A stretch of DNA of 64,000 bases from Oceanisphaera avium. Its GTDB lineage: Bacteria > Pseudomonadota > Gammaproteobacteria > Enterobacterales > Aeromonadaceae. Below are positions 1 to 64,000 of the stretch, piece after piece. Made by a program: the position numbers and the translations under genes. The notes under the pieces are model-generated. The model was not told the origin of the DNA and ran no database searches. It saw nothing but the letters and a program-made list of their open reading frames with translations. The DNA is taken from NCBI RefSeq assembly GCF_002157875.1, contig NZ_CP021376.1, positions 2,217,501 through 2,281,500 of the forward strand, read 5' to 3'. The first letter of the stretch is position 1, and each line of letters opens with the position of its first letter.

Positions 1-283
1 AAATAGAGAAAAATGAGCTAACAGCTACCAGCAAGATTAATATCAAGAGGTTCTCAAACATGGTCATAGCAATACACCAATAGAAGTAAAGAAAAGCGTC
101 TGGCGAGCAGCAGCGCAGACTACCATTATGTATGCTATTTCGAATTAGCTAAATAGTTGTTTTGCTTAACTAGGGGGCTAGCTCCCAAAAGAGAATAAAT
201 ATCAGCTAACTCTTCGATAATTTTTTAAAACTTAAGGAGCGATAACAGCACTGCGTGCTTTGTTGCCTCACAGAGCCATTTTT
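1..283. other. Non-coding stretch upstream of luxP
   Basis: No convincing gene is seen. A short GC-rich inverted repeat (GGGGGCTAGCTCCC, near 173-186) and an AAGGAG-like stretch near 234-239 are visible. The promoter of the luxP-type gene presumably lies here, but no clear -35/-10 pair could be chosen. Confidence 0.4.
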
Positions 284-1387
284 ATGCTAACTAAAAATTT
301 GATACTGCTTAGCGGCTACTTATTGCTTTTTTTAAGTCAAAGTGTGGCGGCTAATCACTTAGAATACTGGTCATTGCAGGAGTACTTAACCTTGCACCCC
401 GAGCAACAGGCATTATCGAAAGCCTTTGCTAAACGCGTTAGGCAAGAGGTACAGCCTTCAACTAAGAAGCTAGCTAAGCCATTGCGTATTGCTCTATTAA
501 CGCCAGATCAACAAGTATCTGACTATTGGAGCCGTAACCAACAAAGCCTAAGCAAACGCCTAACCGAGCTGGGTGTGAGCTTTAGCTTACAAAACTATTC
601 ATCTTTACCCGCTACCCACACCCGTGAGCAAGAGCAGTTACTAGCAAACGCTCTGCAAAGTGATCCCGATTATTTGATACTCACTCTTAACACGGCGCGA
701 GAAGCGATCTTACTGGATAAATTGCTTACCCGAGATAAACCCAAAATAATAGTTATGAATATTACTACGCCATTAAAGCATCTCGGCGCTAAGCAGCCTT
801 TCTTTTATGTAGGCTTTGATCATGAGCAAGGCACACAACTGCTGCAAAGAAAAATGAAAGAAATGACCGGTGGCCAAGCGAACTACTTAATGCTTTATGG
901 AACTCGAGGCTATATTAGCCGAGTAAGAGGCGACTCTTTTATCCAACTTAACCAAAAAGAAGATAATATAAGCTTAAGCCAAGCCTTTTACACAGACGTA
1001 AAGCCTGAAAAAACAAAACAGGCGATATTTGAAGCGCTCACTGCTAAACCAAATATTAACCTTATTTATGCTTGTACCACAGATATAGCACTGGCAGCTG
1101 CAAAAGCACTTAAGGCTATGGGTAAACAAGAGAACACTATTATAAATGGCTGGGGAGGCGGTAGCGATGAGCTAGCAGCGCTAGTCGCAGGAGAGTTAGA
1201 TCTTACCGTGATGCGGATGAATGACGATAATGGCATAGCCATTGCCGAAGCCATAATGCTTGATCAGTTAGGAAAAAAAGAGGCGGTGCCACAAGTTTAT
1301 AATGGCGACTTTGTCCTTATCGACCAACATACTTCACCTGCCGCACTGGAGCGTTTTAAAAGCCATGCCTTTCGCTACTCAAACTAA
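284..1387 (+). CDS. luxP: LuxP-like autoinducer-2-binding periplasmic protein
   Basis: This is a periplasmic binding protein of the sugar-binding type I fold, most like Vibrio LuxP, which binds autoinducer-2 (the furanosyl borate diester) and modulates the LuxQ sensor. A signal peptide is visible from the ATG at 284 (MLTKNLILLSGYLLLF, then a SQSVAA cleavage region). The C-terminal part holds NGWGGGSDEL and TVMRMNDDNGIA, which resemble LuxP. At about 367 residues it matches the usual LuxP length (about 365). An alternative TTG start at 260 is closer to an AAGGAG stretch but would put extra residues before the signal peptide. The 3' end overlaps the next gene by 23 bp, as expected for a luxPQ operon. 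AI-2 binding is inferred from family resemblance. Confidence 0.8.
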   Translation: MLTKNLILLSGYLLLFLSQSVAANHLEYWSLQEYLTLHPEQQALSKAFAKRVRQEVQPSTKKLAKPLRIALLTPDQQVSDYWSRNQQSLSKRLTELGVSFSLQNYSSLPATHTREQEQLLANALQSDPDYLILTLNTAREAILLDKLLTRDKPKIIVMNITTPLKHLGAKQPFFYVGFDHEQGTQLLQRKMKEMTGGQANYLMLYGTRGYISRVRGDSFIQLNQKEDNISLSQAFYTDVKPEKTKQAIFEALTAKPNINLIYACTTDIALAAAKALKAMGKQENTIINGWGGGSDELAALVAGELDLTVMRMNDDNGIAIAEAIMLDQLGKKEAVPQVYNGDFVLIDQHTSPAALERFKSHAFRYSN

Positions 1388-2291
1388 TTACCAGCGCCAG
1401 CGAGCCAAGTTAAAGCTGAGCTTAGTTATCTTATTACCGATATTATTCGCTCTCGCTTTTATAATGTTATTTTTAGCATGGCAAAGCACTCACAGCGTGA
1501 TGAAAAGTAGTATTGATTATCAGCTACAAGAAACACAAAACAACGCCCAAAGCCGCCTAGAAAGCTATCTCAGTGGCTTAGATAACTTATTGTCTAGCCT
1601 AGCTGAAAATCCTAAGCTGGCTAATTATATTATTGAAGATAAGCGCCAAGACGCTAAAGCAATGTTAAGCAATACCTTAGAACATAACTATGGCGAATAC
1701 TTAGATTTACTAGTTCTTAGCCGCCAAGGTAAATACTGGGCTAACATGAGCTCCCCTTTATATCTACTGGGTTCAGACTTAAATTCCACGATTGGCGATA
1801 TTTCTTATTTTAATAAATGGTCGAGTGTTAATTTAACGCCTGATCCTAATGCACTTACCGCCATTATCCAGCGCTATCCCATCTTATCTAGTCACACCGG
1901 TATGGTAGTAGGAAGTGTTTTTGGCGGATTAATATTAAACGATAACTTAACGCTGTTAAGCTTACTAGGAAAAGACACGTCAGATAAAAGTTTACAACTT
2001 TTACTTGACGACCATCCCGTAGGACCGATTTTTAAAGAAGAAAAGCTAGATAGTAACTTAATTAATAAAATAATAACGAGCAAACAAACTAAAGGAAAAA
2101 TAGAAGGCCACTACTTTAGTCGTAAACCTTTAAGCTTTGGTAATGATAAGCAGCGATTACAATTATTAGTTGTAGCCGATAGATCTTTATCACATTTATA
2201 TACTTATACCTATCTTTACCACTTTTTATTACTGATGGTATTATTACTATTAGTATTAGCCACCTTATTATTAGCTAAATACAAAAAATAA
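1365..2291 (+). CDS. LuxQ-like sensor consisting only of periplasmic domain and two TM segments
   Basis: This gene overlaps the end of luxP. From the ATG at 1365 the roughly 308-residue product has a first membrane helix at about residues 16-40 (SLVILLPILFALAFIMLF), a periplasmic region of about 230 residues resembling the LuxQ sensor domain, and a second membrane helix near the C-terminus (HFLLLMVLLLLVLATLLLAK). It then stops after KYKK. Vibrio LuxQ is about 860 residues and continues into histidine kinase and receiver domains; none of these is present here, and glmS begins converging only 29 bp later. It is therefore either a truncated gene or a stand-alone receptor subunit working with a kinase encoded elsewhere. 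A longer ORF from the ATG at 1302 is less likely because it lies deep inside luxP. Confidence 0.7.
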   Translation: MPFATQTNYQRQRAKLKLSLVILLPILFALAFIMLFLAWQSTHSVMKSSIDYQLQETQNNAQSRLESYLSGLDNLLSSLAENPKLANYIIEDKRQDAKAMLSNTLEHNYGEYLDLLVLSRQGKYWANMSSPLYLLGSDLNSTIGDISYFNKWSSVNLTPDPNALTAIIQRYPILSSHTGMVVGSVFGGLILNDNLTLLSLLGKDTSDKSLQLLLDDHPVGPIFKEEKLDSNLINKIITSKQTKGKIEGHYFSRKPLSFGNDKQRLQLLVVADRSLSHLYTYTYLYHFLLLMVLLLLVLATLLLAKYKK

Positions 2292-2320
2292 AAAGTTAAG
2301 CATTTATTTTATTAAAAGCG

Positions 2321-4153
2321 TTATTCGACCGTGACTGATTTAGCAAGATTTCTAGGCTGATCCACATCCGTGCCTTTTATCAAAGCGACATAATAAGACA
2401 ATAACTGCAGCGGCAGCGTATAGACAATAGGTGCGATAGCTGCCGGCACATGGGGCACTGGAAGCACCTGCATATTGGCGGCACTATTAAAGTCAGCGGC
2501 TCGGTCGGCAAACACATATAAGATGCCGCCTCGGGCGCGCACTTCTTCGATGTTAGATTTCAGCTTTTCTAATAAATCATTATCAGGCGCTATTACGATA
2601 ATGGGCATCTCGGCGTCGATCAGCGCCAGCGGCCCGTGTTTTAGCTCGCCGGCGGCATAAGCTTCGGCATGAATATAGGAGATTTCTTTTAGCTTAAGTG
2701 CACCTTCCATGGCGATAGGGTATTGCTCGCCACGGCCCAAAAATAAACTGTGCTGTTTTTCGACAAAATCTTCCGCGAGCATTTCTATCTGATCCGCCAA
2801 GCCCAAAGTTTCGGCCAAATGGCCGGGCAGGGCGCGCAGCGCCTGTAGCAGTTCTAATTCAGTCTCGGCGCTCATGGTATTACGACAACGCCCCATAGCC
2901 ATCACTAACATCAGTAAAGCCGCTAATTGAGTAGTAAACGCCTTAGTAGATGCCACGCCAATTTCGGCACCGGCGCGAGTCATAAAGGCGAGCTCTGATT
3001 CGCGCACCAACGAGGAGCTGGCCACATTACAAATAGCCAAGCTGCTCATAAAACCAAGCTCTTTGGCTAAGCGCAAGGCCGCGAGCGTATCGGCGGTTTC
3101 GCCACTTTGCGAAAGAGTAATAATCAAACTATTCGGCCGCATCACTGACTTGCGATAGCGAAATTCGGAAGCGATGTCGATATCACAAGCCACACCCGCC
3201 AGTGCCTCAAACCAATAACGCGCCACCATGCCTGCATGATAAGAGGTGCCACAAGCAATCAGCTGGATATGTTCAACTTTTTCAAAAATGCCGCGCGCGC
3301 TATTACCGAAGGCTTCTACCACTACGCCGCTATCGGTAAGGCGACCCTCTAAAGTGTCGGTAATGGCCTTGGGCTGCTGGTGAATTTCTTTCAGCATATG
3401 ATGGCGATATTCACCTTTATCACCGGCATCATGCATAACATCAGACTGCAGTTCGCTACGCTCGACGCTCACCCCTTGCGCATCAAAGACACGCACCTCA
3501 CGGCGGGTCACTTCAGCCACATCACCTTCTTCTAGATACAAGAAGCGGCGGGTCACTGGTAGTAGCGCCAGCTGATCCGAGGCAATAAAGTTTTCACCTA
3601 CTCCTAAGCCAATCACTAGCGGTGAGCCAGAGCGGGCCACCACCAATAGCTCAGGATCTCTCGCATCCATAACCACGGTACCATAGGCGCCGCGCAGCGC
3701 TTTCAGCGTGGCTTGTACGGCGCTAAGTAAAGAGTCGGTGTGCTGGCGGTGATAATGCACTAAGTGAGCAATCACTTCGGTGTCGGTATCTGAGCTAAAG
3801 TGATAGCCCTTGGCTTGCATCTCTGAACGTAGACGTTCGTAATTTTCGATAATGCCGTTATGTACTACTACTATGTCGTCCGACACATGGGGATGAGCAT
3901 TACGCTGGGAGGGTTCACCATGGGTAGCCCAGCGAGTATGAGCAATGCCAGTGCCACCGCTTAGCGGTTGAGCGGCTAGCGCATCCGCCAAGGCTTGGAC
4001 CTTACCTAGCTCACGCAACCTATGTAACTGGCCTTCGCCGTTAACAATAGCTACCCCGGCCGAGTCATAGCCGCGATATTCGAGGCGCCGTAAACCTTCA
4101 ATCAATATTTCTGCTACATCTCGCTGGGCTACAGCGCCGACTATGCCACACAT
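2321..4153 (-). CDS. glmS: Glutamine--fructose-6-phosphate aminotransferase (isomerizing)
   Basis: GlmS converts fructose-6-phosphate and glutamine to glucosamine-6-phosphate and glutamate, the first step towards UDP-GlcNAc for peptidoglycan and LPS. The 610-residue product starts MCGIVGAV, which exposes Cys2, the N-terminal nucleophile of the glutaminase domain (about 1-240). Two SIS sugar-isomerase domains follow ([11 protein letters not shown] is a typical phosphate-binding loop), and it ends in the conserved NLAKSVTVE. Length matches E. coli GlmS (609). glmU lies upstream in the same direction, separated by 333 bp, so co-transcription is possible but not certain. Confidence 0.97.
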
Positions 4154-4486
4154 GACTATCCCCTAAAAAATTAATTGCATGCTTTATATAATGAAATCCA
4201 GTGGCAGGGTTGCTACCCATTACTGACATAATTATAGGGTTGAGCAATAACGATAAGGTGGCGGTATCGCTAGGGTAAGCAAGCCAGAGTGATAATGAAG
4301 TGGAGCGTGAGACATAAAGTGCGAATATGTCGAATGGAAAGAAAATTTTACCAGAGTAAAAGAAAAGCGCGCAAGGAAAATGTGCGCACAATAGCAAAGG
4401 GAAACGGTAAGGAATGAGGTAGAAAATAGGGCGATTGGGAGGTTAATCCTCTCGCCTTACCTCTCATCCCTCACCACCAATTAATA
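4154..4486. other. glmS-glmU intergenic region with an imperfect inverted repeat
   Basis: No gene is supported here; a 99-codon frame reading into glmS looks spurious. Near 4409-4480 there is an imperfect inverted repeat (GGTAAGGAATGAGG on the left, CCTCTCATCCCTCACC on the right). Inside it lies a smaller GAGG/CCTC hairpin that could end glmU transcription on the minus strand. A similar arrangement occurs at 5863-5940. Confidence 0.4.
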
Positions 4487-5845
4487 CTATTTTTTAGTAG
4501 GGCGTGGCCAGTTTTTAATGTGGCGCTGCGCCACACGTGTGATTACCAGCTCATCGGCGGCAACGTCTTTGGTCACCGTAGAGCCAGCCCCTAAGGTGGC
4601 ATTTTTACCGATGCGCACCGGTGCTACTAACTGGGTATCGGAGCCGACGAATACGCCATCTTCGATGATAGTTTGAAACTTATTTACGCCATCGTAGTTA
4701 CAGGTAATGGTACCGGCACCAATATTTACGCCCGCGCCAATCTCGGCGTCACCTAAGTAGCTTAAATGGCCGGCCTTGGAGCCGTTGCCTAACCGCGCTT
4801 TTTTTATTTCTACAAAATTTCCTACATGAGTATCGTCGCCCAATATCGCACCTGGGCGCAGGCGGGCGAAGGGGCCGGCGGAGCTGGCGCTACCGAGCTG
4901 GGCTTGCTCAATAATAGAGTAGGGCTTAACGATGGCGTCATCCTTAATCACGCAGTCTTTAAGGATGGCACCGGCGCCTAGGTGCACGCGATTACCTAAG
5001 GTGACCTTACCTTCGATGATCACGTTCACATCGATAGTCACTTCTTCGCCGACGGTGAGCTCGCCGCGCAAGTCAAAACGGGCTGGATCCAATAGGGTAA
5101 CGCCTTCACGCATCAAGCGCTCGGCCTGCATCTTCTGATAGGCGCGCTCCAAACCGGCCAATTGCAATCGATCGTTGGCGCCTTCTACTTCGGCAGTGGA
5201 GGCAGGATGCACGGTGGCAATCTCGCAACCATCAGCATGGGCCATGGCGAAGATGTCGGTCAGGTAGTATTCACCTTGAGCATTATTGTTATTTAAGGCG
5301 CTCAACCAGCGCTTCAGTAAACCCGCTTCGGCCACCAGCACGCCGGTATTTACTTCATTAATCAGTAGTTGTTCGGCGTTGGCATCTTTTTGCTCGACTA
5401 TGCCTACTACCTTGCCGTTATCGCGCACTATACGACCATAACCGGTGGGATTATCTAGCTTAACCGTCAGCAAGCCTACGCCGCCCTTTGGTTTGGCGGC
5501 CAGTAAGGCCTTTAGGGTATCTGGCTGTAATAGCGGCGTATCACCATATAAAACCAAGACATCATCAGTGTCATGGATGTCGGGTAGCGCTACCGCTACC
5601 GCATGACCGGTACCCAGTTGTTCCTGTTGATGAACCCAGCTTACATTGGCATCGGTAATGCGCGCTTTAAGTTGCTCGGCGCCGTGGCCATATACTAAAT
5701 GAATACCGTCTACTGCACAGGCATGTGCCGCCGCTAGCACATGGCTGACCATGGGCTTAGCCGCAATAGGGTGCAGCACCTTAGGTAAAGAAGAACGCAT
5801 GCGAGTGCCTTTACCCGCCGCTAGAATTACAGCCTGTGTCGTCAT
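4487..5845 (-). CDS. glmU: Bifunctional GlcNAc-1-phosphate uridyltransferase / glucosamine-1-phosphate acetyltransferase
   Basis: GlmU acetylates glucosamine-1-phosphate and couples it to UTP, giving UDP-GlcNAc. The N-terminal nucleotidyltransferase domain carries [11 protein letters not shown] followed by LPKVLHP, the usual uridyltransferase signature. The C-terminal part (about 250-452) is a left-handed beta helix of hexapeptide repeats, including a NYDG stretch typical of the acetyltransferase site. Length 452 versus 456 in E. coli. It sits between glmS and the atp operon, an arrangement common in gammaproteobacteria. Confidence 0.97.
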
Positions 5846-5862
5846 GAGAATGAATTACCTTA

Positions 5863-5940
5863 TGTGAGACGTAAGTAGTAAGGAGTGAGGAGTAAATACA
5901 TAACCGGCTTCTCTCTCACGCTTCACTCCTCACATCTCAC
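5863..5940. repeat. Imperfect inverted repeat between glmU and atpC
   Basis: A left arm beginning GTGAGACGTAAGTAG and a right arm ending CTCCTCACATCTCAC are imperfectly complementary over about 26 bp, separated by about 25 bp. Similar purine-rich arms occur in the glmS-glmU gap, so this may be a dispersed foldable element rather than a gene-specific signal. Confidence 0.45.
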
Positions 5941-5957
5941 TTTATATTAAATTATAA

Positions 5958-5986
5958 AAAAAAAGCGACCCTAAGGCCGCTTTTTT
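5958..5986 (-). terminator. Terminator of the atp operon
   Basis: On the minus strand, 20-50 bases after the atpC stop, a GCGGCCTTAGGGTCGC hairpin is followed by a run of more than eight T. The A run on the other side could allow weak bidirectional function. Confidence 0.8.
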
Positions 5987-6006
5987 AGGCGCAAATAAAC
6001 TGCACC

Positions 6007-6423
6007 TTATCTTTTTAGCAACTGCAACACGCGCAGTTTTGCCACAGCGCGAGCCAAATCGGCGGCCGCTTCGGCATAATCCACATCTTTTGCGGAGCTA
6101 TGCAACTTAGCTTCTGCCGCGCGTTTAGCTTCCTCGGCCTTGGCTTTATCCAAGTCTTGGGCGCGAATAGCAGTGTCAGCTAAAACCTTAACACTGCTGT
6201 TCTGCACTTCTAGCATACCGCCAGAAATATACAGAACTTCTTGTTGACCAGACTCAGTAACATATTGCACTAAGCCTGGACGAATCGAGGTCAACAAGGG
6301 GGCATGTCCATAACGGATCCCCAATTCACCCTCAGAGCCGGAAACTGTCACCGCTTGCACAATGCCAGAGAACAAACGCTCTTCGGCACTAACAATGTCG
6401 AGATGAAAGCGAAAATTGCTCAT
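6007..6423 (-). CDS. atpC: ATP synthase F1 epsilon subunit
   Basis: The epsilon subunit links the F1 head to the c-ring and restrains ATP hydrolysis. The 138-residue protein has the N-terminal beta sandwich ([30 protein letters not shown]) and a C-terminal helical hairpin rich in Ala, Lys and Glu. It is the last gene of the operon, 18 bp after atpD, and is followed by the terminator at 5958-5986. Confidence 0.97.
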
Positions 6424-6441
6424 CAGGTTCTCCTTCGCGGC

Positions 6442-7863
<1,422 letters not shown>

Positions 7864-8724
7864 TTATACGGCACCGGCACCAGCCACTATCTCGCTCAGC
7901 TCTTGGGTAATCGCCGCCTGACGGGCTTTGTTATACACCAATTGCAATTCGTCGATTAAGTCACCGGCGTTATCGGTGGCGGCTTTCATTGCCACCATGC
8001 GTGCAGCCTGCTCACTGGCGAGGTTTTCTACCACACCTTGATACACTTGTGCTTCCACAAAGCGTACCAGTAGCTTATCTAACAGCACTTTAGGACTTGG
8101 TTCGTATATGTAGTCCCAGCTGTGGCTGGCCACGTTTTCTTCCGCTGCGGGTAAGGGCAACAGTTGATCGATTGTGGGTGCCTGTATCATGGTGTTTTCA
8201 AACTTGTTGTACACCAAAAACAGTCTATCTATCTCACCCGAGTTGTACGCCTCAAGCATGACGGTGACAGAGCCAATTAACTCGCTAAGGGATGGGTTAT
8301 CACCCAAGCCACTCTTTGAGGCAATGACTTTGCCGCCGTAGCGGTTAAAGAAACTCACCGCTTTACCGCCGATCAAGCCTAGATCAATGTCTACGCCTTT
8401 ATCGGACCATGCTTTCATGTCGGTCATGGCTTTTTTGAACAAGTTAATGTTCAAACCACCACATAGGCCACGGTCGGTTGAGATAATAATAAACCCAACG
8501 CGCTTAACCTCACGGTCTTCCATATAGGGGTGCTTGTATTCCAAGTTCCCTTGCGCGACGTTACCGATCACCTTGCGTATGGTTTCAGCGTATGGGCGGC
8601 TGTGGTCCATTCTCTCTTGCGCTCTGCGCATTTTAGAGGCGGCCACCATCTCCATAGCGCTGGTGATCTTTTGAGTGTTTTTAACACTCCCGATCTTGCT
8701 ACGTATTTCTTTTGCGCCGGCCAT
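7864..8724 (-). CDS. atpG: ATP synthase F1 gamma subunit
   Basis: The gamma subunit is the central rotor shaft. The 286-residue product begins [20 protein letters not shown] with the typical [16 protein letters not shown] helix, and ends in the conserved helix region with [13 protein letters not shown]. It sits between atpA and atpD in the standard order and matches the usual length (287 in E. coli). Confidence 0.97.
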
Positions 8725-8766
8725 GTCGCTTCTCCAATTCAGGTGGCAGCAAACGCTGCCACATGG

Positions 8767-10308
8767 TTACCAGGACTGGGTAGCTTTAAAGCTATCCAGC
8801 AACGCAGATAGCTGAGCCACAACATCTTTGTTGTAGTCGGCTTTCTGGTTGATGTCTGCCATGGTGGCAGCATGTTCTGAACTGGCATAAGCGAGCAGGG
8901 CAGCTTCAAACGTAGTGATTTGGCTTAACTCAACATCGTCTAAATAGCCGTTTTCAGCAGCAAACAAGACTAAACCTTGCTCAGCAACTGACATAGGACG
9001 GTACTGCTTTTGCTTCATCAACTCAGTTACTTTCTGGCCGTGATCCAGCTGCTTGCGCGTAGCGGCATCTAGGTCAGAAGAGAATTGAGCAAAGGCGGCC
9101 AGTTCACGATACTGAGCCAAAGCAGTACGAATACCACCTGAAACCTTTTTGATAAGCTTAGTTTGAGCCGCACCACCTACTCGAGATACAGAGATACCTG
9201 GGTCAACTGCCGGGCGAATGCCGGAGTTAAACAGCTCTGTAGTCAAGAAAATCTGACCATCAGTAATCGAGATTACGTTGGTCGGTACAAACGCCGATAC
9301 GTCACCCGCTTGAGTTTCAATGATAGGCAACGCGGTCAAAGAACCGGTTTTACCTGTCACTTCACCCTTAGTGAAGCGCTCTACATACTCAACCGATACG
9401 CGAGAGGCACGCTCAAGCAAACGGGAGTGCAAGTAGAAAACGTCACCCGGATAAGCTTCACGACCTGGCGGACGACGTAACAGCAAAGAAATCTGACGAT
9501 AAGCAACGGCTTGTTTAGACAAGTCATCGTATACGATCAGCGCATCTTCACCGCGGTCGCGGAAGAATTCACCCATGGCGCAACCAGAGTAAGGCGCCAA
9601 GTACTGCAGTGCTGCAGACTCAGAAGCAGAAGCCACTACTACGATAGTGTTGGCCAGTGCGCCATGCTCTTCTAACTTGCGAACTACGTTAGAGATAGTG
9701 GACGCTTTTTGGCCGATAGCCACGTACACACACTTAACGCCGGAGTCTTTTTGGTTGATGATGGCATCAACGGCTAAGGCAGTTTTACCTACCTGACGGT
9801 CACCGATGATCAGCTCACGCTGACCACGACCTACAGGGATCATGGCATCAACGGCTTTATAACCAGTTTGCAGTGGCTCATCTACCGATTGACGGTCGAT
9901 AACACCTGGTGCAATCATTTCTACTGGTGAAAAAGTATCGGCAACAATGGCGCCTTTACCGTCGATGGGCTCACCCAAGGTGTTAACCACACGACCCAAT
10001 AGATTACGACCTACTGGAACTTCCAGAATACGGCCGGTAGAGCGTACTTTCATGCCTTCGGCTAGATCCGTATAAGGACCCATTACCACGGCACCGACGG
10101 AGTCACGCTCTAAGTTCAATGCCAAGGCGTACAAACCACCTGGCAATTCGATCATTTCACCTTGCATGATATCAGCAAGGCCGTGAACACGGATAATACC
10201 GTCACTTACAGAGACGATAGTACCTTCGTTTCGTGCTTCACTGACAACGTTGAATTGCTCGATACGCTGTTTAATCAGCTCGGCAATTTCAGTTGAATTC
10301 AGTTGCAT
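8767..10308 (-). CDS. atpA: ATP synthase F1 alpha subunit
   Basis: Non-catalytic nucleotide-binding subunit of F1. The 513-residue protein begins [16 protein letters not shown] and carries a P-loop GDRQVGKT near residue 170 (E. coli has Thr where Val is seen here). It also has the [20 protein letters not shown] segment and the ATP-synthase alpha/beta signature region [14 protein letters not shown]. It lies 14 bp downstream of atpH. Confidence 0.98.
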
Positions 10309-10322
10309 GCTCTATTCCCCAA

Positions 10323-10853
10323 TCAAGATTGCAGCGTTTCAGCCAAGCGGGACAGCCTGCCCCGAACACTTCCGTCGATAACCAAGTCACCAGCTTTAAT
10401 AATAATGCCAGCCATAAGTGCTTTATCGACACTGCAATTCAGCTTCACTTTGCGATCTAAGCGCTTTTCAAGTGAGGCCTGAATCTTGGCCATTTGTTGC
10501 TTAGTCAGTTTGGCAGCAGACACCACTTCGGCTTCTACTTCCCGGTCTAACTCTGCCTTTAAGGAGGCAAATTCTAAGACCACTGCAGGCAACACACTCA
10601 AGCGTCCGTTTACGGCCATTACCTTTATTAGGTTTTGGCCTTGCTCATCGAGCTGATCGCCACAGACAGCCAAAAATAAGTCGGCCATCTTTTCCGCGTT
10701 CAGATTGCTATTGATAAGGTCTTCTACTTGCGGATCGCTTGCTACTTGCGCAGCAAAACCCAGCATAGTTAACCATTTATCAACCGCTTTTTTCTCAACG
10801 GCAAAATCGAAAGCTGCTTTGGCATAGGGGCGAGCAATGGTAATCATGTCCAT
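10323..10853 (-). CDS. atpH: ATP synthase F1 delta subunit
   Basis: The delta subunit joins the peripheral stalk to the top of F1. The 176-residue protein begins [18 protein letters not shown], typical of the N-terminal helical bundle, and ends with the conserved ILKAGD-like segment ([18 protein letters not shown]). Length equals the usual 177. It lies between atpF and atpA with gaps of 13 and 14 bp. Confidence 0.96.
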
Positions 10854-10866
10854 AGCTCTCTATCCC

Positions 10867-11337
10867 TTACAGTTCAGCTACTACTTTCTCAACAATGTCG
10901 CTATTAGCAGCGGCATCAATTTGACGCTCGAGGATTCTTTCTGCACCTACCAAGGCAAGAGCAGCAACCTGCTTGCGCAGTTCCTCTTTGACACGATTGC
11001 GTTCGGCTTCAACTTCAGCGTGAGCCTGTGTCAATATTTTCTCACGTTCAGCTTGTGCTTCACGTGTAGCATCCTCGACGATCTGAGCTTTGCGCTTATT
11101 AGCCAACTCAACAATTTGAGCAGACTGCAGCTTAGCTTCTTTCAGCTGTTCGGTTGCATGATCTTGCGCCAGAGCCAAATCTTTCTTGGCACGCTCCGCT
11201 GAAGATAATCCTTCGGCGATTTCTTTCTGACGAGCTTCGATAGCACCCATAAGCGGGGGCCATACATACTTCATACAAAACCAAACGAAGACTATAAAGG
11301 CGACCGTTTGACCGAGGATTGTTGCGTTCATATTCAT
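10867..11337 (-). CDS. atpF: ATP synthase Fo b subunit
   Basis: Peripheral stalk subunit. A single N-terminal membrane helix ([18 protein letters not shown]) is followed by a long Ala/Glu/Lys-rich helix that dimerises. Length 156 equals E. coli AtpF. Gene order atpB-atpE-atpF-atpH is standard. A weak parS-like sequence (13 of 16 positions) lies inside the gene at 11056-11071 and is probably chance. Confidence 0.97.
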
Positions 11338-11386
11338 CGCAACTCTCCTTTAAAATAGTTAACAGACTGATTGATCAAGCGTGGCA

Positions 11387-11638
<252 letters not shown>

Positions 11639-11676
11639 TTAAACGACTGCTTGTTAAAGTATTGTTATCTTTGTTA

Positions 11677-12857
<1,181 letters not shown>

Positions 12858-12877
12858 AAACACTCCTGATACAGTTA

Positions 12878-12917
12878 GGGGCTAACTGCCTACACCGAGG
12901 TGTTTCAGTTAAGCCCC
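12878..12917 (-). other. Strong hairpin in the atp operon 5' leader
   Basis: GGGGCTTAACTG and CAGTTAGCCCC pair with one bulge, enclosing an inner ACACC/GGTGT hairpin. No U run follows, so it is more likely an mRNA-stabilising or translation-affecting structure than a terminator. Confidence 0.5.
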
Positions 12918-12932
12918 AAAAAAGCAGGTCAA

Positions 12933-12960
12933 ATTATACCCGTGCTTGGTATAAATGCAA
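12933..12960 (-). promoter_or_regulatory. Sigma70-type promoter of the atp operon
   Basis: On the minus strand TTGCAT (-35) is separated by 16 bp from a perfect TATAAT (-10), preceded by GGG. It lies about 75 bp upstream of the atpI start and points into the operon. Confidence 0.7.
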
Positions 12961-13047
12961 TTGCAGTAAGCGCCTTATTTTACTAGCTTTACTGGCCGTA
13001 TTTAGCCATTACTCATGGATGTTAACTGTTTGTTTACATCCATTAAC

Positions 13048-13953
13048 TTATACGTCTGGCTCGTCATTTATTCCGAAGAAATGGCTGATTTTATCCAACT
13101 CATTCAATGAGTTATAAGAGATAACCAGCTTACCTTGGTCCTTATTAGTGGACTTAATTTCTACCTTTGCACCTAGTTTGAGCCCTATTTCTTGTTCAAG
13201 TTGGCTCATTAACAAGGATCTAGGCTGAACAATCGGCTCTTTTTTCGGGTTTTGACTTTGTTTAACTAAGCGCTCAGTTTCGCGAACGGTGAGACCTTTT
13301 TGCGCAACTAAGCGTGCTAATTCAGTTTGCAGCTCGCCACTAATGCCTAACAAAGCGCGGGCATGGCCCATTTCTAGGGAGCCATGTTCAACTAATTGCT
13401 TCACTTCGTCATTCAATTGCGCCAAGCGCAGCAAGTTAGAAACTGCACTACGACTCTTACCTACGGCCTCTGCTACTGATAAGTGAGTAAAGCCAAATTC
13501 TTCAATTAAACGCGATAAAGCACGAGACTCTTCAATCACGTTTAAGTCCTCGCGCTGAATGTTCTCAATCAGGCCAATCGCCATGGCCTCTTGGTCTGCC
13601 ACCTCTTTTACCAGACAAGGCACATGACTAAGGCCGGCAATACGCGCGGCTCGCCAGCGCCGCTCACCGGCTAATATTTCATAACCACCTTGCGTAATAG
13701 GGCGCACAATAATGGGCTGAATAATGCCTTGTTGGCGGATGGAAGTAGCCAATTCTTCGAGTGCGACCTGCGACATATCTCGGCGTGGCTGGTACTTACC
13801 TGGACGCAACTGGTTGAGGCTTAAGTTTTGTAACTGATCGTTAGCGCCAAGCTCAGAGTGGGTATCGGCGTGCTGTTGGCGCACATTGGCAGCCGAACTG
13901 GTGCTGAGCAACGCATCTAAGCCTTTGCCCAAACCGCGTCGTTTCATATTCAT
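13048..13953 (-). CDS. parB: Chromosome-partitioning protein ParB
   Basis: ParB binds parS, loads as a CTP-dependent clamp and spreads to form the origin partition complex. The 301-residue product has GRGLGKGLDALL-like basic N-terminus (residues 5-16), the CTPase motif GERRWRAAR near 95-105, a helix-turn-helix centred on VAEAVGKSRSAVSNLLRL, and a C-terminal dimerisation domain. It overlaps parA by 4 bp. Candidate parS sites lie at 22283 and 24312. Confidence 0.96.
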   Translation of the reverse strand: MNMKRRGLGKGLDALLSTSSAANVRQQHADTHSELGANDQLQNLSLNQLRPGKYQPRRDMSQVALEELATSIRQQGIIQPIIVRPITQGGYEILAGERRWRAARIAGLSHVPCLVKEVADQEAMAIGLIENIQREDLNVIEESRALSRLIEEFGFTHLSVAEAVGKSRSAVSNLLRLAQLNDEVKQLVEHGSLEMGHARALLGISGELQTELARLVAQKGLTVRETERLVKQSQNPKKEPIVQPRSLLMSQLEQEIGLKLGAKVEIKSTNKDQGKLVISYNSLNELDKISHFFGINDEPDV

Positions 13954-14753
13954 ACTAATTGTTCCGAAGTTTCACTAGAGTCTGCAGAAAGTTCTTCACG
14001 GCGCAAAATTTCTCCGGCTAAGGCGAGGTAAGCCTTAGCGCCTAATGAAGATTTATCGTAATACATGGCTGGTTGGCCAAAGCTGGGCGCTTCGGCAAGG
14101 CGCACATTGCGCGGGATCACGGTGCGATACACTTTATCGCCAAAATGAGATTTTAGTTGGTCTGATACATCACTCGATAAGCGATTACGGTGATCGTACA
14201 TGGTGCGTAAAATGCCCTCGATTTTTAAGTCCGGATTCACCACCGCCGCTAGTTTACTGATAGTGTCCACTAGGGCAGTTAATCCCTCCAGTGCAAAATA
14301 TTCACACTGCATCGGCACTAACACCGAGTCAGCAGCAGACATGGCATTCACGGTAAGCAAGTTCAGAGAAGGCGGGCAATCAATAAAAATATAATCGTAG
14401 TAATCACGAACGCCAGAGAGCGCCGTACGCAAGCGAACTTCTCTGGCAAACACTTCCATTAGCTTAATTTCGGCGGCCGTTACATCACCATTACCGGCAA
14501 TTAAGTCATAACCGCCGCTAGTTTCACGCTCGACTACCTGCTCAAAGGGCAGCTCATCGACGAGTAATTCATAGGCGGTATTGAGCACTTGGTATTTATC
14601 GATACCGCTGGCCATGGTGGCGTTACCTTGCGGATCCAGATCTATCACCAATACCTTGCGCTTGGTTGCAGCCATGGAGGCTGCCAAGTTCACACAGGTC
14701 GTAGTTTTACCCACGCCCCCTTTTTGGTTGGCAATGGCGATGACTTTTCCCAC
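13950..14753 (-). CDS. parA: Chromosome-partitioning ATPase ParA
   Basis: ParA is the ATPase that moves ParB-parS complexes. The 267-residue protein begins MGKVIAIANQKGGVGKTT with the deviant Walker A loop, has VLVIDLDPQGNATMASG as the A' region, and FIDCPPSLNLLTVNAM as Walker B. It is of the chromosomal Soj type, without the N-terminal DNA-binding extension seen in plasmid type Ia ParA. It lies 91 bp after rsmG and overlaps parB, forming the standard rsmG-parAB unit. Confidence 0.97.
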   Translation of the reverse strand: MGKVIAIANQKGGVGKTTTCVNLAASMAATKRKVLVIDLDPQGNATMASGIDKYQVLNTAYELLVDELPFEQVVERETSGGYDLIAGNGDVTAAEIKLMEVFAREVRLRTALSGVRDYYDYIFIDCPPSLNLLTVNAMSAADSVLVPMQCEYFALEGLTALVDTISKLAAVVNPDLKIEGILRTMYDHRNRLSSDVSDQLKSHFGDKVYRTVIPRNVRLAEAPSFGQPAMYYDKSSLGAKAYLALAGEILRREELSADSSETSEQLV

Positions 14754-14844
14754 CGAACACCTCTATTAGCTGGCACAAGACGGCTATGTCTTATGCGAAT
14801 AAGTTTTGCAAGATAGATCTTAATACAGCATGTACGTGACTATG

Positions 14845-15480
14845 TCAGCCTAAGCGCTGGCTTAGCACCACCAAATGGCGCTCGCCTTCTTGCTCAGGCA
14901 CGATTAAGGGGTAAACCTTATCTAAGGTCAAGTGCTCAGGCAATACTTGTAATTCCGACTCAGGATATTGGCCTTTCAATGCTAGGAAGCGCCCCTTTGC
15001 ACTGAGCAAATGCGCGCACCAGCTTACCATGTCATCTAAAGAAGCAAAGGCTCGGCTTAGCACACCATCAAACTTTTGTTCAGGCTGATAGGCCTCAACG
15101 CGACTTTCTACGGCGCTTACGTTGGTCAGTCCAAGATGATGAATGACCATGCGAATAAAGCGAATCCGCTTGCCAAGACTATCGAGCAGCACAAATTCCT
15201 TATCGGGATTAATAATGGCTAAGGGCAACCCCGGCAAACCAGGGCCCGTACCCACATCGATAAAACGTTGTCCTTCTAGGTAGGGACTGACAACTAGGCT
15301 ATCGACAATATGACGACCCACCATGGCGTTTGGCTCGCGCACCGAAGTTAAATTAAAGGCTTTATTCCATTTATCGAGCAAGGTAACCAAGGTCACTAAC
15401 TGGTCGCGCTGGTGCTCGTTTACATCTAGCTCGGTGTCAGCCAATAAGCGATTTAGAGTCGATACAAGTTGTTGTTTCAT
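14845..15480 (-). CDS. rsmG: 16S rRNA (guanine-527-N7)-methyltransferase
   Basis: RsmG methylates G527 of 16S rRNA using S-adenosylmethionine. The 211-residue protein has the SAM-binding loop [15 protein letters not shown] near residues 75-90, followed by [13 protein letters not shown]. Length is close to E. coli RsmG (207). It is 34 bp downstream of mnmG, the usual pairing. Confidence 0.95.
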
Positions 15481-15514
15481 GTCAGCTGTTATTTATCCTA
15501 AATAGGCCGGCGTA

Positions 15515-17404
15515 TTATGCTGACTTTCGCAGCAAACCTCGTTTTTTAAGGTGAACTAATAAAATCGAAATCGCCGCCGGCGTTACCCCAGGCGTACGCG
15601 AAGCAATCCCTAAGGTTTCAGGCTTAGCTAAATTTAACTTCACTATCACTTCACTAGAAAGCCCAGGCACTTCTTGATAATCCAAGTCTAATGGCAAATG
15701 AGTGTGTTCATTGCGCAAATGCTTTTCTATTTCGCTTTTTTGGCGCTCAATGTAACCGGCGTATTTAACTTGAATTTCAACTTGTTCTGCTGCTTGTTGA
15801 TTGCTCACCCCAGGCCCTATGCCTTCGACTTGCATCAAAGTTTTATAATCCATCTCTGGGCGGCGTAAAACTTCTTCTAAGGTGTGCTCTTTGCTAAGGG
15901 GTGTTTTTAACAATTCGTTTAAATTGGCGGCCGAACTGTGTAAAGGATTGACCCAATTACTACGCAGGCGCTGCGTTTCGCTAGTGATCTGCTCCATTTT
16001 TTCACAAAACAATGCCCAACGATGATCATCGACTAAGCCCAGCTCACGCCCGGCTTCGGTTAAGCGCACATCGGCGTTGTCTTCTCGAAGCAATAAACGA
16101 TATTCGGCACGACTAGTAAACATGCGATAAGGCTCTTTAGTACCGAGTGTGGAGAGATCGTCCATCATCACGCCCATGTAAGCTTGATCACGACGTGCCG
16201 ACCAAGACTCTTTACCAAAGGCGCGCAAGGTGGCATTAAGGCCAGCTAACAGCCCTTGAGCCGCTGCTTCTTCGTAGCCGGTGGTGCCATTGATTTGTCC
16301 GGCAAAAAATAAGTTATGTAAGCACTTATTTTCCATGTTTATTTTTAAATCCCGAGGATCGAAGTAATCGTATTCAATGGCATAACCGGGGCGCATGATA
16401 TGGGCATTTTCAAAGCCTTTGATGGATCGCACAATTTGTAGCTGTACATCAAAGGGCAGGCTAGTTGAAATACCATTGGGGTAAAGCTCGGTACTGGTTA
16501 GCCCCTCAGGTTCAACAAAAATCTGGTGCGAGGTTTTATCAGCAAAGCGCATGATCTTATCTTCGATTGAGGGGCAATAGCGCGGGCCTATACCTTCAAT
16601 CACACCCGCATACATGGGGCTACGATCTAAGTTTTTACGGATAACATCATGGGTTTTTTCATTGGTATGGGTGATGTAACAAGGAATTTGTCGGGGCTGA
16701 TCGTCACGGCTACCGATAAAAGAAAATACGGGAGTAGGGTTATCACCGGGCTGAGTTTGCATCACCGAAAAATCGACGCTATTGGCATCAATGCGGGGTG
16801 GAGTACCGGTTTTAAGCCTATCAATTCGCAGTGGTAACTCACGTAAGCGTTGTGCTAACGCGACCGAAGGCGGATCGCCTGCTCGGCCACCTTTGTAATG
16901 ATCCATACCGATATGAATCAAGCCATTGAGGAAAGTGCCTACGGTTAATACCACTGTCTTAGCTCTAAAGCGCAAACCCGTTTGAGTGATGACGCCAACT
17001 ACGGTATCTCCTTCCAAGATCAAATCATCACAGGCTTGTTGGAAGATCTTTAAATTGGGCTGATTTTCTAAACGAGTGCGAACAGCTTGGCGATAGAGTT
17101 GGCGATCCGCTTGAGCACGAGTGGCTCTTACCGCAGGTCCTTTAGAGGCATTGAGGGTGCGAAATTGAATGCCGGCGTTATCGGCAGCCATAGCCATGAT
17201 CCCGCCTAAGGCGTCGATCTCTTTAACTAAATGGCCTTTGCCGATACCACCAATGGCGGGATTACATGACATCTGGCCCAAGGTATCAATGTTATGGGTC
17301 AATAAGAGGGTATTTGCCCCCATACGAGCGGCAGCAGCAGCAGCTTCGGTACCAGCATGGCCACCGCCAACCACGATGACATCAAACAATTCTTCATAGT
17401 GCAT
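15515..17404 (-). CDS. mnmG: tRNA uridine-5-carboxymethylaminomethyl modification enzyme MnmG
   Basis: MnmG works with MnmE (58637-59998) to build the cmnm5 group on wobble uridine 34 of certain tRNAs, using FAD and methylene-tetrahydrofolate. The 629-residue protein starts with an FAD-binding Rossmann motif [12 protein letters not shown] and holds the signatures [21 protein letters not shown] and [16 protein letters not shown]. Length equals E. coli (629). It is transcribed away from oriC. Confidence 0.98.
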
Positions 17405-17892
17405 AACAAATACTCTTGAAACAACAGATGTAAGGATCCCGAAGGGTGATCATTTTAGCTGTTTTCCGAGCGAGATGGAAATGCGATCGAGAGGATCTTT
17501 GCTGTGCTTAATAGATCTTAGATCTCTAGAGATCTCTTCTGTTATGACTACTACTAAGGATCGACTTATCTGTGAGTAAGCCATTTTTGATCATAAAGAT
17601 CATAAACTTAAGTGCGATCCATAGCTGTGTACAACCTTTAGTTAGATCCCCTTGGACCCGTGGGTAACTAGCCTAGTTATGCACAGGGCAGGGTAGTGAA
17701 ATATTTAGTTAAGAGGATAACTATAGGTTTAACACCGGATCTAACCGTAGTTATTCACATACTAATACATGCTGTACGTAAATAGTAAGAGATAACTTGG
17801 GGAGAGATCTGTTGATAACTTGGTGGAAGAAATTATTTGCAGCCAGGGATCTGCGGGTGTTGAGATCCCCTTTTCTTAGCTAGGTTTATGAT
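17405..17892. other. Chromosomal replication origin oriC (E. coli type)
   Basis: The 488-bp gap between mnmG and mioC has about 17 GATC sites. Next to mnmG is an array of AGATCT/GATCTC 13-mer-like units (about 17505-17545) that would be the unwinding element. DnaA-box candidates are TTATGCACA at 17677-17685 and TTATTCACA at 17751-17759 (both fit TTATNCACA). Weaker ones are TGTGTACAA at 17626-17634 and TGTGAGTAA at 17571-17579, in the opposite orientation. Position and composition match the E. coli/Vibrio oriC1 layout. The right boundary is approximate, since GATC density continues into mioC. Confidence 0.9.
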
Positions 17893-18339
17893 CTATTGCT
17901 GAGCGAGCCACCGATCGAGCCAAGTTTTAGCGATCACTTCGGGGGGATCCGCCCGGCTAACGTCTATCTTTAACGGATCGGCTAAGCGCTTAGCGCCTAA
18001 TTTATTAAGCTGAAGATCCAATGTAACTATGGCTTGGCAGAAATCTTCGTAACTGGTGTCTCCTAATCCTATCGCCAAATAGGATACAGCGCTTAAGTCA
18101 GGTGCTTGCTTTAGTAAGTCATTATAAAAGGGTTGAATATTTTCCGGCAGATCGCCAGCGCCATGGGTAGAACAGATCAATAATAGAAGAGGACTGGGCT
18201 TGATCAAGATGTGATCAACTTGGGGAGAAGTGTGAATAACTGGGTGATAACTATTTGCTTGTAAGATCTCAGCTATCTCTTCAGCAAGATCTTCGGCTGC
18301 GCCTAACGTGGAGCCCACCAAGAGCGTGATCGGTTTCAT
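17893..18339 (-). CDS. mioC: Flavodoxin-like protein MioC
   Basis: MioC is an FMN-binding flavodoxin-like protein implicated in biotin synthase electron transfer in E. coli. The 148-residue protein has the phosphate-binding loop region LLVGSTLGAAEDLAEE and LLLICSTHGAGDLPEN, plus YLAIGLGDTSYEDFC, all typical of the family. Length equals E. coli MioC (147). It flanks oriC and, as in E. coli, reads towards it, so its transcription may affect initiation. The first half of the gene is also rich in GATC. Confidence 0.93.
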   Translation of the reverse strand: MKPITLLVGSTLGAAEDLAEEIAEILQANSYHPVIHTSPQVDHILIKPSPLLLLICSTHGAGDLPENIQPFYNDLLKQAPDLSAVSYLAIGLGDTSYEDFCQAIVTLDLQLNKLGAKRLADPLKIDVSRADPPEVIAKTWLDRWLAQQ

Positions 18340-18426
18340 AATGCGCCTTATTAATAAAAAGTGCCGATTTTACCACCATCACCATAAATAGTCGGTGTAA
18401 GATAGAACTTGGCCAGTCGACTTTAG

Positions 18427-19974
<1,548 letters not shown>

Positions 19975-20075
19975 AAAGCGGTACGTTATAGCTGTACGCC
20001 ATACGTTAAAGAGCGTGCTCTTGCAGGCGAACGCTGGCTCTTTCATTTCGCCGAAGGCGGAACGGGTTAAAATAT

Positions 20076-20116
20076 AAGAGCTAAATCGAGATCCTGACAT
20101 GCACCAGGATGATGGC
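20076..20116. repeat. Half-copy of the twin-hairpin intergenic repeat
   Basis: CGAGATCCTGACATGCACC followed by AGGATGATGGC resembles the right half of the element at 27012-27101. The matching left half is not seen. Confidence 0.4.
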
Positions 20117-20119
20117 AAT

Positions 20120-20156
20120 AAAAAAGCCCCGAGCCTAAAGGTTCGGGGCTTTTATT
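20120..20156. terminator. Bidirectional terminator between gdhA and ridA
   Basis: AGCCCCGA-N-TCGGGGCT type stem (AGCCCCGAGCC ... GGTTCGGGGCT) with an A run on one side and a T-rich tail on the other, placed between two convergent genes. Confidence 0.8.
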
Positions 20157-20227
20157 TGATTGGTGTGGAATATGTGAGTGGTTTATTCAATTGGTTATTA
20201 ACGATCAGCGTATAGCGTTGTTCACGC

Positions 20228-20578
20228 TTATTTAACAGCTGCCGTTACGGCTATCTCCACTAGCAGTTCATTGCGTGCCATGGCACCTTCTACACAAGTG
20301 CGAGCGGGGGCATGGCCCTCTGGTACCCAAGCATCCCACACGGCATTCATTGCCGCAAAATCGTTCATAGTTTTTAGAAAGATAGTCACCGACAATAGAT
20401 GCTCGCGACTAGAGCCGGCTTCTAACAACAGTGCGTCTACTTTATCTAACATAGTCGCGGTTTGATCACTAATGTCGGTGGTGGCATCTTTAGGAACTTG
20501 GCCACTTAAATAAACAACTCCGTTATGTTTCACAATGCGGCTCATACGCTCGCTAATGTGTAGACGTTCAATAGTCAT
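20228..20578 (-). CDS. RidA family protein (YjgF/YER057c/UK114), enamine/imine deaminase-like
   Basis: RidA proteins hydrolyse reactive enamines and imines formed by PLP enzymes; some subgroups act in other catabolic steps. The roughly 116-residue product has [19 protein letters not shown], a [13 protein letters not shown] segment, and a C-terminal [18 protein letters not shown] with the substrate-binding Arg in PARTCVEG. The start at 20578 is supported by GGAGTCATA upstream; the frame is open further but without a site. It is probably not the archetypal RidA subgroup; exact role is unknown. Confidence 0.85.
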
Positions 20579-20753
20579 TATGACTCCGGTTAATGAATTA
20601 ACAGTTGCAGCGCAAGCGGTAAAGGGCAAATCGACGACTCAATCCGAGTTCTTAATAACTTCACTCTTTCTCTTTCACGCCGCACAATATAGCCAAACCT
20701 TACCTGCTGAGCGTGGCAAGTAAACCTTTAATTTTAAAAAGGATAGAAATAGT

Positions 20754-22553
20754 ATGGCGGCGGTCACTCAACTTAACCTTTATCCCTTAAAGTCGGCAGC
20801 CGGCATTAGCGTAGAGCAGGCCTTTGTTTTTGATGAAGGGTTATTAGGTGATCGCCGCTTTATGGTGGCTAAACTTAATGGTGGCTTTATTAGTGCCCGT
20901 ACGCATCCTCAACTACAACGCATTCATGTTAGCTGGGTGGCAGGGGGCCTTGATTTAAATACCAAAGGCTTAACCTTAAACGTTCGTTATACCGAGTTTT
21001 TAAAACGCCCCATGATGGCGACAGTTTGGGAAGATACCTTTAGCGCTTTTAGTACTCATCCTAGCTACGATGCTTGGTTTAGTGCGCTATTAGATGAGCC
21101 AGTACAACTACTCTGGCTAGGTGAAACCTCGGGCCGCTATCGAACCCAGCTTAATACGTCGGTCAGTTTTGCCGACGGTTATCCACTGTTACTTATTTCC
21201 ACAGCTTCCTTAGCCGATGTTAATTTGCGTGCCGATGCTCAATTAGCGATGTCGCAATTTAGACCTAATATTGTGGTCTCTGCACAGCGCGCTTTTGAAG
21301 AAGATGGCTGGCAACGTATTCGTATTGGTGAAGTAGAGTTTGTAGTAGCTAAACCTTGTAGCCGCTGTGTCATGACCACAATTATCCCTGGTACTGAACA
21401 GTTTCATCAATTGAAAGAGCCGCTTGCTACCTTAGTTCGTTATCGTCGTGGTGAGGATGGGGAAGTGTATTTTGGCCAAAACTTAATAGCCCTTAACTCA
21501 GGCACTATTCAGCGTAACGATCCGGTGGAAGTGTTGGAGTATGCCAGCGCGCCTATTTACACCGATTTGGCGCCTAAGCGTCGCGAGCTCATTTGTGTTG
21601 CTCGAGAGGCGCTCACACCAGATATTGAAACCTACTGGTTTAAAGCTCGCGATAATAAGGCGCTAGCGAGCTACCTGGCGGGGCAACATTTACCCATAGC
21701 ACTTGATATTAATGGGCAACGTTACCTGCGCTATTACAGTTTAAGTTCCAGTCCCACTCGACCTGAGTATTATGCTATTAGTGTGAAACGCCGCGCTCAA
21801 GGGGTGGTGTCTAACTGGTTAGCCGAGCATTTTAAACCTGGTCACTTTTTACTGGCTCATGACCCTAGTGGTGATTTTACGCTCCAACCTGCTCATCGCT
21901 ATTTATTTATCTCTGCCGGCTCAGGAGTGACCCCTTTGCTGTCTATGGTGCGCGCGCTGGCCGATTTATCCCAGTTAAGCGATGTGTATTTTCTGCATGT
22001 CTGTAAAACGGCGGCAGATATTCCTGCGCCTGATGAGTTGGCTAAGTTAGCTGGACAAAATAGCGGCCTTAAAATTCAGTTTATTTTAAGCCAAGGTGAA
22101 AAAGGCGAGGGCAGTCGTCTAGATTTGGCTCACTTAGCGGCTATTACCGAGTTAGCACAACGGCAAACCTACTTGTGTGGCCCCGCCGGTTTTATGCAAC
22201 AAGCTCGCGCTTGGTTGCTAGCATTGGGGCTGCCAAGTGGTCTTTTGCATCAAGAGTATTTTGCTAGTCCTCAGGTTTCAGATGTTCCACGTGAAACACA
22301 AACATTGACCATTGATATAAATGGCCATCGTTTTACAGGGAATAACCAAGTGGACTTGCTTACGCAGGCAGAGCAACAAGGACTAACTTTACCTTGGTCT
22401 TGCCGAGCGGGAATATGCGGTAGCTGTAAACAACAGTTAATCAGTGGTGAAGTTGAGCAACCGCCAGCACCGGCATTAACTTCTGCAGAGCAAGCTGCCG
22501 GTAAAGTTTTAGCCTGCTGCTGTGTGCCGCTAACAGATGTGACGTTATTGTAA
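20754..22553 (+). CDS. MOSC domain - ferredoxin reductase - 2Fe-2S fusion (YcbX/Hcr-like)
   Basis: This 599-residue protein joins three modules. Residues 1-265 are MOSC N-terminal and MOSC domains (LYPLKSAAGISVEQA; the KPCSRCVMTT Cys motif near 200-210), as in YcbX/mARC enzymes that reduce N-hydroxylated compounds using molybdenum cofactor. Residues about 275-500 are a ferredoxin-NADP-reductase-type FAD/NAD unit (RYYSLSSSP, SAGSGVTPLLSMVRAL, LCGPAGFM). Residues 515-599 are a plant-type 2Fe-2S domain (CRAGICGSCKQQL, final Cys pair in ACCC). E. coli YcbX lacks the reductase part, so this version carries its own electron supply. The gene contains a parS-like site at 22283. Confidence 0.85.
   Translation: MAAVTQLNLYPLKSAAGISVEQAFVFDEGLLGDRRFMVAKLNGGFISARTHPQLQRIHVSWVAGGLDLNTKGLTLNVRYTEFLKRPMMATVWEDTFSAFSTHPSYDAWFSALLDEPVQLLWLGETSGRYRTQLNTSVSFADGYPLLLISTASLADVNLRADAQLAMSQFRPNIVVSAQRAFEEDGWQRIRIGEVEFVVAKPCSRCVMTTIIPGTEQFHQLKEPLATLVRYRRGEDGEVYFGQNLIALNSGTIQRNDPVEVLEYASAPIYTDLAPKRRELICVAREALTPDIETYWFKARDNKALASYLAGQHLPIALDINGQRYLRYYSLSSSPTRPEYYAISVKRRAQGVVSNWLAEHFKPGHFLLAHDPSGDFTLQPAHRYLFISAGSGVTPLLSMVRALADLSQLSDVYFLHVCKTAADIPAPDELAKLAGQNSGLKIQFILSQGEKGEGSRLDLAHLAAITELAQRQTYLCGPAGFMQQARAWLLALGLPSGLLHQEYFASPQVSDVPRETQTLTIDINGHRFTGNNQVDLLTQAEQQGLTLPWSCRAGICGSCKQQLISGEVEQPPAPALTSAEQAAGKVLACCCVPLTDVTLL
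22283..22298. promoter_or_regulatory. parS-like ParB-binding site
   Basis: TGTTCCACGTGAAACA matches the commonly quoted chromosomal parS 16-mer. It lies about 4.6 kb from oriC on the mioC side, inside the MOSC fusion gene. ParA and ParB are encoded on the other side of oriC. Confidence 0.85.
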
Positions 22554-22600
22554 GTTAGCTTACATCGACGCTACGTTTTGCTTTACGTAGCGCATATGGC

Positions 22601-25525
22601 TTAGGGCCTAGCGCGGCTTTGGGATACTTCATCTACTAGGTAAAGAATCGACTCGTAGTTAATTCCACTATGATGGCTTAAGCCTAACTCACAGGTGCGG
22701 CTATTACTAAAGCCGCGACTACAACTCTGCGGTACTTGAGCCTTAAGACTCGCCAGTGCACAGGCATTAAGCTCTGGTACCGTAAACCCTTTATCACCCG
22801 CAAAACCACAACAGCTAATATGCTCCGGCACTATCACCTTGGTTGCGCAGCGCTGGGCGAGCTGTAACATTTTTTCACTGAGCCCCAAGCGCTGACTGCT
22901 ACAAGTAATGTGCAACATGACAGTTTCATCGAGCGGGTTAAGTGATAGCTTAGCTAACGCTTTATCTAAAATAAACTCCACCGGCTCATAAACCATAAGT
23001 GCTTGCTTATCGGTATGCTTAAGGCTGTCAATGCTTAATTTAGCACAGGGGCTAGTATCCATTAATACCGGCCAGCGGCCTTGCTCACTGACGTGCCAAA
23101 GATGATTAATAAGCTCTTGGTTTTTAGTTACATATTGTTGGTTAAGGCCTTTGCTGTGATAGGGCATGCCACAACATAACCTGCTTAAGTCGGCAGGAAT
23201 AATAACTTCAAAGCCGGCTTTAGCTAATACGGACAGCGTTACCTCAGTTAACGGGCGCGGGTCTTGAGCTTGAGGTGATTGCCCTAATACACGGCTCGCG
23301 CAAGAGGGAAAATAAATGACCTTAGCTACTGACTTTTCTGGGCTGCTTAATTTGGGTTGGAGTGGCTGGTCTTTTATAAAATCCGATGCACCGCTACTGT
23401 AGCTCGGTGATTTATCGTGCTTGGCTAAGCCGTGGCTTGGTTCAAGGCGATGAGCATTTGCGGACGGAAGTTGAGGAAACCACATCGGTACCTTATTAGC
23501 CGTAACTTTACGTAGGGTGTTATTGATCTTACTTACTGCAGAGGTGCCTAATAGTGTGCGCGCGCCGTCTAAAGTAGTTAAGCCCAATCTTATGGTTTTG
23601 CTAGTACCGGCAAAGTGGTTCGCCGTCCAACGTGCAATAGGTGCAAATTTTTGATAGCGAGAAGAGCGCAGTTTGCGCATCATTTCACCGGTATTAATTC
23701 CTACCGGACATCGTTGCTCACACAGGCCAGTGGCTGCGCAAGTAGCGATACCTTGATATTCAAATACTTGCTTGAGGGTATCTGTATGCGATTCGTTATT
23801 TGCCTGTCGTCTTTGGAGTTCTCTATATAAGACGATGCGCTGGCGCGGTGTTAAGCTTAAATTTTTAGAAGGGCACACTGCTTCACAAAAACCACACTCA
23901 ATGCATTTATCAATTAAGGGATCTGCCGCTGGTAAAGGTTTTAAGTGTTTAAGGTGAGCTTGAGCATCGTTGTTCACGATAACGCCTGGGTTTAAAATAC
24001 CTTGCGGATCAAAGAGCGCTTTAATTTGTTGCACTAATTGGTAACCGTCTTTTCCCCATTCTAATTCCACAAAGGGCGCCATATTACGACCCGTACCGTG
24101 CTCGGCCTTTAGGGAGCCTTGATACTCAACCGCCACCAGTTGCGTAACGGCTGCCATAAATTGACCATAGCGCTGGCGCTCTGCTTCGCTGTCAAAACCC
24201 TGAGTAAACACAAAGTGTAAATTTCCAGCTAGCGCATGACCAAAGATAATGGCCTCGTCATAACCAAACTGTTCAAATAGCGCAGTAAGCTTGCGCACGG
24301 CAGCGGCTAAATGTTCCACGTGAAACGCTACATCTTCAATGACCACTGTGGTGCCTGTGTCACGTACCGCACCCACCGCCGGAAACATGCCTTTTCTCAT
24401 GGCCCATAAATTAGCGCACAGCACCGCATCATGAGTAAAAGGGACTTCTTCAATTTTATTAAAGTCGGCCACTGCTGCCATAGCTTGTTGGCATTTTTGC
24501 TCAAGTTCATTTACATCTGCACCATGCACTTCTATTAATAAGGCGGCTGCTTCCAAGTCTAGGGCATGAATAAAACTTGGCATGCCTGTTAAGTGGGCGA
24601 TAGAAGCTAGCGCTCGGCCATCCATTAACTCAACTGCTGACACCTCAGTCTTAGCCAGCTCGGTTACTGCTAAGCAGGTATCTTCTATATTGGCATATAC
24701 CCATAAACAGGAAGCTTTATAAGGATGATCAGGGACGGTGTGGTAGCTAATATCATTAATAAAACCGAGTGTACCTTCAGAGCCAATCATTAAATGGCTT
24801 AACATATCGAAAGGATCACTAAAATCTACCAGGGCATTGAGGCTATAGCCGGTAGTATTTTTTAAGCGATATTTGTGACGAATACGCTCTTCTAACGCCG
24901 GCTGGTGTTTAATCTGTTGTTGAAGCTTAACTAAGCCTTGTAGAAGTTGCGGTTGTCGCTTAGCGAATTTAAGTTTACTTAATTCATTACGTGTATCGAG
25001 GTAGGTTCCGTCGGCCAACACTAAACTCATGCCCGCTAACGTACGATAAGAATTTTGCGCGGTACCACAACACATGCCCGACGCGTTGTTAGCCGCAATG
25101 CCACCAATTTTACAACTATTAATAGAAGCAGGATCGGGACCAATTTTACGATTAAAAGGCGCTAAGTATTTATTAGCGTCTGCTCCAATTACGCCAGGCT
25201 GTAAGGTAATGATTTCACCTAACTCAGATATCTCATAAGCACGCCAGTCATCCGTTAAAGTGATAAGTACCGAGTCGGAAATGGCTTGGCCAGATAAACT
25301 GGTGCCTGCAGCTCTAAAGGTACAGGCAATATTATGCTGGCTACAAAGCTCAAGGACGCGTATCACCTCTGCGGTATTGGCTAAGCGTAATACCATGCGC
25401 GGAATGAGCCGATAAAAACTCGCGTCTGTACCATAAGCAAGACACAGAGCAGGGTCGCGAATAACACGACTGCTAGGTAAAAAATCCGCTAGCTGGGTAA
25501 GCAATGCTTGATAATGAGAGTCCAT
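22601..25525 (-). CDS. FAD-linked and Fe-S oxidoreductase, D-lactate dehydrogenase type
   Basis: A large membrane-associated-type oxidoreductase of about 974 residues. The N-terminal FAD-binding 4 domain has CTFRAAGTSLSGQAISD and GGIAANNASGMCCG; an FAD-oxidase C-terminal domain follows (KAEHGTGRNMAPFVE). Then come two Cys clusters for 4Fe-4S centres (CIECGFCEAVCPSK and CAATGLCEQRCPVG), and C-terminal CCG-type motifs (RLCCGMPYHSKG, HISCCGFAG). The early AYGTDASFYRLIP stretch resembles the Shewanella Dld-II type D-lactate dehydrogenase. YdiJ-type D-2-hydroxyacid dehydrogenases are the main alternative. Start 25525 has AGGAC upstream; an ATG at 25555 with its own AGGGG is possible. A parS-like site lies inside. 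Confidence 0.8.
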   Translation of the reverse strand: MDSHYQALLTQLADFLPSSRVIRDPALCLAYGTDASFYRLIPRMVLRLANTAEVIRVLELCSQHNIACTFRAAGTSLSGQAISDSVLITLTDDWRAYEISELGEIITLQPGVIGADANKYLAPFNRKIGPDPASINSCKIGGIAANNASGMCCGTAQNSYRTLAGMSLVLADGTYLDTRNELSKLKFAKRQPQLLQGLVKLQQQIKHQPALEERIRHKYRLKNTTGYSLNALVDFSDPFDMLSHLMIGSEGTLGFINDISYHTVPDHPYKASCLWVYANIEDTCLAVTELAKTEVSAVELMDGRALASIAHLTGMPSFIHALDLEAAALLIEVHGADVNELEQKCQQAMAAVADFNKIEEVPFTHDAVLCANLWAMRKGMFPAVGAVRDTGTTVVIEDVAFHVEHLAAAVRKLTALFEQFGYDEAIIFGHALAGNLHFVFTQGFDSEAERQRYGQFMAAVTQLVAVEYQGSLKAEHGTGRNMAPFVELEWGKDGYQLVQQIKALFDPQGILNPGVIVNNDAQAHLKHLKPLPAADPLIDKCIECGFCEAVCPSKNLSLTPRQRIVLYRELQRRQANNESHTDTLKQVFEYQGIATCAATGLCEQRCPVGINTGEMMRKLRSSRYQKFAPIARWTANHFAGTSKTIRLGLTTLDGARTLLGTSAVSKINNTLRKVTANKVPMWFPQLPSANAHRLEPSHGLAKHDKSPSYSSGASDFIKDQPLQPKLSSPEKSVAKVIYFPSCASRVLGQSPQAQDPRPLTEVTLSVLAKAGFEVIIPADLSRLCCGMPYHSKGLNQQYVTKNQELINHLWHVSEQGRWPVLMDTSPCAKLSIDSLKHTDKQALMVYEPVEFILDKALAKLSLNPLDETVMLHITCSSQRLGLSEKMLQLAQRCATKVIVPEHISCCGFAGDKGFTVPELNACALASLKAQVPQSCSRGFSNSRTCELGLSHHSGINYESILYLVDEVSQSRARP
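24312..24327. promoter_or_regulatory. Second parS-like ParB-binding site
   Basis: TGTTCCACGTGAAACG matches the parS 16-mer at 15 of 16 positions. It lies 2.0 kb from the first site, within the FAD/Fe-S oxidoreductase gene. Confidence 0.75.
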
Positions 25526-25555
25526 TAACTGTCCTTGGTAAATGTGCCTAGCCAT

Positions 25556-25952
25556 TAACTGCCCCTGTTACTTATAGCCAGTGTGCATTTTATAAGGTTA
25601 ACATTATTAATACGTTAGGGCTGACCCGCATATTAATATAGCTAACTGCGAGGATGGCGCTAAGGAGTAGTGAGGATAAAAGAGAATAATGGGCCGCTCA
25701 TTATTCGCTAAGCCAGCAGTAAAGAGGCTTAGGCAAGCACAATTAAGAGTGTAAGACCCAGCGTTTAGTTTATGGCAGTTACAAATAAGCAGTTTAGGTG
25801 AGCGACGACTGCCACAAGTTGGTAAAGTAGGGGGTATTTTCTCCCTTTAACCATATAGCCGTTGGCCTCTCCTTAAAATCAAGCGAGTGAACGAATGTAT
25901 TCAGTCTTGCACGCTATATGGATATACAGCGTTACTTTTAACGAGGTTAAGT
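25556..25952. other. Non-coding gap between divergent genes
   Basis: About 400 bp with no supported gene. An 8-bp-arm hairpin GAATAATG/CATTATTC is at 25684-25706. The ORF of the next gene is open from 25887 but its own ribosome site lies at about 25942. Promoters of both flanking genes are expected here; none could be picked reliably. Confidence 0.4.
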
Positions 25953-26987
25953 ATGATTAAGACCGCTATTATTGGCTTTGGACAATCTGCCCGAATTTTT
26001 CACCTGCCTTTTATTAATAGCTTGGCGGATTTTGAGCTAGTCGCCATTAGTACTTCTAAGCCAGAACAAGCCGCGGCAGAGTGGCCAGAAGTAGCCGTTT
26101 ATACCGATGTCGATACTATGTTGGCAGAGTCTGGCGCTGAGCTAGTCGTGATCACCGCGCCCAATGAGGTGCATTACGAGTTGGGCCGCAAGGCGCTAAG
26201 TATGGGGTTGCACGTAGTGATGGAAAACCCCACCGTTACTCAGCTACACCAAGGTGCTGAGCTAATGCGCTTAGCAGACAGTAAAAAGTTATGCTTAATT
26301 CCTTTTCATAATCGTCGGTGGGACAGTGACTTTTTAACGCTGCGTAAATTGCTAGCCGATAATACCCTAGGTCCAATCCATGGTTTTGAGTCGCACTTTG
26401 ATCGCTTTCGCCCGCGAGTCAGAGTAGAAACACCCGGTGCCGGCGCCGGGATCTGGTTTGATTTAGGTGGGCATCTTGTAGATCAGGTGTTGGTATTATT
26501 TGGCAAGCCACAATCTATTACAGGGCGCTGTTTATCGATGCGCCCCGGCGCTAATGTCACGGATTATTTCCATGTGCAGCTGCATTACTGCGATAAAGAA
26601 GTGGTATTGCACTCCAGCCCTTATCATCCAGGCCCCACCTTGCGCTTTAAGCTACAAGGCGAGCTAGGTTGTTATATCAAGCGTGGTTTTGATCCCCAAG
26701 AAGAGCGATTACAAAATGGCATAGTGCCAGACTCGCCTTACTTGGCCAAAGAAGCTGAAGCGGATTATGGTGTTTTTTATTCGGATGATGATGCCCAAGT
26801 TATAGAGTCTGAAATAGGCGGTTATCGTTATTTTTATCAAGCCACCGCTAAAGCTATTCGCAATGAGGCGCCGCCACCGGTTTCCATGCAAGATGCCTTA
26901 GACGGGCTCAATATTATTAACTTAGCAGAAAAGAGTTCCGCCGAGGGACGAACGCTGCCCTTAACGGCGACCAGCTTTAGAGACTAA
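25953..26987 (+). CDS. Gfo/Idh/MocA family oxidoreductase, YdgJ-like
   Basis: An NAD(P)-dependent sugar- or polyol-type oxidoreductase of 344 residues. The N-terminal Rossmann motif is IIGFGQSARIFHLP; FHNRRWDSDFLTLRKLLAD and FESHFDRFRPRVR resemble E. coli YdgJ, and GIWFDLGGHLVDQ carries the family His. The usual catalytic E/D-K-P motif reads ENP here (VVMENPTVT, codon AAC), so the conserved Lys is missing. The start at 25953 has GAGG upstream and gives a normal N-terminus. Substrate unknown. Confidence 0.85.
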   Translation: MIKTAIIGFGQSARIFHLPFINSLADFELVAISTSKPEQAAAEWPEVAVYTDVDTMLAESGAELVVITAPNEVHYELGRKALSMGLHVVMENPTVTQLHQGAELMRLADSKKLCLIPFHNRRWDSDFLTLRKLLADNTLGPIHGFESHFDRFRPRVRVETPGAGAGIWFDLGGHLVDQVLVLFGKPQSITGRCLSMRPGANVTDYFHVQLHYCDKEVVLHSSPYHPGPTLRFKLQGELGCYIKRGFDPQEERLQNGIVPDSPYLAKEAEADYGVFYSDDDAQVIESEIGGYRYFYQATAKAIRNEAPPPVSMQDALDGLNIINLAEKSSAEGRTLPLTATSFRD

Positions 26988-27011
26988 ATCAAAGCGCCGC
27001 TTTGGGCTTTA

Positions 27012-27101
27012 GCCGTCTTACCGGGCTCGACCCGGTATCTCGTTTTGATGTTTTAGGTCTAAAAGCTAAACCGAGATCCTGACTTTCGTCAGGTTGACGG
27101 C
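27012..27101. repeat. Twin-hairpin intergenic repeat, full copy
   Basis: Outer arms GCCGTC/GACGGC enclose two hairpins (ACCGGG/CCCGGT and CCTGAC/GTCAGG) and an inner ATCTCG/CGAGAT pair, so the 90 bp can fold as a branched cloverleaf-like structure. The right end runs into TTTTT, so it could also terminate the upstream gene. A copy in opposite orientation is at 56609-56692. Confidence 0.7.
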
Positions 27102-27152
27102 TTTTTCAGTAGGGTGATGGCTAAGAGCAGCGCCGAGCACCAAGCTAAATCG

Positions 27153-27205
27153 AAGCGCCGCTTTGGCCCTTAGCCGTCTTATCGGGCTCGACCCAGTATC
27201 TCGTT
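27153..27205. repeat. Half-copy of the twin-hairpin repeat
   Basis: A direct repeat of about 55 bp of the segment at 26990-27043, with about six mismatches (AAGCGCCGCTTTGG ... GGGCTCGACCC ... TATCTCG). The second half of the element is not present. Confidence 0.65.
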
Positions 27206-27234
27206 TTATATTTAAAAGACCCATAAGCGGGAGC

Positions 27235-27738
27235 TTACTCGGCCTTGAGACTGGTATCAGGTTCAGCTTCGCCGCCGTGGCGGCGCTGTAGTGCTAGACC
27301 TTGTAGGAAGTTACGCAAAAACTGATCACCACAGGCTTTAAAATGTTTATGATCGGGCTTTCTAAATAACGAGGTGAGCTCCGGCTTTCTTACCACAAAG
27401 CCGGCTAAGCTAAGTAAGTTTAAAATATCTTCTTCTTTTAACTGCAGCGCGACTCTTAGCTTTTTAAATACTTGATTATTAATAGGTTCTGCTAGGTCAG
27501 CCTTAGGAGCTGGGCCACCTTGGCGCGGTCCTCTTTCTTGTAGTACTAAGCCATTTAAAAAGCCTAATAGTTGCTCGTTGCTGCAGCTGTGATAATTGTC
27601 ATCTTCTTCTTTAGCAAGCAAAGCTAAAAGTTGTGCTTCATCAATCTTAATACCGCCTAAGCTAAAAATCGCTAATGACTGAGCATCTTTTAGATCAAGG
27701 GCGTAGCGTACTCGGCGTAAAATATCGTTATTAGTCAT
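27235..27738 (-). CDS. yehS: DUF1456 family protein, YehS-like
   Basis: A small protein of unknown function with two copies of the DUF1456 repeat. The first starts TNNDILRRVRYALDLKDA and the second NNQVFKKLRVALQLKEEDI; both end in a CxxQFLxxFLxGL-like stretch (CGDQFLRNFLQGLALQ). It resembles E. coli YehS over its length (167 versus about 156 residues). The start is one base after the upstream RRM gene, so the two are probably translated from one mRNA. Confidence 0.85.
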   Translation of the reverse strand: MTNNDILRRVRYALDLKDAQSLAIFSLGGIKIDEAQLLALLAKEEDDNYHSCSNEQLLGFLNGLVLQERGPRQGGPAPKADLAEPINNQVFKKLRVALQLKEEDILNLLSLAGFVVRKPELTSLFRKPDHKHFKACGDQFLRNFLQGLALQRRHGGEAEPDTSLKAE

Positions 27739-27739
27739 C

Positions 27740-28012
27740 TTATTTAGTTTCCGCAGCGTTAGGATCGGTCGGTTTATCTTCGGCTTTCTTTACTCGAATT
27801 TTTTCACCGTCTACTTCAATGCCATTTAAGCTTTTAATGGCCGCCTTGGCTTGGGCAGGATTAGGCATAAAAGCAAAGCCAAAACCCTTAGAGTTTTGCG
27901 TATTAGGATCCATAACTAAATGAAAATACTGTACTAAACCATAAGGCGTGAGCAGGGCGAGGATTTTTTCCTCAGTGGTAAGGCGAGATAAACCGCGGAT
28001 TATGAGTTTCAT
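27740..28012 (-). CDS. Single-RRM RNA-binding protein
   Basis: A 90-residue protein consisting almost entirely of one RNA recognition motif. RNP2 is LIIRGL near the N-terminus and RNP1 is KGFGFAFM near residue 42; a Lys-rich tail follows. Small RRM proteins of this sort occur in marine gammaproteobacteria and cyanobacteria, with possible cold or RNA-chaperone roles. A GGAG site precedes the ATG. The RNA target cannot be read from sequence. Confidence 0.88.
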   Translation of the reverse strand: MKLIIRGLSRLTTEEKILALLTPYGLVQYFHLVMDPNTQNSKGFGFAFMPNPAQAKAAIKSLNGIEVDGEKIRVKKAEDKPTDPNAAETK

Positions 28013-28171
28013 GGGTTCTCCAAAAACTTAATGTTGTTGCATATCTATCAATGCAGGATAGGCCGAAAACAAAAAGGAGTGAATAAAAGGGGCGTAAATG
28101 AATGCGCTGGGCGCGCGAGTGTAGCAGTTTGTGTGGCTGTCGTCTGCCGTTTTAGTGGGCTGGGCTAAGCA

Positions 28172-28199
28172 CAAAAAAGCCGACCCTAAGGGTCGGCTG
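28172..28199 (-). terminator. Terminator downstream of the sodium:solute symporter
   Basis: On the minus strand a perfect AGCCGACCC/GGGTCGGCT hairpin is followed by TTTTTT, about 40 bp after the symporter stop. Confidence 0.85.
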
Positions 28200-28236
28200 T
28201 AATAAAGAGCGAGGTGAGGACTAATAAGCTATTAAA

Positions 28237-29679
28237 TTAGCTTTCTAGGCTGCGAATACGCTGGCTAAGAATTGAAAAATCAAATACTTGGCGACTGGGT
28301 AGCATCATAAATAAGCCAGATACCATCACCGGCACTAAGCTTGCCAGTAAGAAAGATTCCAATAAAAATTCAATCTCAGCTGCTGGGGCGGGGAAGAGCC
28401 ACAAGCCAGCAACTAAGCCGGCCGCTGTACTGAGTACCGCATTATAGGCTTGATAGCGGGCGCTATAAAAACCAAAGAACACCGGGAAAGCGGCGGCACA
28501 ACATAAGAGATCGGCAAACAAAAACAGGTATAAAACACTAAAGCCCTGGGATGCTACCACCAGCACCGGAATTGAAATTAACACAATCGCCCAGCGGGAA
28601 AGGCCTAATAAGCGATTAGCGCTTACCTCGGGTAGCATACGGCGTAAGTCTACTACTAGCATGCTAGAAATACCGCTAATGGTAGAGTCGGCGCTACTCA
28701 TTATTAAGGCCAAGCCAAAGGGCAGTAAGCCAATGACAAACCACATCGGCACATTGGCTAGCAGCACATCAAACACTGCCACCGAGCCATCACCTGGCAA
28801 ATCTAGGCCAACAAAGGCTAAGCCAAATAACCCTAAGATAAAGATAAAAATAAAGCTCATCACACCACTTACAATAAAACCGTTGCGAATGGCTCTGTTG
28901 TTTTGGGCGGCAAAGATACGCTGCCAGGTGCCTTGCGAAAAAAGGCCGGTAAGCACCACGGCAATAAAGAAAGTGAGTCCAGATTTAAAGCCATTTAGAT
29001 CAAAGGGATTAAGTAGCTCGGGTGCTTTTTCTTTTAAACCGGCAATGGTGGGTCCCATGCCACCTACGGCAAACCAGCCAAACATGATCAGCAATAATAA
29101 AAACGGCAGTATCACTATCATCTGTAAACGGTCGGTAAAAATAGTAACACGCAAGCCCCCATATAGCGTGTAAAGCAAGGTGGCCACCATCACTATGGTG
29201 GCGGTCGTCCATAGGGGCACAGGCGCGATTAAATTAACCATTTTAGCAATGGCAGTTAAGCCTGCGGTGAGTGAAATAAACATATAAAACAGCATAATCA
29301 CTAACACAAAGCCGTACATGGTTTTGCCATAGCGGTGCAATACAAACTCAGTGAGTGTATGACCTTCTGGAATGAGCTCACGTAAGCGTTTACCCAAGGG
29401 GATCATCATAAAACGGGGCGCAAGTGAGCCCAGTGCATAACCGGTGACCGCGCCTATGCCACCCCAAGTGGCGGCTTCAGCTGGGCCAAATAATATCCAA
29501 GTGCCTAAGGTAGTTGCTAGCAGAGTTAGCATAGTGGCCATGCCATTTTGGCTATTACGCGCTACAACAAAGTCTTCAATTTTATCTTGTTGGCGGCGAG
29601 CGTAAAGCATGCCAGGAATGGCGAAAATAGCGGCAAATAAACACAGCCAAAACAGGGCTTGAGTGGTGGACAGTAGCAT
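28237..29679 (-). CDS. Sodium:solute symporter family transporter under TPP-riboswitch control
   Basis: A 480-residue integral membrane protein of the SSS (PanF/PutP) family with about 12-13 hydrophobic helices. GTWILFGPAEAATWGGIGA and the LFSQGTWQRIFAAQNNRAIR segment are typical of the family core. The 5' leader carries a TPP riboswitch (29786-29896), so the substrate is probably thiamin or a thiamin precursor such as a pyrimidine or thiazole moiety. PanF-like transporters have been placed in thiamin regulons by comparative genomics. The ATG is preceded by GGGAG. Transporter class is certain; substrate is inferred. Confidence 0.88.
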   Translation of the reverse strand: MLLSTTQALFWLCLFAAIFAIPGMLYARRQQDKIEDFVVARNSQNGMATMLTLLATTLGTWILFGPAEAATWGGIGAVTGYALGSLAPRFMMIPLGKRLRELIPEGHTLTEFVLHRYGKTMYGFVLVIMLFYMFISLTAGLTAIAKMVNLIAPVPLWTTATIVMVATLLYTLYGGLRVTIFTDRLQMIVILPFLLLLIMFGWFAVGGMGPTIAGLKEKAPELLNPFDLNGFKSGLTFFIAVVLTGLFSQGTWQRIFAAQNNRAIRNGFIVSGVMSFIFIFILGLFGLAFVGLDLPGDGSVAVFDVLLANVPMWFVIGLLPFGLALIMSSADSTISGISSMLVVDLRRMLPEVSANRLLGLSRWAIVLISIPVLVVASQGFSVLYLFLFADLLCCAAAFPVFFGFYSARYQAYNAVLSTAAGLVAGLWLFPAPAAEIEFLLESFLLASLVPVMVSGLFMMLPSRQVFDFSILSQRIRSLES

Positions 29680-29785
29680 GAATTCTCCCTTTGCCTATGG
29701 TTAGGCAAGCATACGTCGATCGTCAGTCATTGACGAAATATGCCGGGTAAAGACGGGCGCACAGGTGGGGAGTGAGGATCAGTCA

Positions 29786-29896
29786 GTTCCTTCCCTTCGC
29801 CGGCATTATCCGGATCAGGTTCTAAGGGTTACCGCAGCACATTGCGGAATCTCAGCCAAATGGGGTGCATATTTCGCACCTTAGGCTCCCCCAGGA
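29786..29896 (-). promoter_or_regulatory. TPP riboswitch (THI element)
   Basis: Read on the minus strand the element has the conserved GGCTGAGATT, the ACCCTTAGAACCTGATC core and the GGATAATGCCGGCGAAGGGA end that define the TPP riboswitch. It is about 105 bp upstream of the symporter ATG. A short hairpin (TTGCCT/AGGCAA) just before the ribosome site may be part of the expression platform. Confidence 0.95.
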
Positions 29897-29950
29897 ATGG
29901 TGATGAGAGTAAGAATAAATGTGGCGCTTGTCAAACCTCGGTCAAACCGT

Positions 29951-30907
29951 TTACTCGCGGCTATCGCGATCGAAAGTATTTAACGGCAGTGCGCTTGGCG
30001 CCGTTAGGCTGGTTGATGCTGTAACCTTGGTGGTGCGCTGTAGTTGCCAAGTCGCTAAGCAGGATATCAGTATGCCTGGCCAGAGTACTGCAGCGATCGG
30101 CGCACCGATAAATAGCCAAGGCAATATGGTGACTGCAGCGGGGTTGAGATAGGTGTAAGCCATGACTTTTTGCGGGCCAAGTTGAATGCTGCCAGATTGA
30201 TAGAGATACACGCTGCCTAGGGTGGCGCAAACTACTAGATAGGCCATTGCCAGTCGATCATTTGGTCCTAGGTTTTGCCACTGTAGCGGAATATCGACTA
30301 GCCAGACGGCCAGCCCCATCCAAAAAGCGCCCCCTATTAAAATGGCACAGGTCAGCACGCCGATTGAGTCACCGCGATAGAGCAACTTCATACTCAATGA
30401 ATAGGCACACATGCTGAGCACGCCCAGCAGAAATATTTTGTCGCCCTGATTAAGTTGTAGTGCCAGCGCTCGGCTTGGATTGCCTTCGAAGATCACCCAG
30501 AGTGCACCTAATATACCCAGTAAATAACTGCATGCCTGAGGGCGCCTGATAGGGGTATGTAATAGCCAAATCCCTAATACGCTGGTGATCAGGGGTACTA
30601 AGGTAAATAAGGTACTGGTGTTAAGGGCGGTAGTGGTATGCAACGCTTCAAACAGGCAGATAAAAAAAAGTGAATAGAAGAGGCTAATAATCAGCCCACG
30701 TGGCAGTGCTTGTAGCAGTTTTCGCCGTCGTTCGGCATTGATCAATATCCATGGCAGCATCAAGATTGCGGCCAGCAAAAAACGCAGTAGCGTCAGGGAG
30801 GCGGCTGGTGCTACGGGTGCCAGCTGCGCCGAAACGATAAAAGAGCCTGCAATAAATAAGGTAGCGAGTAGCACGCGTAGATGGGCGTGCCAGGTTTGCA
30901 TAAACAT
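29951..30907 (-). CDS. EamA/DMT family transporter
   Basis: A 318-residue drug/metabolite-transporter-type protein with about ten hydrophobic helices in two EamA repeats (first SFIVSAQLAPVAPAASLTLL; second beginning near LALQLNQGDKIFLLGVL). Such proteins export amino acids, nucleobases or drugs. It is 29 bp downstream of the nitroreductase gene and probably in one operon with it, divergent from a LysR regulator. The ATG at 30907 has GGGAG upstream. Confidence 0.85.
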   Translation of the reverse strand: MFMQTWHAHLRVLLATLFIAGSFIVSAQLAPVAPAASLTLLRFLLAAILMLPWILINAERRRKLLQALPRGLIISLFYSLFFICLFEALHTTTALNTSTLFTLVPLITSVLGIWLLHTPIRRPQACSYLLGILGALWVIFEGNPSRALALQLNQGDKIFLLGVLSMCAYSLSMKLLYRGDSIGVLTCAILIGGAFWMGLAVWLVDIPLQWQNLGPNDRLAMAYLVVCATLGSVYLYQSGSIQLGPQKVMAYTYLNPAAVTILPWLFIGAPIAAVLWPGILISCLATWQLQRTTKVTASTSLTAPSALPLNTFDRDSRE

Positions 30908-30936
30908 GTTTATCTCCCGTCGAGCAGATTGCCGGA

Positions 30937-31545
30937 TTAGCGCTGGAAACGGTCCAGCACTCTCACGTTTTCCAATGAGAGTTGTCCGGGTTTAGGCCAA
31001 GCCTCTTTGTCCGCTTTTCCTATGGTCAGCATCATGCCGATCACATGATCGTCGGGTAGCTGAATAAGCTCGCTAACACGCTGGGTATCAAAACCTATCA
31101 TGGGGCAGCTGTCGTAACCCATGGCTTTGGCTGCCAACATGGCAGTTTGCGCGACCATACCAATCGAGCGGATTGCTTCGTCACGTTGTAGCTGTGGCTG
31201 ATTTTCATAGAAGCCGTGAATCATCGACAGCATAAGATCTTGAGTGTTGATGGGCGCATGGCGCCAGCAATGTGCAGGGTTACGCTGCCAAGCTTGAGTA
31301 TCGGCACACAGCACCAGTAATAGCGATGCATCGGTGACCTGAGCTTGATCTCCTGCGGCTTTACGCATTTCGGCGCGTAATTGTCGATCCTCAACCTGCA
31401 CGAAGCGCCAATGTTGTAGATTAAAGGCTGTGGGAGCCTGCAGCATGCAGTGAAACAATTGTTTAATATCGGCTTCAGGCATGATGAAGGCCGCATCATA
31501 TTGTTTGACTGCGCGGCGAGTCGTGATGGCGTCGAGAGTGTGCAT
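30937..31545 (-). CDS. Nitroreductase family protein
   Basis: A 202-residue FMN-dependent nitroreductase-type protein. The N-terminus TTRRAVKQYD is the FMN-phosphate-binding segment, and APTAFNLQHWRFV, followed later by YDSCPMIGFD, are typical of the family. It may reduce nitroaromatics, quinones or other electrophiles. It leads a likely operon with the EamA transporter. The start has AAGGAAA upstream. Confidence 0.88.
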   Translation of the reverse strand: MHTLDAITTRRAVKQYDAAFIMPEADIKQLFHCMLQAPTAFNLQHWRFVQVEDRQLRAEMRKAAGDQAQVTDASLLLVLCADTQAWQRNPAHCWRHAPINTQDLMLSMIHGFYENQPQLQRDEAIRSIGMVAQTAMLAAKAMGYDSCPMIGFDTQRVSELIQLPDDHVIGMMLTIGKADKEAWPKPGQLSLENVRVLDRFQR

Positions 31546-31628
31546 TATATATTTCCTTTGATTTGTTCAACTTGGTGGTCAGTATTTCATATGCAAAAAT
31601 GAAGAAAAATAGAATGGAAGCAGAGATT

Positions 31629-32537
31629 ATGTGCACAAATGCACAGGTGGATGACTGGCACGAGATCTATATTGCTTATCAGGTAGCCAGATTGGGCTCG
31701 TTAAGTGCGGCTGCCCTACAGCTTGATGTGCATCACAGCACGGTATTACGCCGCATTAATGCGCTGGAAACTAAGCTAGGTACTCGTCTATTTCACCGCC
31801 ATGCGCGTGGTTATGTTGCGACCGAAGCAGGGCAAGCCTTATTGGCCGCCGCCGCGCAGGCCGAAGAGACTTTTAGCCGGATGCGCGCCCAAGTTGGCGA
31901 GAGTGAAGCCCTCGCGGGCACGCTGATCCTCACCTCAGTCAATAATCTGGTTCCCTACATAACACCACTGCTGGCGGAGTTTCAGCGGCAACACCCGAAT
32001 ATACGCCTGGAATACTCCGCCGATCGCCGAGTGTATCGGCTAGAGCATGGTGAGGCGCATGTCGGCATACGGTCGGGATCTCGACCGCAAGAGCTGGATT
32101 ATGTTGTTCAGCACCTTACTCGGGCTGCAGGAACTTTATATGCCAGTCGTGAATATGTACGCCGTTATGGCTGTATTACTTCGCTCGAGGACATCGCTGG
32201 GCATCGTTTTATCGGCACCACTAGCCCACGTCCTGGCAGTTTATTTATGCGCTGGATGGAGAAGAAGGTGTTACCGGAGCAGATTTTTTATCGGGTGCAG
32301 GATTTCACCGGTTTTATTCCAGCTCTGGAGGCGGGAATGGGTTGTGGCCCTTTGAGTTGTTGGCAGGCAAGTTTGGCTTCTGGGCTGCAGCCCTTGTTGC
32401 CACCACCGGAAAGTTGGACCCATGATCTGTGGTTAACAAGCCACGGTGATCTGCATAGCACCGCTAAGGTGCAGGCCTTTACGCAGTTTATCAAAAGCAG
32501 CATTGCCGAGCGCCAGAGTGACTTTATACCGGTTTAA
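31629..32537 (+). CDS. LysR family transcriptional regulator
   Basis: A roughly 302-residue LysR-type regulator. The N-terminal helix-turn-helix reads LGSLSAAALQLDVHHSTVLR, and a periplasmic-binding-like effector domain follows. Three starts are possible (31614, 31629 and the far 31563); 31629 leaves a normal 12-residue lead to the HTH. It is divergent from the nitroreductase-EamA pair and likely regulates it. The intervening region has TTCAT-N7-ATGAA at about 31586-31602, a possible binding site. Confidence 0.85.
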   Translation: MCTNAQVDDWHEIYIAYQVARLGSLSAAALQLDVHHSTVLRRINALETKLGTRLFHRHARGYVATEAGQALLAAAAQAEETFSRMRAQVGESEALAGTLILTSVNNLVPYITPLLAEFQRQHPNIRLEYSADRRVYRLEHGEAHVGIRSGSRPQELDYVVQHLTRAAGTLYASREYVRRYGCITSLEDIAGHRFIGTTSPRPGSLFMRWMEKKVLPEQIFYRVQDFTGFIPALEAGMGCGPLSCWQASLASGLQPLLPPPESWTHDLWLTSHGDLHSTAKVQAFTQFIKSSIAERQSDFIPV

Positions 32538-32545
32538 ACAGCAAT

Positions 32546-32575
32546 AAAAAACGCGACCTTGAAGGCCGCGTTTTT
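32546..32575. terminator. Bidirectional terminator between the LysR gene and pyrC
   Basis: AAAAACGCG-CCTT/AAGG-CGCGTTTTT symmetrical hairpin between two convergent genes. Confidence 0.85.
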
Positions 32576-32602
32576 GTTGCTTGCTTGATAAGCGCAGGTT
32601 GC

Positions 32603-33646
32603 TTACTTCACCATCCAGCTGATGGTTTCACCGGCACGAATTGGCACCAGCTCTTCACCACCTAACGGCAGAGTGGCAGGCACAGACCAAGTTTCTTTGA
32701 CCAAGGTGATGGTGTCGGCGTTGCGTGGCAGGCCGTAGAAGTCGGGGCCGTTATGGCTAGTAAACGCTTCTAACTTATCCAGTGCACCGGCTTCTTCAAA
32801 CACTTCGGCATACAGCTCAACGGCCGCATGAGAGGTGTAAGCACCGGCACAGCCACAGGCAGTTTCTTTATTTTTCTTAAAATGTGGTGCTGAGTCAGTC
32901 CCCATAAAGAACTTTTTACTGCCGCTAGTGGCGGCTTTTACTAGCGCTTGTTGGTGAGTGTTGCGCTTTAAAATAGGTAAGCAGTAATAGTGGGGGCGAA
33001 TTCCACCTACTAACATATGGTTACGGTTATAAAGTAAATGATGCACAGTAATAGTAGCGGCCACATTATCACCGGCTTGCTCAACAAACTTCACTGCATG
33101 CTCGGTAGTAATGTGCTCAAGGACGATTTTAAGATCAGGAAAGTCACGCACTACATTGGGTAAAATGGTCTCTAAAAAGACTTTCTCGCGGTCAAAAATA
33201 TCTATATTAGCATCAGTTACTTCGCCGTGTACCAGTAGCAAAATGCCCAGCTCCTGCATCACCTCCAATACCGCGTAAATATTTTTTACGTCAGTTACGC
33301 CAGAGTCGGAGTTGGTAGTGGCACCCGCAGGATATAACTTACAGGCCACAATTTTACCGCAAGCTTTAGCGCGGCGAATTTCTTGGGGATCGGTTTTATC
33401 GGTGAGATACAAGCTCATTAAAGGCTCAAACTGACTGCCGTCTGGGCGCACCGCGGTGATCTTATCGTAATAAGCCAGCGCCAGTTCGGTGGTGGTTGCC
33501 GGTGGTAACAAATTTGGCATAACCAAGGCGCGGCCTAAATAACGGCTGGCATCGCGCACCGTATCGCTAAGTTGTGCGCCGTCGCGCAGGTGCAAATGCC
33601 AATCATCGGGGCGAGTAATGGTTAGGCTAGTCGGTTGTGTGCTCAT
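32603..33646 (-). CDS. pyrC: Dihydroorotase
   Basis: PyrC cyclises carbamoyl-aspartate to dihydroorotate in pyrimidine synthesis. The 347-residue protein has the metal-binding WHLHLRDG motif, [13 protein letters not shown] with the Lys that is carbamylated, and [10 protein letters not shown] with a conserved Asp near the active site. Length equals E. coli PyrC (348). It is a monocistronic-looking gene divergent from the thiamin-regulated SDR operon. Confidence 0.97.
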
Positions 33647-33821
33647 TAAGGCTTAATCTCCATTGCATCAAGGCCACCATTATCTACTGCTGGCGCCAAT
33701 TAACCAAATTTCCCTAAGGCAAGAGTGAAGGGCAAAGAGAGGTGTGTAACCAAGATAGCTCGCCCTAGTTCATGATTATCAGCTCACACCTTGCTCTTTT
33801 TATGTTATGGTCTAGGCCGTG

Positions 33822-33906
33822 ACACGGGGTGTCTGGCAGCACATCTGCCTGGCTGAGATAACACCCGTCGAACCTGATCCAGTTCATACTGGCGAAGGGA
33901 TGTCAG
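33822..33906 (+). promoter_or_regulatory. TPP riboswitch (THI element) before the SDR-LLM operon
   Basis: The core GGCTGAGATAACACCC, GAACCTGATCCAGTTCATAC and TGGCGAAGGGA are all present on the plus strand. The SDR start is 60 bp downstream. Within that gap CCTCT (33944-33948) can pair with AGAGG (33956-33960), which is the ribosome site of the SDR gene, and CCTTCGCC (33938-33945) can pair with GGCGAAGG inside the riboswitch. This suggests translational control. Confidence 0.96.
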
Positions 33907-33965
33907 CCTTTCGGCTCACGGCAATCTTGCCCATCTGCCTTCGCCTCTGACTTTTAGAGGTAGCC

Positions 33966-34760
33966 ATGCAACAGCATCATATTCATACCCCCTCAGCCCC
34001 AACATTTGACCAACAAGTGGTATTAGTCACCGGCGGCGCGCGCGGCCTAGGCGAGCATTTAGTACGCGCCTTTTTGCGTGAAGGCGCCAAAGTCGTAATT
34101 AACTATCTTAAAAGCGCCCAAGCTGCTGAGCAATTAGCAAACGACTATCCAAATCAAGCGCTGGCATTGCAAGCGGATGTCACTGATGCCGATGCGGTAG
34201 GGGCATTATTTGCTAAAGCCCATGCCCATTTTGGGCAGCCTATTACTACTGTGATTAATAATGCCCTTCCGGCTTTTTCCTTTAACGGTGATGCTCGTGA
34301 AAATGCTGAGCAGTTAAGCTGGAATAATGTACACCAGCAGTTTGAAGGTATCGTAAAAGGTGCGCTAAACACCACACAGGCCGCATTGTCAGGCATGCGT
34401 GAAGCCGGTTTTGGCCGCATTGTTAACGTGGGCACTAACTTATTCCAAAACCCAGTGGTGCCGTATCACGACTACACTGCTGCTAAAGCGGCGTTACTCT
34501 CGTTAACGCGCACGCTGTCTCAAGACTTAGGCCCTGATCAAATTACCGTAAATATGGTATCTGGTGGTTTATTACGCACCACAGATGCCTCGGCTGCCAC
34601 CCCAGAAGCGGTGTTTGATTACATTGCCGCTAATACACCGCTGCGCCGTGTAACCACACCTGCAGAGTTTGCTGATGCGATTTTATTTTTTGCCTCTCCT
34701 TGGTCGCGTTCCGTAACTGGCCAAAACTTGGTAGTAGATGGCGGCTTGGTGAAAAACTAA
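33966..34760 (+). CDS. Short-chain dehydrogenase/reductase of a TPP-regulated operon
   Basis: A 264-residue SDR. The nucleotide-binding motif is VTGGARGLGEHL, and the active-site Tyr-Lys is in YTAAKAALLSL. The usual catalytic Ser position (NISS in relatives) reads NVGT, so Thr seems to replace Ser. The gene lies directly under a TPP riboswitch and its stop overlaps the ATG of the LLM gene by one base (TAATG). SDR genes with THI elements have been noted in thiamin regulons (named oarX, from memory), but the reaction is not known to me. Confidence 0.88.
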   Translation: MQQHHIHTPSAPTFDQQVVLVTGGARGLGEHLVRAFLREGAKVVINYLKSAQAAEQLANDYPNQALALQADVTDADAVGALFAKAHAHFGQPITTVINNALPAFSFNGDARENAEQLSWNNVHQQFEGIVKGALNTTQAALSGMREAGFGRIVNVGTNLFQNPVVPYHDYTAAKAALLSLTRTLSQDLGPDQITVNMVSGGLLRTTDASAATPEAVFDYIAANTPLRRVTTPAEFADAILFFASPWSRSVTGQNLVVDGGLVKN

Positions 34761-36067
34761 TGGCAGCTAACAATCAAGCATCACGCATGATGCACCTTAA
34801 TTTATTTTTAATGGGGTGCGGTCATCATAAAGGCGCTTGGCGCCATCCTAAGTCGGCGGTAGAGCGCTTAGGAGACATTGATTATTACGAAGAAATGGCG
34901 CAAATCGCCGAGCGCGGTAAGTTAGATGCCGTCTTTTTTGCCGACGGCCAAGCGGCAGTAAACGTAGCTGACGGCACGCCTTTTTTCCTTGAGCCATTAA
35001 CCGCCATGGCGGCCATGAGCCGGGCTACTGAAAAAATTGGCTTTATTAGTACCGTTTCTAGTACCTTTTACACTCCCTTTCATGCCGCGCGTATGGTGGC
35101 GTCTTTAGACCATATTTCTAAGGGACGTATGGGCTGGAACGTTGTAACTTCTATGTTTGATATGGAAGCGCGTAACCATAACTATGAAGCAATGCCGGTG
35201 CATGCCGAGCGCTATCGCCGAGCCGATGAGTTTGTAGATGCGGTATTAAAGCTATGGGACTCGTGGGATGCAGATGCGCTTACCCTAGATAGATTTGGCC
35301 ATTATGCCGATCCTGCTAAAGTGAAGGCCATTAACCACCATGGCGAATTCTTCTTAGTAGATGGCCCCTTAAATGTGCCGCGCCCGCCCCAAGGGCATCC
35401 GGTATTATTTCAAGCAGGAGCCTCTGATCAAGGGCGAGAGCTCGCCGCACGCCGCGCCGAAGCTATTTATGCCGTAGCCTATGATCTCACCGCCGCCCAA
35501 GAGTACTACCGAGATATTAAGCGTCGAGTAAAAGCTGCCGGTCGCGATGTTGACGTGCCCATTATGCCCGGCTTAGTAACCTATGTTGCTGCCACCGAAG
35601 AAGAAGCAAAAGCTAAGCAACGTGAGCTAGATGAAATGCTGCCCGTGGCCGCTTCTTTGCGTCAATTGGGGTTATTTATTGAGCGCGACTGCTCCGATTG
35701 GGATCTGGATTCGCCCATGCCAGCGTTGCCGCCGCTTGCAGAGTTTACTGGGCCTAAAGGGCGCTATGCCACTATTTTGCGCATTATTGAAACCGAGCAA
35801 CCCACGGTGCGCGAATTATTGGGTCGCTTAGCCGCTGGGGGTGGCCATTGCACTATGGTCGGTACACCAACACAAATTGCCGACCAAATGGAGCTGTGGT
35901 TTAACAACGAAGGTGCCGATGGTTTTAATTTAATGCCGCCTTCGCTGCCTTATAGCTTAAATGATTTTGTAGAGCAGGTTGTGCCTGAGCTACAGCGCCG
36001 CGGTCTGTTTCGCCAAGACTATGAAACCGACACCCTGCGCGGTCACTTAGGCCTAGCTAAGCCCTAA
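34760..36067 (+). CDS. LLM-class flavin-dependent monooxygenase, NtaA/SnaA/DszA type
   Basis: A 435-residue luciferase-like TIM-barrel flavin monooxygenase using reduced FMN. Typical segments are LNLFLMGCGHHKGAWRHP, AERGKLDAVFFADGQ, GRMGWNVVTSMFDMEARN and HPVLFQAGASDQGRELAA. Relatives in this branch include nitrilotriacetate, pristinamycin and dibenzothiophene-sulfone monooxygenases, which act on C-N or C-S containing compounds. The start at 34760 is fixed by translational coupling to the SDR. Its FMNH2 supply is not encoded next to it. A role in oxidising a thiamin-derived thiazole or related compound is inference. Confidence 0.88.
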   Translation: MAANNQASRMMHLNLFLMGCGHHKGAWRHPKSAVERLGDIDYYEEMAQIAERGKLDAVFFADGQAAVNVADGTPFFLEPLTAMAAMSRATEKIGFISTVSSTFYTPFHAARMVASLDHISKGRMGWNVVTSMFDMEARNHNYEAMPVHAERYRRADEFVDAVLKLWDSWDADALTLDRFGHYADPAKVKAINHHGEFFLVDGPLNVPRPPQGHPVLFQAGASDQGRELAARRAEAIYAVAYDLTAAQEYYRDIKRRVKAAGRDVDVPIMPGLVTYVAATEEEAKAKQRELDEMLPVAASLRQLGLFIERDCSDWDLDSPMPALPPLAEFTGPKGRYATILRIIETEQPTVRELLGRLAAGGGHCTMVGTPTQIADQMELWFNNEGADGFNLMPPSLPYSLNDFVEQVVPELQRRGLFRQDYETDTLRGHLGLAKP

Positions 36068-36092
36068 TCGCCTAGCTCATTATTTGTAACTT

Positions 36093-36126
36093 AAGCCCAT
36101 CACTTTAGTGATGGGCTTTTTTATTG
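36093..36126 (+). terminator. Terminator of the SDR-LLM operon
   Basis: AAGCCCATCAC/GTGATGGGCTT hairpin followed by TTTTTTATT. Confidence 0.88.
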
Positions 36127-36236
36127 TGGCGAGTTTTTATTACTGTCTCTTTATTAAGACGTGGCGACTGGCTGAGCGTTTCTTCTAGCGCAGTGATCAA
36201 CTAGGCTAACAATGTTGCCATTATGAAGGAGCCAAG

Positions 36237-36923
36237 ATGAAAATTTTAATGATCATGACCTCACACGCCAAGCTGGGAGATACCGGTAAAGATACCGGCC
36301 TGTGGTTAGAGGAATTTGCCGCGCCTTATTATGTATTTAAAGATGCGGGCGCCAAGCTTACACTCGCTACCCCAAAAGGCGGTAGACCACCTGTGGATCC
36401 CAATAGCTTAGGCCCTGATGCGCTAACACCCGCTACCGAGCGCTTAGCGCAAGATGCAGCGGCGAACGCCGAGTTTTCCAATACCTTGGCACTAAACAGT
36501 GTGTCAGCTAACGATTTTGATGGCATTTTTTACCCCGGTGGGCACGGCCCGTTATGGGATTTAGCCAATAACCCCGACTCGGCGCGGTTAATCTCCCAGA
36601 TGTTAAGCCAACATAAGCCAGTGGCCGCGGTATGTCATGGGCCAGGAGTATTTCGCCAAGTTAACAATGCGCAAGGCCAGTCTTGGGTACTGGGTAAACG
36701 AGTTACGGGTTTTAGTAACAGTGAAGAAGCCGCGGCAGGCTTAACTGAAGTGGTGCCGTTTTTAGTAGAAGATATGCTTAAAGAGCAGGGCGGTCATTAT
36801 TATAAAAGTGACGACTGGCAACCGCATGTAGAAACAGATGGCTTGCTTATTACTGGGCAAAACCCTGCTTCTTCTGCTGCCACAGCGCAGGCGCTATTAG
36901 ATAAACTGGGTGCTAAGTCTTAA
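36237..36923 (+). CDS. DJ-1/PfpI family (type 1 glutamine amidotransferase-like) protein
   Basis: A 228-residue DJ-1/PfpI superfamily member. The nucleophile elbow is AVCHGPGVF with Cys near residue 134; a Glu early in the chain (WLEEFAAPYYVF) is placed as in chaperone/glyoxalase-type HchA relatives. The IFYPGGHGPLWDL segment is also typical. Related proteins are described as glyoxalase III, deglycase or chaperones. An AAGGAG site precedes the ATG. It lies after the terminator of the TPP operon, so it is probably separate. Confidence 0.85.
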   Translation: MKILMIMTSHAKLGDTGKDTGLWLEEFAAPYYVFKDAGAKLTLATPKGGRPPVDPNSLGPDALTPATERLAQDAAANAEFSNTLALNSVSANDFDGIFYPGGHGPLWDLANNPDSARLISQMLSQHKPVAAVCHGPGVFRQVNNAQGQSWVLGKRVTGFSNSEEAAAGLTEVVPFLVEDMLKEQGGHYYKSDDWQPHVETDGLLITGQNPASSAATAQALLDKLGAKS

Positions 36924-37145
36924 TTTTGGTAACAGGCGAGTAATCAAAAAAGGGCGCAGCCGCGTCTTTTTATAGTCTAAAGCTTGGGTACATGATTTTA
37001 ATATATTCATAACAGCATAAGAAAAACGGTCAGATGTGCGGCCTGTTGCAAAATGCTGCAAATTTGGTTTTTTAATAGAGTTTTCTGCTATAAAGTCGTT
37101 AAATCGTAACAGGGTAGGATGGACTTCCACCATTGAGGGATAACT

Positions 37146-38378
37146 ATGAACCAAAGCCAACCTTTATTACTACGCTTAACCAATAGCGTTAGTTTAGTAA
37201 CGCAAATCGTCATTGGTATTATTGTTGGTGCACTATTGGCCGTGTTTTGGCCCAGTGCTGCCCAAGCTGTGGGCTTATTGGGTAGCTTGTTTGTTAGTGC
37301 CTTAAAAGCGGTTGCCCCCATCTTGGTATTTGTGTTGGTGTTATCTTCTATTGCTAATCATCGCCACGGCAGCCAAACCAGTATTAAACCTATTTTAGCG
37401 CTGTATTTTATTGGTACCTTTGTGGCCGCGGTAACGGCCGTTATCATGAGCTTTATATTTCCTACTACCTTAGTGCTGGCGCTAGATGCTGCAGAGGCCA
37501 CGCCGCCCGAGGGCATAGCAGAAGTATTGCATACCTTATTATTCCAAGTCGTTGATAACCCAATTAATGCGCTACTTACGGGTAATTTTATTGGTATTTT
37601 AGCCTGGGCCATCGGGCTTGGCTTAGTGTTGCGCCACGGTGCCGAGTCTAGCAAACATGTGTTTCGTGATATCTCCGAGGGGGTTTCTAATATAGTGCGC
37701 TTTGTGATCCGCTTAGCGCCCTTAGGTATTTTTGGTTTAGTGGCCAGTACCATAGCCGCGACGGGCTTTGAGGTGTTATGGGGTTATGCGCGCCTACTGG
37801 CGGTATTAATTGGCTCTATGCTCATTATCGCCTTAGTGATGAACCCGCTCATTGTGTACTTTAAAATTCGCCGCAATCCGTACCCACTGGTATTTAAGTG
37901 CTTGCGCGAAAGTGGCGTAACCGCGTTTTTTACTCGTAGCTCAGCCGCTAATATTCCCGTGAACATGGACTTATGTAAGCGTTTAAACCTACATGAAGAC
38001 ACTTACTCTGTTTCTATTCCGCTAGGCGCCACCATTAATATGGGCGGTGCCGCCATCACTATTACTGTGCTCACCCTAGCGGCAGTAAATACCTTAGGTA
38101 TTGAAGTCGACTTTGCTACTGCGCTGTTACTGAGTGTGATTGCCTCGGTTTCTGCCTGTGGAGCCTCTGGGGTGGCAGGTGGCTCTTTATTGTTGATACC
38201 GCTGGCCTGTAGCTTATTTGGCATCTCTAATGAAGTAGCGATGCAAGTCGTGGCCATTGGTTTTATTATTGGCGTATTACAAGACTCAGCAGAAACGGGG
38301 CTTAATAGCTCTACCGATGTGCTGTTTACTGCTGCGGCCTGCCAAGCAGAAGAAACTAAAGCAAGCTTAGTGCATTAA
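37146..38378 (+). CDS. sstT: Serine/threonine:sodium symporter SstT
   Basis: A 410-residue DAACS-family transporter. It begins with a short amphipathic helix and membrane segment ([20 protein letters not shown]). It carries the serine-rich loop [14 protein letters not shown] and the [18 protein letters not shown] reentrant loop characteristic of SstT. It imports serine and threonine with sodium. A GAGGGA site precedes the ATG, and the bidirectional terminator at 38393 follows. Confidence 0.93.
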
Positions 38379-38392
38379 GCGCTAGGTAATTT

Positions 38393-38414
38393 AAAGCCCC
38401 TATACGGGGCTTTT
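38393..38414. terminator. Terminator between sstT and a convergent LysR gene
   Basis: AAAGCCCC/GGGGCTTT hairpin with a TTTTTTT tail; it touches the stop codon of the LysR gene on the other strand. Confidence 0.85.
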
Positions 38415-38415
38415 T

Positions 38416-39315
38416 TTATGGCAACGGCTTATTCATGTGTTGCAGACATAATTCAATAAAATGGCTGAGTGAGGCCGAGTGATATTTTTGCTTGTGCCAT
38501 ACCAACTTAAAAGTACGACTCAGCATTCTATCGAGCGGTACTACTTTTAATCGACCGGTGCTAATACGCTCACCCGCGGCGCGGCGTGACACAAAGGCTA
38601 GTCCTAAGCCATGCTCTGCTGCCTGCATAATCGACTCTATGGTATTAAGCTCTAACACTTGACCTAGTGGTGCCAGTTTTGGGGCTAATTGCTGCTCAAA
38701 TTGCTGGCGAATACCCGATTCTCGCTCTCTTAACACCCATGCTTGGTTAGCTAATTGCGCTAATTTCAACGGGGTAGTGACAAGTTGCTCGCCATAACGT
38801 TTAAACAGCTCGTGCTGCGGGTTAGCAACCACTAATAATTCATCTGTTAGCCAGTCTTGGCTAATTAAAGGGGGAGGGAAATGCTCGCCCTCCACCAATG
38901 CTAAATCCAGCTCAAAGCGCAGTATCTTCTCGCACAAGGCTTGGGTATGCGTGATCTGTACCTTATGTAATTGCGGTTGCTGAGCCAATATGGCGGGCAG
39001 CACATAATTACCAATGGTTTGACTGGCACCCAAGCGCAAGCTGCCCGTGGGCGTGCCTTGCTCAGCAAATAAATGCTCAACATCCATCACTCGGCTTAAT
39101 ATTTCTTCTGCTAGCGGCTGCAGCTGGCGGCCTTGCTCATTAAGCTGCAAACGCGGATGCACTCTATCAAACAGCACTTGGCCAAGCTGGCGCTCTAATT
39201 GCGCCAGCGACTGAGAAAGAGCGCCTTTACTTAGAAAAAGCTCGTTAGCGGCAGTACTTAAATTGCCATAGCGAGCAATGCTAGTGAAGGCTTGCAGCTG
39301 CTTTAAACTGATCAT
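38416..39315 (-). CDS. LysR family regulator, YeiE-like
   Basis: A 299-residue LysR-type regulator. The HTH region is LSTAANELFLSKGALSQSLA; the effector domain carries SQTIGNYVLPAILA, LTDELLVVA, WVLRERESG and GLGLAFVSRR, which resemble E. coli YeiE, a sulfite-responsive regulator in enterobacteria. It is divergent from a TDT-family transporter and the 117-bp gap holds TTTAAATCATTTAAA (39362-39376), a likely operator. Regulation of the transporter is inferred from layout. Confidence 0.85.
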   Translation of the reverse strand: MISLKQLQAFTSIARYGNLSTAANELFLSKGALSQSLAQLERQLGQVLFDRVHPRLQLNEQGRQLQPLAEEILSRVMDVEHLFAEQGTPTGSLRLGASQTIGNYVLPAILAQQPQLHKVQITHTQALCEKILRFELDLALVEGEHFPPPLISQDWLTDELLVVANPQHELFKRYGEQLVTTPLKLAQLANQAWVLRERESGIRQQFEQQLAPKLAPLGQVLELNTIESIMQAAEHGLGLAFVSRRAAGERISTGRLKVVPLDRMLSRTFKLVWHKQKYHSASLSHFIELCLQHMNKPLP

Positions 39316-39432
39316 GCACCGCCCCTTAAGTTATAAGCGTATAGAAATACTAAACATAAAGTTTAAATCATTTAAATATCTTGAGCAGAGGAGTTTTTTT
39401 ATTATAGAGGTTGGTGAGTTAAGGAGAGAGTT

Positions 39433-40392
39433 ATGTGGTTGAGTACCCGCCAACGATTTGCTAATGCCCCCACGCCCATGGCGGGCTTAGCACTAGGTAT
39501 TGCAAGCCTAGGTTGGTGCTGGGAAAACTTAGGGGTATTTAATGGTCATGCTCAGTTTATGGGAGCCCTATTAGCCGGCTTATTATTAGTAATATTAACG
39601 AGCAAGTTTATTCTACACCCTCAGTTATTAGCTCAAGACTTAGCGCATCCGGTGGTGGGCAGCGTAGTGCCTACTTTTGCCATGACCACTATGGTGATTG
39701 CTAAGGCGGTGGGTGGCCAGCTAAGTAGTGGCTTATGGCTGCTTGCCATTGCCTTACACTTATGGTTTTTAGTGACCTTTGCCTGGCATCGTTTTAAGCA
39801 TTTTGAATTGCATCATATGCTGCCAAGCTGGTTTGTGCCGCCCATTGGCATAGTGGTGGCCGACGTTACTAGCCCAGGTGGGGTCTTTGAGAGCCTAGCG
39901 CAGGGCTTATTGTGGTTTGGCTTAGTGTGCTACGCCGTTATGCTGCCTATGATGTTATACCGCTTAGTTTTTTGCCCGCCCTTGCCCGACGGTGCCCAAG
40001 CTACACTGGCGGTAATGGCGGCGCCAGGTAGCTTGTGTTTAGCCGGCTATTTAACGGTGACGCCAGACCCTAATTTATTGCTAGTCGCCGTGCTATTAGG
40101 AATAGCAGTAGTGATGACTTTAATTATTTATCTGGCTTTTATTAAGCTGTTGCGCCTGCCGTTTAGCCCAGGCTACGCCGCCTTTACCTTTCCGCTAGTT
40201 ATCGGCGCCGCAGCGTTATTTAAAGTGGCGCGCTTAGCCCGCGAGCTGGGTTGGGATGAGACCAGTGTTAGCCAGTTAACGTGGTTAGCAGAAGGGGAGT
40301 TAATTATCGCTACTCTGATCGTGAGCTATGTGGCATTACGCTTTGCCCTACACTTTAATCCACTGCGCAAAGCGCTAGCTGAGCTTGCTTAG
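39433..40392 (+). CDS. TDT (TehA/SLAC1) family transporter
   Basis: A 319-residue membrane protein with about ten helices, of the tellurite-resistance/dicarboxylate transporter family. SVVPTFAMTTMVIAKAVGG and the LHHMLPSWFVPPIGIVVADV stretch are typical. Family members export malate, sulfite (Ssu1) or other anions. It is divergent from the YeiE-like regulator. The ATG at 39433 has AAGGAGAGAG upstream. Substrate not determined; sulfite is a reasonable guess from the regulator type. Confidence 0.85.
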   Translation: MWLSTRQRFANAPTPMAGLALGIASLGWCWENLGVFNGHAQFMGALLAGLLLVILTSKFILHPQLLAQDLAHPVVGSVVPTFAMTTMVIAKAVGGQLSSGLWLLAIALHLWFLVTFAWHRFKHFELHHMLPSWFVPPIGIVVADVTSPGGVFESLAQGLLWFGLVCYAVMLPMMLYRLVFCPPLPDGAQATLAVMAAPGSLCLAGYLTVTPDPNLLLVAVLLGIAVVMTLIIYLAFIKLLRLPFSPGYAAFTFPLVIGAAALFKVARLARELGWDETSVSQLTWLAEGELIIATLIVSYVALRFALHFNPLRKALAELA

Positions 40393-40453
40393 TCTTATAT
40401 TCAAGTGATTAGCCTAATAAAGAACATCGAGCCAATGCTATAAAGCTATTTCT

Positions 40454-40730
40454 GCCACGGAATACACAGAAGAACACGGAAAAAATAGAAATCAGATCTA
40501 AAAAGGGCTTTTATACCAATAATAACAGCTGAAAGCCGGCTCTATTGTAGCCAGCATTTAGCTGTTGAAGTTGGGTGTTAGGATAGTTTTTAAATCTCAC
40601 CCAACGAGATTGGCAGTTAAAACGTCAGACTACAAAGAGCATGCCAAAATCATAAAAGAGTGTTTATCTAATAAAATGTTTTTCAGATTTTATCTCTATT
40701 TTTCTGGGGATTCCGTGTTCTTCCGTGGCA
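40454..40730. repeat. MITE-like element with about 49-bp terminal inverted repeats
   Basis: The left end GCCACGGAATACACAG and the reverse-complemented right end GCCACGGAAGAACACGG begin imperfect inverted repeats of about 49 bp. The interior can fold on itself (AACAGCT/AGCTGTT and TTGGGTG/CACCCAA hairpins). No coding frame of interest lies inside; a 94-codon frame across it is chance. No target-site duplication was obvious by eye. Confidence 0.65.
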
Positions 40731-40774
40731 AAAACAGGGTTAAGTCTTGTGATTCCTCAATCCCCAATCACTTA

Positions 40775-41608
40775 TCACACCTCACTTGTCACTCTGGCTT
40801 GCTTTTGCGTGGCGTAAATAAAGGCGCCAATAAAGAACAAGGTGAGTAGCAGCACTATGGTGGGTGCCGGTGCGCTGTCGATAAAAAATGACAGGTACAC
40901 GCCAAAGAAGGCGCCTACTACCGCAATCACCACCGATAGCACTAACATGGTGCTAAATTTATTGGTCAGTAAGAAGGCAATGGCACCGGGGGCAATGAGC
41001 AGCGAAATCGCCAAAATTAAGCCTACCGATTTTAATGCCGCCACTATGGTTAGCGCGATTAAACACAGCAAGCTGTAGTGCAATACATTGACTCTTAAGC
41101 CGATGGCTTGGGCATGCGCGGGATCGAAGGCGTGCAGCAAAAAATCGCGCCATTTACCGCCTAAAATCACCACCGTAATTAAGGCGATAATGGCCGTTTC
41201 TAAAATGTCACCCCAGACGACCCCCAACATATCGCCAAACAAAATATGATCTAAGTGCACATCGGAATTAATTTTTACATACAACAATAAACCTAAGCCA
41301 AACATGCCCGAAAACACGATGCCCATAATGGTGTCTTGTTTTATACGACTATTGTTTTTTAAAAAACCAATAGATAGCGCGCACACCATGCCAGCAAGAA
41401 AAGCGCCAATAGTAAAAGGCGCCCCTATTATGTAAGCGATCACTACCCCCGGAAACACCGCGTGGCTCATGGCATCTCCCATGAGCGCCCAGCCTTTAAG
41501 TACTAAAAAGCAGGACAGCAAGGCAGTAGGCACAGCGATAAGCACCGAAATAAGCAGCGCATTAACCATAAAGCTAAATTGAAAAGGGGCCATTAAGGTA
41601 TCTATCAT
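40775..41608 (-). CDS. sitD: Mn/Fe-type ABC transporter permease SitD-like
   Basis: A 277-residue inner-membrane permease of the ABC-3 family (ZnuB/SitC/SitD). It has about eight hydrophobic helices, the MGDAMSHAVFPGVVIAYI segment, and the family LHYSLLCLIALTIVAALKSV region. It overlaps the partner permease gene by 4 bp and closes the operon. It forms the membrane channel with SitC. Confidence 0.88.
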   Translation of the reverse strand: MIDTLMAPFQFSFMVNALLISVLIAVPTALLSCFLVLKGWALMGDAMSHAVFPGVVIAYIIGAPFTIGAFLAGMVCALSIGFLKNNSRIKQDTIMGIVFSGMFGLGLLLYVKINSDVHLDHILFGDMLGVVWGDILETAIIALITVVILGGKWRDFLLHAFDPAHAQAIGLRVNVLHYSLLCLIALTIVAALKSVGLILAISLLIAPGAIAFLLTNKFSTMLVLSVVIAVVGAFFGVYLSFFIDSAPAPTIVLLLTLFFIGAFIYATQKQARVTSEV

Positions 41609-42462
41609 GCGATCACCTCTAGCGCTTGTGCGGCACGACGGCGAGCGGCAAAATAACCGTGCTTAGGTGCAAAGAAAAAGGCTAATAAAAACAATAAGGT
41701 TTGCAGTACCACAATAATGCCACCGGTAGCGCCATCAAGATAATAACTGGCATAAGCGCCAATAAAGCAGCTAATGGTGCCAATGCTAATGGCGATGGCT
41801 AATAAACGCGGAAAACGGTCGGTCAGCAAATAGGCGGTCGCCCCGGGAGTGACCACTAAACAGATCACCAAAAAAGCGCCCACGGTTTGTAGCGCGGCCA
41901 CCGTAGAAGCGGCGAGCAGCGTAAAAAATAACAACTTAATTTTACTGGGACTAATGCCAATAGAGCGGGCGTGGTTCTCATCAAAAAACACCACTAAAAT
42001 ATCTTTCCACTTCACCACTAATATGGCCAAAGTGACGAGACTGATCAGTACCAGCTGCAAAATATCATAAGGATCTATGGCTAAAATATTACCCAAGACA
42101 ATAGTTTTAATATTTACCGCCGTAGGCTTAAGCGACACCATAAATAAGCCCAGCGCAAAAAAGCTGGAGAAAATAAGGCCAATGATAACATCTTCTTTTA
42201 GCTTACTGCGCTGGTTTAAAAACAACATAGTGCCCGCCGCTAACCCGCCGGCAAAAAAAGCGCCCAGCGAAAACGGCAAGCCCAGCATATAAGCGCCCGC
42301 TACCCCAGGCACAATAGAGTGGGAAAGGGCATCGCCAATCAGCGACCAACCTTTAAGCATTAAATAACAAGATAAAAACGCACACACACCGCCCACCAAA
42401 GACGATACCCACATGGCATTAATCATGTACTGATAGCTAAAAGGCTCAAGCAGTAGGCTCAT
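41605..42462 (-). CDS. sitC: Mn/Fe-type ABC transporter permease SitC-like
   Basis: A 285-residue permease of the ABC-3 family. [20 protein letters not shown] and [18 protein letters not shown] are typical. The start at 42462 ([10 protein letters not shown]) is preceded by AGGATAACAATA; a longer frame to 42585 would run deep into the ATPase gene. It overlaps the end of sitB by 17 bp, and its own 3' end overlaps sitD by 4 bp. Confidence 0.88.
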
Positions 42463-43363
42463 TATTGTTATCCTCCCACTGCGTTTGTGCCTCGCGGCTA
42501 TGTACTTGACCGGCCTTAATAATAAGCGGGCGCTCATCATCACTAATAATGCCAATAGCATGAGGGCGACCATGCTTATTTTCATTTAAGACGAAGTGGC
42601 GCAACACGCCGCCAAAGGCCAGCTCTAGATTATCTTGCGTAAAGGTTTCTTGCGTGGTGCCGTGAGCTAACACAGTCCCTTTAATTAACACAGTACGATC
42701 ACAAAATTCGGGCACCGAGCCTAAGTTGTGAGTAGACACTAACATGACGCGGCCTTCTTCACGCAGCTCACGCAATAAATTAATAATTTGATCTTCTGTT
42801 TTAACGTCTACGCCGGTAAAAGGCTCATCGAGCAAAATAATTTGGCCGTTTTGCGCTAAGGCTCGCGCTAAAAACACCCGTTTTTTTTGCCCGCCGGACA
42901 GCTCCCCAATTTGGCGCTTGCGAAATTCGGTCATGTTTACCCGCGCCAGTGCTTGAGAAACTGCTTCGTGGTCGGCTTTTTTAGGGCGGCGCAGCCAGCC
43001 CATATGGCCATAACGGCCCATCATCACTACATCTTCTACTAATACCGGAAAGTTCCAGTCTACTTCTTCTGATTGCGGCACATAAGCCACTAAATTTTGG
43101 CGCAAAGCAGCATCCACACTCATGCCCAGCACGCTTATTTCCCCTTTCGCTAAGCGCACAAAGCCCATAATGGCTTTAAATAAGGTGGACTTTCCTGAGC
43201 CGTTAACCCCTACCAGTGCCGCAATAGTGCCAGTAGGAATAGCAAAGCTGGCATCGCGCAGCGCCGTATGGCCATTACGATAAGTCACAGTTACCTCGCT
43301 AACCTTAAGGCCAGAGTCTAAGGCGCGAGTGGGGGTGGGAGTAGTTTGTTGCTGCAAACTCAT
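42446..43363 (-). CDS. sitB: Mn/Fe-type ABC transporter ATP-binding protein SitB-like
   Basis: A 305-residue ABC ATPase. Walker A is GVNGSGKST, the signature is [15 protein letters not shown], and Walker B is IILLDEPF followed by [10 protein letters not shown]. It powers metal uptake through the two permeases. It overlaps sitA by 4 bp. The C-terminal roughly 60 residues extend beyond the core ATPase, which is common in this family. Confidence 0.92.
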
Positions 43364-44286
43364 TTAGCCGATCCTTTATTTGCCGCCGCTTGTTTTTTTA
43401 AACCCTCATGAATGCCCTCAACTATGGTGCGCGAGGTAACCCGTAATAGCTCCAAATAGCTGGGCACTGGGCCGTCTAATTCACTGAGTGAGTCTACATA
43501 TAATACGCCGCCATAATGGCTACCCGTTTCGCGCGCCACTTGCTGAGCGGGTTTAGCAGAAATGGTACTTTCGCTAAATACGGCTGGAATGCGCTCTTTG
43601 CGCACCGTATCCACCACTTTACGCACCTGTTGAGGTGTGCCTTGCTGGTCGGCATTTATCGGCCATAAAAACAGCTCTTTTAAGCCAAAATCGCGAGCTA
43701 AGTAAGAAAACGCGCCTTCACTAGAAACTAACCAGCGCTTATCTTCGGGTAAATCGTCGATTAATTGCTGAATAGGCGCTATCTCTGCTTCGATCTTCGC
43801 TTTATAAGCTTGAGCGTTGTCTTTATAGCCCTGAGCGTTACTAGGATCGTATTTCACAAAAGCATCGCGAATATTATCCACATAAATCACCGCGTTTTTC
43901 GGAGACATCCAAGCATGAGGGTTAGGCTTGCCTTCATAAGGACCGGCCACGACACCCATGGGCTCTATGCCCTCAGACACCACCACTTCGGGCATGTCTT
44001 TCATGTTTTGATAGAATTTTTTAAACCACAATTCTAAATTTAAGCCGTTAGAGAAAATAAGCTGGGCATCGTGAGCCCGAATAATATCACCAGGCGTAGG
44101 CTGATATTCATGAATTTCTGCACCGGGCTTAGTGATCGACTCCACAATGGCTAAGTCTCCGGCTACGTTTTGCGCCATATCGGAGATCACCGTAAAAGTG
44201 GTCACGGCTTTAAATTTATCGGCAGCCAAGGCAGGCTGCATGGTTAATAGGGCGGCCAAAGCCAATCCTACTCTTTTAGACATCAT
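43360..44286 (-). CDS. sitA: Mn/Fe-type periplasmic binding protein SitA/YfeA-like
   Basis: A 308-residue cluster A-I metal-binding lipoprotein-type receptor (here with an ordinary signal peptide ending QPALAAD). Metal ligands expected for the family are visible: His in GAEIHEYQP, His in NPHAWMS, Glu in [11 protein letters not shown] and Asp in LYVDSLSE. This H-H-E-D pattern fits Mn/Fe binders better than zinc-type ZnuA, which also lacks the His-rich loop seen there. First gene of sitABCD; its leader carries terminator-like hairpins. Confidence 0.9.
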
Positions 44287-44322
44287 TCGGTGTCAACTCC
44301 TTATGGCGGCGATTATCCAGTG

Positions 44323-44344
44323 AAAAAAGGGCACCTTGGCGCCC
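44323..44344 (-). terminator. Terminator-like hairpin in the sitA leader
   Basis: On the minus strand GGGCGCCAAGGTGCCC is followed directly by TTTTTT, about 37 bp before the sitA ATG. It lies downstream of the candidate promoter at 44373-44401, so it could attenuate sitABCD transcription. The stem has one mismatch. Confidence 0.5.
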
Positions 44345-44372
44345 TAAGTGATTAATCATACTGGCTATTCAT

Positions 44373-44401
44373 ACCATAGGGGAATGTGATTTATATCTCA
44401 A
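44373..44401 (-). promoter_or_regulatory. Candidate sitA promoter
   Basis: Minus-strand TTGAGA and TATGGT separated by 17 bp. No clear Fur or MntR box was found; TGATTAATCA nearby is the only palindrome of note. Confidence 0.35.
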
Positions 44402-44465
44402 ACGTACCAGCCTAGTGCCAATACGAAAATGAGTGGTGCAGCGTGGCTCGAAACTTAAAGCAGCT

Positions 44466-44496
44466 AAAAAAAGGCCAGTAAGCGCTGGCCTAAAAA
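44466..44496 (-). terminator. Strong terminator hairpin, minus strand
   Basis: AGGCCAG/CTGGCCT stem followed by TTTTTTT on the minus strand. No minus-strand gene is recognised upstream of it, so the transcript it ends is unknown. Confidence 0.6.
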
Positions 44497-44825
44497 CTCT
44501 GGAAATAATGCCTGCCTTTAAAAACCTGCCTCTGTATAACCCAGTTAGGAAGGCTCTTTGAAAGTGAGCATTGCTGCAGACATTTAAGATAAACAGTATT
44601 AATAATTAGCTGGATATCGGCTGTTGTTCGGGGCACTAAGAACAAGCGATCTGCTCTTAGAGGGTATTAATAATCACGAACAGTGATGTTGATGGACGCA
44701 TTTGATAGTTACTCACTCAACAATAAGTCACCTAACAAAGCCCCATGCCAAATGAGGCTTTATTAGGTAAGATAAATTTATATAAGAATGAGCTGTAATG
44801 AACAGCGTCCTGCCATGGAAATATA
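44497..44825. other. Gap between the sit operon and the restriction locus
   Basis: About 330 bp with no supported gene. Near the hsdM end, 44730-44768 holds a long imperfect hairpin (ACCTAACAAAGCC / GGCTTTATTAGGT). It has no U tract and could be a leader structure of hsdM or the scar of an island boundary. Confidence 0.4.
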
Positions 44826-46529
44826 ATGACTAACACCGAAGAACAAACCTTTTTGCATGGGCTAGAGAAAAAACTCTGGACCAGTGCTAACAAGCTTTTA
44901 CCGTCACTCGATGCCAGCCAGTACAAGCACGTGGTGTTAGGGCTGGTGTTTTTAAAATACGTATCTGATGCCTTTGATATGCGCCGCCAGCAGCTGATGG
45001 CGCAATTTCAAAACCCTGAGCACATGTACTTCTTAGATCCAGAAGACTTTGACGGCGGTGGCGAAGGTGCCGATTACCAAGCAGAAATTAGCGAAGAGCT
45101 AGAACAGCGCGATTATTACACCGAAGCTAACGTGTTTTGGGTGCCGCCAGCGGCGCGTTGGGAGTTTATTCAAAACCAGAACAAAGTCGTGATCACCGGC
45201 GAAATTAACATTAATGATAAAACCATTCGCAGCGTCGGCCAACTGATAGACTACGCCTTAGAGCGCATAGAAATAGATAACCCCAAGCTAAAAGGCGTAC
45301 TCAACAAGCGCTACACCCAGCTGCAAATTGAGCAAAGTAAACTGGGCGAGTTAATCGATCTTATTTCTACTATTCCTTTTACGCACGCCACGCTAAGCAG
45401 CAAAGATATTTTAGGCCATGTATACGAATACTTTTTAGGCCAGTTTGCCCTTGCCGAAGGTAAAAAAGGCGGCCAGTTCTACACGCCCAAATCCATTGTC
45501 ACCTTAATCGTACAAATGCTCGAACCCTTTAAAGGCCGCGTTTACGATCCTGCCATGGGCAGTGGCGGTTTTTTTGTGCAATCAGAAAAATTTATTACCG
45601 AACATCAGGGCAAGATAGGCGACGTGTCTATCTATGGCCAAGAAGCCAACCACACCACCTGGCAACTGGCCGCCATGAACATGGTGATCCGTGGCATCGA
45701 CTTTAACTTTGGCAAACAACCGGCCAGCACCTATACCCACAATCAGCATCCTGACTTGCGCGCCGACTTCGTGATGGCCAACCCGCCCTTTAATATGAAG
45801 GAATGGGACACCGGCGTAGACGACAATGATCCGCGCTGGCAACACGGCAAGCCGCCTTCTGGCAACGCCAACTTTGCGTGGCTGCAACACATGCTCTATC
45901 ACACCGCACCCAATGGCAGTCTTGGCTTATTGCTCGCCAACGGCTCCATGAGTTCTAACACCTCCGGTGAGGGCGATATTCGCAAAGCGTTAATTGAAGC
46001 CGACTTAGTAGAATGCATGGTCGCCTTACCGGGCCAGTTATTTACTAACACTCAAATCCCTGCCTGTATTTGGTTTTTAACCAAAAACAAAGGCGCACGC
46101 ACTGCGGCGTCCGGCAGAAAGCTGCGCGATAGGAGCGGTGAGATTTTATTTATCGACGCTCGCCAACTCGGCTTTATGAAAGACCGCGTACTGCGCGACT
46201 TTAGCGACGACGATCTAAAACAAGTGAGCGACACCTTCCATCATTGGCAAAGCGCTCCTTGTCATTCCGCACTTGATGCGGAATCTAGCCATGTTTATAG
46301 CGACCAAGCAGGCTTTTGTCGCAGTGCCAGCTTGGCTGAAGTTCAAAAGCACGATTATGTGCTTACTCCCGGCCGTTACGTAGGCGCCGCCGCCGAAGCA
46401 GATGATGGCGAACCCTTCGCCGACAAAATGGCTCGCTTCACCAGCACCTTAAAAGAACAGTTTGTTGAATCTGAGCGCTTAGCAGCCGAGATCAAAAACA
46501 ACTTAGCGGGGCTGGGTTATGAGCTATAA
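44826..46529 (+). CDS. hsdM: Type I restriction-modification DNA methyltransferase subunit HsdM
   Basis: HsdM provides N6-adenine methylation within the HsdMS and HsdRMS complexes. The 567-residue protein has the N-terminal helical domain (NKLLPSLDASQYKHVVLGLV), the SAM motif YDPAMGSGGFF, and the catalytic NPPF in MANPPFNMKEW. The C-terminal stretch DYVLTPGRYVGAA is typical. Between WQ and DQAGFCRSA about 16 residues (including PCHSALDAES) are added by a palindromic repeat. The very C-terminus (LAAEIKNNLAGLGYEL) is duplicated at 47490. hsdS no longer follows directly; a fic gene intervenes. Confidence 0.95.
   Translation: MTNTEEQTFLHGLEKKLWTSANKLLPSLDASQYKHVVLGLVFLKYVSDAFDMRRQQLMAQFQNPEHMYFLDPEDFDGGGEGADYQAEISEELEQRDYYTEANVFWVPPAARWEFIQNQNKVVITGEININDKTIRSVGQLIDYALERIEIDNPKLKGVLNKRYTQLQIEQSKLGELIDLISTIPFTHATLSSKDILGHVYEYFLGQFALAEGKKGGQFYTPKSIVTLIVQMLEPFKGRVYDPAMGSGGFFVQSEKFITEHQGKIGDVSIYGQEANHTTWQLAAMNMVIRGIDFNFGKQPASTYTHNQHPDLRADFVMANPPFNMKEWDTGVDDNDPRWQHGKPPSGNANFAWLQHMLYHTAPNGSLGLLLANGSMSSNTSGEGDIRKALIEADLVECMVALPGQLFTNTQIPACIWFLTKNKGARTAASGRKLRDRSGEILFIDARQLGFMKDRVLRDFSDDDLKQVSDTFHHWQSAPCHSALDAESSHVYSDQAGFCRSASLAEVQKHDYVLTPGRYVGAAAEADDGEPFADKMARFTSTLKEQFVESERLAAEIKNNLAGLGYEL
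46264..46284. repeat. Palindromic repeat inserted in frame in hsdM
   Basis: ATTCCGCA-CTTGA-TGCGGAAT, flanked by GTC and CTAG, is the pattern of dispersed bacterial intergenic palindromes. Here it sits in frame in hsdM and encodes CHSALDAES, interrupting a region that is shorter in typical HsdM proteins. Confidence 0.65.
46476..46523 (+). repeat. Direct repeat, copy 1 (hsdM 3' end)
   Basis: This 48-bp segment matches 47490-47537 with three mismatches. It codes for RLAAEIKNNLAGLGYE in hsdM. The two copies flank the fic gene and its antisense neighbour. Confidence 0.85.
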
Positions 46530-46544
46530 CGGCAGGCAGTAATT

Positions 46545-47159
46545 ATGGGACGTTACGATACTTCGAACAGCGAAGGTGAATGTCAGCCTGGCTCAAATAA
46601 TCAAGTACTGAGCAATATGCTGGATATTACCGATCCTGCTGAAATGAGCGTTGCCGAAACTGAATTGCTAGCGCAGTTATATTTTTATGTGTTTGACGAT
46701 TTTCCCCAAGCGCTATCATTCCCAATGCTCAGTTTTTGGCATCGAGCTTGGCTAGGTAATCTATACCCTTGGGCGGGTCAGTATCGTAGTGTTGATATGT
46801 CGAAGCCGAATATTCGCTTTGCTTCACCGCTACAAATAGCAAAGCTAGCACAGAGTTTTGAAGCACAGTATCTAGCTCGCTTTAATGAGCTGCCCACGTT
46901 CAATGATCAGCAGTTGGTAGCCTTTTTAGCTGAAGCGCATGTTGAATTTATTCTGCTTCACCCTTTTAGAGAAGGGAATGGCCGTATATCTAGGCTGCTT
47001 TTAGATGTCATGGCGGTAAAAGCAGGCGCGCAGCCGCTAGATTACAGCTTGTGGGACGAGCACAAAGATTTTTATTTTAAGGCAATACAGGCAGGCTTAG
47101 CTAGAGATTATCAGCACCTTGAGCGGCTGATCAGAGATGTGTTAGAGGGCCAAAGATAG
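46545..47159 (+). CDS. Fic family protein (AMPylation-type)
   Basis: A 204-residue Fic-domain protein. The catalytic motif is canonical: HPFREGNGRISR near residue 147. The N-terminal CQPGSNNQVLSNMLDI and LSFWHRAWLGNLYPWAGQYR are typical of Fic proteins found beside type I restriction genes. Fic enzymes usually transfer AMP to a target protein hydroxyl and often act as toxins held in check by an inhibitory helix. It sits between hsdM and hsdS, 15 bp after hsdM, and overlaps a small antisense ORF by 18 bp. Confidence 0.9.
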   Translation: MGRYDTSNSEGECQPGSNNQVLSNMLDITDPAEMSVAETELLAQLYFYVFDDFPQALSFPMLSFWHRAWLGNLYPWAGQYRSVDMSKPNIRFASPLQIAKLAQSFEAQYLARFNELPTFNDQQLVAFLAEAHVEFILLHPFREGNGRISRLLLDVMAVKAGAQPLDYSLWDEHKDFYFKAIQAGLARDYQHLERLIRDVLEGQR

Positions 47160-47306
47160 GTTTGCAAAGTGGCGTTTTTGTGAGTTTAGGCGCTGTTCAA
47201 TCACTAAGGTACGCTCATTGGTTTCAATCGCGCTAGAGCTCGCCACTGAACGCACAATCTGGCTACGAGACACCTTCACTTTAGTGGACTGAGACTGACG
47301 AACCAT
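47142..47306 (-). CDS. Small antisense ORF, possible Fic antitoxin
   Basis: A 54-residue basic protein encoded opposite to fic, overlapping its last 18 bp. A good ribosome site (TTTGGAG, eight bases before the ATG) supports translation. It contains VASSSAIETNERT, where SSAIE resembles the S/T-x-x-x-E core of Fic inhibitory helices, although the usual following Gly/Asn is Thr here. No database match is claimed. It could be a Fic-regulating antitoxin or an unrelated small protein. A longer frame starting at 47399 has no obvious ribosome site. Confidence 0.5.
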   Translation of the reverse strand: MVRQSQSTKVKVSRSQIVRSVASSSAIETNERTLVIEQRLNSQKRHFANLSLAL

Positions 47307-47432
47307 AATGATGCTCCAAAGCAAGTGATGACTTGAATCTAGGATCGATATTATAGCACCCGCCACACGCTTAGCCAAAAGAGTTAAGCAGCTAGCCAAG
47401 CGGCGTCAGAAACATAAAAAGGTTATAACAGT

Positions 47433-47543
47433 ATGAAATATAAGCAGAAATTGACCAAGCAGTTATTTGCGCAACTAGAAGAGACTCACCGCTTAGCAGC
47501 CGAGACTAAAAACAACTTAGCGGGGTTGGGTTATGAGTGCTGA
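47433..47543 (+). pseudogene. Remnant of an hsdM 3' end before hsdS
   Basis: A 36-codon frame whose product resembles the C-terminus of HsdM: its second half (LAAETKNNLAGLGYEC) is nearly the same as the hsdM tail, and the first half is a diverged version. Its stop overlaps the hsdS start (ATGAGTGCTGA), as is usual for an intact hsdM-hsdS junction. It marks where hsdM once ended. Confidence 0.75.
47490..47537 (+). repeat. Direct repeat, copy 2 (hsdM 3' end remnant)
   Basis: Matches 46476-46523 with three mismatches over 48 bp and runs into the hsdS start codon. Confidence 0.85.
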
Positions 47544-48993
47544 TTGGCCGTTACATTCATTATCCGAGTTTATAGGCATAAAACACGGTTTTGCCTTTAA
47601 AGGCGAGTTTTTTCAAAGCGAGGAATCAAGTGATTTTCTAGTAACGCCTGGTAATTTTTCTGTAGGTGGTGGTTTTAAATCAGATAAATTCAAATATTAC
47701 GACGGGCCCGTTCCAGAAGATTACGTTCTTAAAGAAGGTGATCTTGTAGTAACAATGACTGATTTAAGTAAGCAGGCAGATACTTTGGGCTATTCGGCTT
47801 TAATTCCTACAATTAATGGTCATCGTTTACTGCACAATCAGCGTGTAGGGTTGGTTGAGTATAAAAATAATGAACTAGATAAAAATTACTTATATTTTCT
47901 GTTGCGTTCCACAGAGTATAGAAATCACGTGCTTGGTGGTGTCACTGGTACAACAGTAAAGCATACATCCCCTACAAAAATTCTATCGTATGAATTTAGA
48001 AAACCTCCTTTTGAAACCCAGGTTGAAATAGGCAGAAAACTAATCACATTAGAATATAAAGTCGATCTCAACCGCCAAACTAACCAAACTCTAGAACAAA
48101 TCGCGCAGGCTATTTTTAAAAGTTGGTTTGTCGACTTTGAGCCCACTCGCGCCAAAATTATCGCCAAAGCACAAGGTGCCGATCCTGCTACTCAAGAGCT
48201 CGCCGCCCAAGCCATCATCTGCGGCGCCATCACCTTAGAACAGCTGGCAGAGCTTGAACAAAGCCTAAGCACCACTCTACAAGCCGCCATTAATCAAAAG
48301 CTTAGCCAACAAAGCTCCACATCTATCAGCGCCGACCAACTCATCGCCACCGCAGCGTTATTCCCCAACGAGTTGGTTGAGTCTAACTTGACTTATAAAC
48401 CGTATGGTTGGAATGTTGGAAAGATACAAGATTGCTGTAAACGCGTTGAAAGTGGTGGCACACCTAAACGAAGTGAAAGTGCATATTGGAGTGGAGATAT
48501 TAAATGGCTTTCTTCTGGTGAGGTTAGGGATGTAATTGTTTTAGATACAAAAGAAAAAATAACTAAACTTGGATTGGATAAAAGCAGTGCCAAACTTTGG
48601 CCTCAAGGAACAACTGTTGTAGCCATGTATGGTGCAACTGCAGGTCAAGTATGTTTGCTAGCAGATGAAATGACAGCAAACCAAGCATGCTGTGCTTTAA
48701 TACCTAAAGAAAACTATATGTCTTATGTTTTTTTGGCCGCTAGACGTTCCATAGAAGATTTAGCAGGTAAGGCTTCTGGCTCAGCACAACAAAACCTTAA
48801 TAAAACACTGGTTTCAGAGCATGAGTTATTGCTGCCATCAGTATGTATACTAGAAAAATTTGAACTGGTTATGTCTAGTTTAATTAAAAAGTGGATATAT
48901 AACTGTAAAGAAAATATTGAGCTCTCTGAAGTTAGAGATACGCTTCTACCCAAGCTCCTTTCCGGTGAGTTAACGTTCGAAGCTGCTGAATAA
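47533..48993 (+). CDS. hsdS: Type I restriction-modification specificity subunit HsdS
   Basis: HsdS recognises the bipartite DNA target. The 486-residue protein has two target recognition domains (about 1-165 and 285-440), each followed by a conserved helical region (NQTLEQIAQAIFKSWFVDFE; VRDTLLPKLLSGEL). The central spacer helix contains Ala/Gln-rich DPATQELAAQAIICG. Both TRD-coding parts look more AT-rich than the spacer, which fits domain shuffling. The start overlaps the hsdM remnant, so translational coupling to the true hsdM has been broken by the fic segment. Confidence 0.93.
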   Translation: MSADWPLHSLSEFIGIKHGFAFKGEFFQSEESSDFLVTPGNFSVGGGFKSDKFKYYDGPVPEDYVLKEGDLVVTMTDLSKQADTLGYSALIPTINGHRLLHNQRVGLVEYKNNELDKNYLYFLLRSTEYRNHVLGGVTGTTVKHTSPTKILSYEFRKPPFETQVEIGRKLITLEYKVDLNRQTNQTLEQIAQAIFKSWFVDFEPTRAKIIAKAQGADPATQELAAQAIICGAITLEQLAELEQSLSTTLQAAINQKLSQQSSTSISADQLIATAALFPNELVESNLTYKPYGWNVGKIQDCCKRVESGGTPKRSESAYWSGDIKWLSSGEVRDVIVLDTKEKITKLGLDKSSAKLWPQGTTVVAMYGATAGQVCLLADEMTANQACCALIPKENYMSYVFLAARRSIEDLAGKASGSAQQNLNKTLVSEHELLLPSVCILEKFELVMSSLIKKWIYNCKENIELSEVRDTLLPKLLSGELTFEAAE

Positions 48994-49011
48994 ATAACAG
49001 GAATTAAAAGT

Positions 49012-49155
49012 ATGATCAAAACCCGCGTGCAGATGATTATCGAAACCCTAAAAGATAATCCGACTCGAAAATTTACCGCGCGGGAGTTGGCGATAGAGTT
49101 GATAGCCCGTTATCCGGCTAAAATTGCTGAGCAGCAAAGCGTGTGGAATAAATAA
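49012..49155 (+). pseudogene. Short N-terminal fragment of a winged-helix-like protein
   Basis: A 47-codon frame starting MIKTRVQMIIETLKDNP and FTARELAIELIARYP, ending after SVWNK. The sequence looks like the N-terminal HTH part of a longer protein family seen beside type I restriction genes. It stops abruptly before the RhuM-type gene, so it is probably a gene fragment, though a real small protein cannot be ruled out. Confidence 0.5.
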
Positions 49156-49169
49156 CGAGAGGCTGCATT

Positions 49170-50186
49170 ATGGCTAACCAACAAGTTCAGATTTTTATGA
49201 CTGCCGACGGCCAAGCACAGCTGCAAGTTGCGCTTGAGCAAGAGACCGTTTGGTTAAGCCAAGCGCAGATGGGACAGCTGTTTAATACCAGTCCTGAGAA
49301 CGTGCTTATGCACCTGCAAAACATCTTCAAAGACGATGAGTTGGAAGAGTCGGCAACTACTAAGGAATTCTTAGTAGTTCGTCAAGAAGGAAAGCGACAG
49401 GTTCGCCGCCGTATTAAACACTACAACTTGGACGCCATTATTTCAGTGGGCTACAGAGTCAGCTCGAAGCGAGCGACCCAGTTTCGGCAGTGGGCGACAA
49501 AAACCTTAAAAGAGCATTTGGTCCAAGGCTACACCCTTAATCAGCAACGCTTACAAGAGCGTGGCATTGAGTTTGAACAGGCTATTAACTTGCTTAGCCG
49601 TACATTAAGCAACCAAGGCTTGGTCTCGGTAGCAGGCGAGGCGGTGACTCACGTTATTAGCGATTATGCGCGCAGTTGGAGCTTGTTGCAGGGTTATGAT
49701 GAGCAGCAGCTGGCAGAACTTCATACCAAACAAACAGATATGCAGCCCTTGGTATATGAGCAGGCAATTAAGGCGATTAACCAATTAAAACACACCTTAA
49801 TTGCTAAGGGCGAGGCAACTGAACTGTTTGCGCAAATTAGAGGTGAGGGTTTAGCTTCTGCGCTGGCAACCATTGAACAAGGGTTTGGTGATGAGTTTTT
49901 CTACCCTAATATCGCGTCACGAGCTGCGCACTTACTGTATTTTGTCATAAAAAATCATCCGCTCGCTGATGGCAACAAACGTTGCGGCTCATTTTTATTT
50001 TTATGGTATTTGCGAGTTAATCAGCATTTATTAGCCAAACCAGTAGAGCAGTTAATTAATGACAATACCTTGGTGGCGTTGGCCTTGTTAGTTGCAGAGA
50101 GCTTGCCAGAACAAAAAGCATTAATGATACGTTTGACCGAGCATTTTATTTTATTAACAGAAAATGCTCATAAGGAGTCGCAGTGA
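49170..50186 (+). CDS. RhuM-type N-terminus fused to a Fic/Doc domain
   Basis: A 338-residue protein. Residues 1-110 resemble the virulence protein RhuM/DNA-binding type ([40 protein letters not shown]). The C-terminal half is a Doc-like Fic domain with [13 protein letters not shown], where the motif ends NKR as in Doc rather than NGR as in AMPylating Fic proteins. Doc phosphorylates EF-Tu; the target here is unknown. It lies between hsdS and hsdR and overlaps hsdR by 4 bp. Confidence 0.88.
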
Positions 50187-53100
50187 TCACCGAAGACCAA
50201 TTAGAACAACTTTGCTTGAGTTGGTTTGCAGAAACCGGTTATGAGGTGGTGTCTGGCTACGATATTGCGCCCGATGGGCCGGCGCCTGAGCGCATCGATT
50301 ACCGCCAAGTAACGCTGCAAGGGCGCTTGCTGCAACAGCTTGCGCTAATTAATCCTGATATTCCCGCTGCTACGCTCGAGCAAGTGGCGCTACAAATAGC
50401 GCAGCCAGAAACGCCGGTGTTGATGATCAATAACAAGCTGTTGCATCAGCAATTATTACAAGGCGTTAAGGTTGATTTTAAAGATAAGCACGGCCAAGAA
50501 AAAACCGATTATGTGCAGCTGGTGGATTTTTCTAACACCCATAACAATCAGTTTTTAGTGGTTAAGCAGTTCACTATCACCGGCACTAAGGGCGCTCGCC
50601 GGCCCGATATTATCGTGTTTATTAATGGTTTGCCGCTGGCGGTGATTGAGCTTAAAAACCCTGCCGATCACAGTGCCGATGTGTGGCAGGCTTATCAGCA
50701 GCTGCAAACTTATAAAGACGAAATCCCCGATCTGTTTATGTTTAACGAAGCGCTGGTGGTGAGCGATGGTTTTGATGCCCGCGTGGGTTCGCTAACCGCC
50801 AATAAAGAGCGCTTTATGCCGTGGCGAGTGGTGAACAGCGAACAGGATAAACCGCTGTTTGAGTACTTTTTAGAAACCATGGTCAGAGGCTTTTTTAAGC
50901 CAGACCTGCTGTTAGATTATCTGCGTTACTTTATTTTATTTGAGCAAGACGGCGGTTCTTCTCATGCCGGTGCCACCATTAAAAAAATTGCCGGTTATCA
51001 TCAGTTTCATGCGGTGCGAGAGGCGGTAAAAGCCACCATTATTGCCGCACAGTCGGCAGAGCAAGTGGCCGCGGCCGAACCCGCTGCGACTTATACGGCG
51101 GATGCACATGGCCATGCTGATAAACAGCTAAGCCAAGTTAAACCGGGTTCAGGAAAAGCGGGAGTGGTGTGGCACACTCAAGGCTCCGGTAAGTCGATTT
51201 CTATGGTGTGCTATGCCGGCAAGTTATTAGCGCAACCGGCCATGAACAACCCCACCATAGTGGTGGTGACGGATCGTAATGACTTAGACGGTCAGCTATT
51301 TAATACCTTTGCCATGGCCTCAGAAACCCTCAACCAAACGCCGGTGCAGGCGGCAGACCGCGATGACTTGCGGGATATTTTAGCCTCGCGCCAAGCCGGT
51401 GGCATTATCTTTACTACTATCCAAAAGTTCGCCTTATTAACAGGCGAGCTGGCTCATCCGGTGTTAAGTAATCGCCATAACATAGTGGTGGTCAGTGACG
51501 AGGCTCACCGCAGCCAATACGGCGATAAAGCCAAGCTGAATAAAGACACCGGCCAATACACCTTTGGTTATTCTAAGCACCTGCGTGACTCCTTGCCGCA
51601 AGCCTCATTTATTGGCTTTACAGGTACGCCTATTGATAGCGCGGACAAAGACACTCGCGCCGTGTTTGGCGATTATGTGTCTATTTATGATATTCAAGAT
51701 GCGGTAGAAGATGGCGCTACCGTACCGATTTATTATGAGTCGCGCTTAGCCAAGTTAGATATCAACGCCGCCGATATTGAAGTGTTAAACGAAGACGTTG
51801 ACGACATAATTGAAGATGAAGAAGACCTCGCCACCCGCGAAAGCACTAAGTCAAAGTGGGCAGCCTTAGAAAAGCTGGTGGGCAGCCAACCTCGGGTGCA
51901 ACAAATAGCCCAAGACTTAGTGAGCCACTTTGAAAACCGACTTAGCACCATGGACGGCACGGCACTCATCGTGTGTATGAGTCGTGAGATCTGCGTCGAT
52001 ATGTATGAGGCGATAGTGGCCTTAAAGCCCGAATGGCATGACGAGGACACCAGTAAGGGTGCCATTAAGGTGGTAATGACTGGCTCGGCCTCAGACAAGA
52101 GTAAACTGCAGCCGCATATCTACAATAAAGACACCAGAAAACTCTTTGAAAAGCGCTTTAAAGACGTGAACGATCCACTGCAATTAGTGATAGTGCGCGA
52201 TATGTGGCTGACCGGCTTTGATGCACCCAACTGCCATACCATGTATATCGATAAGCCGATGAAAGGCCACAATCTAATGCAGGCCATTGCCCGCGTTAAC
52301 CGGGTATTTAAAGATAAGCCCGGTGGCTTAGTGGTGGATTACATTGGTATTGCTAACGAGCTTAAAGCCGCGTTAAAAACCTATACCAACTCTCAAGGTA
52401 AAGGCCAACCCGCCGTTGATGCCCATGAAGCCTTTGCCTTGTTGCAAGAGCACATGGACAAGCTGCATGGCCTTATGCACGGCTGTGACTATCGCGATTA
52501 TGAAAGCCATGCTTTGATGCTGCTGCCGAAAGTGATGAACCATATTGTGGGTTTGGCTAATCCGACCAGTAAGGAGCTGGACGGTAAAAAGCGCTTCTTA
52601 GATATTATGGCCAGCATTCGCGCCGCCTATACCCTGTGTGGCACCTTGGATGCAGCCAAGGTTTATGCTAAAGAAATTGCGTTTTTTGGTGCGGTAAAAA
52701 ATGCTATTACCAAGTTCACTACCGTAGATAAACGCCGCGACGATGAAGCTAAAAACTCGGCCTTAAAGCAAATTATTGATAACGCCATTATTGCCCAAGG
52801 CGTCGACGATATTTTTGCCATGGTTGGCTTAGATAAACCCAACGTAGGCTTGCTGTCGGCTGAGTTTTTAGAAGACGTGGCTAATATGAAAGAAAAGAAC
52901 TTAGCCGTCGACTTGTTAGAGCGCTTATTACGTGACGAAGTTAAACATCGCATGAAAACCGATGTGGTATCGGAGAAAAAATACTCAGACCGGATTATGG
53001 AAACTTTGCGTAAATACCATAACCGCGCCATTGAAACCGCACAGGTGATTGAAGAGCTGATTAAGATGGCCAAAGACATGGCTGATGATGCGGAGTTGGC

Positions 53101-53395
53101 TGCAAAGTCTGGACTCAACACCGACGAAATCGCCTTTTACCGGGCGCTGATCCAAAACGAGTCCGCAGTAAAAGAGCTGGGCGATAACAATTTACGCCAG
53201 CTGGCGAAATACGTGACCGAGCAACTTAGAAAAAGTACCACCGTTGATTGGCAAGTGCGCGACAGCGTGCGAGCTAAATTACGCAACCTAGTGCGCCGCG
53301 CCTTGCGTAAGTGGAAATACCCACCTGATAAAGCCGATGCAGCCATCGAGCTGTGTTTACAACAGGCCGAGGCGCTAAGCCAAAGCTGGGTTTAA
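50183..53395 (+). CDS. hsdR: Type I restriction endonuclease subunit HsdR
   Basis: HsdR is the ATP-dependent translocase and nuclease of the EcoKI-type complex. The 1070-residue protein has an N-terminal PD-(D/E)XK nuclease domain ([20 protein letters not shown]), the Walker A loop [13 protein letters not shown] [12 protein letters not shown], the DEAH box [10 protein letters not shown], and [12 protein letters not shown]-terminal helical domain follows. The gene is intact and overlaps the preceding Doc-type gene by 4 bp; a terminator follows. Confidence 0.95.
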
Positions 53396-53432
53396 GTGAA
53401 TGATTGCTAAAAATCGCGAGTACCACTCAACA

Positions 53433-53456
53433 AAAGGGCGCAAGTGCGCCCTTTTT
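53433..53456. terminator. Terminator after hsdR, shared with curA
   Basis: AAAAGGGCGC/GCGCCCTTTTT hairpin between two convergent genes. Confidence 0.88.
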
Positions 53457-53482
53457 GATCGGTGATGCTGGTATATGTGTGA

Positions 53483-54538
53483 CTAGCTTATTTCATCCGT
53501 ACCAACACGCACTACCAACTTGCCGAAGTTCTCGCCTTGTAATAAGCCGATAAAAGCTTGAGGCGCGTTTGCTAAGCCGTCGACGATTTGCTCACGGTAA
53601 TGGAGTTGGCCTTGTTGTAACCAGCTGGCCATTTGTTCGGCAAATTCGGGGTAGCGGTGGCCATAATCATCAAAAATGATAAAGCCTTTTACCGTCATGC
53701 GCTTGGTTAAGATAGTACCCATTAGCTGACCTAAGCGGTCGGGGCCGTCTGGCAAGGCGGTGGCATTGTATTGGGAAATTAAGCCGCATACCGGAATGCG
53801 CGCACCGGTATTGAGTAGCGGAAACACCGCATCAAATACCTTGCCACCGACGCTTTCAAAATATACATCTATGCCGGCAGGACAGGCCTTAGCTAACTGC
53901 TCGGCAAAGTCGGCAGCTTTATGATTGATACAGGCATCGACGCCCAGCTTATCGAGTGCATAAGCGCACTTTTCTGCTCCGCCGGCGATGGCGACCACGC
54001 GGCAACCTTTAAGCTTGCCGATTTGCGCCACCATGGCGCCCACGGCACCGGTGGCCGCGGCCACCACTAGGGTTTCACCGGTCTTAGGCTGGCCAATATC
54101 TAATAAGCCCATATAGGCGGTAAAGCCTGGCATGCCTAATACTCCTAACGCGTAGGAGGGCGGCACTTGTTGTGGATCGAGTTTAATTAAGCCCTCGCCG
54201 TTAGACAGGCCATAGTCTTGCCAGCCTTGATAGCTAAGTACCCAATCACCCACCTTAAAATCCGGATGTTTGCTTGCGTGCACGCGGCTAACGGTGCCGC
54301 CGACCATGGTTTGGCCAATAGCCACCGGATCCGCATAAGACTTGGCATCGCTCATGCGACCACGCATATAAGGATCCAAGCTTAAAAATACCGTGCGCAG
54401 CAGCACTTCGCCTGTGGCGGGCGTAGGTATGGCCCTTGCTTGTAGCGTAAAGTCACTGAGTTGAGGCGCGCCTTTAGGGCGGGCGGCTAGGGTGACTTGG
54501 CGGTTAGTGTCTTGAGTTTGAGCGTGTGTCTGAGTCAT
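53483..54538 (-). CDS. curA: NADP-dependent medium-chain reductase, CurA-like
   Basis: A 351-residue MDR-superfamily reductase. Typical segments are LSLDPYMRGRMSDAKSY, VVAAATGAVGAMVAQIGKLK (cofactor loop) and YFESVGGKVFDAVFPLLN. It resembles E. coli CurA (YncB), which reduces curcumin and other enones with NADPH. It lacks zinc-binding Cys residues, as expected. It is 24 bp downstream of the Fe-alcohol dehydrogenase and probably in one operon under the NemR-like operator. Confidence 0.88.
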   Translation of the reverse strand: MTQTHAQTQDTNRQVTLAARPKGAPQLSDFTLQARAIPTPATGEVLLRTVFLSLDPYMRGRMSDAKSYADPVAIGQTMVGGTVSRVHASKHPDFKVGDWVLSYQGWQDYGLSNGEGLIKLDPQQVPPSYALGVLGMPGFTAYMGLLDIGQPKTGETLVVAAATGAVGAMVAQIGKLKGCRVVAIAGGAEKCAYALDKLGVDACINHKAADFAEQLAKACPAGIDVYFESVGGKVFDAVFPLLNTGARIPVCGLISQYNATALPDGPDRLGQLMGTILTKRMTVKGFIIFDDYGHRYPEFAEQMASWLQQGQLHYREQIVDGLANAPQAFIGLLQGENFGKLVVRVGTDEIS

Positions 54539-54562
54539 AAATCCTCCTTTTAGCGCGGTAAA

Positions 54563-55720
54563 TTAAATGCTGGCCAGTAGAATTTGGCGACAATGTTCAG
54601 GGGTTACATCATTGTGCTCACCCAGTTTAGTCATGCCGTGGTTAGTGAGGCTGTCGATGATGTTGTCGATATGCTCGGCGCCTAAACCATAGTCGCTGAG
54701 GCGGGTTTTTACGCCCACCGCCTCAAAGAAGTCGCGTGTGCACTCGATGGCGGTTTCGGCTTTGTCATCGTCGCTACCGGTATCAATATTCCAAACACGC
54801 TCGGCGTATTGCACTAATTTGCCCAGCTTGGCGGCTTTACGCTGGCGCAGCATCTCGGGCAGGATAATGGCTAGCGTTTGCGCATGATCTAAGCCGTGCA
54901 GCGCCGTTAATTCATGGCCCAACATGTGAGTGGCCCAATCTTGGGGCACGCCTGAGCCAATTAAGCCATTAAGCGCGAGTGTGGCGGTCCACATTAAGCT
55001 GGCGCGGGTTTGATAATCTTCTGGATTGGCCAAGGCTTTGGGGCCGACTTCAATTAGGGTTTGCAATAAGCCTTCGGCGAATCTGTCTTGCACCGGCGCC
55101 TCTGCGGGATAGGTCAGGTACTGCTCAATCACGTGCATAAAGGCATCTACCACGCCGTTGGCAATTTGGCGTGGCGGCAAGGTGTAAGTTTTAACGGGAT
55201 CTAAAATTGAAAACTGCGGATAGACATGCTCGCTGGCAAAGGGCAGTTTTGCTGCCAAAGATTTACGGGTGATAACCGAGCCTTTATTCATCTCAGAACC
55301 AGTAGCAGGCAGCGTAAGTACCGAGCCAAAGGGCAGGGCAGAAGTTACATTTTGGCCGCCTTGCAGCAAGATATCCCAAGCATCACCGTTAAAGAGTGCG
55401 GCGGCGGCCACAAACTTGGTGCCATCTATTACCGAGCCGCCGCCCACTGCCAGAAGATAATCTAACTGCTGCTCGCGCACCTGATCTACGGCTTTCATCA
55501 GAGTTTCAAAGCTGGGGTTAGGCTCTATGCCATTGAAGACTTGTACTTCACGCTCACCGAGTGCGGTCAGCACTTCATCTAAGGTGCCGGAGCGGCGGGC
55601 ACTCTCGCCACCTAACAGCACTAACACGCGAGCATTTGCCGGCACGAGTGCATCTAAACGCGCGATTTTACCGGCGCCAAATTCGATGCGGGTGGGGTTG
55701 TAAAAGCTAAAATCTTGCAT
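54563..55720 (-). CDS. Iron-type alcohol dehydrogenase, YqhD-like aldehyde reductase
   Basis: A 385-residue group III Fe-containing alcohol dehydrogenase. NAD(P)-binding is in LLAVGGGSVIDGTKFVA; metal-site residues are in GVVDAFMHVIEQYLTYP and MLGHELTALHGLDHAQTL. It resembles YqhD, an NADPH-dependent aldehyde reductase that detoxifies short aldehydes and glyoxal. The gene is preceded by the operator TAGACCGGTCGTCTA, which a NemR-like repressor at 55814 likely binds. Confidence 0.88.
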   Translation of the reverse strand: MQDFSFYNPTRIEFGAGKIARLDALVPANARVLVLLGGESARRSGTLDEVLTALGEREVQVFNGIEPNPSFETLMKAVDQVREQQLDYLLAVGGGSVIDGTKFVAAAALFNGDAWDILLQGGQNVTSALPFGSVLTLPATGSEMNKGSVITRKSLAAKLPFASEHVYPQFSILDPVKTYTLPPRQIANGVVDAFMHVIEQYLTYPAEAPVQDRFAEGLLQTLIEVGPKALANPEDYQTRASLMWTATLALNGLIGSGVPQDWATHMLGHELTALHGLDHAQTLAIILPEMLRQRKAAKLGKLVQYAERVWNIDTGSDDDKAETAIECTRDFFEAVGVKTRLSDYGLGAEHIDNIIDSLTNHGMTKLGEHNDVTPEHCRQILLASI

Positions 55721-55746
55721 AGTTAAGTACCCTTTTTATGGTTGAA

Positions 55747-55763
55747 TTAGACCGGTCGTCTAG
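55747..55763. promoter_or_regulatory. NemR-type operator before the alcohol dehydrogenase operon
   Basis: TAGACCGGTCGTCTA (within TTAGACCGGTCGTCTAG) fits the TAGACC-N-GTCTA pattern of the NemR box. A second copy precedes the regulator gene. Confidence 0.7.
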
Positions 55764-55813
55764 TTGAGGCTGGTAAAAAAGCTCGCCATCGGCGAGCCTG
55801 ATAAATGGTTAAC

Positions 55814-56413
55814 TTACTGCTCGCCGAGCAGTTGACGAGTCAGTTGCATGGCTATGTCCATATGGCTGTGATCACGATTGAGCTTAGTAAGTAAGCTGGC
55901 GCCTAGCCATAATTGGTACAAGCTGCTGGCTAAAAAGTCGGGCGCGGCGTTTGGCTGAGCATTAGATAAAGAACCATCAGCTACGCCTTTGGCAATGCAG
56001 CCACTGATGCGGGTAATTACCTGATTGGTGCCGACTTTTAACGCCAAGCGCATCGGCTCGGAAAGATCCGCCACTTCGGCACTCAGCTTCACCACCAAAC
56101 AATCGCTGCGGCTATTAGGGCCACAGTATCGCAACTGCCATTCTTGCCAGTAGCTCATTAATTGCTGGCGGCCATTGAGATTTGGCTGACTGAATAGTTG
56201 GTCTAACTCGCTTAAATAAAAATCGAAATAGTCTTCAAGCAGCGCCTCACCAAATTGCTCTTTAGATTTAAAATAGTGATAGAAAGAGCCTTTAGGAATA
56301 CCCGCCTGTTGTAACAGAGCACTTAAGCCAACCGAGCTAAAGCCGCGAGCGGCGAGCACTTCGCGGCCGGTGTCTAATAAATGTTGGCGAGTATCTTGAT
56401 ATTTTATATTCAT
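55814..56413 (-). CDS. nemR: TetR family regulator, NemR-like
   Basis: A 199-residue TetR-type repressor. The HTH is VGLSALLQQAGIPKGSFYHY; the core CLVVKLSAEVADLSEPMR closely resembles E. coli NemR and conserves the Cys equivalent to the reactive Cys106 that senses electrophiles and hypochlorite. The start at 56413 has AAGG upstream. It is separated by about 90 bp from the alcohol dehydrogenase start and reads in the same direction. Two operators flank the cluster, suggesting autoregulation plus control of adh-curA. Confidence 0.85.
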   Translation of the reverse strand: MNIKYQDTRQHLLDTGREVLAARGFSSVGLSALLQQAGIPKGSFYHYFKSKEQFGEALLEDYFDFYLSELDQLFSQPNLNGRQQLMSYWQEWQLRYCGPNSRSDCLVVKLSAEVADLSEPMRLALKVGTNQVITRISGCIAKGVADGSLSNAQPNAAPDFLASSLYQLWLGASLLTKLNRDHSHMDIAMQLTRQLLGEQ

Positions 56414-56433
56414 GGTCTGCACCTTAATCTTTA

Positions 56434-56450
56434 TTAGACCAGTCGTCTAG
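56434..56450. promoter_or_regulatory. NemR-type operator before the regulator gene
   Basis: TAGACCAGTCGTCTAG, almost identical to the operator at 55747, lies about 22 bp upstream of the regulator ATG, consistent with autorepression. Confidence 0.7.
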
Positions 56451-56608
56451 TGATTTTTGCCAAACCAATGCGTGCTTAGTTTGGTGCACTTTAAGCGCAC
56501 GCCATACGCGATATGCTTTACGATTATTTCTTTACCCATTGTTGGGAATAGAGAATTGTTTAAACCAGCGCCGAACGCTAGTCCCCAATCCCTAGTCTAG
56601 GCTCTATA

Positions 56609-56692
56609 GCCGTCATCCTGACGCACGTCAGGATCTCGTTTTAGGATTAAGATTTAATAAGTGCGAGATACCGAGGCAAGCTCGGTATGACG
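56609..56692. repeat. Twin-hairpin intergenic repeat, full copy, inverted
   Basis: CGTCAT/ATGACG outer arms, hairpins CCTGAC/GTCAGG and ACCGAG/CTCGGT, and an inner ATCTCG/CGAGAT pair repeat the architecture of 27012-27101 in the opposite orientation. It lies between the nemR-like and yqjG genes; the rest of that roughly 335-bp gap shows no gene. Confidence 0.75.
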
Positions 56693-56750
56693 ATAGGTTT
56701 AGGATTTGTAGTACGCTTGTCCCCTTCGCTATTTACTCTTCACCCAAAAC

Positions 56751-57719
56751 CTATCGCCCATGAGGCCGGTCTAAATCAAGCTCAGGCCCGACAGGTACAA
56801 TGCCGGTGGGATTGATGGTGTTATGACTACGATAATAATGCTGCTTAATGTGTGAAAAATTGATGGTGTCTTTAATGCCTGGCCATTGATACAGCTCACG
56901 CAGATAGCCCGATAAGTGTTCATAGTCGGCAATGCGCTTAATGTTGCACTTAAAGTGGCCGTAATACACGGCATCAAAGCGGATCAAGGTAGTAAATAGG
57001 CGCCAATCGGCTTCGGTAATTTGCGTGCCCACTAAATAGCGCTGCTTAGCTAAGCGCTCGTCTAGTTTATCGAGGGTAGTAAATAAGGGAATGACGGCTT
57101 GTTCATAGGCGCGCTGGGTGGTGGCAAAGCCGGCTTTGTAAACACCGTTATTTACATTGGGATAAATCAGCGCGTTAAGCTCATCTATCTCGGCACGCAA
57201 AGTGGCTGGGTAATAATCACCCGGCAATGCGCCTATGTCATCAAAAGCGCTATTTAACATGCGAATTAGCTCGCCCGACTCATTATTAACGATACAGCCT
57301 TGCTGCTTGTCCCACAGCACAGGAATGGTCACGCGACCAGAATAATTGGGGTCGGTAGCGGTATAAATCTGGTACATGTAGCGAGCATTAATGATGGGAT
57401 CGGACACCACCCCAGGTGCTTCTTCAAAGGTCCAGCCATGCTCGGCCATCAGTGGATTCAACACCGACACCGAGATCATCGACTCTAAGCCCTTAAGTTT
57501 TCTAAAAATAAGCACTCGATGCGCCCACGGGCAGGCCATAGCCACATAAAGATGATAGCGACCCGCCTCGGCTTTAAAGCCCGCTTTGCCGCTGGGGCCA
57601 GCACTGCCATCCTTAGTAACCCAGTTGCGAATTTGTGACTCGCTGCGGGCAAACTCGCCGTCGTTGCTCTTGGTGTCATACCATTGATCGTGCCATTCGC
57701 CTTTTACTAATAAACCCAC
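56751..57719 (-). CDS. yqjG: Glutathionyl-hydroquinone reductase, YqjG-like
   Basis: A 322-residue Xi-class glutathione transferase that removes glutathione from glutathionyl-hydroquinones. The catalytic Cys is in MACPWAHRVLIFRKLKGLE. Typical YqjG stretches are NNGVYKAGFATTQRAY and TINPTGIVPVGPELDLD near the C-terminus. Length is close to E. coli YqjG (328). It follows the electrophile-response cluster, which is functionally fitting, but no NemR-type operator was seen before it. Confidence 0.92.
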   Translation of the reverse strand: MGLLVKGEWHDQWYDTKSNDGEFARSESQIRNWVTKDGSAGPSGKAGFKAEAGRYHLYVAMACPWAHRVLIFRKLKGLESMISVSVLNPLMAEHGWTFEEAPGVVSDPIINARYMYQIYTATDPNYSGRVTIPVLWDKQQGCIVNNESGELIRMLNSAFDDIGALPGDYYPATLRAEIDELNALIYPNVNNGVYKAGFATTQRAYEQAVIPLFTTLDKLDERLAKQRYLVGTQITEADWRLFTTLIRFDAVYYGHFKCNIKRIADYEHLSGYLRELYQWPGIKDTINFSHIKQHYYRSHNTINPTGIVPVGPELDLDRPHGR

Positions 57720-57840
57720 AAGTATTCTCCTGCTTAACGTGCCTGTCGTTATCTTAGCTTAGTGAAAAATTTATAAAGCAAACGGTACTTTTTTAGTGAG
57801 CTGCTAAGGTGTAATAACAGCTAATTTTAGGGGGGACTGT

Positions 57841-58581
57841 ATGTCAGCGAGTAAAAAAAGTGCTGTTTTATATCGCATGGTGATGAAGAAGCACCTTTGC
57901 CCTTTTGGTCTTAAGTCTAAAGATGCGCTAGAGCGCCATGGTTATCAAGTAGATGATCGTTGGCTCACTAGCCGTGAGCAAACCGATGCTTTTAAGGCCG
58001 AGCATAATGTAGATACCACGCCGCAAACCTTTATTAATGGCGAGCGTATTGGTGGCTTTGATGAGCTAGCCATTTTTTTAGGCGAAAAAAAGCCGAAAGC
58101 TGAGCAAAGTGATACATCTTATCAGCCGGTGATCGCTATCTTTGCGATGGCGGCGCTGCTGGCGATGGCCGTGGGCTGGTATCATTTTCATGAATTATTG
58201 AATGTGCGGATTGTTCAGTGGTTTATTGCCTGTGCTATGTGCTTATTGGCGGTACAAAAACTGCAGGATCTCGAATCTTTTTCTACTATGTTTCTTAATT
58301 ACGATTTATTAGCGCAGCGCTGGGTACGCTATGGCAAGATTTACCCTTTTGCTGAAGCAGTGGCTGGGGTGCTGATGGTGGCAGGGGCTCTGTTGTGGCT
58401 AGCTGCACCTATTGCCATTGTCATTGGTGCCATTGGTTTCGCATCTGTCATTAAAGCGGTATATGTGGATAAGCGTGAGCTTAAATGCGCTTGCGTGGGT
58501 GGCAATAGCCGAGTGCCTTTAGGGTTTGTTTCGTTAACAGAAAACTTCATGATGCTAATTATGGGCATGTGGATGCTATAA
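57841..58581 (+). CDS. Glutaredoxin domain fused to a MauE-like membrane domain
   Basis: A 246-residue protein. Residues 1-90 are a glutaredoxin-like domain with the active-site CPFG (one Cys, where classical glutaredoxins have CPYC) and DTTPQTFINGERIGGFDEL for glutathione binding. After a short linker, residues 100-246 form about four membrane helices resembling the methylamine-utilisation protein MauE, with a CACVGG motif near the C-terminus. It may reduce a periplasmic or membrane thiol partner. Start ATG 57841 has GGGGG upstream. Substrate unknown. Confidence 0.82.
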   Translation: MSASKKSAVLYRMVMKKHLCPFGLKSKDALERHGYQVDDRWLTSREQTDAFKAEHNVDTTPQTFINGERIGGFDELAIFLGEKKPKAEQSDTSYQPVIAIFAMAALLAMAVGWYHFHELLNVRIVQWFIACAMCLLAVQKLQDLESFSTMFLNYDLLAQRWVRYGKIYPFAEAVAGVLMVAGALLWLAAPIAIVIGAIGFASVIKAVYVDKRELKCACVGGNSRVPLGFVSLTENFMMLIMGMWML

Positions 58582-58592
58582 AGCATTAACAA

Positions 58593-58634
58593 GAAAAAAT
58601 AAGCCGAACCTTTGAGGAGTTCGGCTTATTTTTT
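58593..58634. terminator. Bidirectional terminator between the glutaredoxin-MauE gene and mnmE
   Basis: AAAAAATAAGCCGAAC/GTTCGGCTTATTTTTT long symmetrical hairpin; serves both convergent genes. Confidence 0.92.
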
Positions 58635-58636
58635 AG

Positions 58637-59998
58637 TTACTTACCAATACAAAAGCTGGAGAAAATCTCACCCAGTAAATCATCAGATGTAAAAGCACCG
58701 GTAATGTGGCTTAAACACTCTTGCGCTAAGCGCAGCTCTTCTGCTACTAGCTCGCCCGCTTGGTAAACCTCGAGTTGCTCTTTAGCCATCTGTAAGTGCT
58801 GGTCGGCATTATCTAGCGCGTCTAAGTGGCGGCGGCGGGCACTAAAGCTGCCCTCGGTGCCGCCCTGAAAGCCCATGCAGTCTTTTAAATGTTCTTTTAG
58901 CGCCTCAACCCCTTGGCCGGTCATGGCAGAAATAGGATACACCGCATGCTCGCCATCACTGACGACGGTGAGTGCTTCACCACTTAAGTCAGCTTTATTG
59001 CGGATCACGGTCAGACCAATGTGGGCAGGTAGGCGATCGATAAAGTCTGGCCAAATATCTTTAGGGTGGCGGGCTTGGGTAGTGGTGCCATCCACCATAA
59101 ACAGGATGCGATCCGCTTGTTCTATTTCAGCCCATGCGCGCTCTATGCCAATGCGCTCCACTGCATCGGTGGCTTCGCGCAAACCCGCGGTATCAATAAT
59201 ATGCAGCGGCATGCCATCAAGATGAATAAATTCTCGCAACACATCACGGGTGGTGCCCGCAATGTCGGTGACGATGGCCGAGTCTTTGCCTGCTAGCGCA
59301 TTCAGCAAACTCGACTTACCGGCGTTAGGGCGACCCGCTATCACCACTTTCATGCCCTCGCGCATAATGGCGCCTTGGCGGGCTTGGCGTTGTACTTCGC
59401 TTAAGTTATCGATAATGGCATATAAACCCGCGGCAATTTTACCGTCTGATAAAAAATCCACTTCTTCTTCAGGAAAATCAATCGCCGCTTCTACATAAAT
59501 GCGCAGGTTAATGAGTGCCTGTACTAAGGCGTGTACATGATTAGAAAACTCACCTTGCAGCGAGTGCAGTGCCGAGCGCGCGGCTTGCTCACTTGAGGCT
59601 TCTATTAAGTCGGCAATGGCTTCGGCTTGAGCAAGGTCTAATTTATCATTAAGAAAAGCGCGTTCGCTAAACTCACCGGCCTTGGCGGGGCGAAGATTTG
59701 GCAGCATTAAAATACGCTTTATTAGCATGTCTAGCACCACAGGGCCGCCGTGGCCTTGCAGCTCTAATACATCTTCGCCGGTAAAGCTATTAGGGCCTTT
59801 AAATAGCAGTGCTATGCCTTGGTCTAATACTTGGTTGGTGTGGTCTTTAAAGGGCAGATACTCTGCATAACGTACTTTAGGCACTTTGCCTAACACGGCT
59901 CGCGCTACTGCCTCGGCATCGGGGCCGGAAACTCGGATGATGCCCACCCCGCCGCGGCCAGGGGCGGTGGCTTGAGCGACTATGGTATCTAATGGCAT
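58637..59998 (-). CDS. mnmE: tRNA modification GTPase MnmE
   Basis: MnmE partners with MnmG in wobble-uridine modification and hydrolyses GTP. The protein begins [21 protein letters not shown] from the ATG at 59998 (GGAG upstream), has the G1 loop [14 protein letters not shown], the G3 DTAGLREA and the C-terminal CIGK motif. From this start it is 453 residues, equal to E. coli (454). Six or seven extra residues in a longer frame are unlikely to be used. Confidence 0.97.
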
Positions 59999-60031
59999 TG
60001 TTAGTACTCCACTGCACAAGGCTTTTGCATT

Positions 60032-60056
60032 AAAAAGGCGACCCTTAGGTCGCCTT
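60032..60056 (-). terminator. Terminator between yidC and mnmE
   Basis: AGGCGACC/GGTCGCCT hairpin followed by TTTTTAAT on the minus strand. Confidence 0.8.
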
Positions 60057-60094
60057 TAGTCTATTGATTTGGGCGGTGTTCAGCCAGTAAGTTA

Positions 60095-61777
60095 TTAGGC
60101 AGCGGGTTTACCGTGTAAGCCTTTTTTCTCAAGCTGGCGGAAAATATACCACTGCTGAGTGATGGTCACTATGTTACTCACCAACCAGTACAGTGTGAGA
60201 CCGGCAGGGAACCATAAGAAGAAGAAGGTAAAGATAATCGGCATAAACTGCATCACTTTTTGCTGCAGCGGATCCGTGACCGTAGTCGGGCTCATCTTCT
60301 GAATGAGGAACATACTGATACCCATGAGGATAGGCAGCACGAAGTAGGGGTCTTTTACCGATAAGTCGTTAATCCATAAGATGAAAGGCGCGTGGCGCAG
60401 TTCCACAGACTCCATCAGTACCCAGTATAGGGAGATGAAGATCGGCATTTGTACCAAAATCGGTAAGCAACCGCCTAGTGGATTAACTTTCTCTTTCTTA
60501 TACAGCTCCATCATGCCTTGAGACATTTTCTGGCGATCATCGCCATAGCGCTCTTTGAGTGCCGCCAATTTAGGCTGCAGCATGCGCATCTTAGCCATGG
60601 AGGTGTACTGAGCTTTAGTTAAGGGATACATCACACCGCGCACCACAAAGGTGGTTAAGATAATGGCTAGGCCCCAGTTCACGGCAAAGCTTTGTAAAAA
60701 GTGCAGTAATTTAAACAGTGGCTGGGCGATAAACCATAACCAGCCATAGTCGACGGTTAAGTCGAGGTTATCAGCAGCAGCGGCCATTTTCTTTTGTAGC
60801 TTAGGGCCTAACCACAGCTCGGCAGACAAAGTCTGCTCACTGTTAGGCGCCACTGTAATAGGTTGCGCTTTAAAGCCAATAATGGCTTGATTACGGCTAT
60901 TTAAGAAGCTGCTATAAATTTGATTACCGTCTTCTTGAGGCGCAATCCAAGCTGACACAAAGTAGTGTTGCAGCATGGCCACCCAGCCATTGCTGGTGGT
61001 TTGCGCTAAGTTAGCTTCTTTGGTTTTCTTAAAGTCATACTTGGTGTAGCGAGTTTCATCGCTGGAATAAGCAGGGCCACGATAGGCAGACGCCATCAGC
61101 ATGTTGCCGCTTTTGTCAGTAGTTACCGCTTCCACACTTTGTTTTAGCTGACCATAAAGCTGAGCTTGTACTGGCTCTTCGCTTTTATTATCAATTTGGT
61201 AGCTGACTTTAACCAGGTGGCTGTCACGGGTTAACGTGAAAATCTTGGTAAAGACCACGCCCTTATCATTAGTAAAGGTGAGCGGTACGCTTAAGGTATC
61301 TTGACCTTCGGCCAGTGCATAATCTTGCTGTTCGGTTTGATAAACAGGGCGCCCTTTACTATTAGCATCGGGTCCATCGCGACCAATTAGGCCGCTTTGC
61401 GCGATATTAACGAAGTTGTCGGTGTCGCTGAGCAGCACAAATTTTTCATCTGAGTCTAAGCGCTCATCGTGCTCTAGTAATTCGGTACCTACAATGTCGC
61501 CACCTCGAGTATCTATGGTGAGCTTTAAGGTATCTGAAATAAGCGTAATGCGATTAGGGCTAGCAGCAGGTGTTTGCGCATCGGTAGGAATTTCACCTTC
61601 AGCAGCCACGCTATCAGACTCAGGAACGAAATTTTCGTCATCTAAGTTTGGGTTAGCCGTGGTTTGGCTGGTTTGCTGGACTACAGGCTCGGGATTTTTA
61701 TGCTCATCCCACTTTTGCCAGATGAGAAAACTCACCAGCAGCAGAGCGACTATCAGTAAATTGCGTTGAGATTCCAT
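60095..61777 (-). CDS. yidC: Membrane protein insertase YidC
   Basis: YidC inserts inner-membrane proteins (including ATP synthase c) with or without SecYEG. The gammaproteobacterial type has an N-terminal membrane anchor (MESQRNLLIVALLLVSFLIW), a large periplasmic domain, and five C-terminal helices (GGCLPILVQMPIFISLYWVL; LTLYWLVSNIVTITQQWYI). The start at 61777 matches the family N-terminus and gives 560 residues; the frame open to 61819 would overlap yidD. Confidence 0.97.
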   Translation of the reverse strand: MESQRNLLIVALLLVSFLIWQKWDEHKNPEPVVQQTSQTTANPNLDDENFVPESDSVAAEGEIPTDAQTPAASPNRITLISDTLKLTIDTRGGDIVGTELLEHDERLDSDEKFVLLSDTDNFVNIAQSGLIGRDGPDANSKGRPVYQTEQQDYALAEGQDTLSVPLTFTNDKGVVFTKIFTLTRDSHLVKVSYQIDNKSEEPVQAQLYGQLKQSVEAVTTDKSGNMLMASAYRGPAYSSDETRYTKYDFKKTKEANLAQTTSNGWVAMLQHYFVSAWIAPQEDGNQIYSSFLNSRNQAIIGFKAQPITVAPNSEQTLSAELWLGPKLQKKMAAAADNLDLTVDYGWLWFIAQPLFKLLHFLQSFAVNWGLAIILTTFVVRGVMYPLTKAQYTSMAKMRMLQPKLAALKERYGDDRQKMSQGMMELYKKEKVNPLGGCLPILVQMPIFISLYWVLMESVELRHAPFILWINDLSVKDPYFVLPILMGISMFLIQKMSPTTVTDPLQQKVMQFMPIIFTFFFLWFPAGLTLYWLVSNIVTITQQWYIFRQLEKKGLHGKPAA

Positions 61778-61784
61778 AGTTTTC

Positions 61785-62027
61785 TTATCTTCGCTTTGTC
61801 GGGACCGGATCGTGGCCACTAGGACCTAAAGGATGGCATTTTAGTAGACGTTTGACTGTTAACCAACCGCCTTTTAAAAAGCCGTGGAGCCGGATGGCTT
61901 CAATGGCGTATTGCGAACAGGTGGGGGTAAAGCGACACCTGGGCCCAAGCAATGGACTGATGACCACTTGGTATAGGCGAATAATGCCTACGCTGAGTCG
62001 TTGCAGCGGCGAGAAAGCGTGCGCCAT
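61785..62027 (-). CDS. yidD: Membrane protein insertion efficiency factor YidD
   Basis: An 80-residue YidD protein with the family motifs [20 protein letters not shown] and [13 protein letters not shown]. It is thought to assist YidC. It overlaps rnpA by 40 bp and ends just before the yidC start, the standard rpmH-rnpA-yidD-yidC order. Confidence 0.95.
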
Positions 62028-62350
62028 AATCTATCCAGCAGTTCGAACAGCTCGTCGTTGGGTACCTCTCCAACACCACGTTTAGCGATCACCACGATAT
62101 CGACACTGGGTAATTGATGTTGCTTTAAACGAAAACTTTCGCGGGCAACACGCTTTATCCTGTTGCGCCAAACGGCACGTTTGAGTGCTTTTTTAGGTAC
62201 AGCTAATCCCAGTCTGGGATGACCTAGTTCATTTGGTTTAGCAAGAAGAGTGAGATATGGAGATGCGGCTCGGACGGGGTTGTCGAAGACGTTTTTAAAA
62301 TGGGCGGGAGTTAACAAACGTAACTCCCGTGTAAAGGTGTGTCTGGCCAT
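61988..62350 (-). CDS. rnpA: Ribonuclease P protein component
   Basis: The protein part of RNase P, which matures tRNA 5' ends. The 120-residue product has a basic RNR-type motif ([16 protein letters not shown]) and [12 protein letters not shown], typical of RnpA. It overlaps rpmH by one base (TAATG) and yidD by 40 bp. Confidence 0.96.
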
Positions 62351-62484
62351 TAGGCGCTCAGACGGACACGACCCTTGGCGCGACGAGCAGCCAATACTTT
62401 GCGACCACCAACAGTGGCCTTGCGAGCACGGAAACCGTGGCTGCGTTTGCGCTTCAAATTTGAAGGTTGAAAAGTGCGTTTCAT
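62350..62484 (-). CDS. rpmH: 50S ribosomal protein L34
   Basis: A 44-residue very basic protein, [18 protein letters not shown] at its start and [10 protein letters not shown] at its end, which is the L34 pattern. The gene is short but unmistakable. Its stop codon shares a base with the rnpA ATG. Confidence 0.97.
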
Positions 62485-62866
62485 AGTAGTTATTACCGCT
62501 GTGTCAGTTAGCTATACAGTTGGCCATGTCCACGATTGACGCATAAGCATCACCGAGACGGCCTCACCAAAGAGGCCGAATTCTAAACAGTTCTGTTTAT
62601 GACGTCAATCAACATGCCGTTGATTGGTGACCAATAACGAAACAATCGCTGTTTCTTCAGGTCGATCCCAAGATCCTTAACGATCGCGGGGGCTGGAATT
62701 ATACAGAGCCCTTAAGTGTTAGCAACAAAAACTGCTATTGAGTTGTGCCAGAGCCACTAAAAAATAGCTAACCATATAAATCTTAATGCAAGTGATAGTA
62801 ATTACTATTTAGATCTATTAATGTAAGGCGCCAATTAACCCCCAATATGGAACTAAGGGAATATCC
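62485..62866. other. rpmH upstream region, without dnaA
   Basis: About 380 bp with no gene. In many relatives dnaA starts on the other side of this gap; here it does not. Two hairpins are visible (GGCCTC/GAGGCC near 62560-62577 and CAATCAAC/GTTGATTG at 62606-62626). No DnaA-box cluster was found. Confidence 0.5.
62793..62810. promoter_or_regulatory. Possible Fur box before the TonB receptor
   Basis: TGATAGTAATTACTATTT is a nearly palindromic AT-rich sequence resembling a Fur site, about 57 bp upstream of the receptor ATG. Match to the Fur consensus is only moderate. Confidence 0.45.
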
Positions 62867-64000
62867 ATGTCCAGCCGTACACTTTTATCTGCCTCTATTG
62901 CTTTGGCCTTTTCACCGCCGCTATTTAGCCAATCCTTATCTTTTTTAGATGAAACCGTGGTGTCGGCAACGCGCCACGAGCAACTTAAAAAAGAGGTGTC
63001 TTCTTCAATCGCCACCGCCACTCGTCAAGAGATGGATACTAACTTGGTACACACCATAGGTGAGGCGCTTAAGTATACGCCGGGGGTCGCCGCGACGGGC
63101 AGCGGACGCTTTGGATTGTCAGGATTTAATATTCGTGGTGTAGAAGGCAGTCGCATTAAAACCATGATCGATGGCGTACAACAACCTGTACCTTATAACC
63201 CCGGCGCTAATGAACAGCGCAGTTATCCTAATGCCATTGAGATAGATACCTTACAAACTATAGAGGTAAATAAAGGACCTGCTTCTACCTTGTATGGCTC
63301 TGATGCCATTGGCGGGGCCGTATTATTAAAAACTAAAGATCCCAGTGATGTACTGCGTAGCAAAGACAATGAACAGCGCTTTGGCATTAAGAGCAGTTAT
63401 GCCTCGGTGAATGAAGAGTTTAAAAACACTGCCACTTGGGCGCTGCGCCAAGGGGCATGGGAGAGCTTAGTGATGGCCACCTATGCCAATGGCCATGAAA
63501 CAAACGCCCACGGCAGTGGGTTAGACGTGGAAGGGCCGATGCGAGGGTTAGCGAACCCAGCGGATGCTCAGTTAGGTAATCTATTAGCTAAGGCCTATTA
63601 CCAAGTGAATGAGCATCATAAAGTGGGTGCCACGGTAGAGTACTATCAAAAGCAATATGATGAACAAGAGCTTAATTATAATGGCTATAGCATTATGCCC
63701 GGCTTTACCTACACGGATAATTACAATAAAGATAAGCGAGAGCGTTTACGCCTTGGCCTCAGTCATCAATGGCAGCTAGCAGCGCCTCTAGCCGATCGCC
63801 TTGATTGGTCCCTTAATATGCAAGACTCACGCTCTTTATATAAAAATTACGACACTACAGACGCCAATGGTCGCCGCCAGCGAGCGCGCAGTGCCCAAGA
63901 TAAAGCGATACAAGTTGATGCCGCGTTTCCTAAACTTGCCGGTGCTGAGCAAGCTCACCTGCTCACCTATGGCGCCAGCTTTATTCATAATGACTTTCAA
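62867..64000 (+). CDS. TonB-dependent receptor, heme/hemoglobin type (5' part)
   Basis: The first 378 codons of an outer-membrane receptor continuing past the window edge. A signal peptide is visible (MSSRTLLSASIALAFS), then DETVVSATRHEQL as a TonB-box-like start. The plug domain shows FNIRGVEGSRIKTMIDGVQ and TLYGSDAIGGAVLLKTKD, which fit hemoglobin/heme/transferrin-type receptors (HutA/HmuR-like). AAGGGA lies before the ATG. The exact ligand cannot be judged from the part seen. Confidence 0.88.
   Translation, partial: MSSRTLLSASIALAFSPPLFSQSLSFLDETVVSATRHEQLKKEVSSSIATATRQEMDTNLVHTIGEALKYTPGVAATGSGRFGLSGFNIRGVEGSRIKTMIDGVQQPVPYNPGANEQRSYPNAIEIDTLQTIEVNKGPASTLYGSDAIGGAVLLKTKDPSDVLRSKDNEQRFGIKSSYASVNEEFKNTATWALRQGAWESLVMATYANGHETNAHGSGLDVEGPMRGLANPADAQLGNLLAKAYYQVNEHHKVGATVEYYQKQYDEQELNYNGYSIMPGFTYTDNYNKDKRERLRLGLSHQWQLAAPLADRLDWSLNMQDSRSLYKNYDTTDANGRRQRARSAQDKAIQVDAAFPKLAGAEQAHLLTYGASFIHNDFQ

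Follow-up and report, generated by a model that had tools for sequence, protein, structure and literature searches.

A TPP riboswitch-linked SDR and LLM gene pair in Oceanisphaera avium as a candidate module of thiamin-vitamer salvage

The analysis of a 64,000-nucleotide stretch of the Oceanisphaera avium genome (the window) revealed an operon in which a TPP riboswitch precedes overlapping genes of an SDR oxidoreductase and an LLM flavin monooxygenase, and this riboswitch-SDR-LLM link is conserved across several phyla. It was proposed, with about even confidence, that the pair is part of a TPP-repressed module for the salvage of a thiamin vitamer, in which the pyrimidine half would be recovered by SSF import, LLM cleavage and SDR reduction. 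The proposed role is masked by the gene names, 3-oxoacyl-ACP reductase and nitrilotriacetate monooxygenase. The features of the region are collected in Table 1.

Table 1. Features of the SDR-LLM operon and of the neighbouring SSF gene, in positions of the window.
Feature	Position	Strand	Basis
SSF sodium:solute symporter, ThiV-like candidate pyrimidine importer	28237-29679	-	PF00474
Second TPP riboswitch aptamer, 5' of the SSF gene	29775-29902	-	RF00059, 75.2 bits
TPP riboswitch aptamer (THI element), shortened P3 arm	33815-33917	+	RF00059
Putative anti-sequestor	33891-33945	+	Aptamer strand GGCGAAGG (33891-33898) pairs exactly with CCTTCGCC (33938-33945)
Putative SD-sequestering hairpin CCTCT...AGAGG	33944-33960	+	Folding; SD AGAGG at 33956-33960
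SDR oxidoreductase, 264 aa, NF006393/PRK08642 family	33966-34760	+	Profile searches
LLM flavin monooxygenase, 435 aa, NtaA/DmoA family	34760-36067	+	PF00296, TIGR03860
Intrinsic-terminator-like stem 3' of the LLM gene	36093-36118	+	Consensus match, 11 pairs and a T run

The aptamer 5' of the pair was a full-length match to the RF00059 covariance model (66.8 bits, E 6e-11), and both aptamers of the window exceeded the Rfam gathering score of 54.3 bits. The whole genome contained five TPP riboswitches, the remaining three of which were located 5' of thiC, thiD and a gene with a TonB-receptor plug domain. The sequence-only reading had described a TPP riboswitch in front of translationally coupled SDR and LLM genes, a pair devoid of any classical thiamin-synthesis gene, and a second riboswitch-controlled transporter nearby. 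All of this was confirmed: the SDR stop and the LLM start overlapped as TAATG, neither gene qualified as a classical thi gene, and the product of the gene behind the second riboswitch matched PF00474 with 77.5 bits (cut-off 22.8).

The layout of the leader was compared among 21 gammaproteobacterial leaders, two of which (L009 and L177) are one identical sequence. Both strands of the putative anti-sequestor were kept in 20 of the 21, and the same 20 kept the CCTC..GAGG pairing of the putative SD hairpin; a CCTCA/TGAGG version was found in the L010 leader. These leaders look like TPP-OFF switches by their predicted polarity, hence expression would be expected to rise under TPP shortage. In equilibrium folding the SD stayed paired whether the aptamer was enforced or left free, and the folding energies alone did not reveal the switch. 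In the Mesobacillus leader, a terminator-like stem, judged by eye, was located 3' of the aptamer.

The SDR carried the PF13561/PF00106 domains, and its top NCBIfam match was NF006393 (434.3 bits, cut-off 292), a family named 3-oxoacyl-ACP reductase. The classical SDR catalytic set is Ser-Tyr-Lys, and its Ser was presumably to be placed at Thr157 by the 13-residue spacing to the Tyr. The protein thus departed from the classical set at Thr157 and retained Tyr170 and Lys174, all three residues being the same in every one of the 39 aligned rows. The LLM protein matched TIGR03860 (NtaA/DmoA) with 534.7 bits against a cut-off of 279.7. Sequence homology of both proteins to solved structures was clear, and the homologues of the LLM by sequence included DszA, the solved YtnJ/MoxC and riboflavin lyase (PDB 5w48).

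The operon consisted of the SDR and LLM genes only, in the setting of a TPP riboswitch operon and not of a fab locus. It contained no TenA or YlmB homologue; TenA was encoded elsewhere in the genome. The region held seven sites of the terminator consensus, to be read against 3.4 expected (sd 2.3). A DJ-1/ThiJ-like gene (36237-36923) was rejected as an operon member, as it lay beyond the terminator-like stem and was not found above 100 bits in 8 of 16 stretches of the genus.

Further, the riboswitch link was followed in other bacteria. Within one LLM group, each of the 39 rows had a TPP riboswitch upstream; 38 of these rows are distinct, and they derive from Gammaproteobacteria, Alphaproteobacteria, Actinomycetota and Bacillota. 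For the other LLM relatives, the corresponding share was 5 of 62 loci. Among the 39, the riboswitch of L024 was slightly below the Rfam threshold and headed a longer gene run. All 20 further loci of the Rhodococcus clade, which were left out of the tree, also had an upstream TPP riboswitch. In Dietzia cinnamea the SDR and LLM genes were found on separate contigs, each directly 3' of a TPP riboswitch of its own. A second LLM clade was also recorded, where the LLM gene terminates TPP-ykoF-thiX-thiZ-thiY operons. The transporters linked to LLM were of the SSF and ThiXYZ/YkoF types, which are assigned to pyrimidine or B1 transport in the accessible part of PMC10881298. In Kineococcus, a Zn alcohol dehydrogenase occupied the usual place of the SDR beside the LLM, so that the partner step is probably an alcohol/aldehyde redox reaction. 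The Kineococcus LLM gene lay within a thiazole-synthesis operon, joined to thiG and thiF, behind a riboswitch of 53.3 bits, which is below the Rfam value of 54.3.

The distribution of the module was patchy, since a survey of 397 genomes from the phylum (E <= 1e-140) detected it in 3. None of the 52 genomes of other genera of the source family gave the module. A plasmid search gave 128 records, 123 of them with less than 60% identity; H1, H5 and H6 were examined further. The idea of a combined uptake and conversion module gained support from the 23 genomes of the source genus, as 18 of them had both the SSF gene and the SDR-LLM pair, and the search of the remaining 5 gave neither. The SSF gene was preceded by a TPP riboswitch in the window and in 15 of 15 SSF-bearing stretches of the genus. 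At L010 and L205/L206 (Granulosicoccus and a genome of another gammaproteobacterial family), the TPP-SSF and TPP-SDR-LLM units were divergent neighbours. In the actinomycete, Pseudochrobactrum and Mesobacillus loci, the search of the stretches surrounding the pair gave no SSF homologue. Between the SSF gene and pyrC lay nitroreductase, EamA and LysR genes, which were rejected as module parts: outside the window, matches above 100 bits were limited to three of the 16 genus stretches (L187, L190 and L192) and to L193.

The thiamin gene content was determined for 11 genomes holding the module. Full-length ThiG was present in 10 and full-length ThiC in 4, and several holders lacked thiC while keeping thiG; gene absence is less certain where the holder genome is a draft or a metagenome bin, as with G002 and G008. 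In the Rhodococcus clade of 37 genomes, the LLM was found in 30 and ThiC in none. ThiC was also missing in 5 of 5 genomes of the second LLM clade, which lends weak support only, as 118 of 249 genomes in the order of one of them (G517) were without it. All 23 genomes of the source genus, with or without the module, had thiC, and so did G003, G009 and G424; hence, the module is no simple replacement of ThiC, and the absence of thiC is only suggestive of pyrimidine salvage. The loss of thiC was downgraded as proof of salvage on account of these genus genomes, of the 7 Rhodococcus-clade genomes that had neither an LLM match nor ThiC, and of the 118 ThiC-free genomes in the order of G517. TenA, the enzyme of the route from aminopyrimidine, was present in 10 of the 11 holders, and a different vitamer would therefore be needed as the target of the module. 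The sole tested holder without ThiG was a Pseudochrobactrum (G004), which had a TPP-controlled ThiM (L114; the Pfam run was made on its near-identical relative L092).

The riboswitches, the gene pairing, its conservation and the co-occurrence were computed; we infer the OFF polarity, the choice of pyrimidine over thiazole, the aldehyde intermediate, the reductive direction of the SDR and the identity of the imported compound. At low TPP, both riboswitches would permit expression. The SSF symporter would import a thiamin breakdown product in which the 5-CH2 of the pyrimidine half bears a group different from OH. An earlier passage might be provided by the TPP-controlled TonB receptor encoded elsewhere in the genome. 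The LLM enzyme, using O2 and FMNH2 supplied by a general flavin reductase, would oxygenate the 5-CH2 and cleave the CH2-N or CH2-S bond, resulting in the CmoJ-like release of 4-amino-2-methylpyrimidine-5-carbaldehyde. The aldehyde would be reduced to HMP by the SDR with NAD(P)H, and HMP would enter the ordinary pathway by ThiD phosphorylation. More tentatively, we proposed a second, O2-dependent route to the thiamin pyrimidine, in which the LLM might free the aldehyde from a breakdown product inaccessible to hydrolytic salvage and either the SDR or, in some bacteria, a Zn alcohol dehydrogenase would yield HMP. A thioether, a sulfonate or an N-substituted pyrimidinylmethyl compound would be examples of such a substrate.

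Other explanations were weighed against pyrimidine salvage. The substrate might instead be a whole thiamin-like molecule, either thiochrome, oxidised thiamin or an antivitamin, which would be cleaved to both halves or detoxified in the manner of riboflavin lyase, a homologue of the LLM over residues 25-430 (E 2.5e-64). Such a reaction agrees with SSF uptake and aldehyde reduction, and TPP control would also fit the removal of inhibitory thiamin analogues. However, the module encodes no thiazole kinase, and detoxification alone leaves unexplained why an importer under TPP control is so closely linked; this explanation was considered unlikely. The sequence-only reading had pointed to the thiazole side, where an oxidised or side-chain-modified thiazole (thiazole acetaldehyde or acetate, carboxythiazole) would be converted to HET. 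C-S bonds are targets of LLM enzymes, thiazole acetaldehyde would be reducible by an SDR, and the Kineococcus run links the LLM to thiG and thiF. Nevertheless, the retention of ThiG means that outside thiazole is not needed in 10 of the 11 holders, ThiC being more often the missing part; the LLM-linked transporters are of pyrimidine or B1 types, and the ThiG-free holder has its TPP-controlled ThiM. A thiazole substrate thus appeared rather improbable.

Named members of the NtaA/DmoA family are mostly catabolic, and thiamin or HMP might accordingly be used as a source of carbon, nitrogen or sulfur, as the sequence-only reading had also allowed. Such catabolism was judged very improbable, given the predicted OFF-type layout of the gammaproteobacterial leaders, the Mesobacillus stem and the lack of a further catabolic gene in the operon. 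The family label of the SDR would suit housekeeping fatty-acid or sulfur oxidoreductases with an acquired TPP riboswitch, e.g., a FabG-like 3-oxoacyl-ACP reductase. We gave this hardly any credence, as the riboswitch was found 5' of the pair in two proteobacterial classes, Actinomycetota and Bacillota, the split Dietzia cinnamea genes carried separate riboswitches, and the pair was linked to an importer.

Many bacteria without ThiC depend on thiamin pyrimidines produced by others. If the O2-dependent route is true, ThiC-free bacteria, including those of the Rhodococcus clade with LLM-bearing genomes, could draw their pyrimidine from an unrecognised vitamer pool. A TPP-controlled oxygenase-reductase pair that spans several phyla and has its own importer points to an unrecognised vitamer and enzyme step. 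The salvage of pyrimidine vitamers via TenA is described in the accessible parts of PMC10470507 and PMC10881298. A search for publications joining the TPP riboswitch with oarX, LLM or SDR, oarX with thiamin, or a riboswitch with nitrilotriacetate monooxygenase, in which subscription journals were mostly outside the scope, gave none of relevance; judged by title, the publications retrieved dealt with phosphate solubilisation, PFAS remediation and Listeria cold stress. Early comparative work on THI elements reportedly included oarX, a gene resembling that of oxoacyl-ACP reductase, among the thiamin-controlled genes, in which case the SDR half may already be published.

The module shares the full aptamer, the predicted OFF-type leader layout and the control of an uptake gene with the TPP-riboswitch (RF00059) operons of thiamin acquisition, and differs from them by the SDR-LLM pair placed under this control. 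In the available part of PMC11452348, SAR11 ThiV is a TPP-controlled SSF protein and a likely HMP importer, which the present SSF resembles in its family and in the upstream TPP riboswitch. Unlike ThiV, the SSF of the window is tied to an SDR-LLM pair. The salvage of FAMP and aminopyrimidine proceeds by ThiXYZ, YlmB and TenA, and the proposed aim here is alike, namely the TPP-controlled recovery of HMP from products of thiamin breakdown. Hydrolysis is used there, whereas oxidative cleavage followed by reduction was proposed here for an operon without YlmB and TenA. TenA_E and FAMP are treated in the accessible part of PMC10470507. CmoJ, YxeK, DszA and YtnJ/MoxC are LLM monooxygenases homologous to the one described here, and so is riboflavin lyase, which likewise would be acting on a vitamin. 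Riboflavin lyase, however, is catabolic, has another vitamin as its substrate and is less similar to the LLM than YtnJ/MoxC. CmoJ and YxeK differ by their role in the salvage or breakdown of cysteine adducts, thiamin control being unmentioned in the available part of PMC10863075. According to the same part, CmoJ is homologous to YxeK and DszA and cleaves a C-S bond to an aldehyde that carries oxygen derived from O2.

The window holds two TPP riboswitch aptamers, as had been supposed in the sequence-only reading, which placed one before the genes of a short-chain-dehydrogenase-type oxidoreductase (SDR) and a luciferase-like flavin monooxygenase (LLM) and a second before a nearby transporter. 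Both scores lie over the Rfam gathering score, the transporter is a sodium:solute symporter (SSF), and the SDR stop codon overlaps the LLM start as TAATG.

Features of the window and of the second-clade LLM operons
Feature	Position or locus	Strand	Remarks
TPP riboswitch aptamer 1	33815-33917	+	66.8 bits, over Rfam gathering score
TPP riboswitch aptamer 2	29775-29902	-	75.2 bits, over Rfam gathering score
SDR	33966-34760	+	downstream of aptamer 1; 434 bits on NF006393
LLM gene	34760-36067	+	535 bits on TIGR03860
SSF symporter	28237-29679	-	downstream of aptamer 2
Terminator-like stem	36093-36118		3' of LLM gene
TPP-ykoF-thiX-thiZ-thiY-LLM operons	L035, L047, L060, L063		second LLM clade; 2.7-7.3 kb

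The link between riboswitch and LLM was followed in species-representative genomes scanned with the LLM, where 119 relatives were confirmed and the best 80 of the 119 loci were used; three further loci from 128 plasmid records brought the set to 83. Of 11 loci submitted to Rfam, 10 had a TPP riboswitch 5' of SDR-LLM. Seventeen TPP sequences from this analysis served to build a covariance model (R1), which was applied to all 83 loci, 16 own-genus stretches, the gammaproteobacterial locus L205 and 20 Rhodococcus-clade loci. In the LLM tree of 101 rows (121 minus the 20 Rhodococcus-clade loci), the window LLM fell in one group of 39 rows (SH-aLRT 100), 38 of them distinct (L009 and L177 are identical) and many of them near relatives. 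The riboswitch was upstream in 39/39 rows, 11 of which had contributed sequences to R1 and 28 had not. It was located directly 5' of the SDR-LLM pair in 37 of the 39 rows (of the LLM alone in L022), and likewise in L205; in L024, where it scored 53.3 bits in Rfam, slightly below the gathering score of 54.3, it headed a longer gene run. All 20 Rhodococcus-clade loci omitted from the tree carried a TPP riboswitch. Among the other LLM loci (L027-L088) it was recorded in 5 of 62, four over the Rfam threshold and L053 below it, a count to be read with the shortness of several stretches and the chance that R1 overlooks divergent riboswitches.

The SDR and the LLM form one unit. In 24 of 38 adjacent pairs the SDR stop overlapped the LLM start in the manner of TAATG/TGATG, and in 11 a candidate LLM start lay 2-5 positions past the SDR stop; neither was seen in three (L008, L014, L205). 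In Dietzia cinnamea the SDR (L107/L204) and the LLM (L022) were on separate contigs, each directly behind its own TPP riboswitch. The run of Kineococcus sp. TRM81007 (L024 1417-7287) comprised the riboswitch, a thiO-like FAD oxidoreductase, a thiS-like frame (by eye), ThiG, ThiF, a zinc alcohol dehydrogenase and the LLM. No SDR was present in it, and we read this as one alcohol/aldehyde dehydrogenase swapped for another. This LLM, of the same group as that of the window, sits inside a thiazole-synthesis operon.

The SSF transporter belongs to the same module. Among 23 own-genus genomes, the SSF was found in 18 (E <= 1e-100) and the LLM in 17 (E <= 1e-140); the eighteenth SSF genome, G092, held, where a contig breaks off, the SDR and the first part of the LLM (residues 5-172, at 82% identity), and the remaining five had neither at these thresholds. 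Such a split has a probability of 1 in 33,649 if the labels are independent, the relatedness of the genomes being ignored. The SSF was present in 15 of 16 own-genus stretches, with a TPP riboswitch on its side in 15/15; the sixteenth stretch ends before it. Granulosicoccus (L010) and one genome from a different gammaproteobacterial family (L205/L206, SSF 55% identical) have SSF and SDR-LLM as divergent neighbours, with a TPP riboswitch on each. The surroundings of the pair in the actinomycete, Pseudochrobactrum and Mesobacillus loci yielded no SSF homologue. The distribution of the module is patchy: within the family it was recorded in 17 of 75 genomes, every one of the own genus, and in a sample of 397 genomes from the phylum it was recorded in 3.

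The own genome, a single contig of 2.9 Mb, contains five TPP riboswitches, the remaining three lying upstream of thiC, of thiD and of a gene whose product has a TonB-receptor plug domain. The last (G000:C1:1402285-1402391) is the top-scoring one of the genome, and the TonB-dependent receptor may be the partner of the SSF in the outer membrane. Genes of an EamA exporter, a nitroreductase and a LysR protein occupy 29951-32537, between the SSF and pyrC; the same was seen in L187, L190, L192 and L193, and in the other own-genus stretches they were not found at >100 bits.

Judged by sequence, the leaders are arranged as a TPP-OFF switch would be. Of 21 gammaproteobacterial leaders compared, 20 (19 of these 20 from the own genus, L009 being the same as L177) carried, downstream of the aptamer strand GGCGAAGG, the exactly complementary CCTTCGCC; the latter leads into a CCTC...GAGG hairpin masking the Shine-Dalgarno sequence. 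The hairpin arms were CCTCA/TGAGG in L010 versus CCTCT/AGAGG in the window. The exception, L205, had a different hairpin over the Shine-Dalgarno sequence, and Mesobacillus (L008) a terminator-like stem and T run 3' of the aptamer (both by eye). Energy calculations did not bring the switch out: the Shine-Dalgarno sequence was paired in the unconstrained minimum-energy fold (-60.9 kcal/mol), was still paired when the aptamer was imposed (-54.3), and was 35% open when the alternative pairing was imposed (-54.2 kcal/mol).

A modified thiazole or a thiamin breakdown product had been proposed from the sequence as a possible target. We favour the pyrimidine half of thiamin, because the thiazole-making ThiG is kept and the pyrimidine-making ThiC is often missing in LLM holders, and because a second LLM clade lies beside ThiXYZ/YkoF; we do not call it proved. 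Eleven holders were tested (the own genome and those of L009-L015, L018, L022 and L024, some being drafts or metagenome bins): full-length ThiG was found in 10, TenA in 10 and full-length ThiC in 4. In Dietzia alimentaria, which holds the pair, ThiC is reduced to a remnant of ~70 residues with a TGA (G005:C26:100458-100667). Of 37 Rhodococcus-clade genomes, 30 had the LLM and none had ThiC. A holder that has ThiG but no ThiC can synthesise thiazole and depends on import for pyrimidine or thiamin. The counter-evidence is the presence of ThiC in 23/23 own-genus genomes, with or without the module, and in genome G424, and its absence from the seven Rhodococcus-clade genomes without an LLM match. 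Two of the 30 Rhodococcus-clade LLM matches contain an internal TGA (G016:C43:24435-25706, G020:C150:6575-7852), possibly gene decay.

The second clade was separate in the tree (SH-aLRT 97-100), and its LLM terminates TPP-ykoF-thiX-thiZ-thiY runs in Devosia, two species of Tianweitania and Pseudaminobacter; a riboswitch was not detected in L042, and Rhizobium L053 had just a weaker one, a 29-residue YkoF remnant and the LLM. PMC10881298 lists ThiXYZ and YkoF under pyrimidine or B1 transport. ThiC was missing from 5/5 of the Devosia, Tianweitania, Pseudaminobacter and Rhizobium genomes, but 118 of 249 genomes in the order of one of them lack it too. The 433-kb Pseudochrobactrum plasmid NZ_CP075348.1 (L092) carries thiamin acquisition genes: one of its three TPP riboswitches precedes SDR-LLM and another ThiM and a ThiE-like gene (by eye).

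The nearest solved LLM homologues were MoxC/YtnJ (E ~3e-93), followed by nitrilotriacetate monooxygenase and DszA, with riboflavin lyase further off. In the SDR, Thr157 was found in 39/39 rows at what we take, by spacing, to be the catalytic Ser position, and Tyr170 and Lys174 were invariant. Two papers describe C-S cleavage by CmoJ, a YxeK/DszA homologue, to an aldehyde with oxygen from O2 (PMC10863075), and the conversion of N-acetyl-2-succinocysteine to oxaloacetate and N-acetylcysteine by YxeK (PMC9706529). By analogous chemistry, the LLM might convert a pyrimidinyl-CH2-X compound to the pyrimidine aldehyde, where X may be an S-conjugate, a sulfonate, a substituted amine or the oxidised vitamin as a whole; the SDR would be the natural enzyme for the reduction of the aldehyde to the pyrimidine vitamer HMP.

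No TPP riboswitch linked to an LLM enzyme, SDR or NtaA was found in the open-licence papers searched. The window SSF resembles ThiV of SAR11, likely an HMP importer according to PMC11452348, in that both are SSF proteins with a TPP riboswitch upstream, a likeness of family and control. TPP-controlled vitamer salvage is already known as a kind; the enzymes of the salvage proposed here appear new, and the vitamer probably is too.
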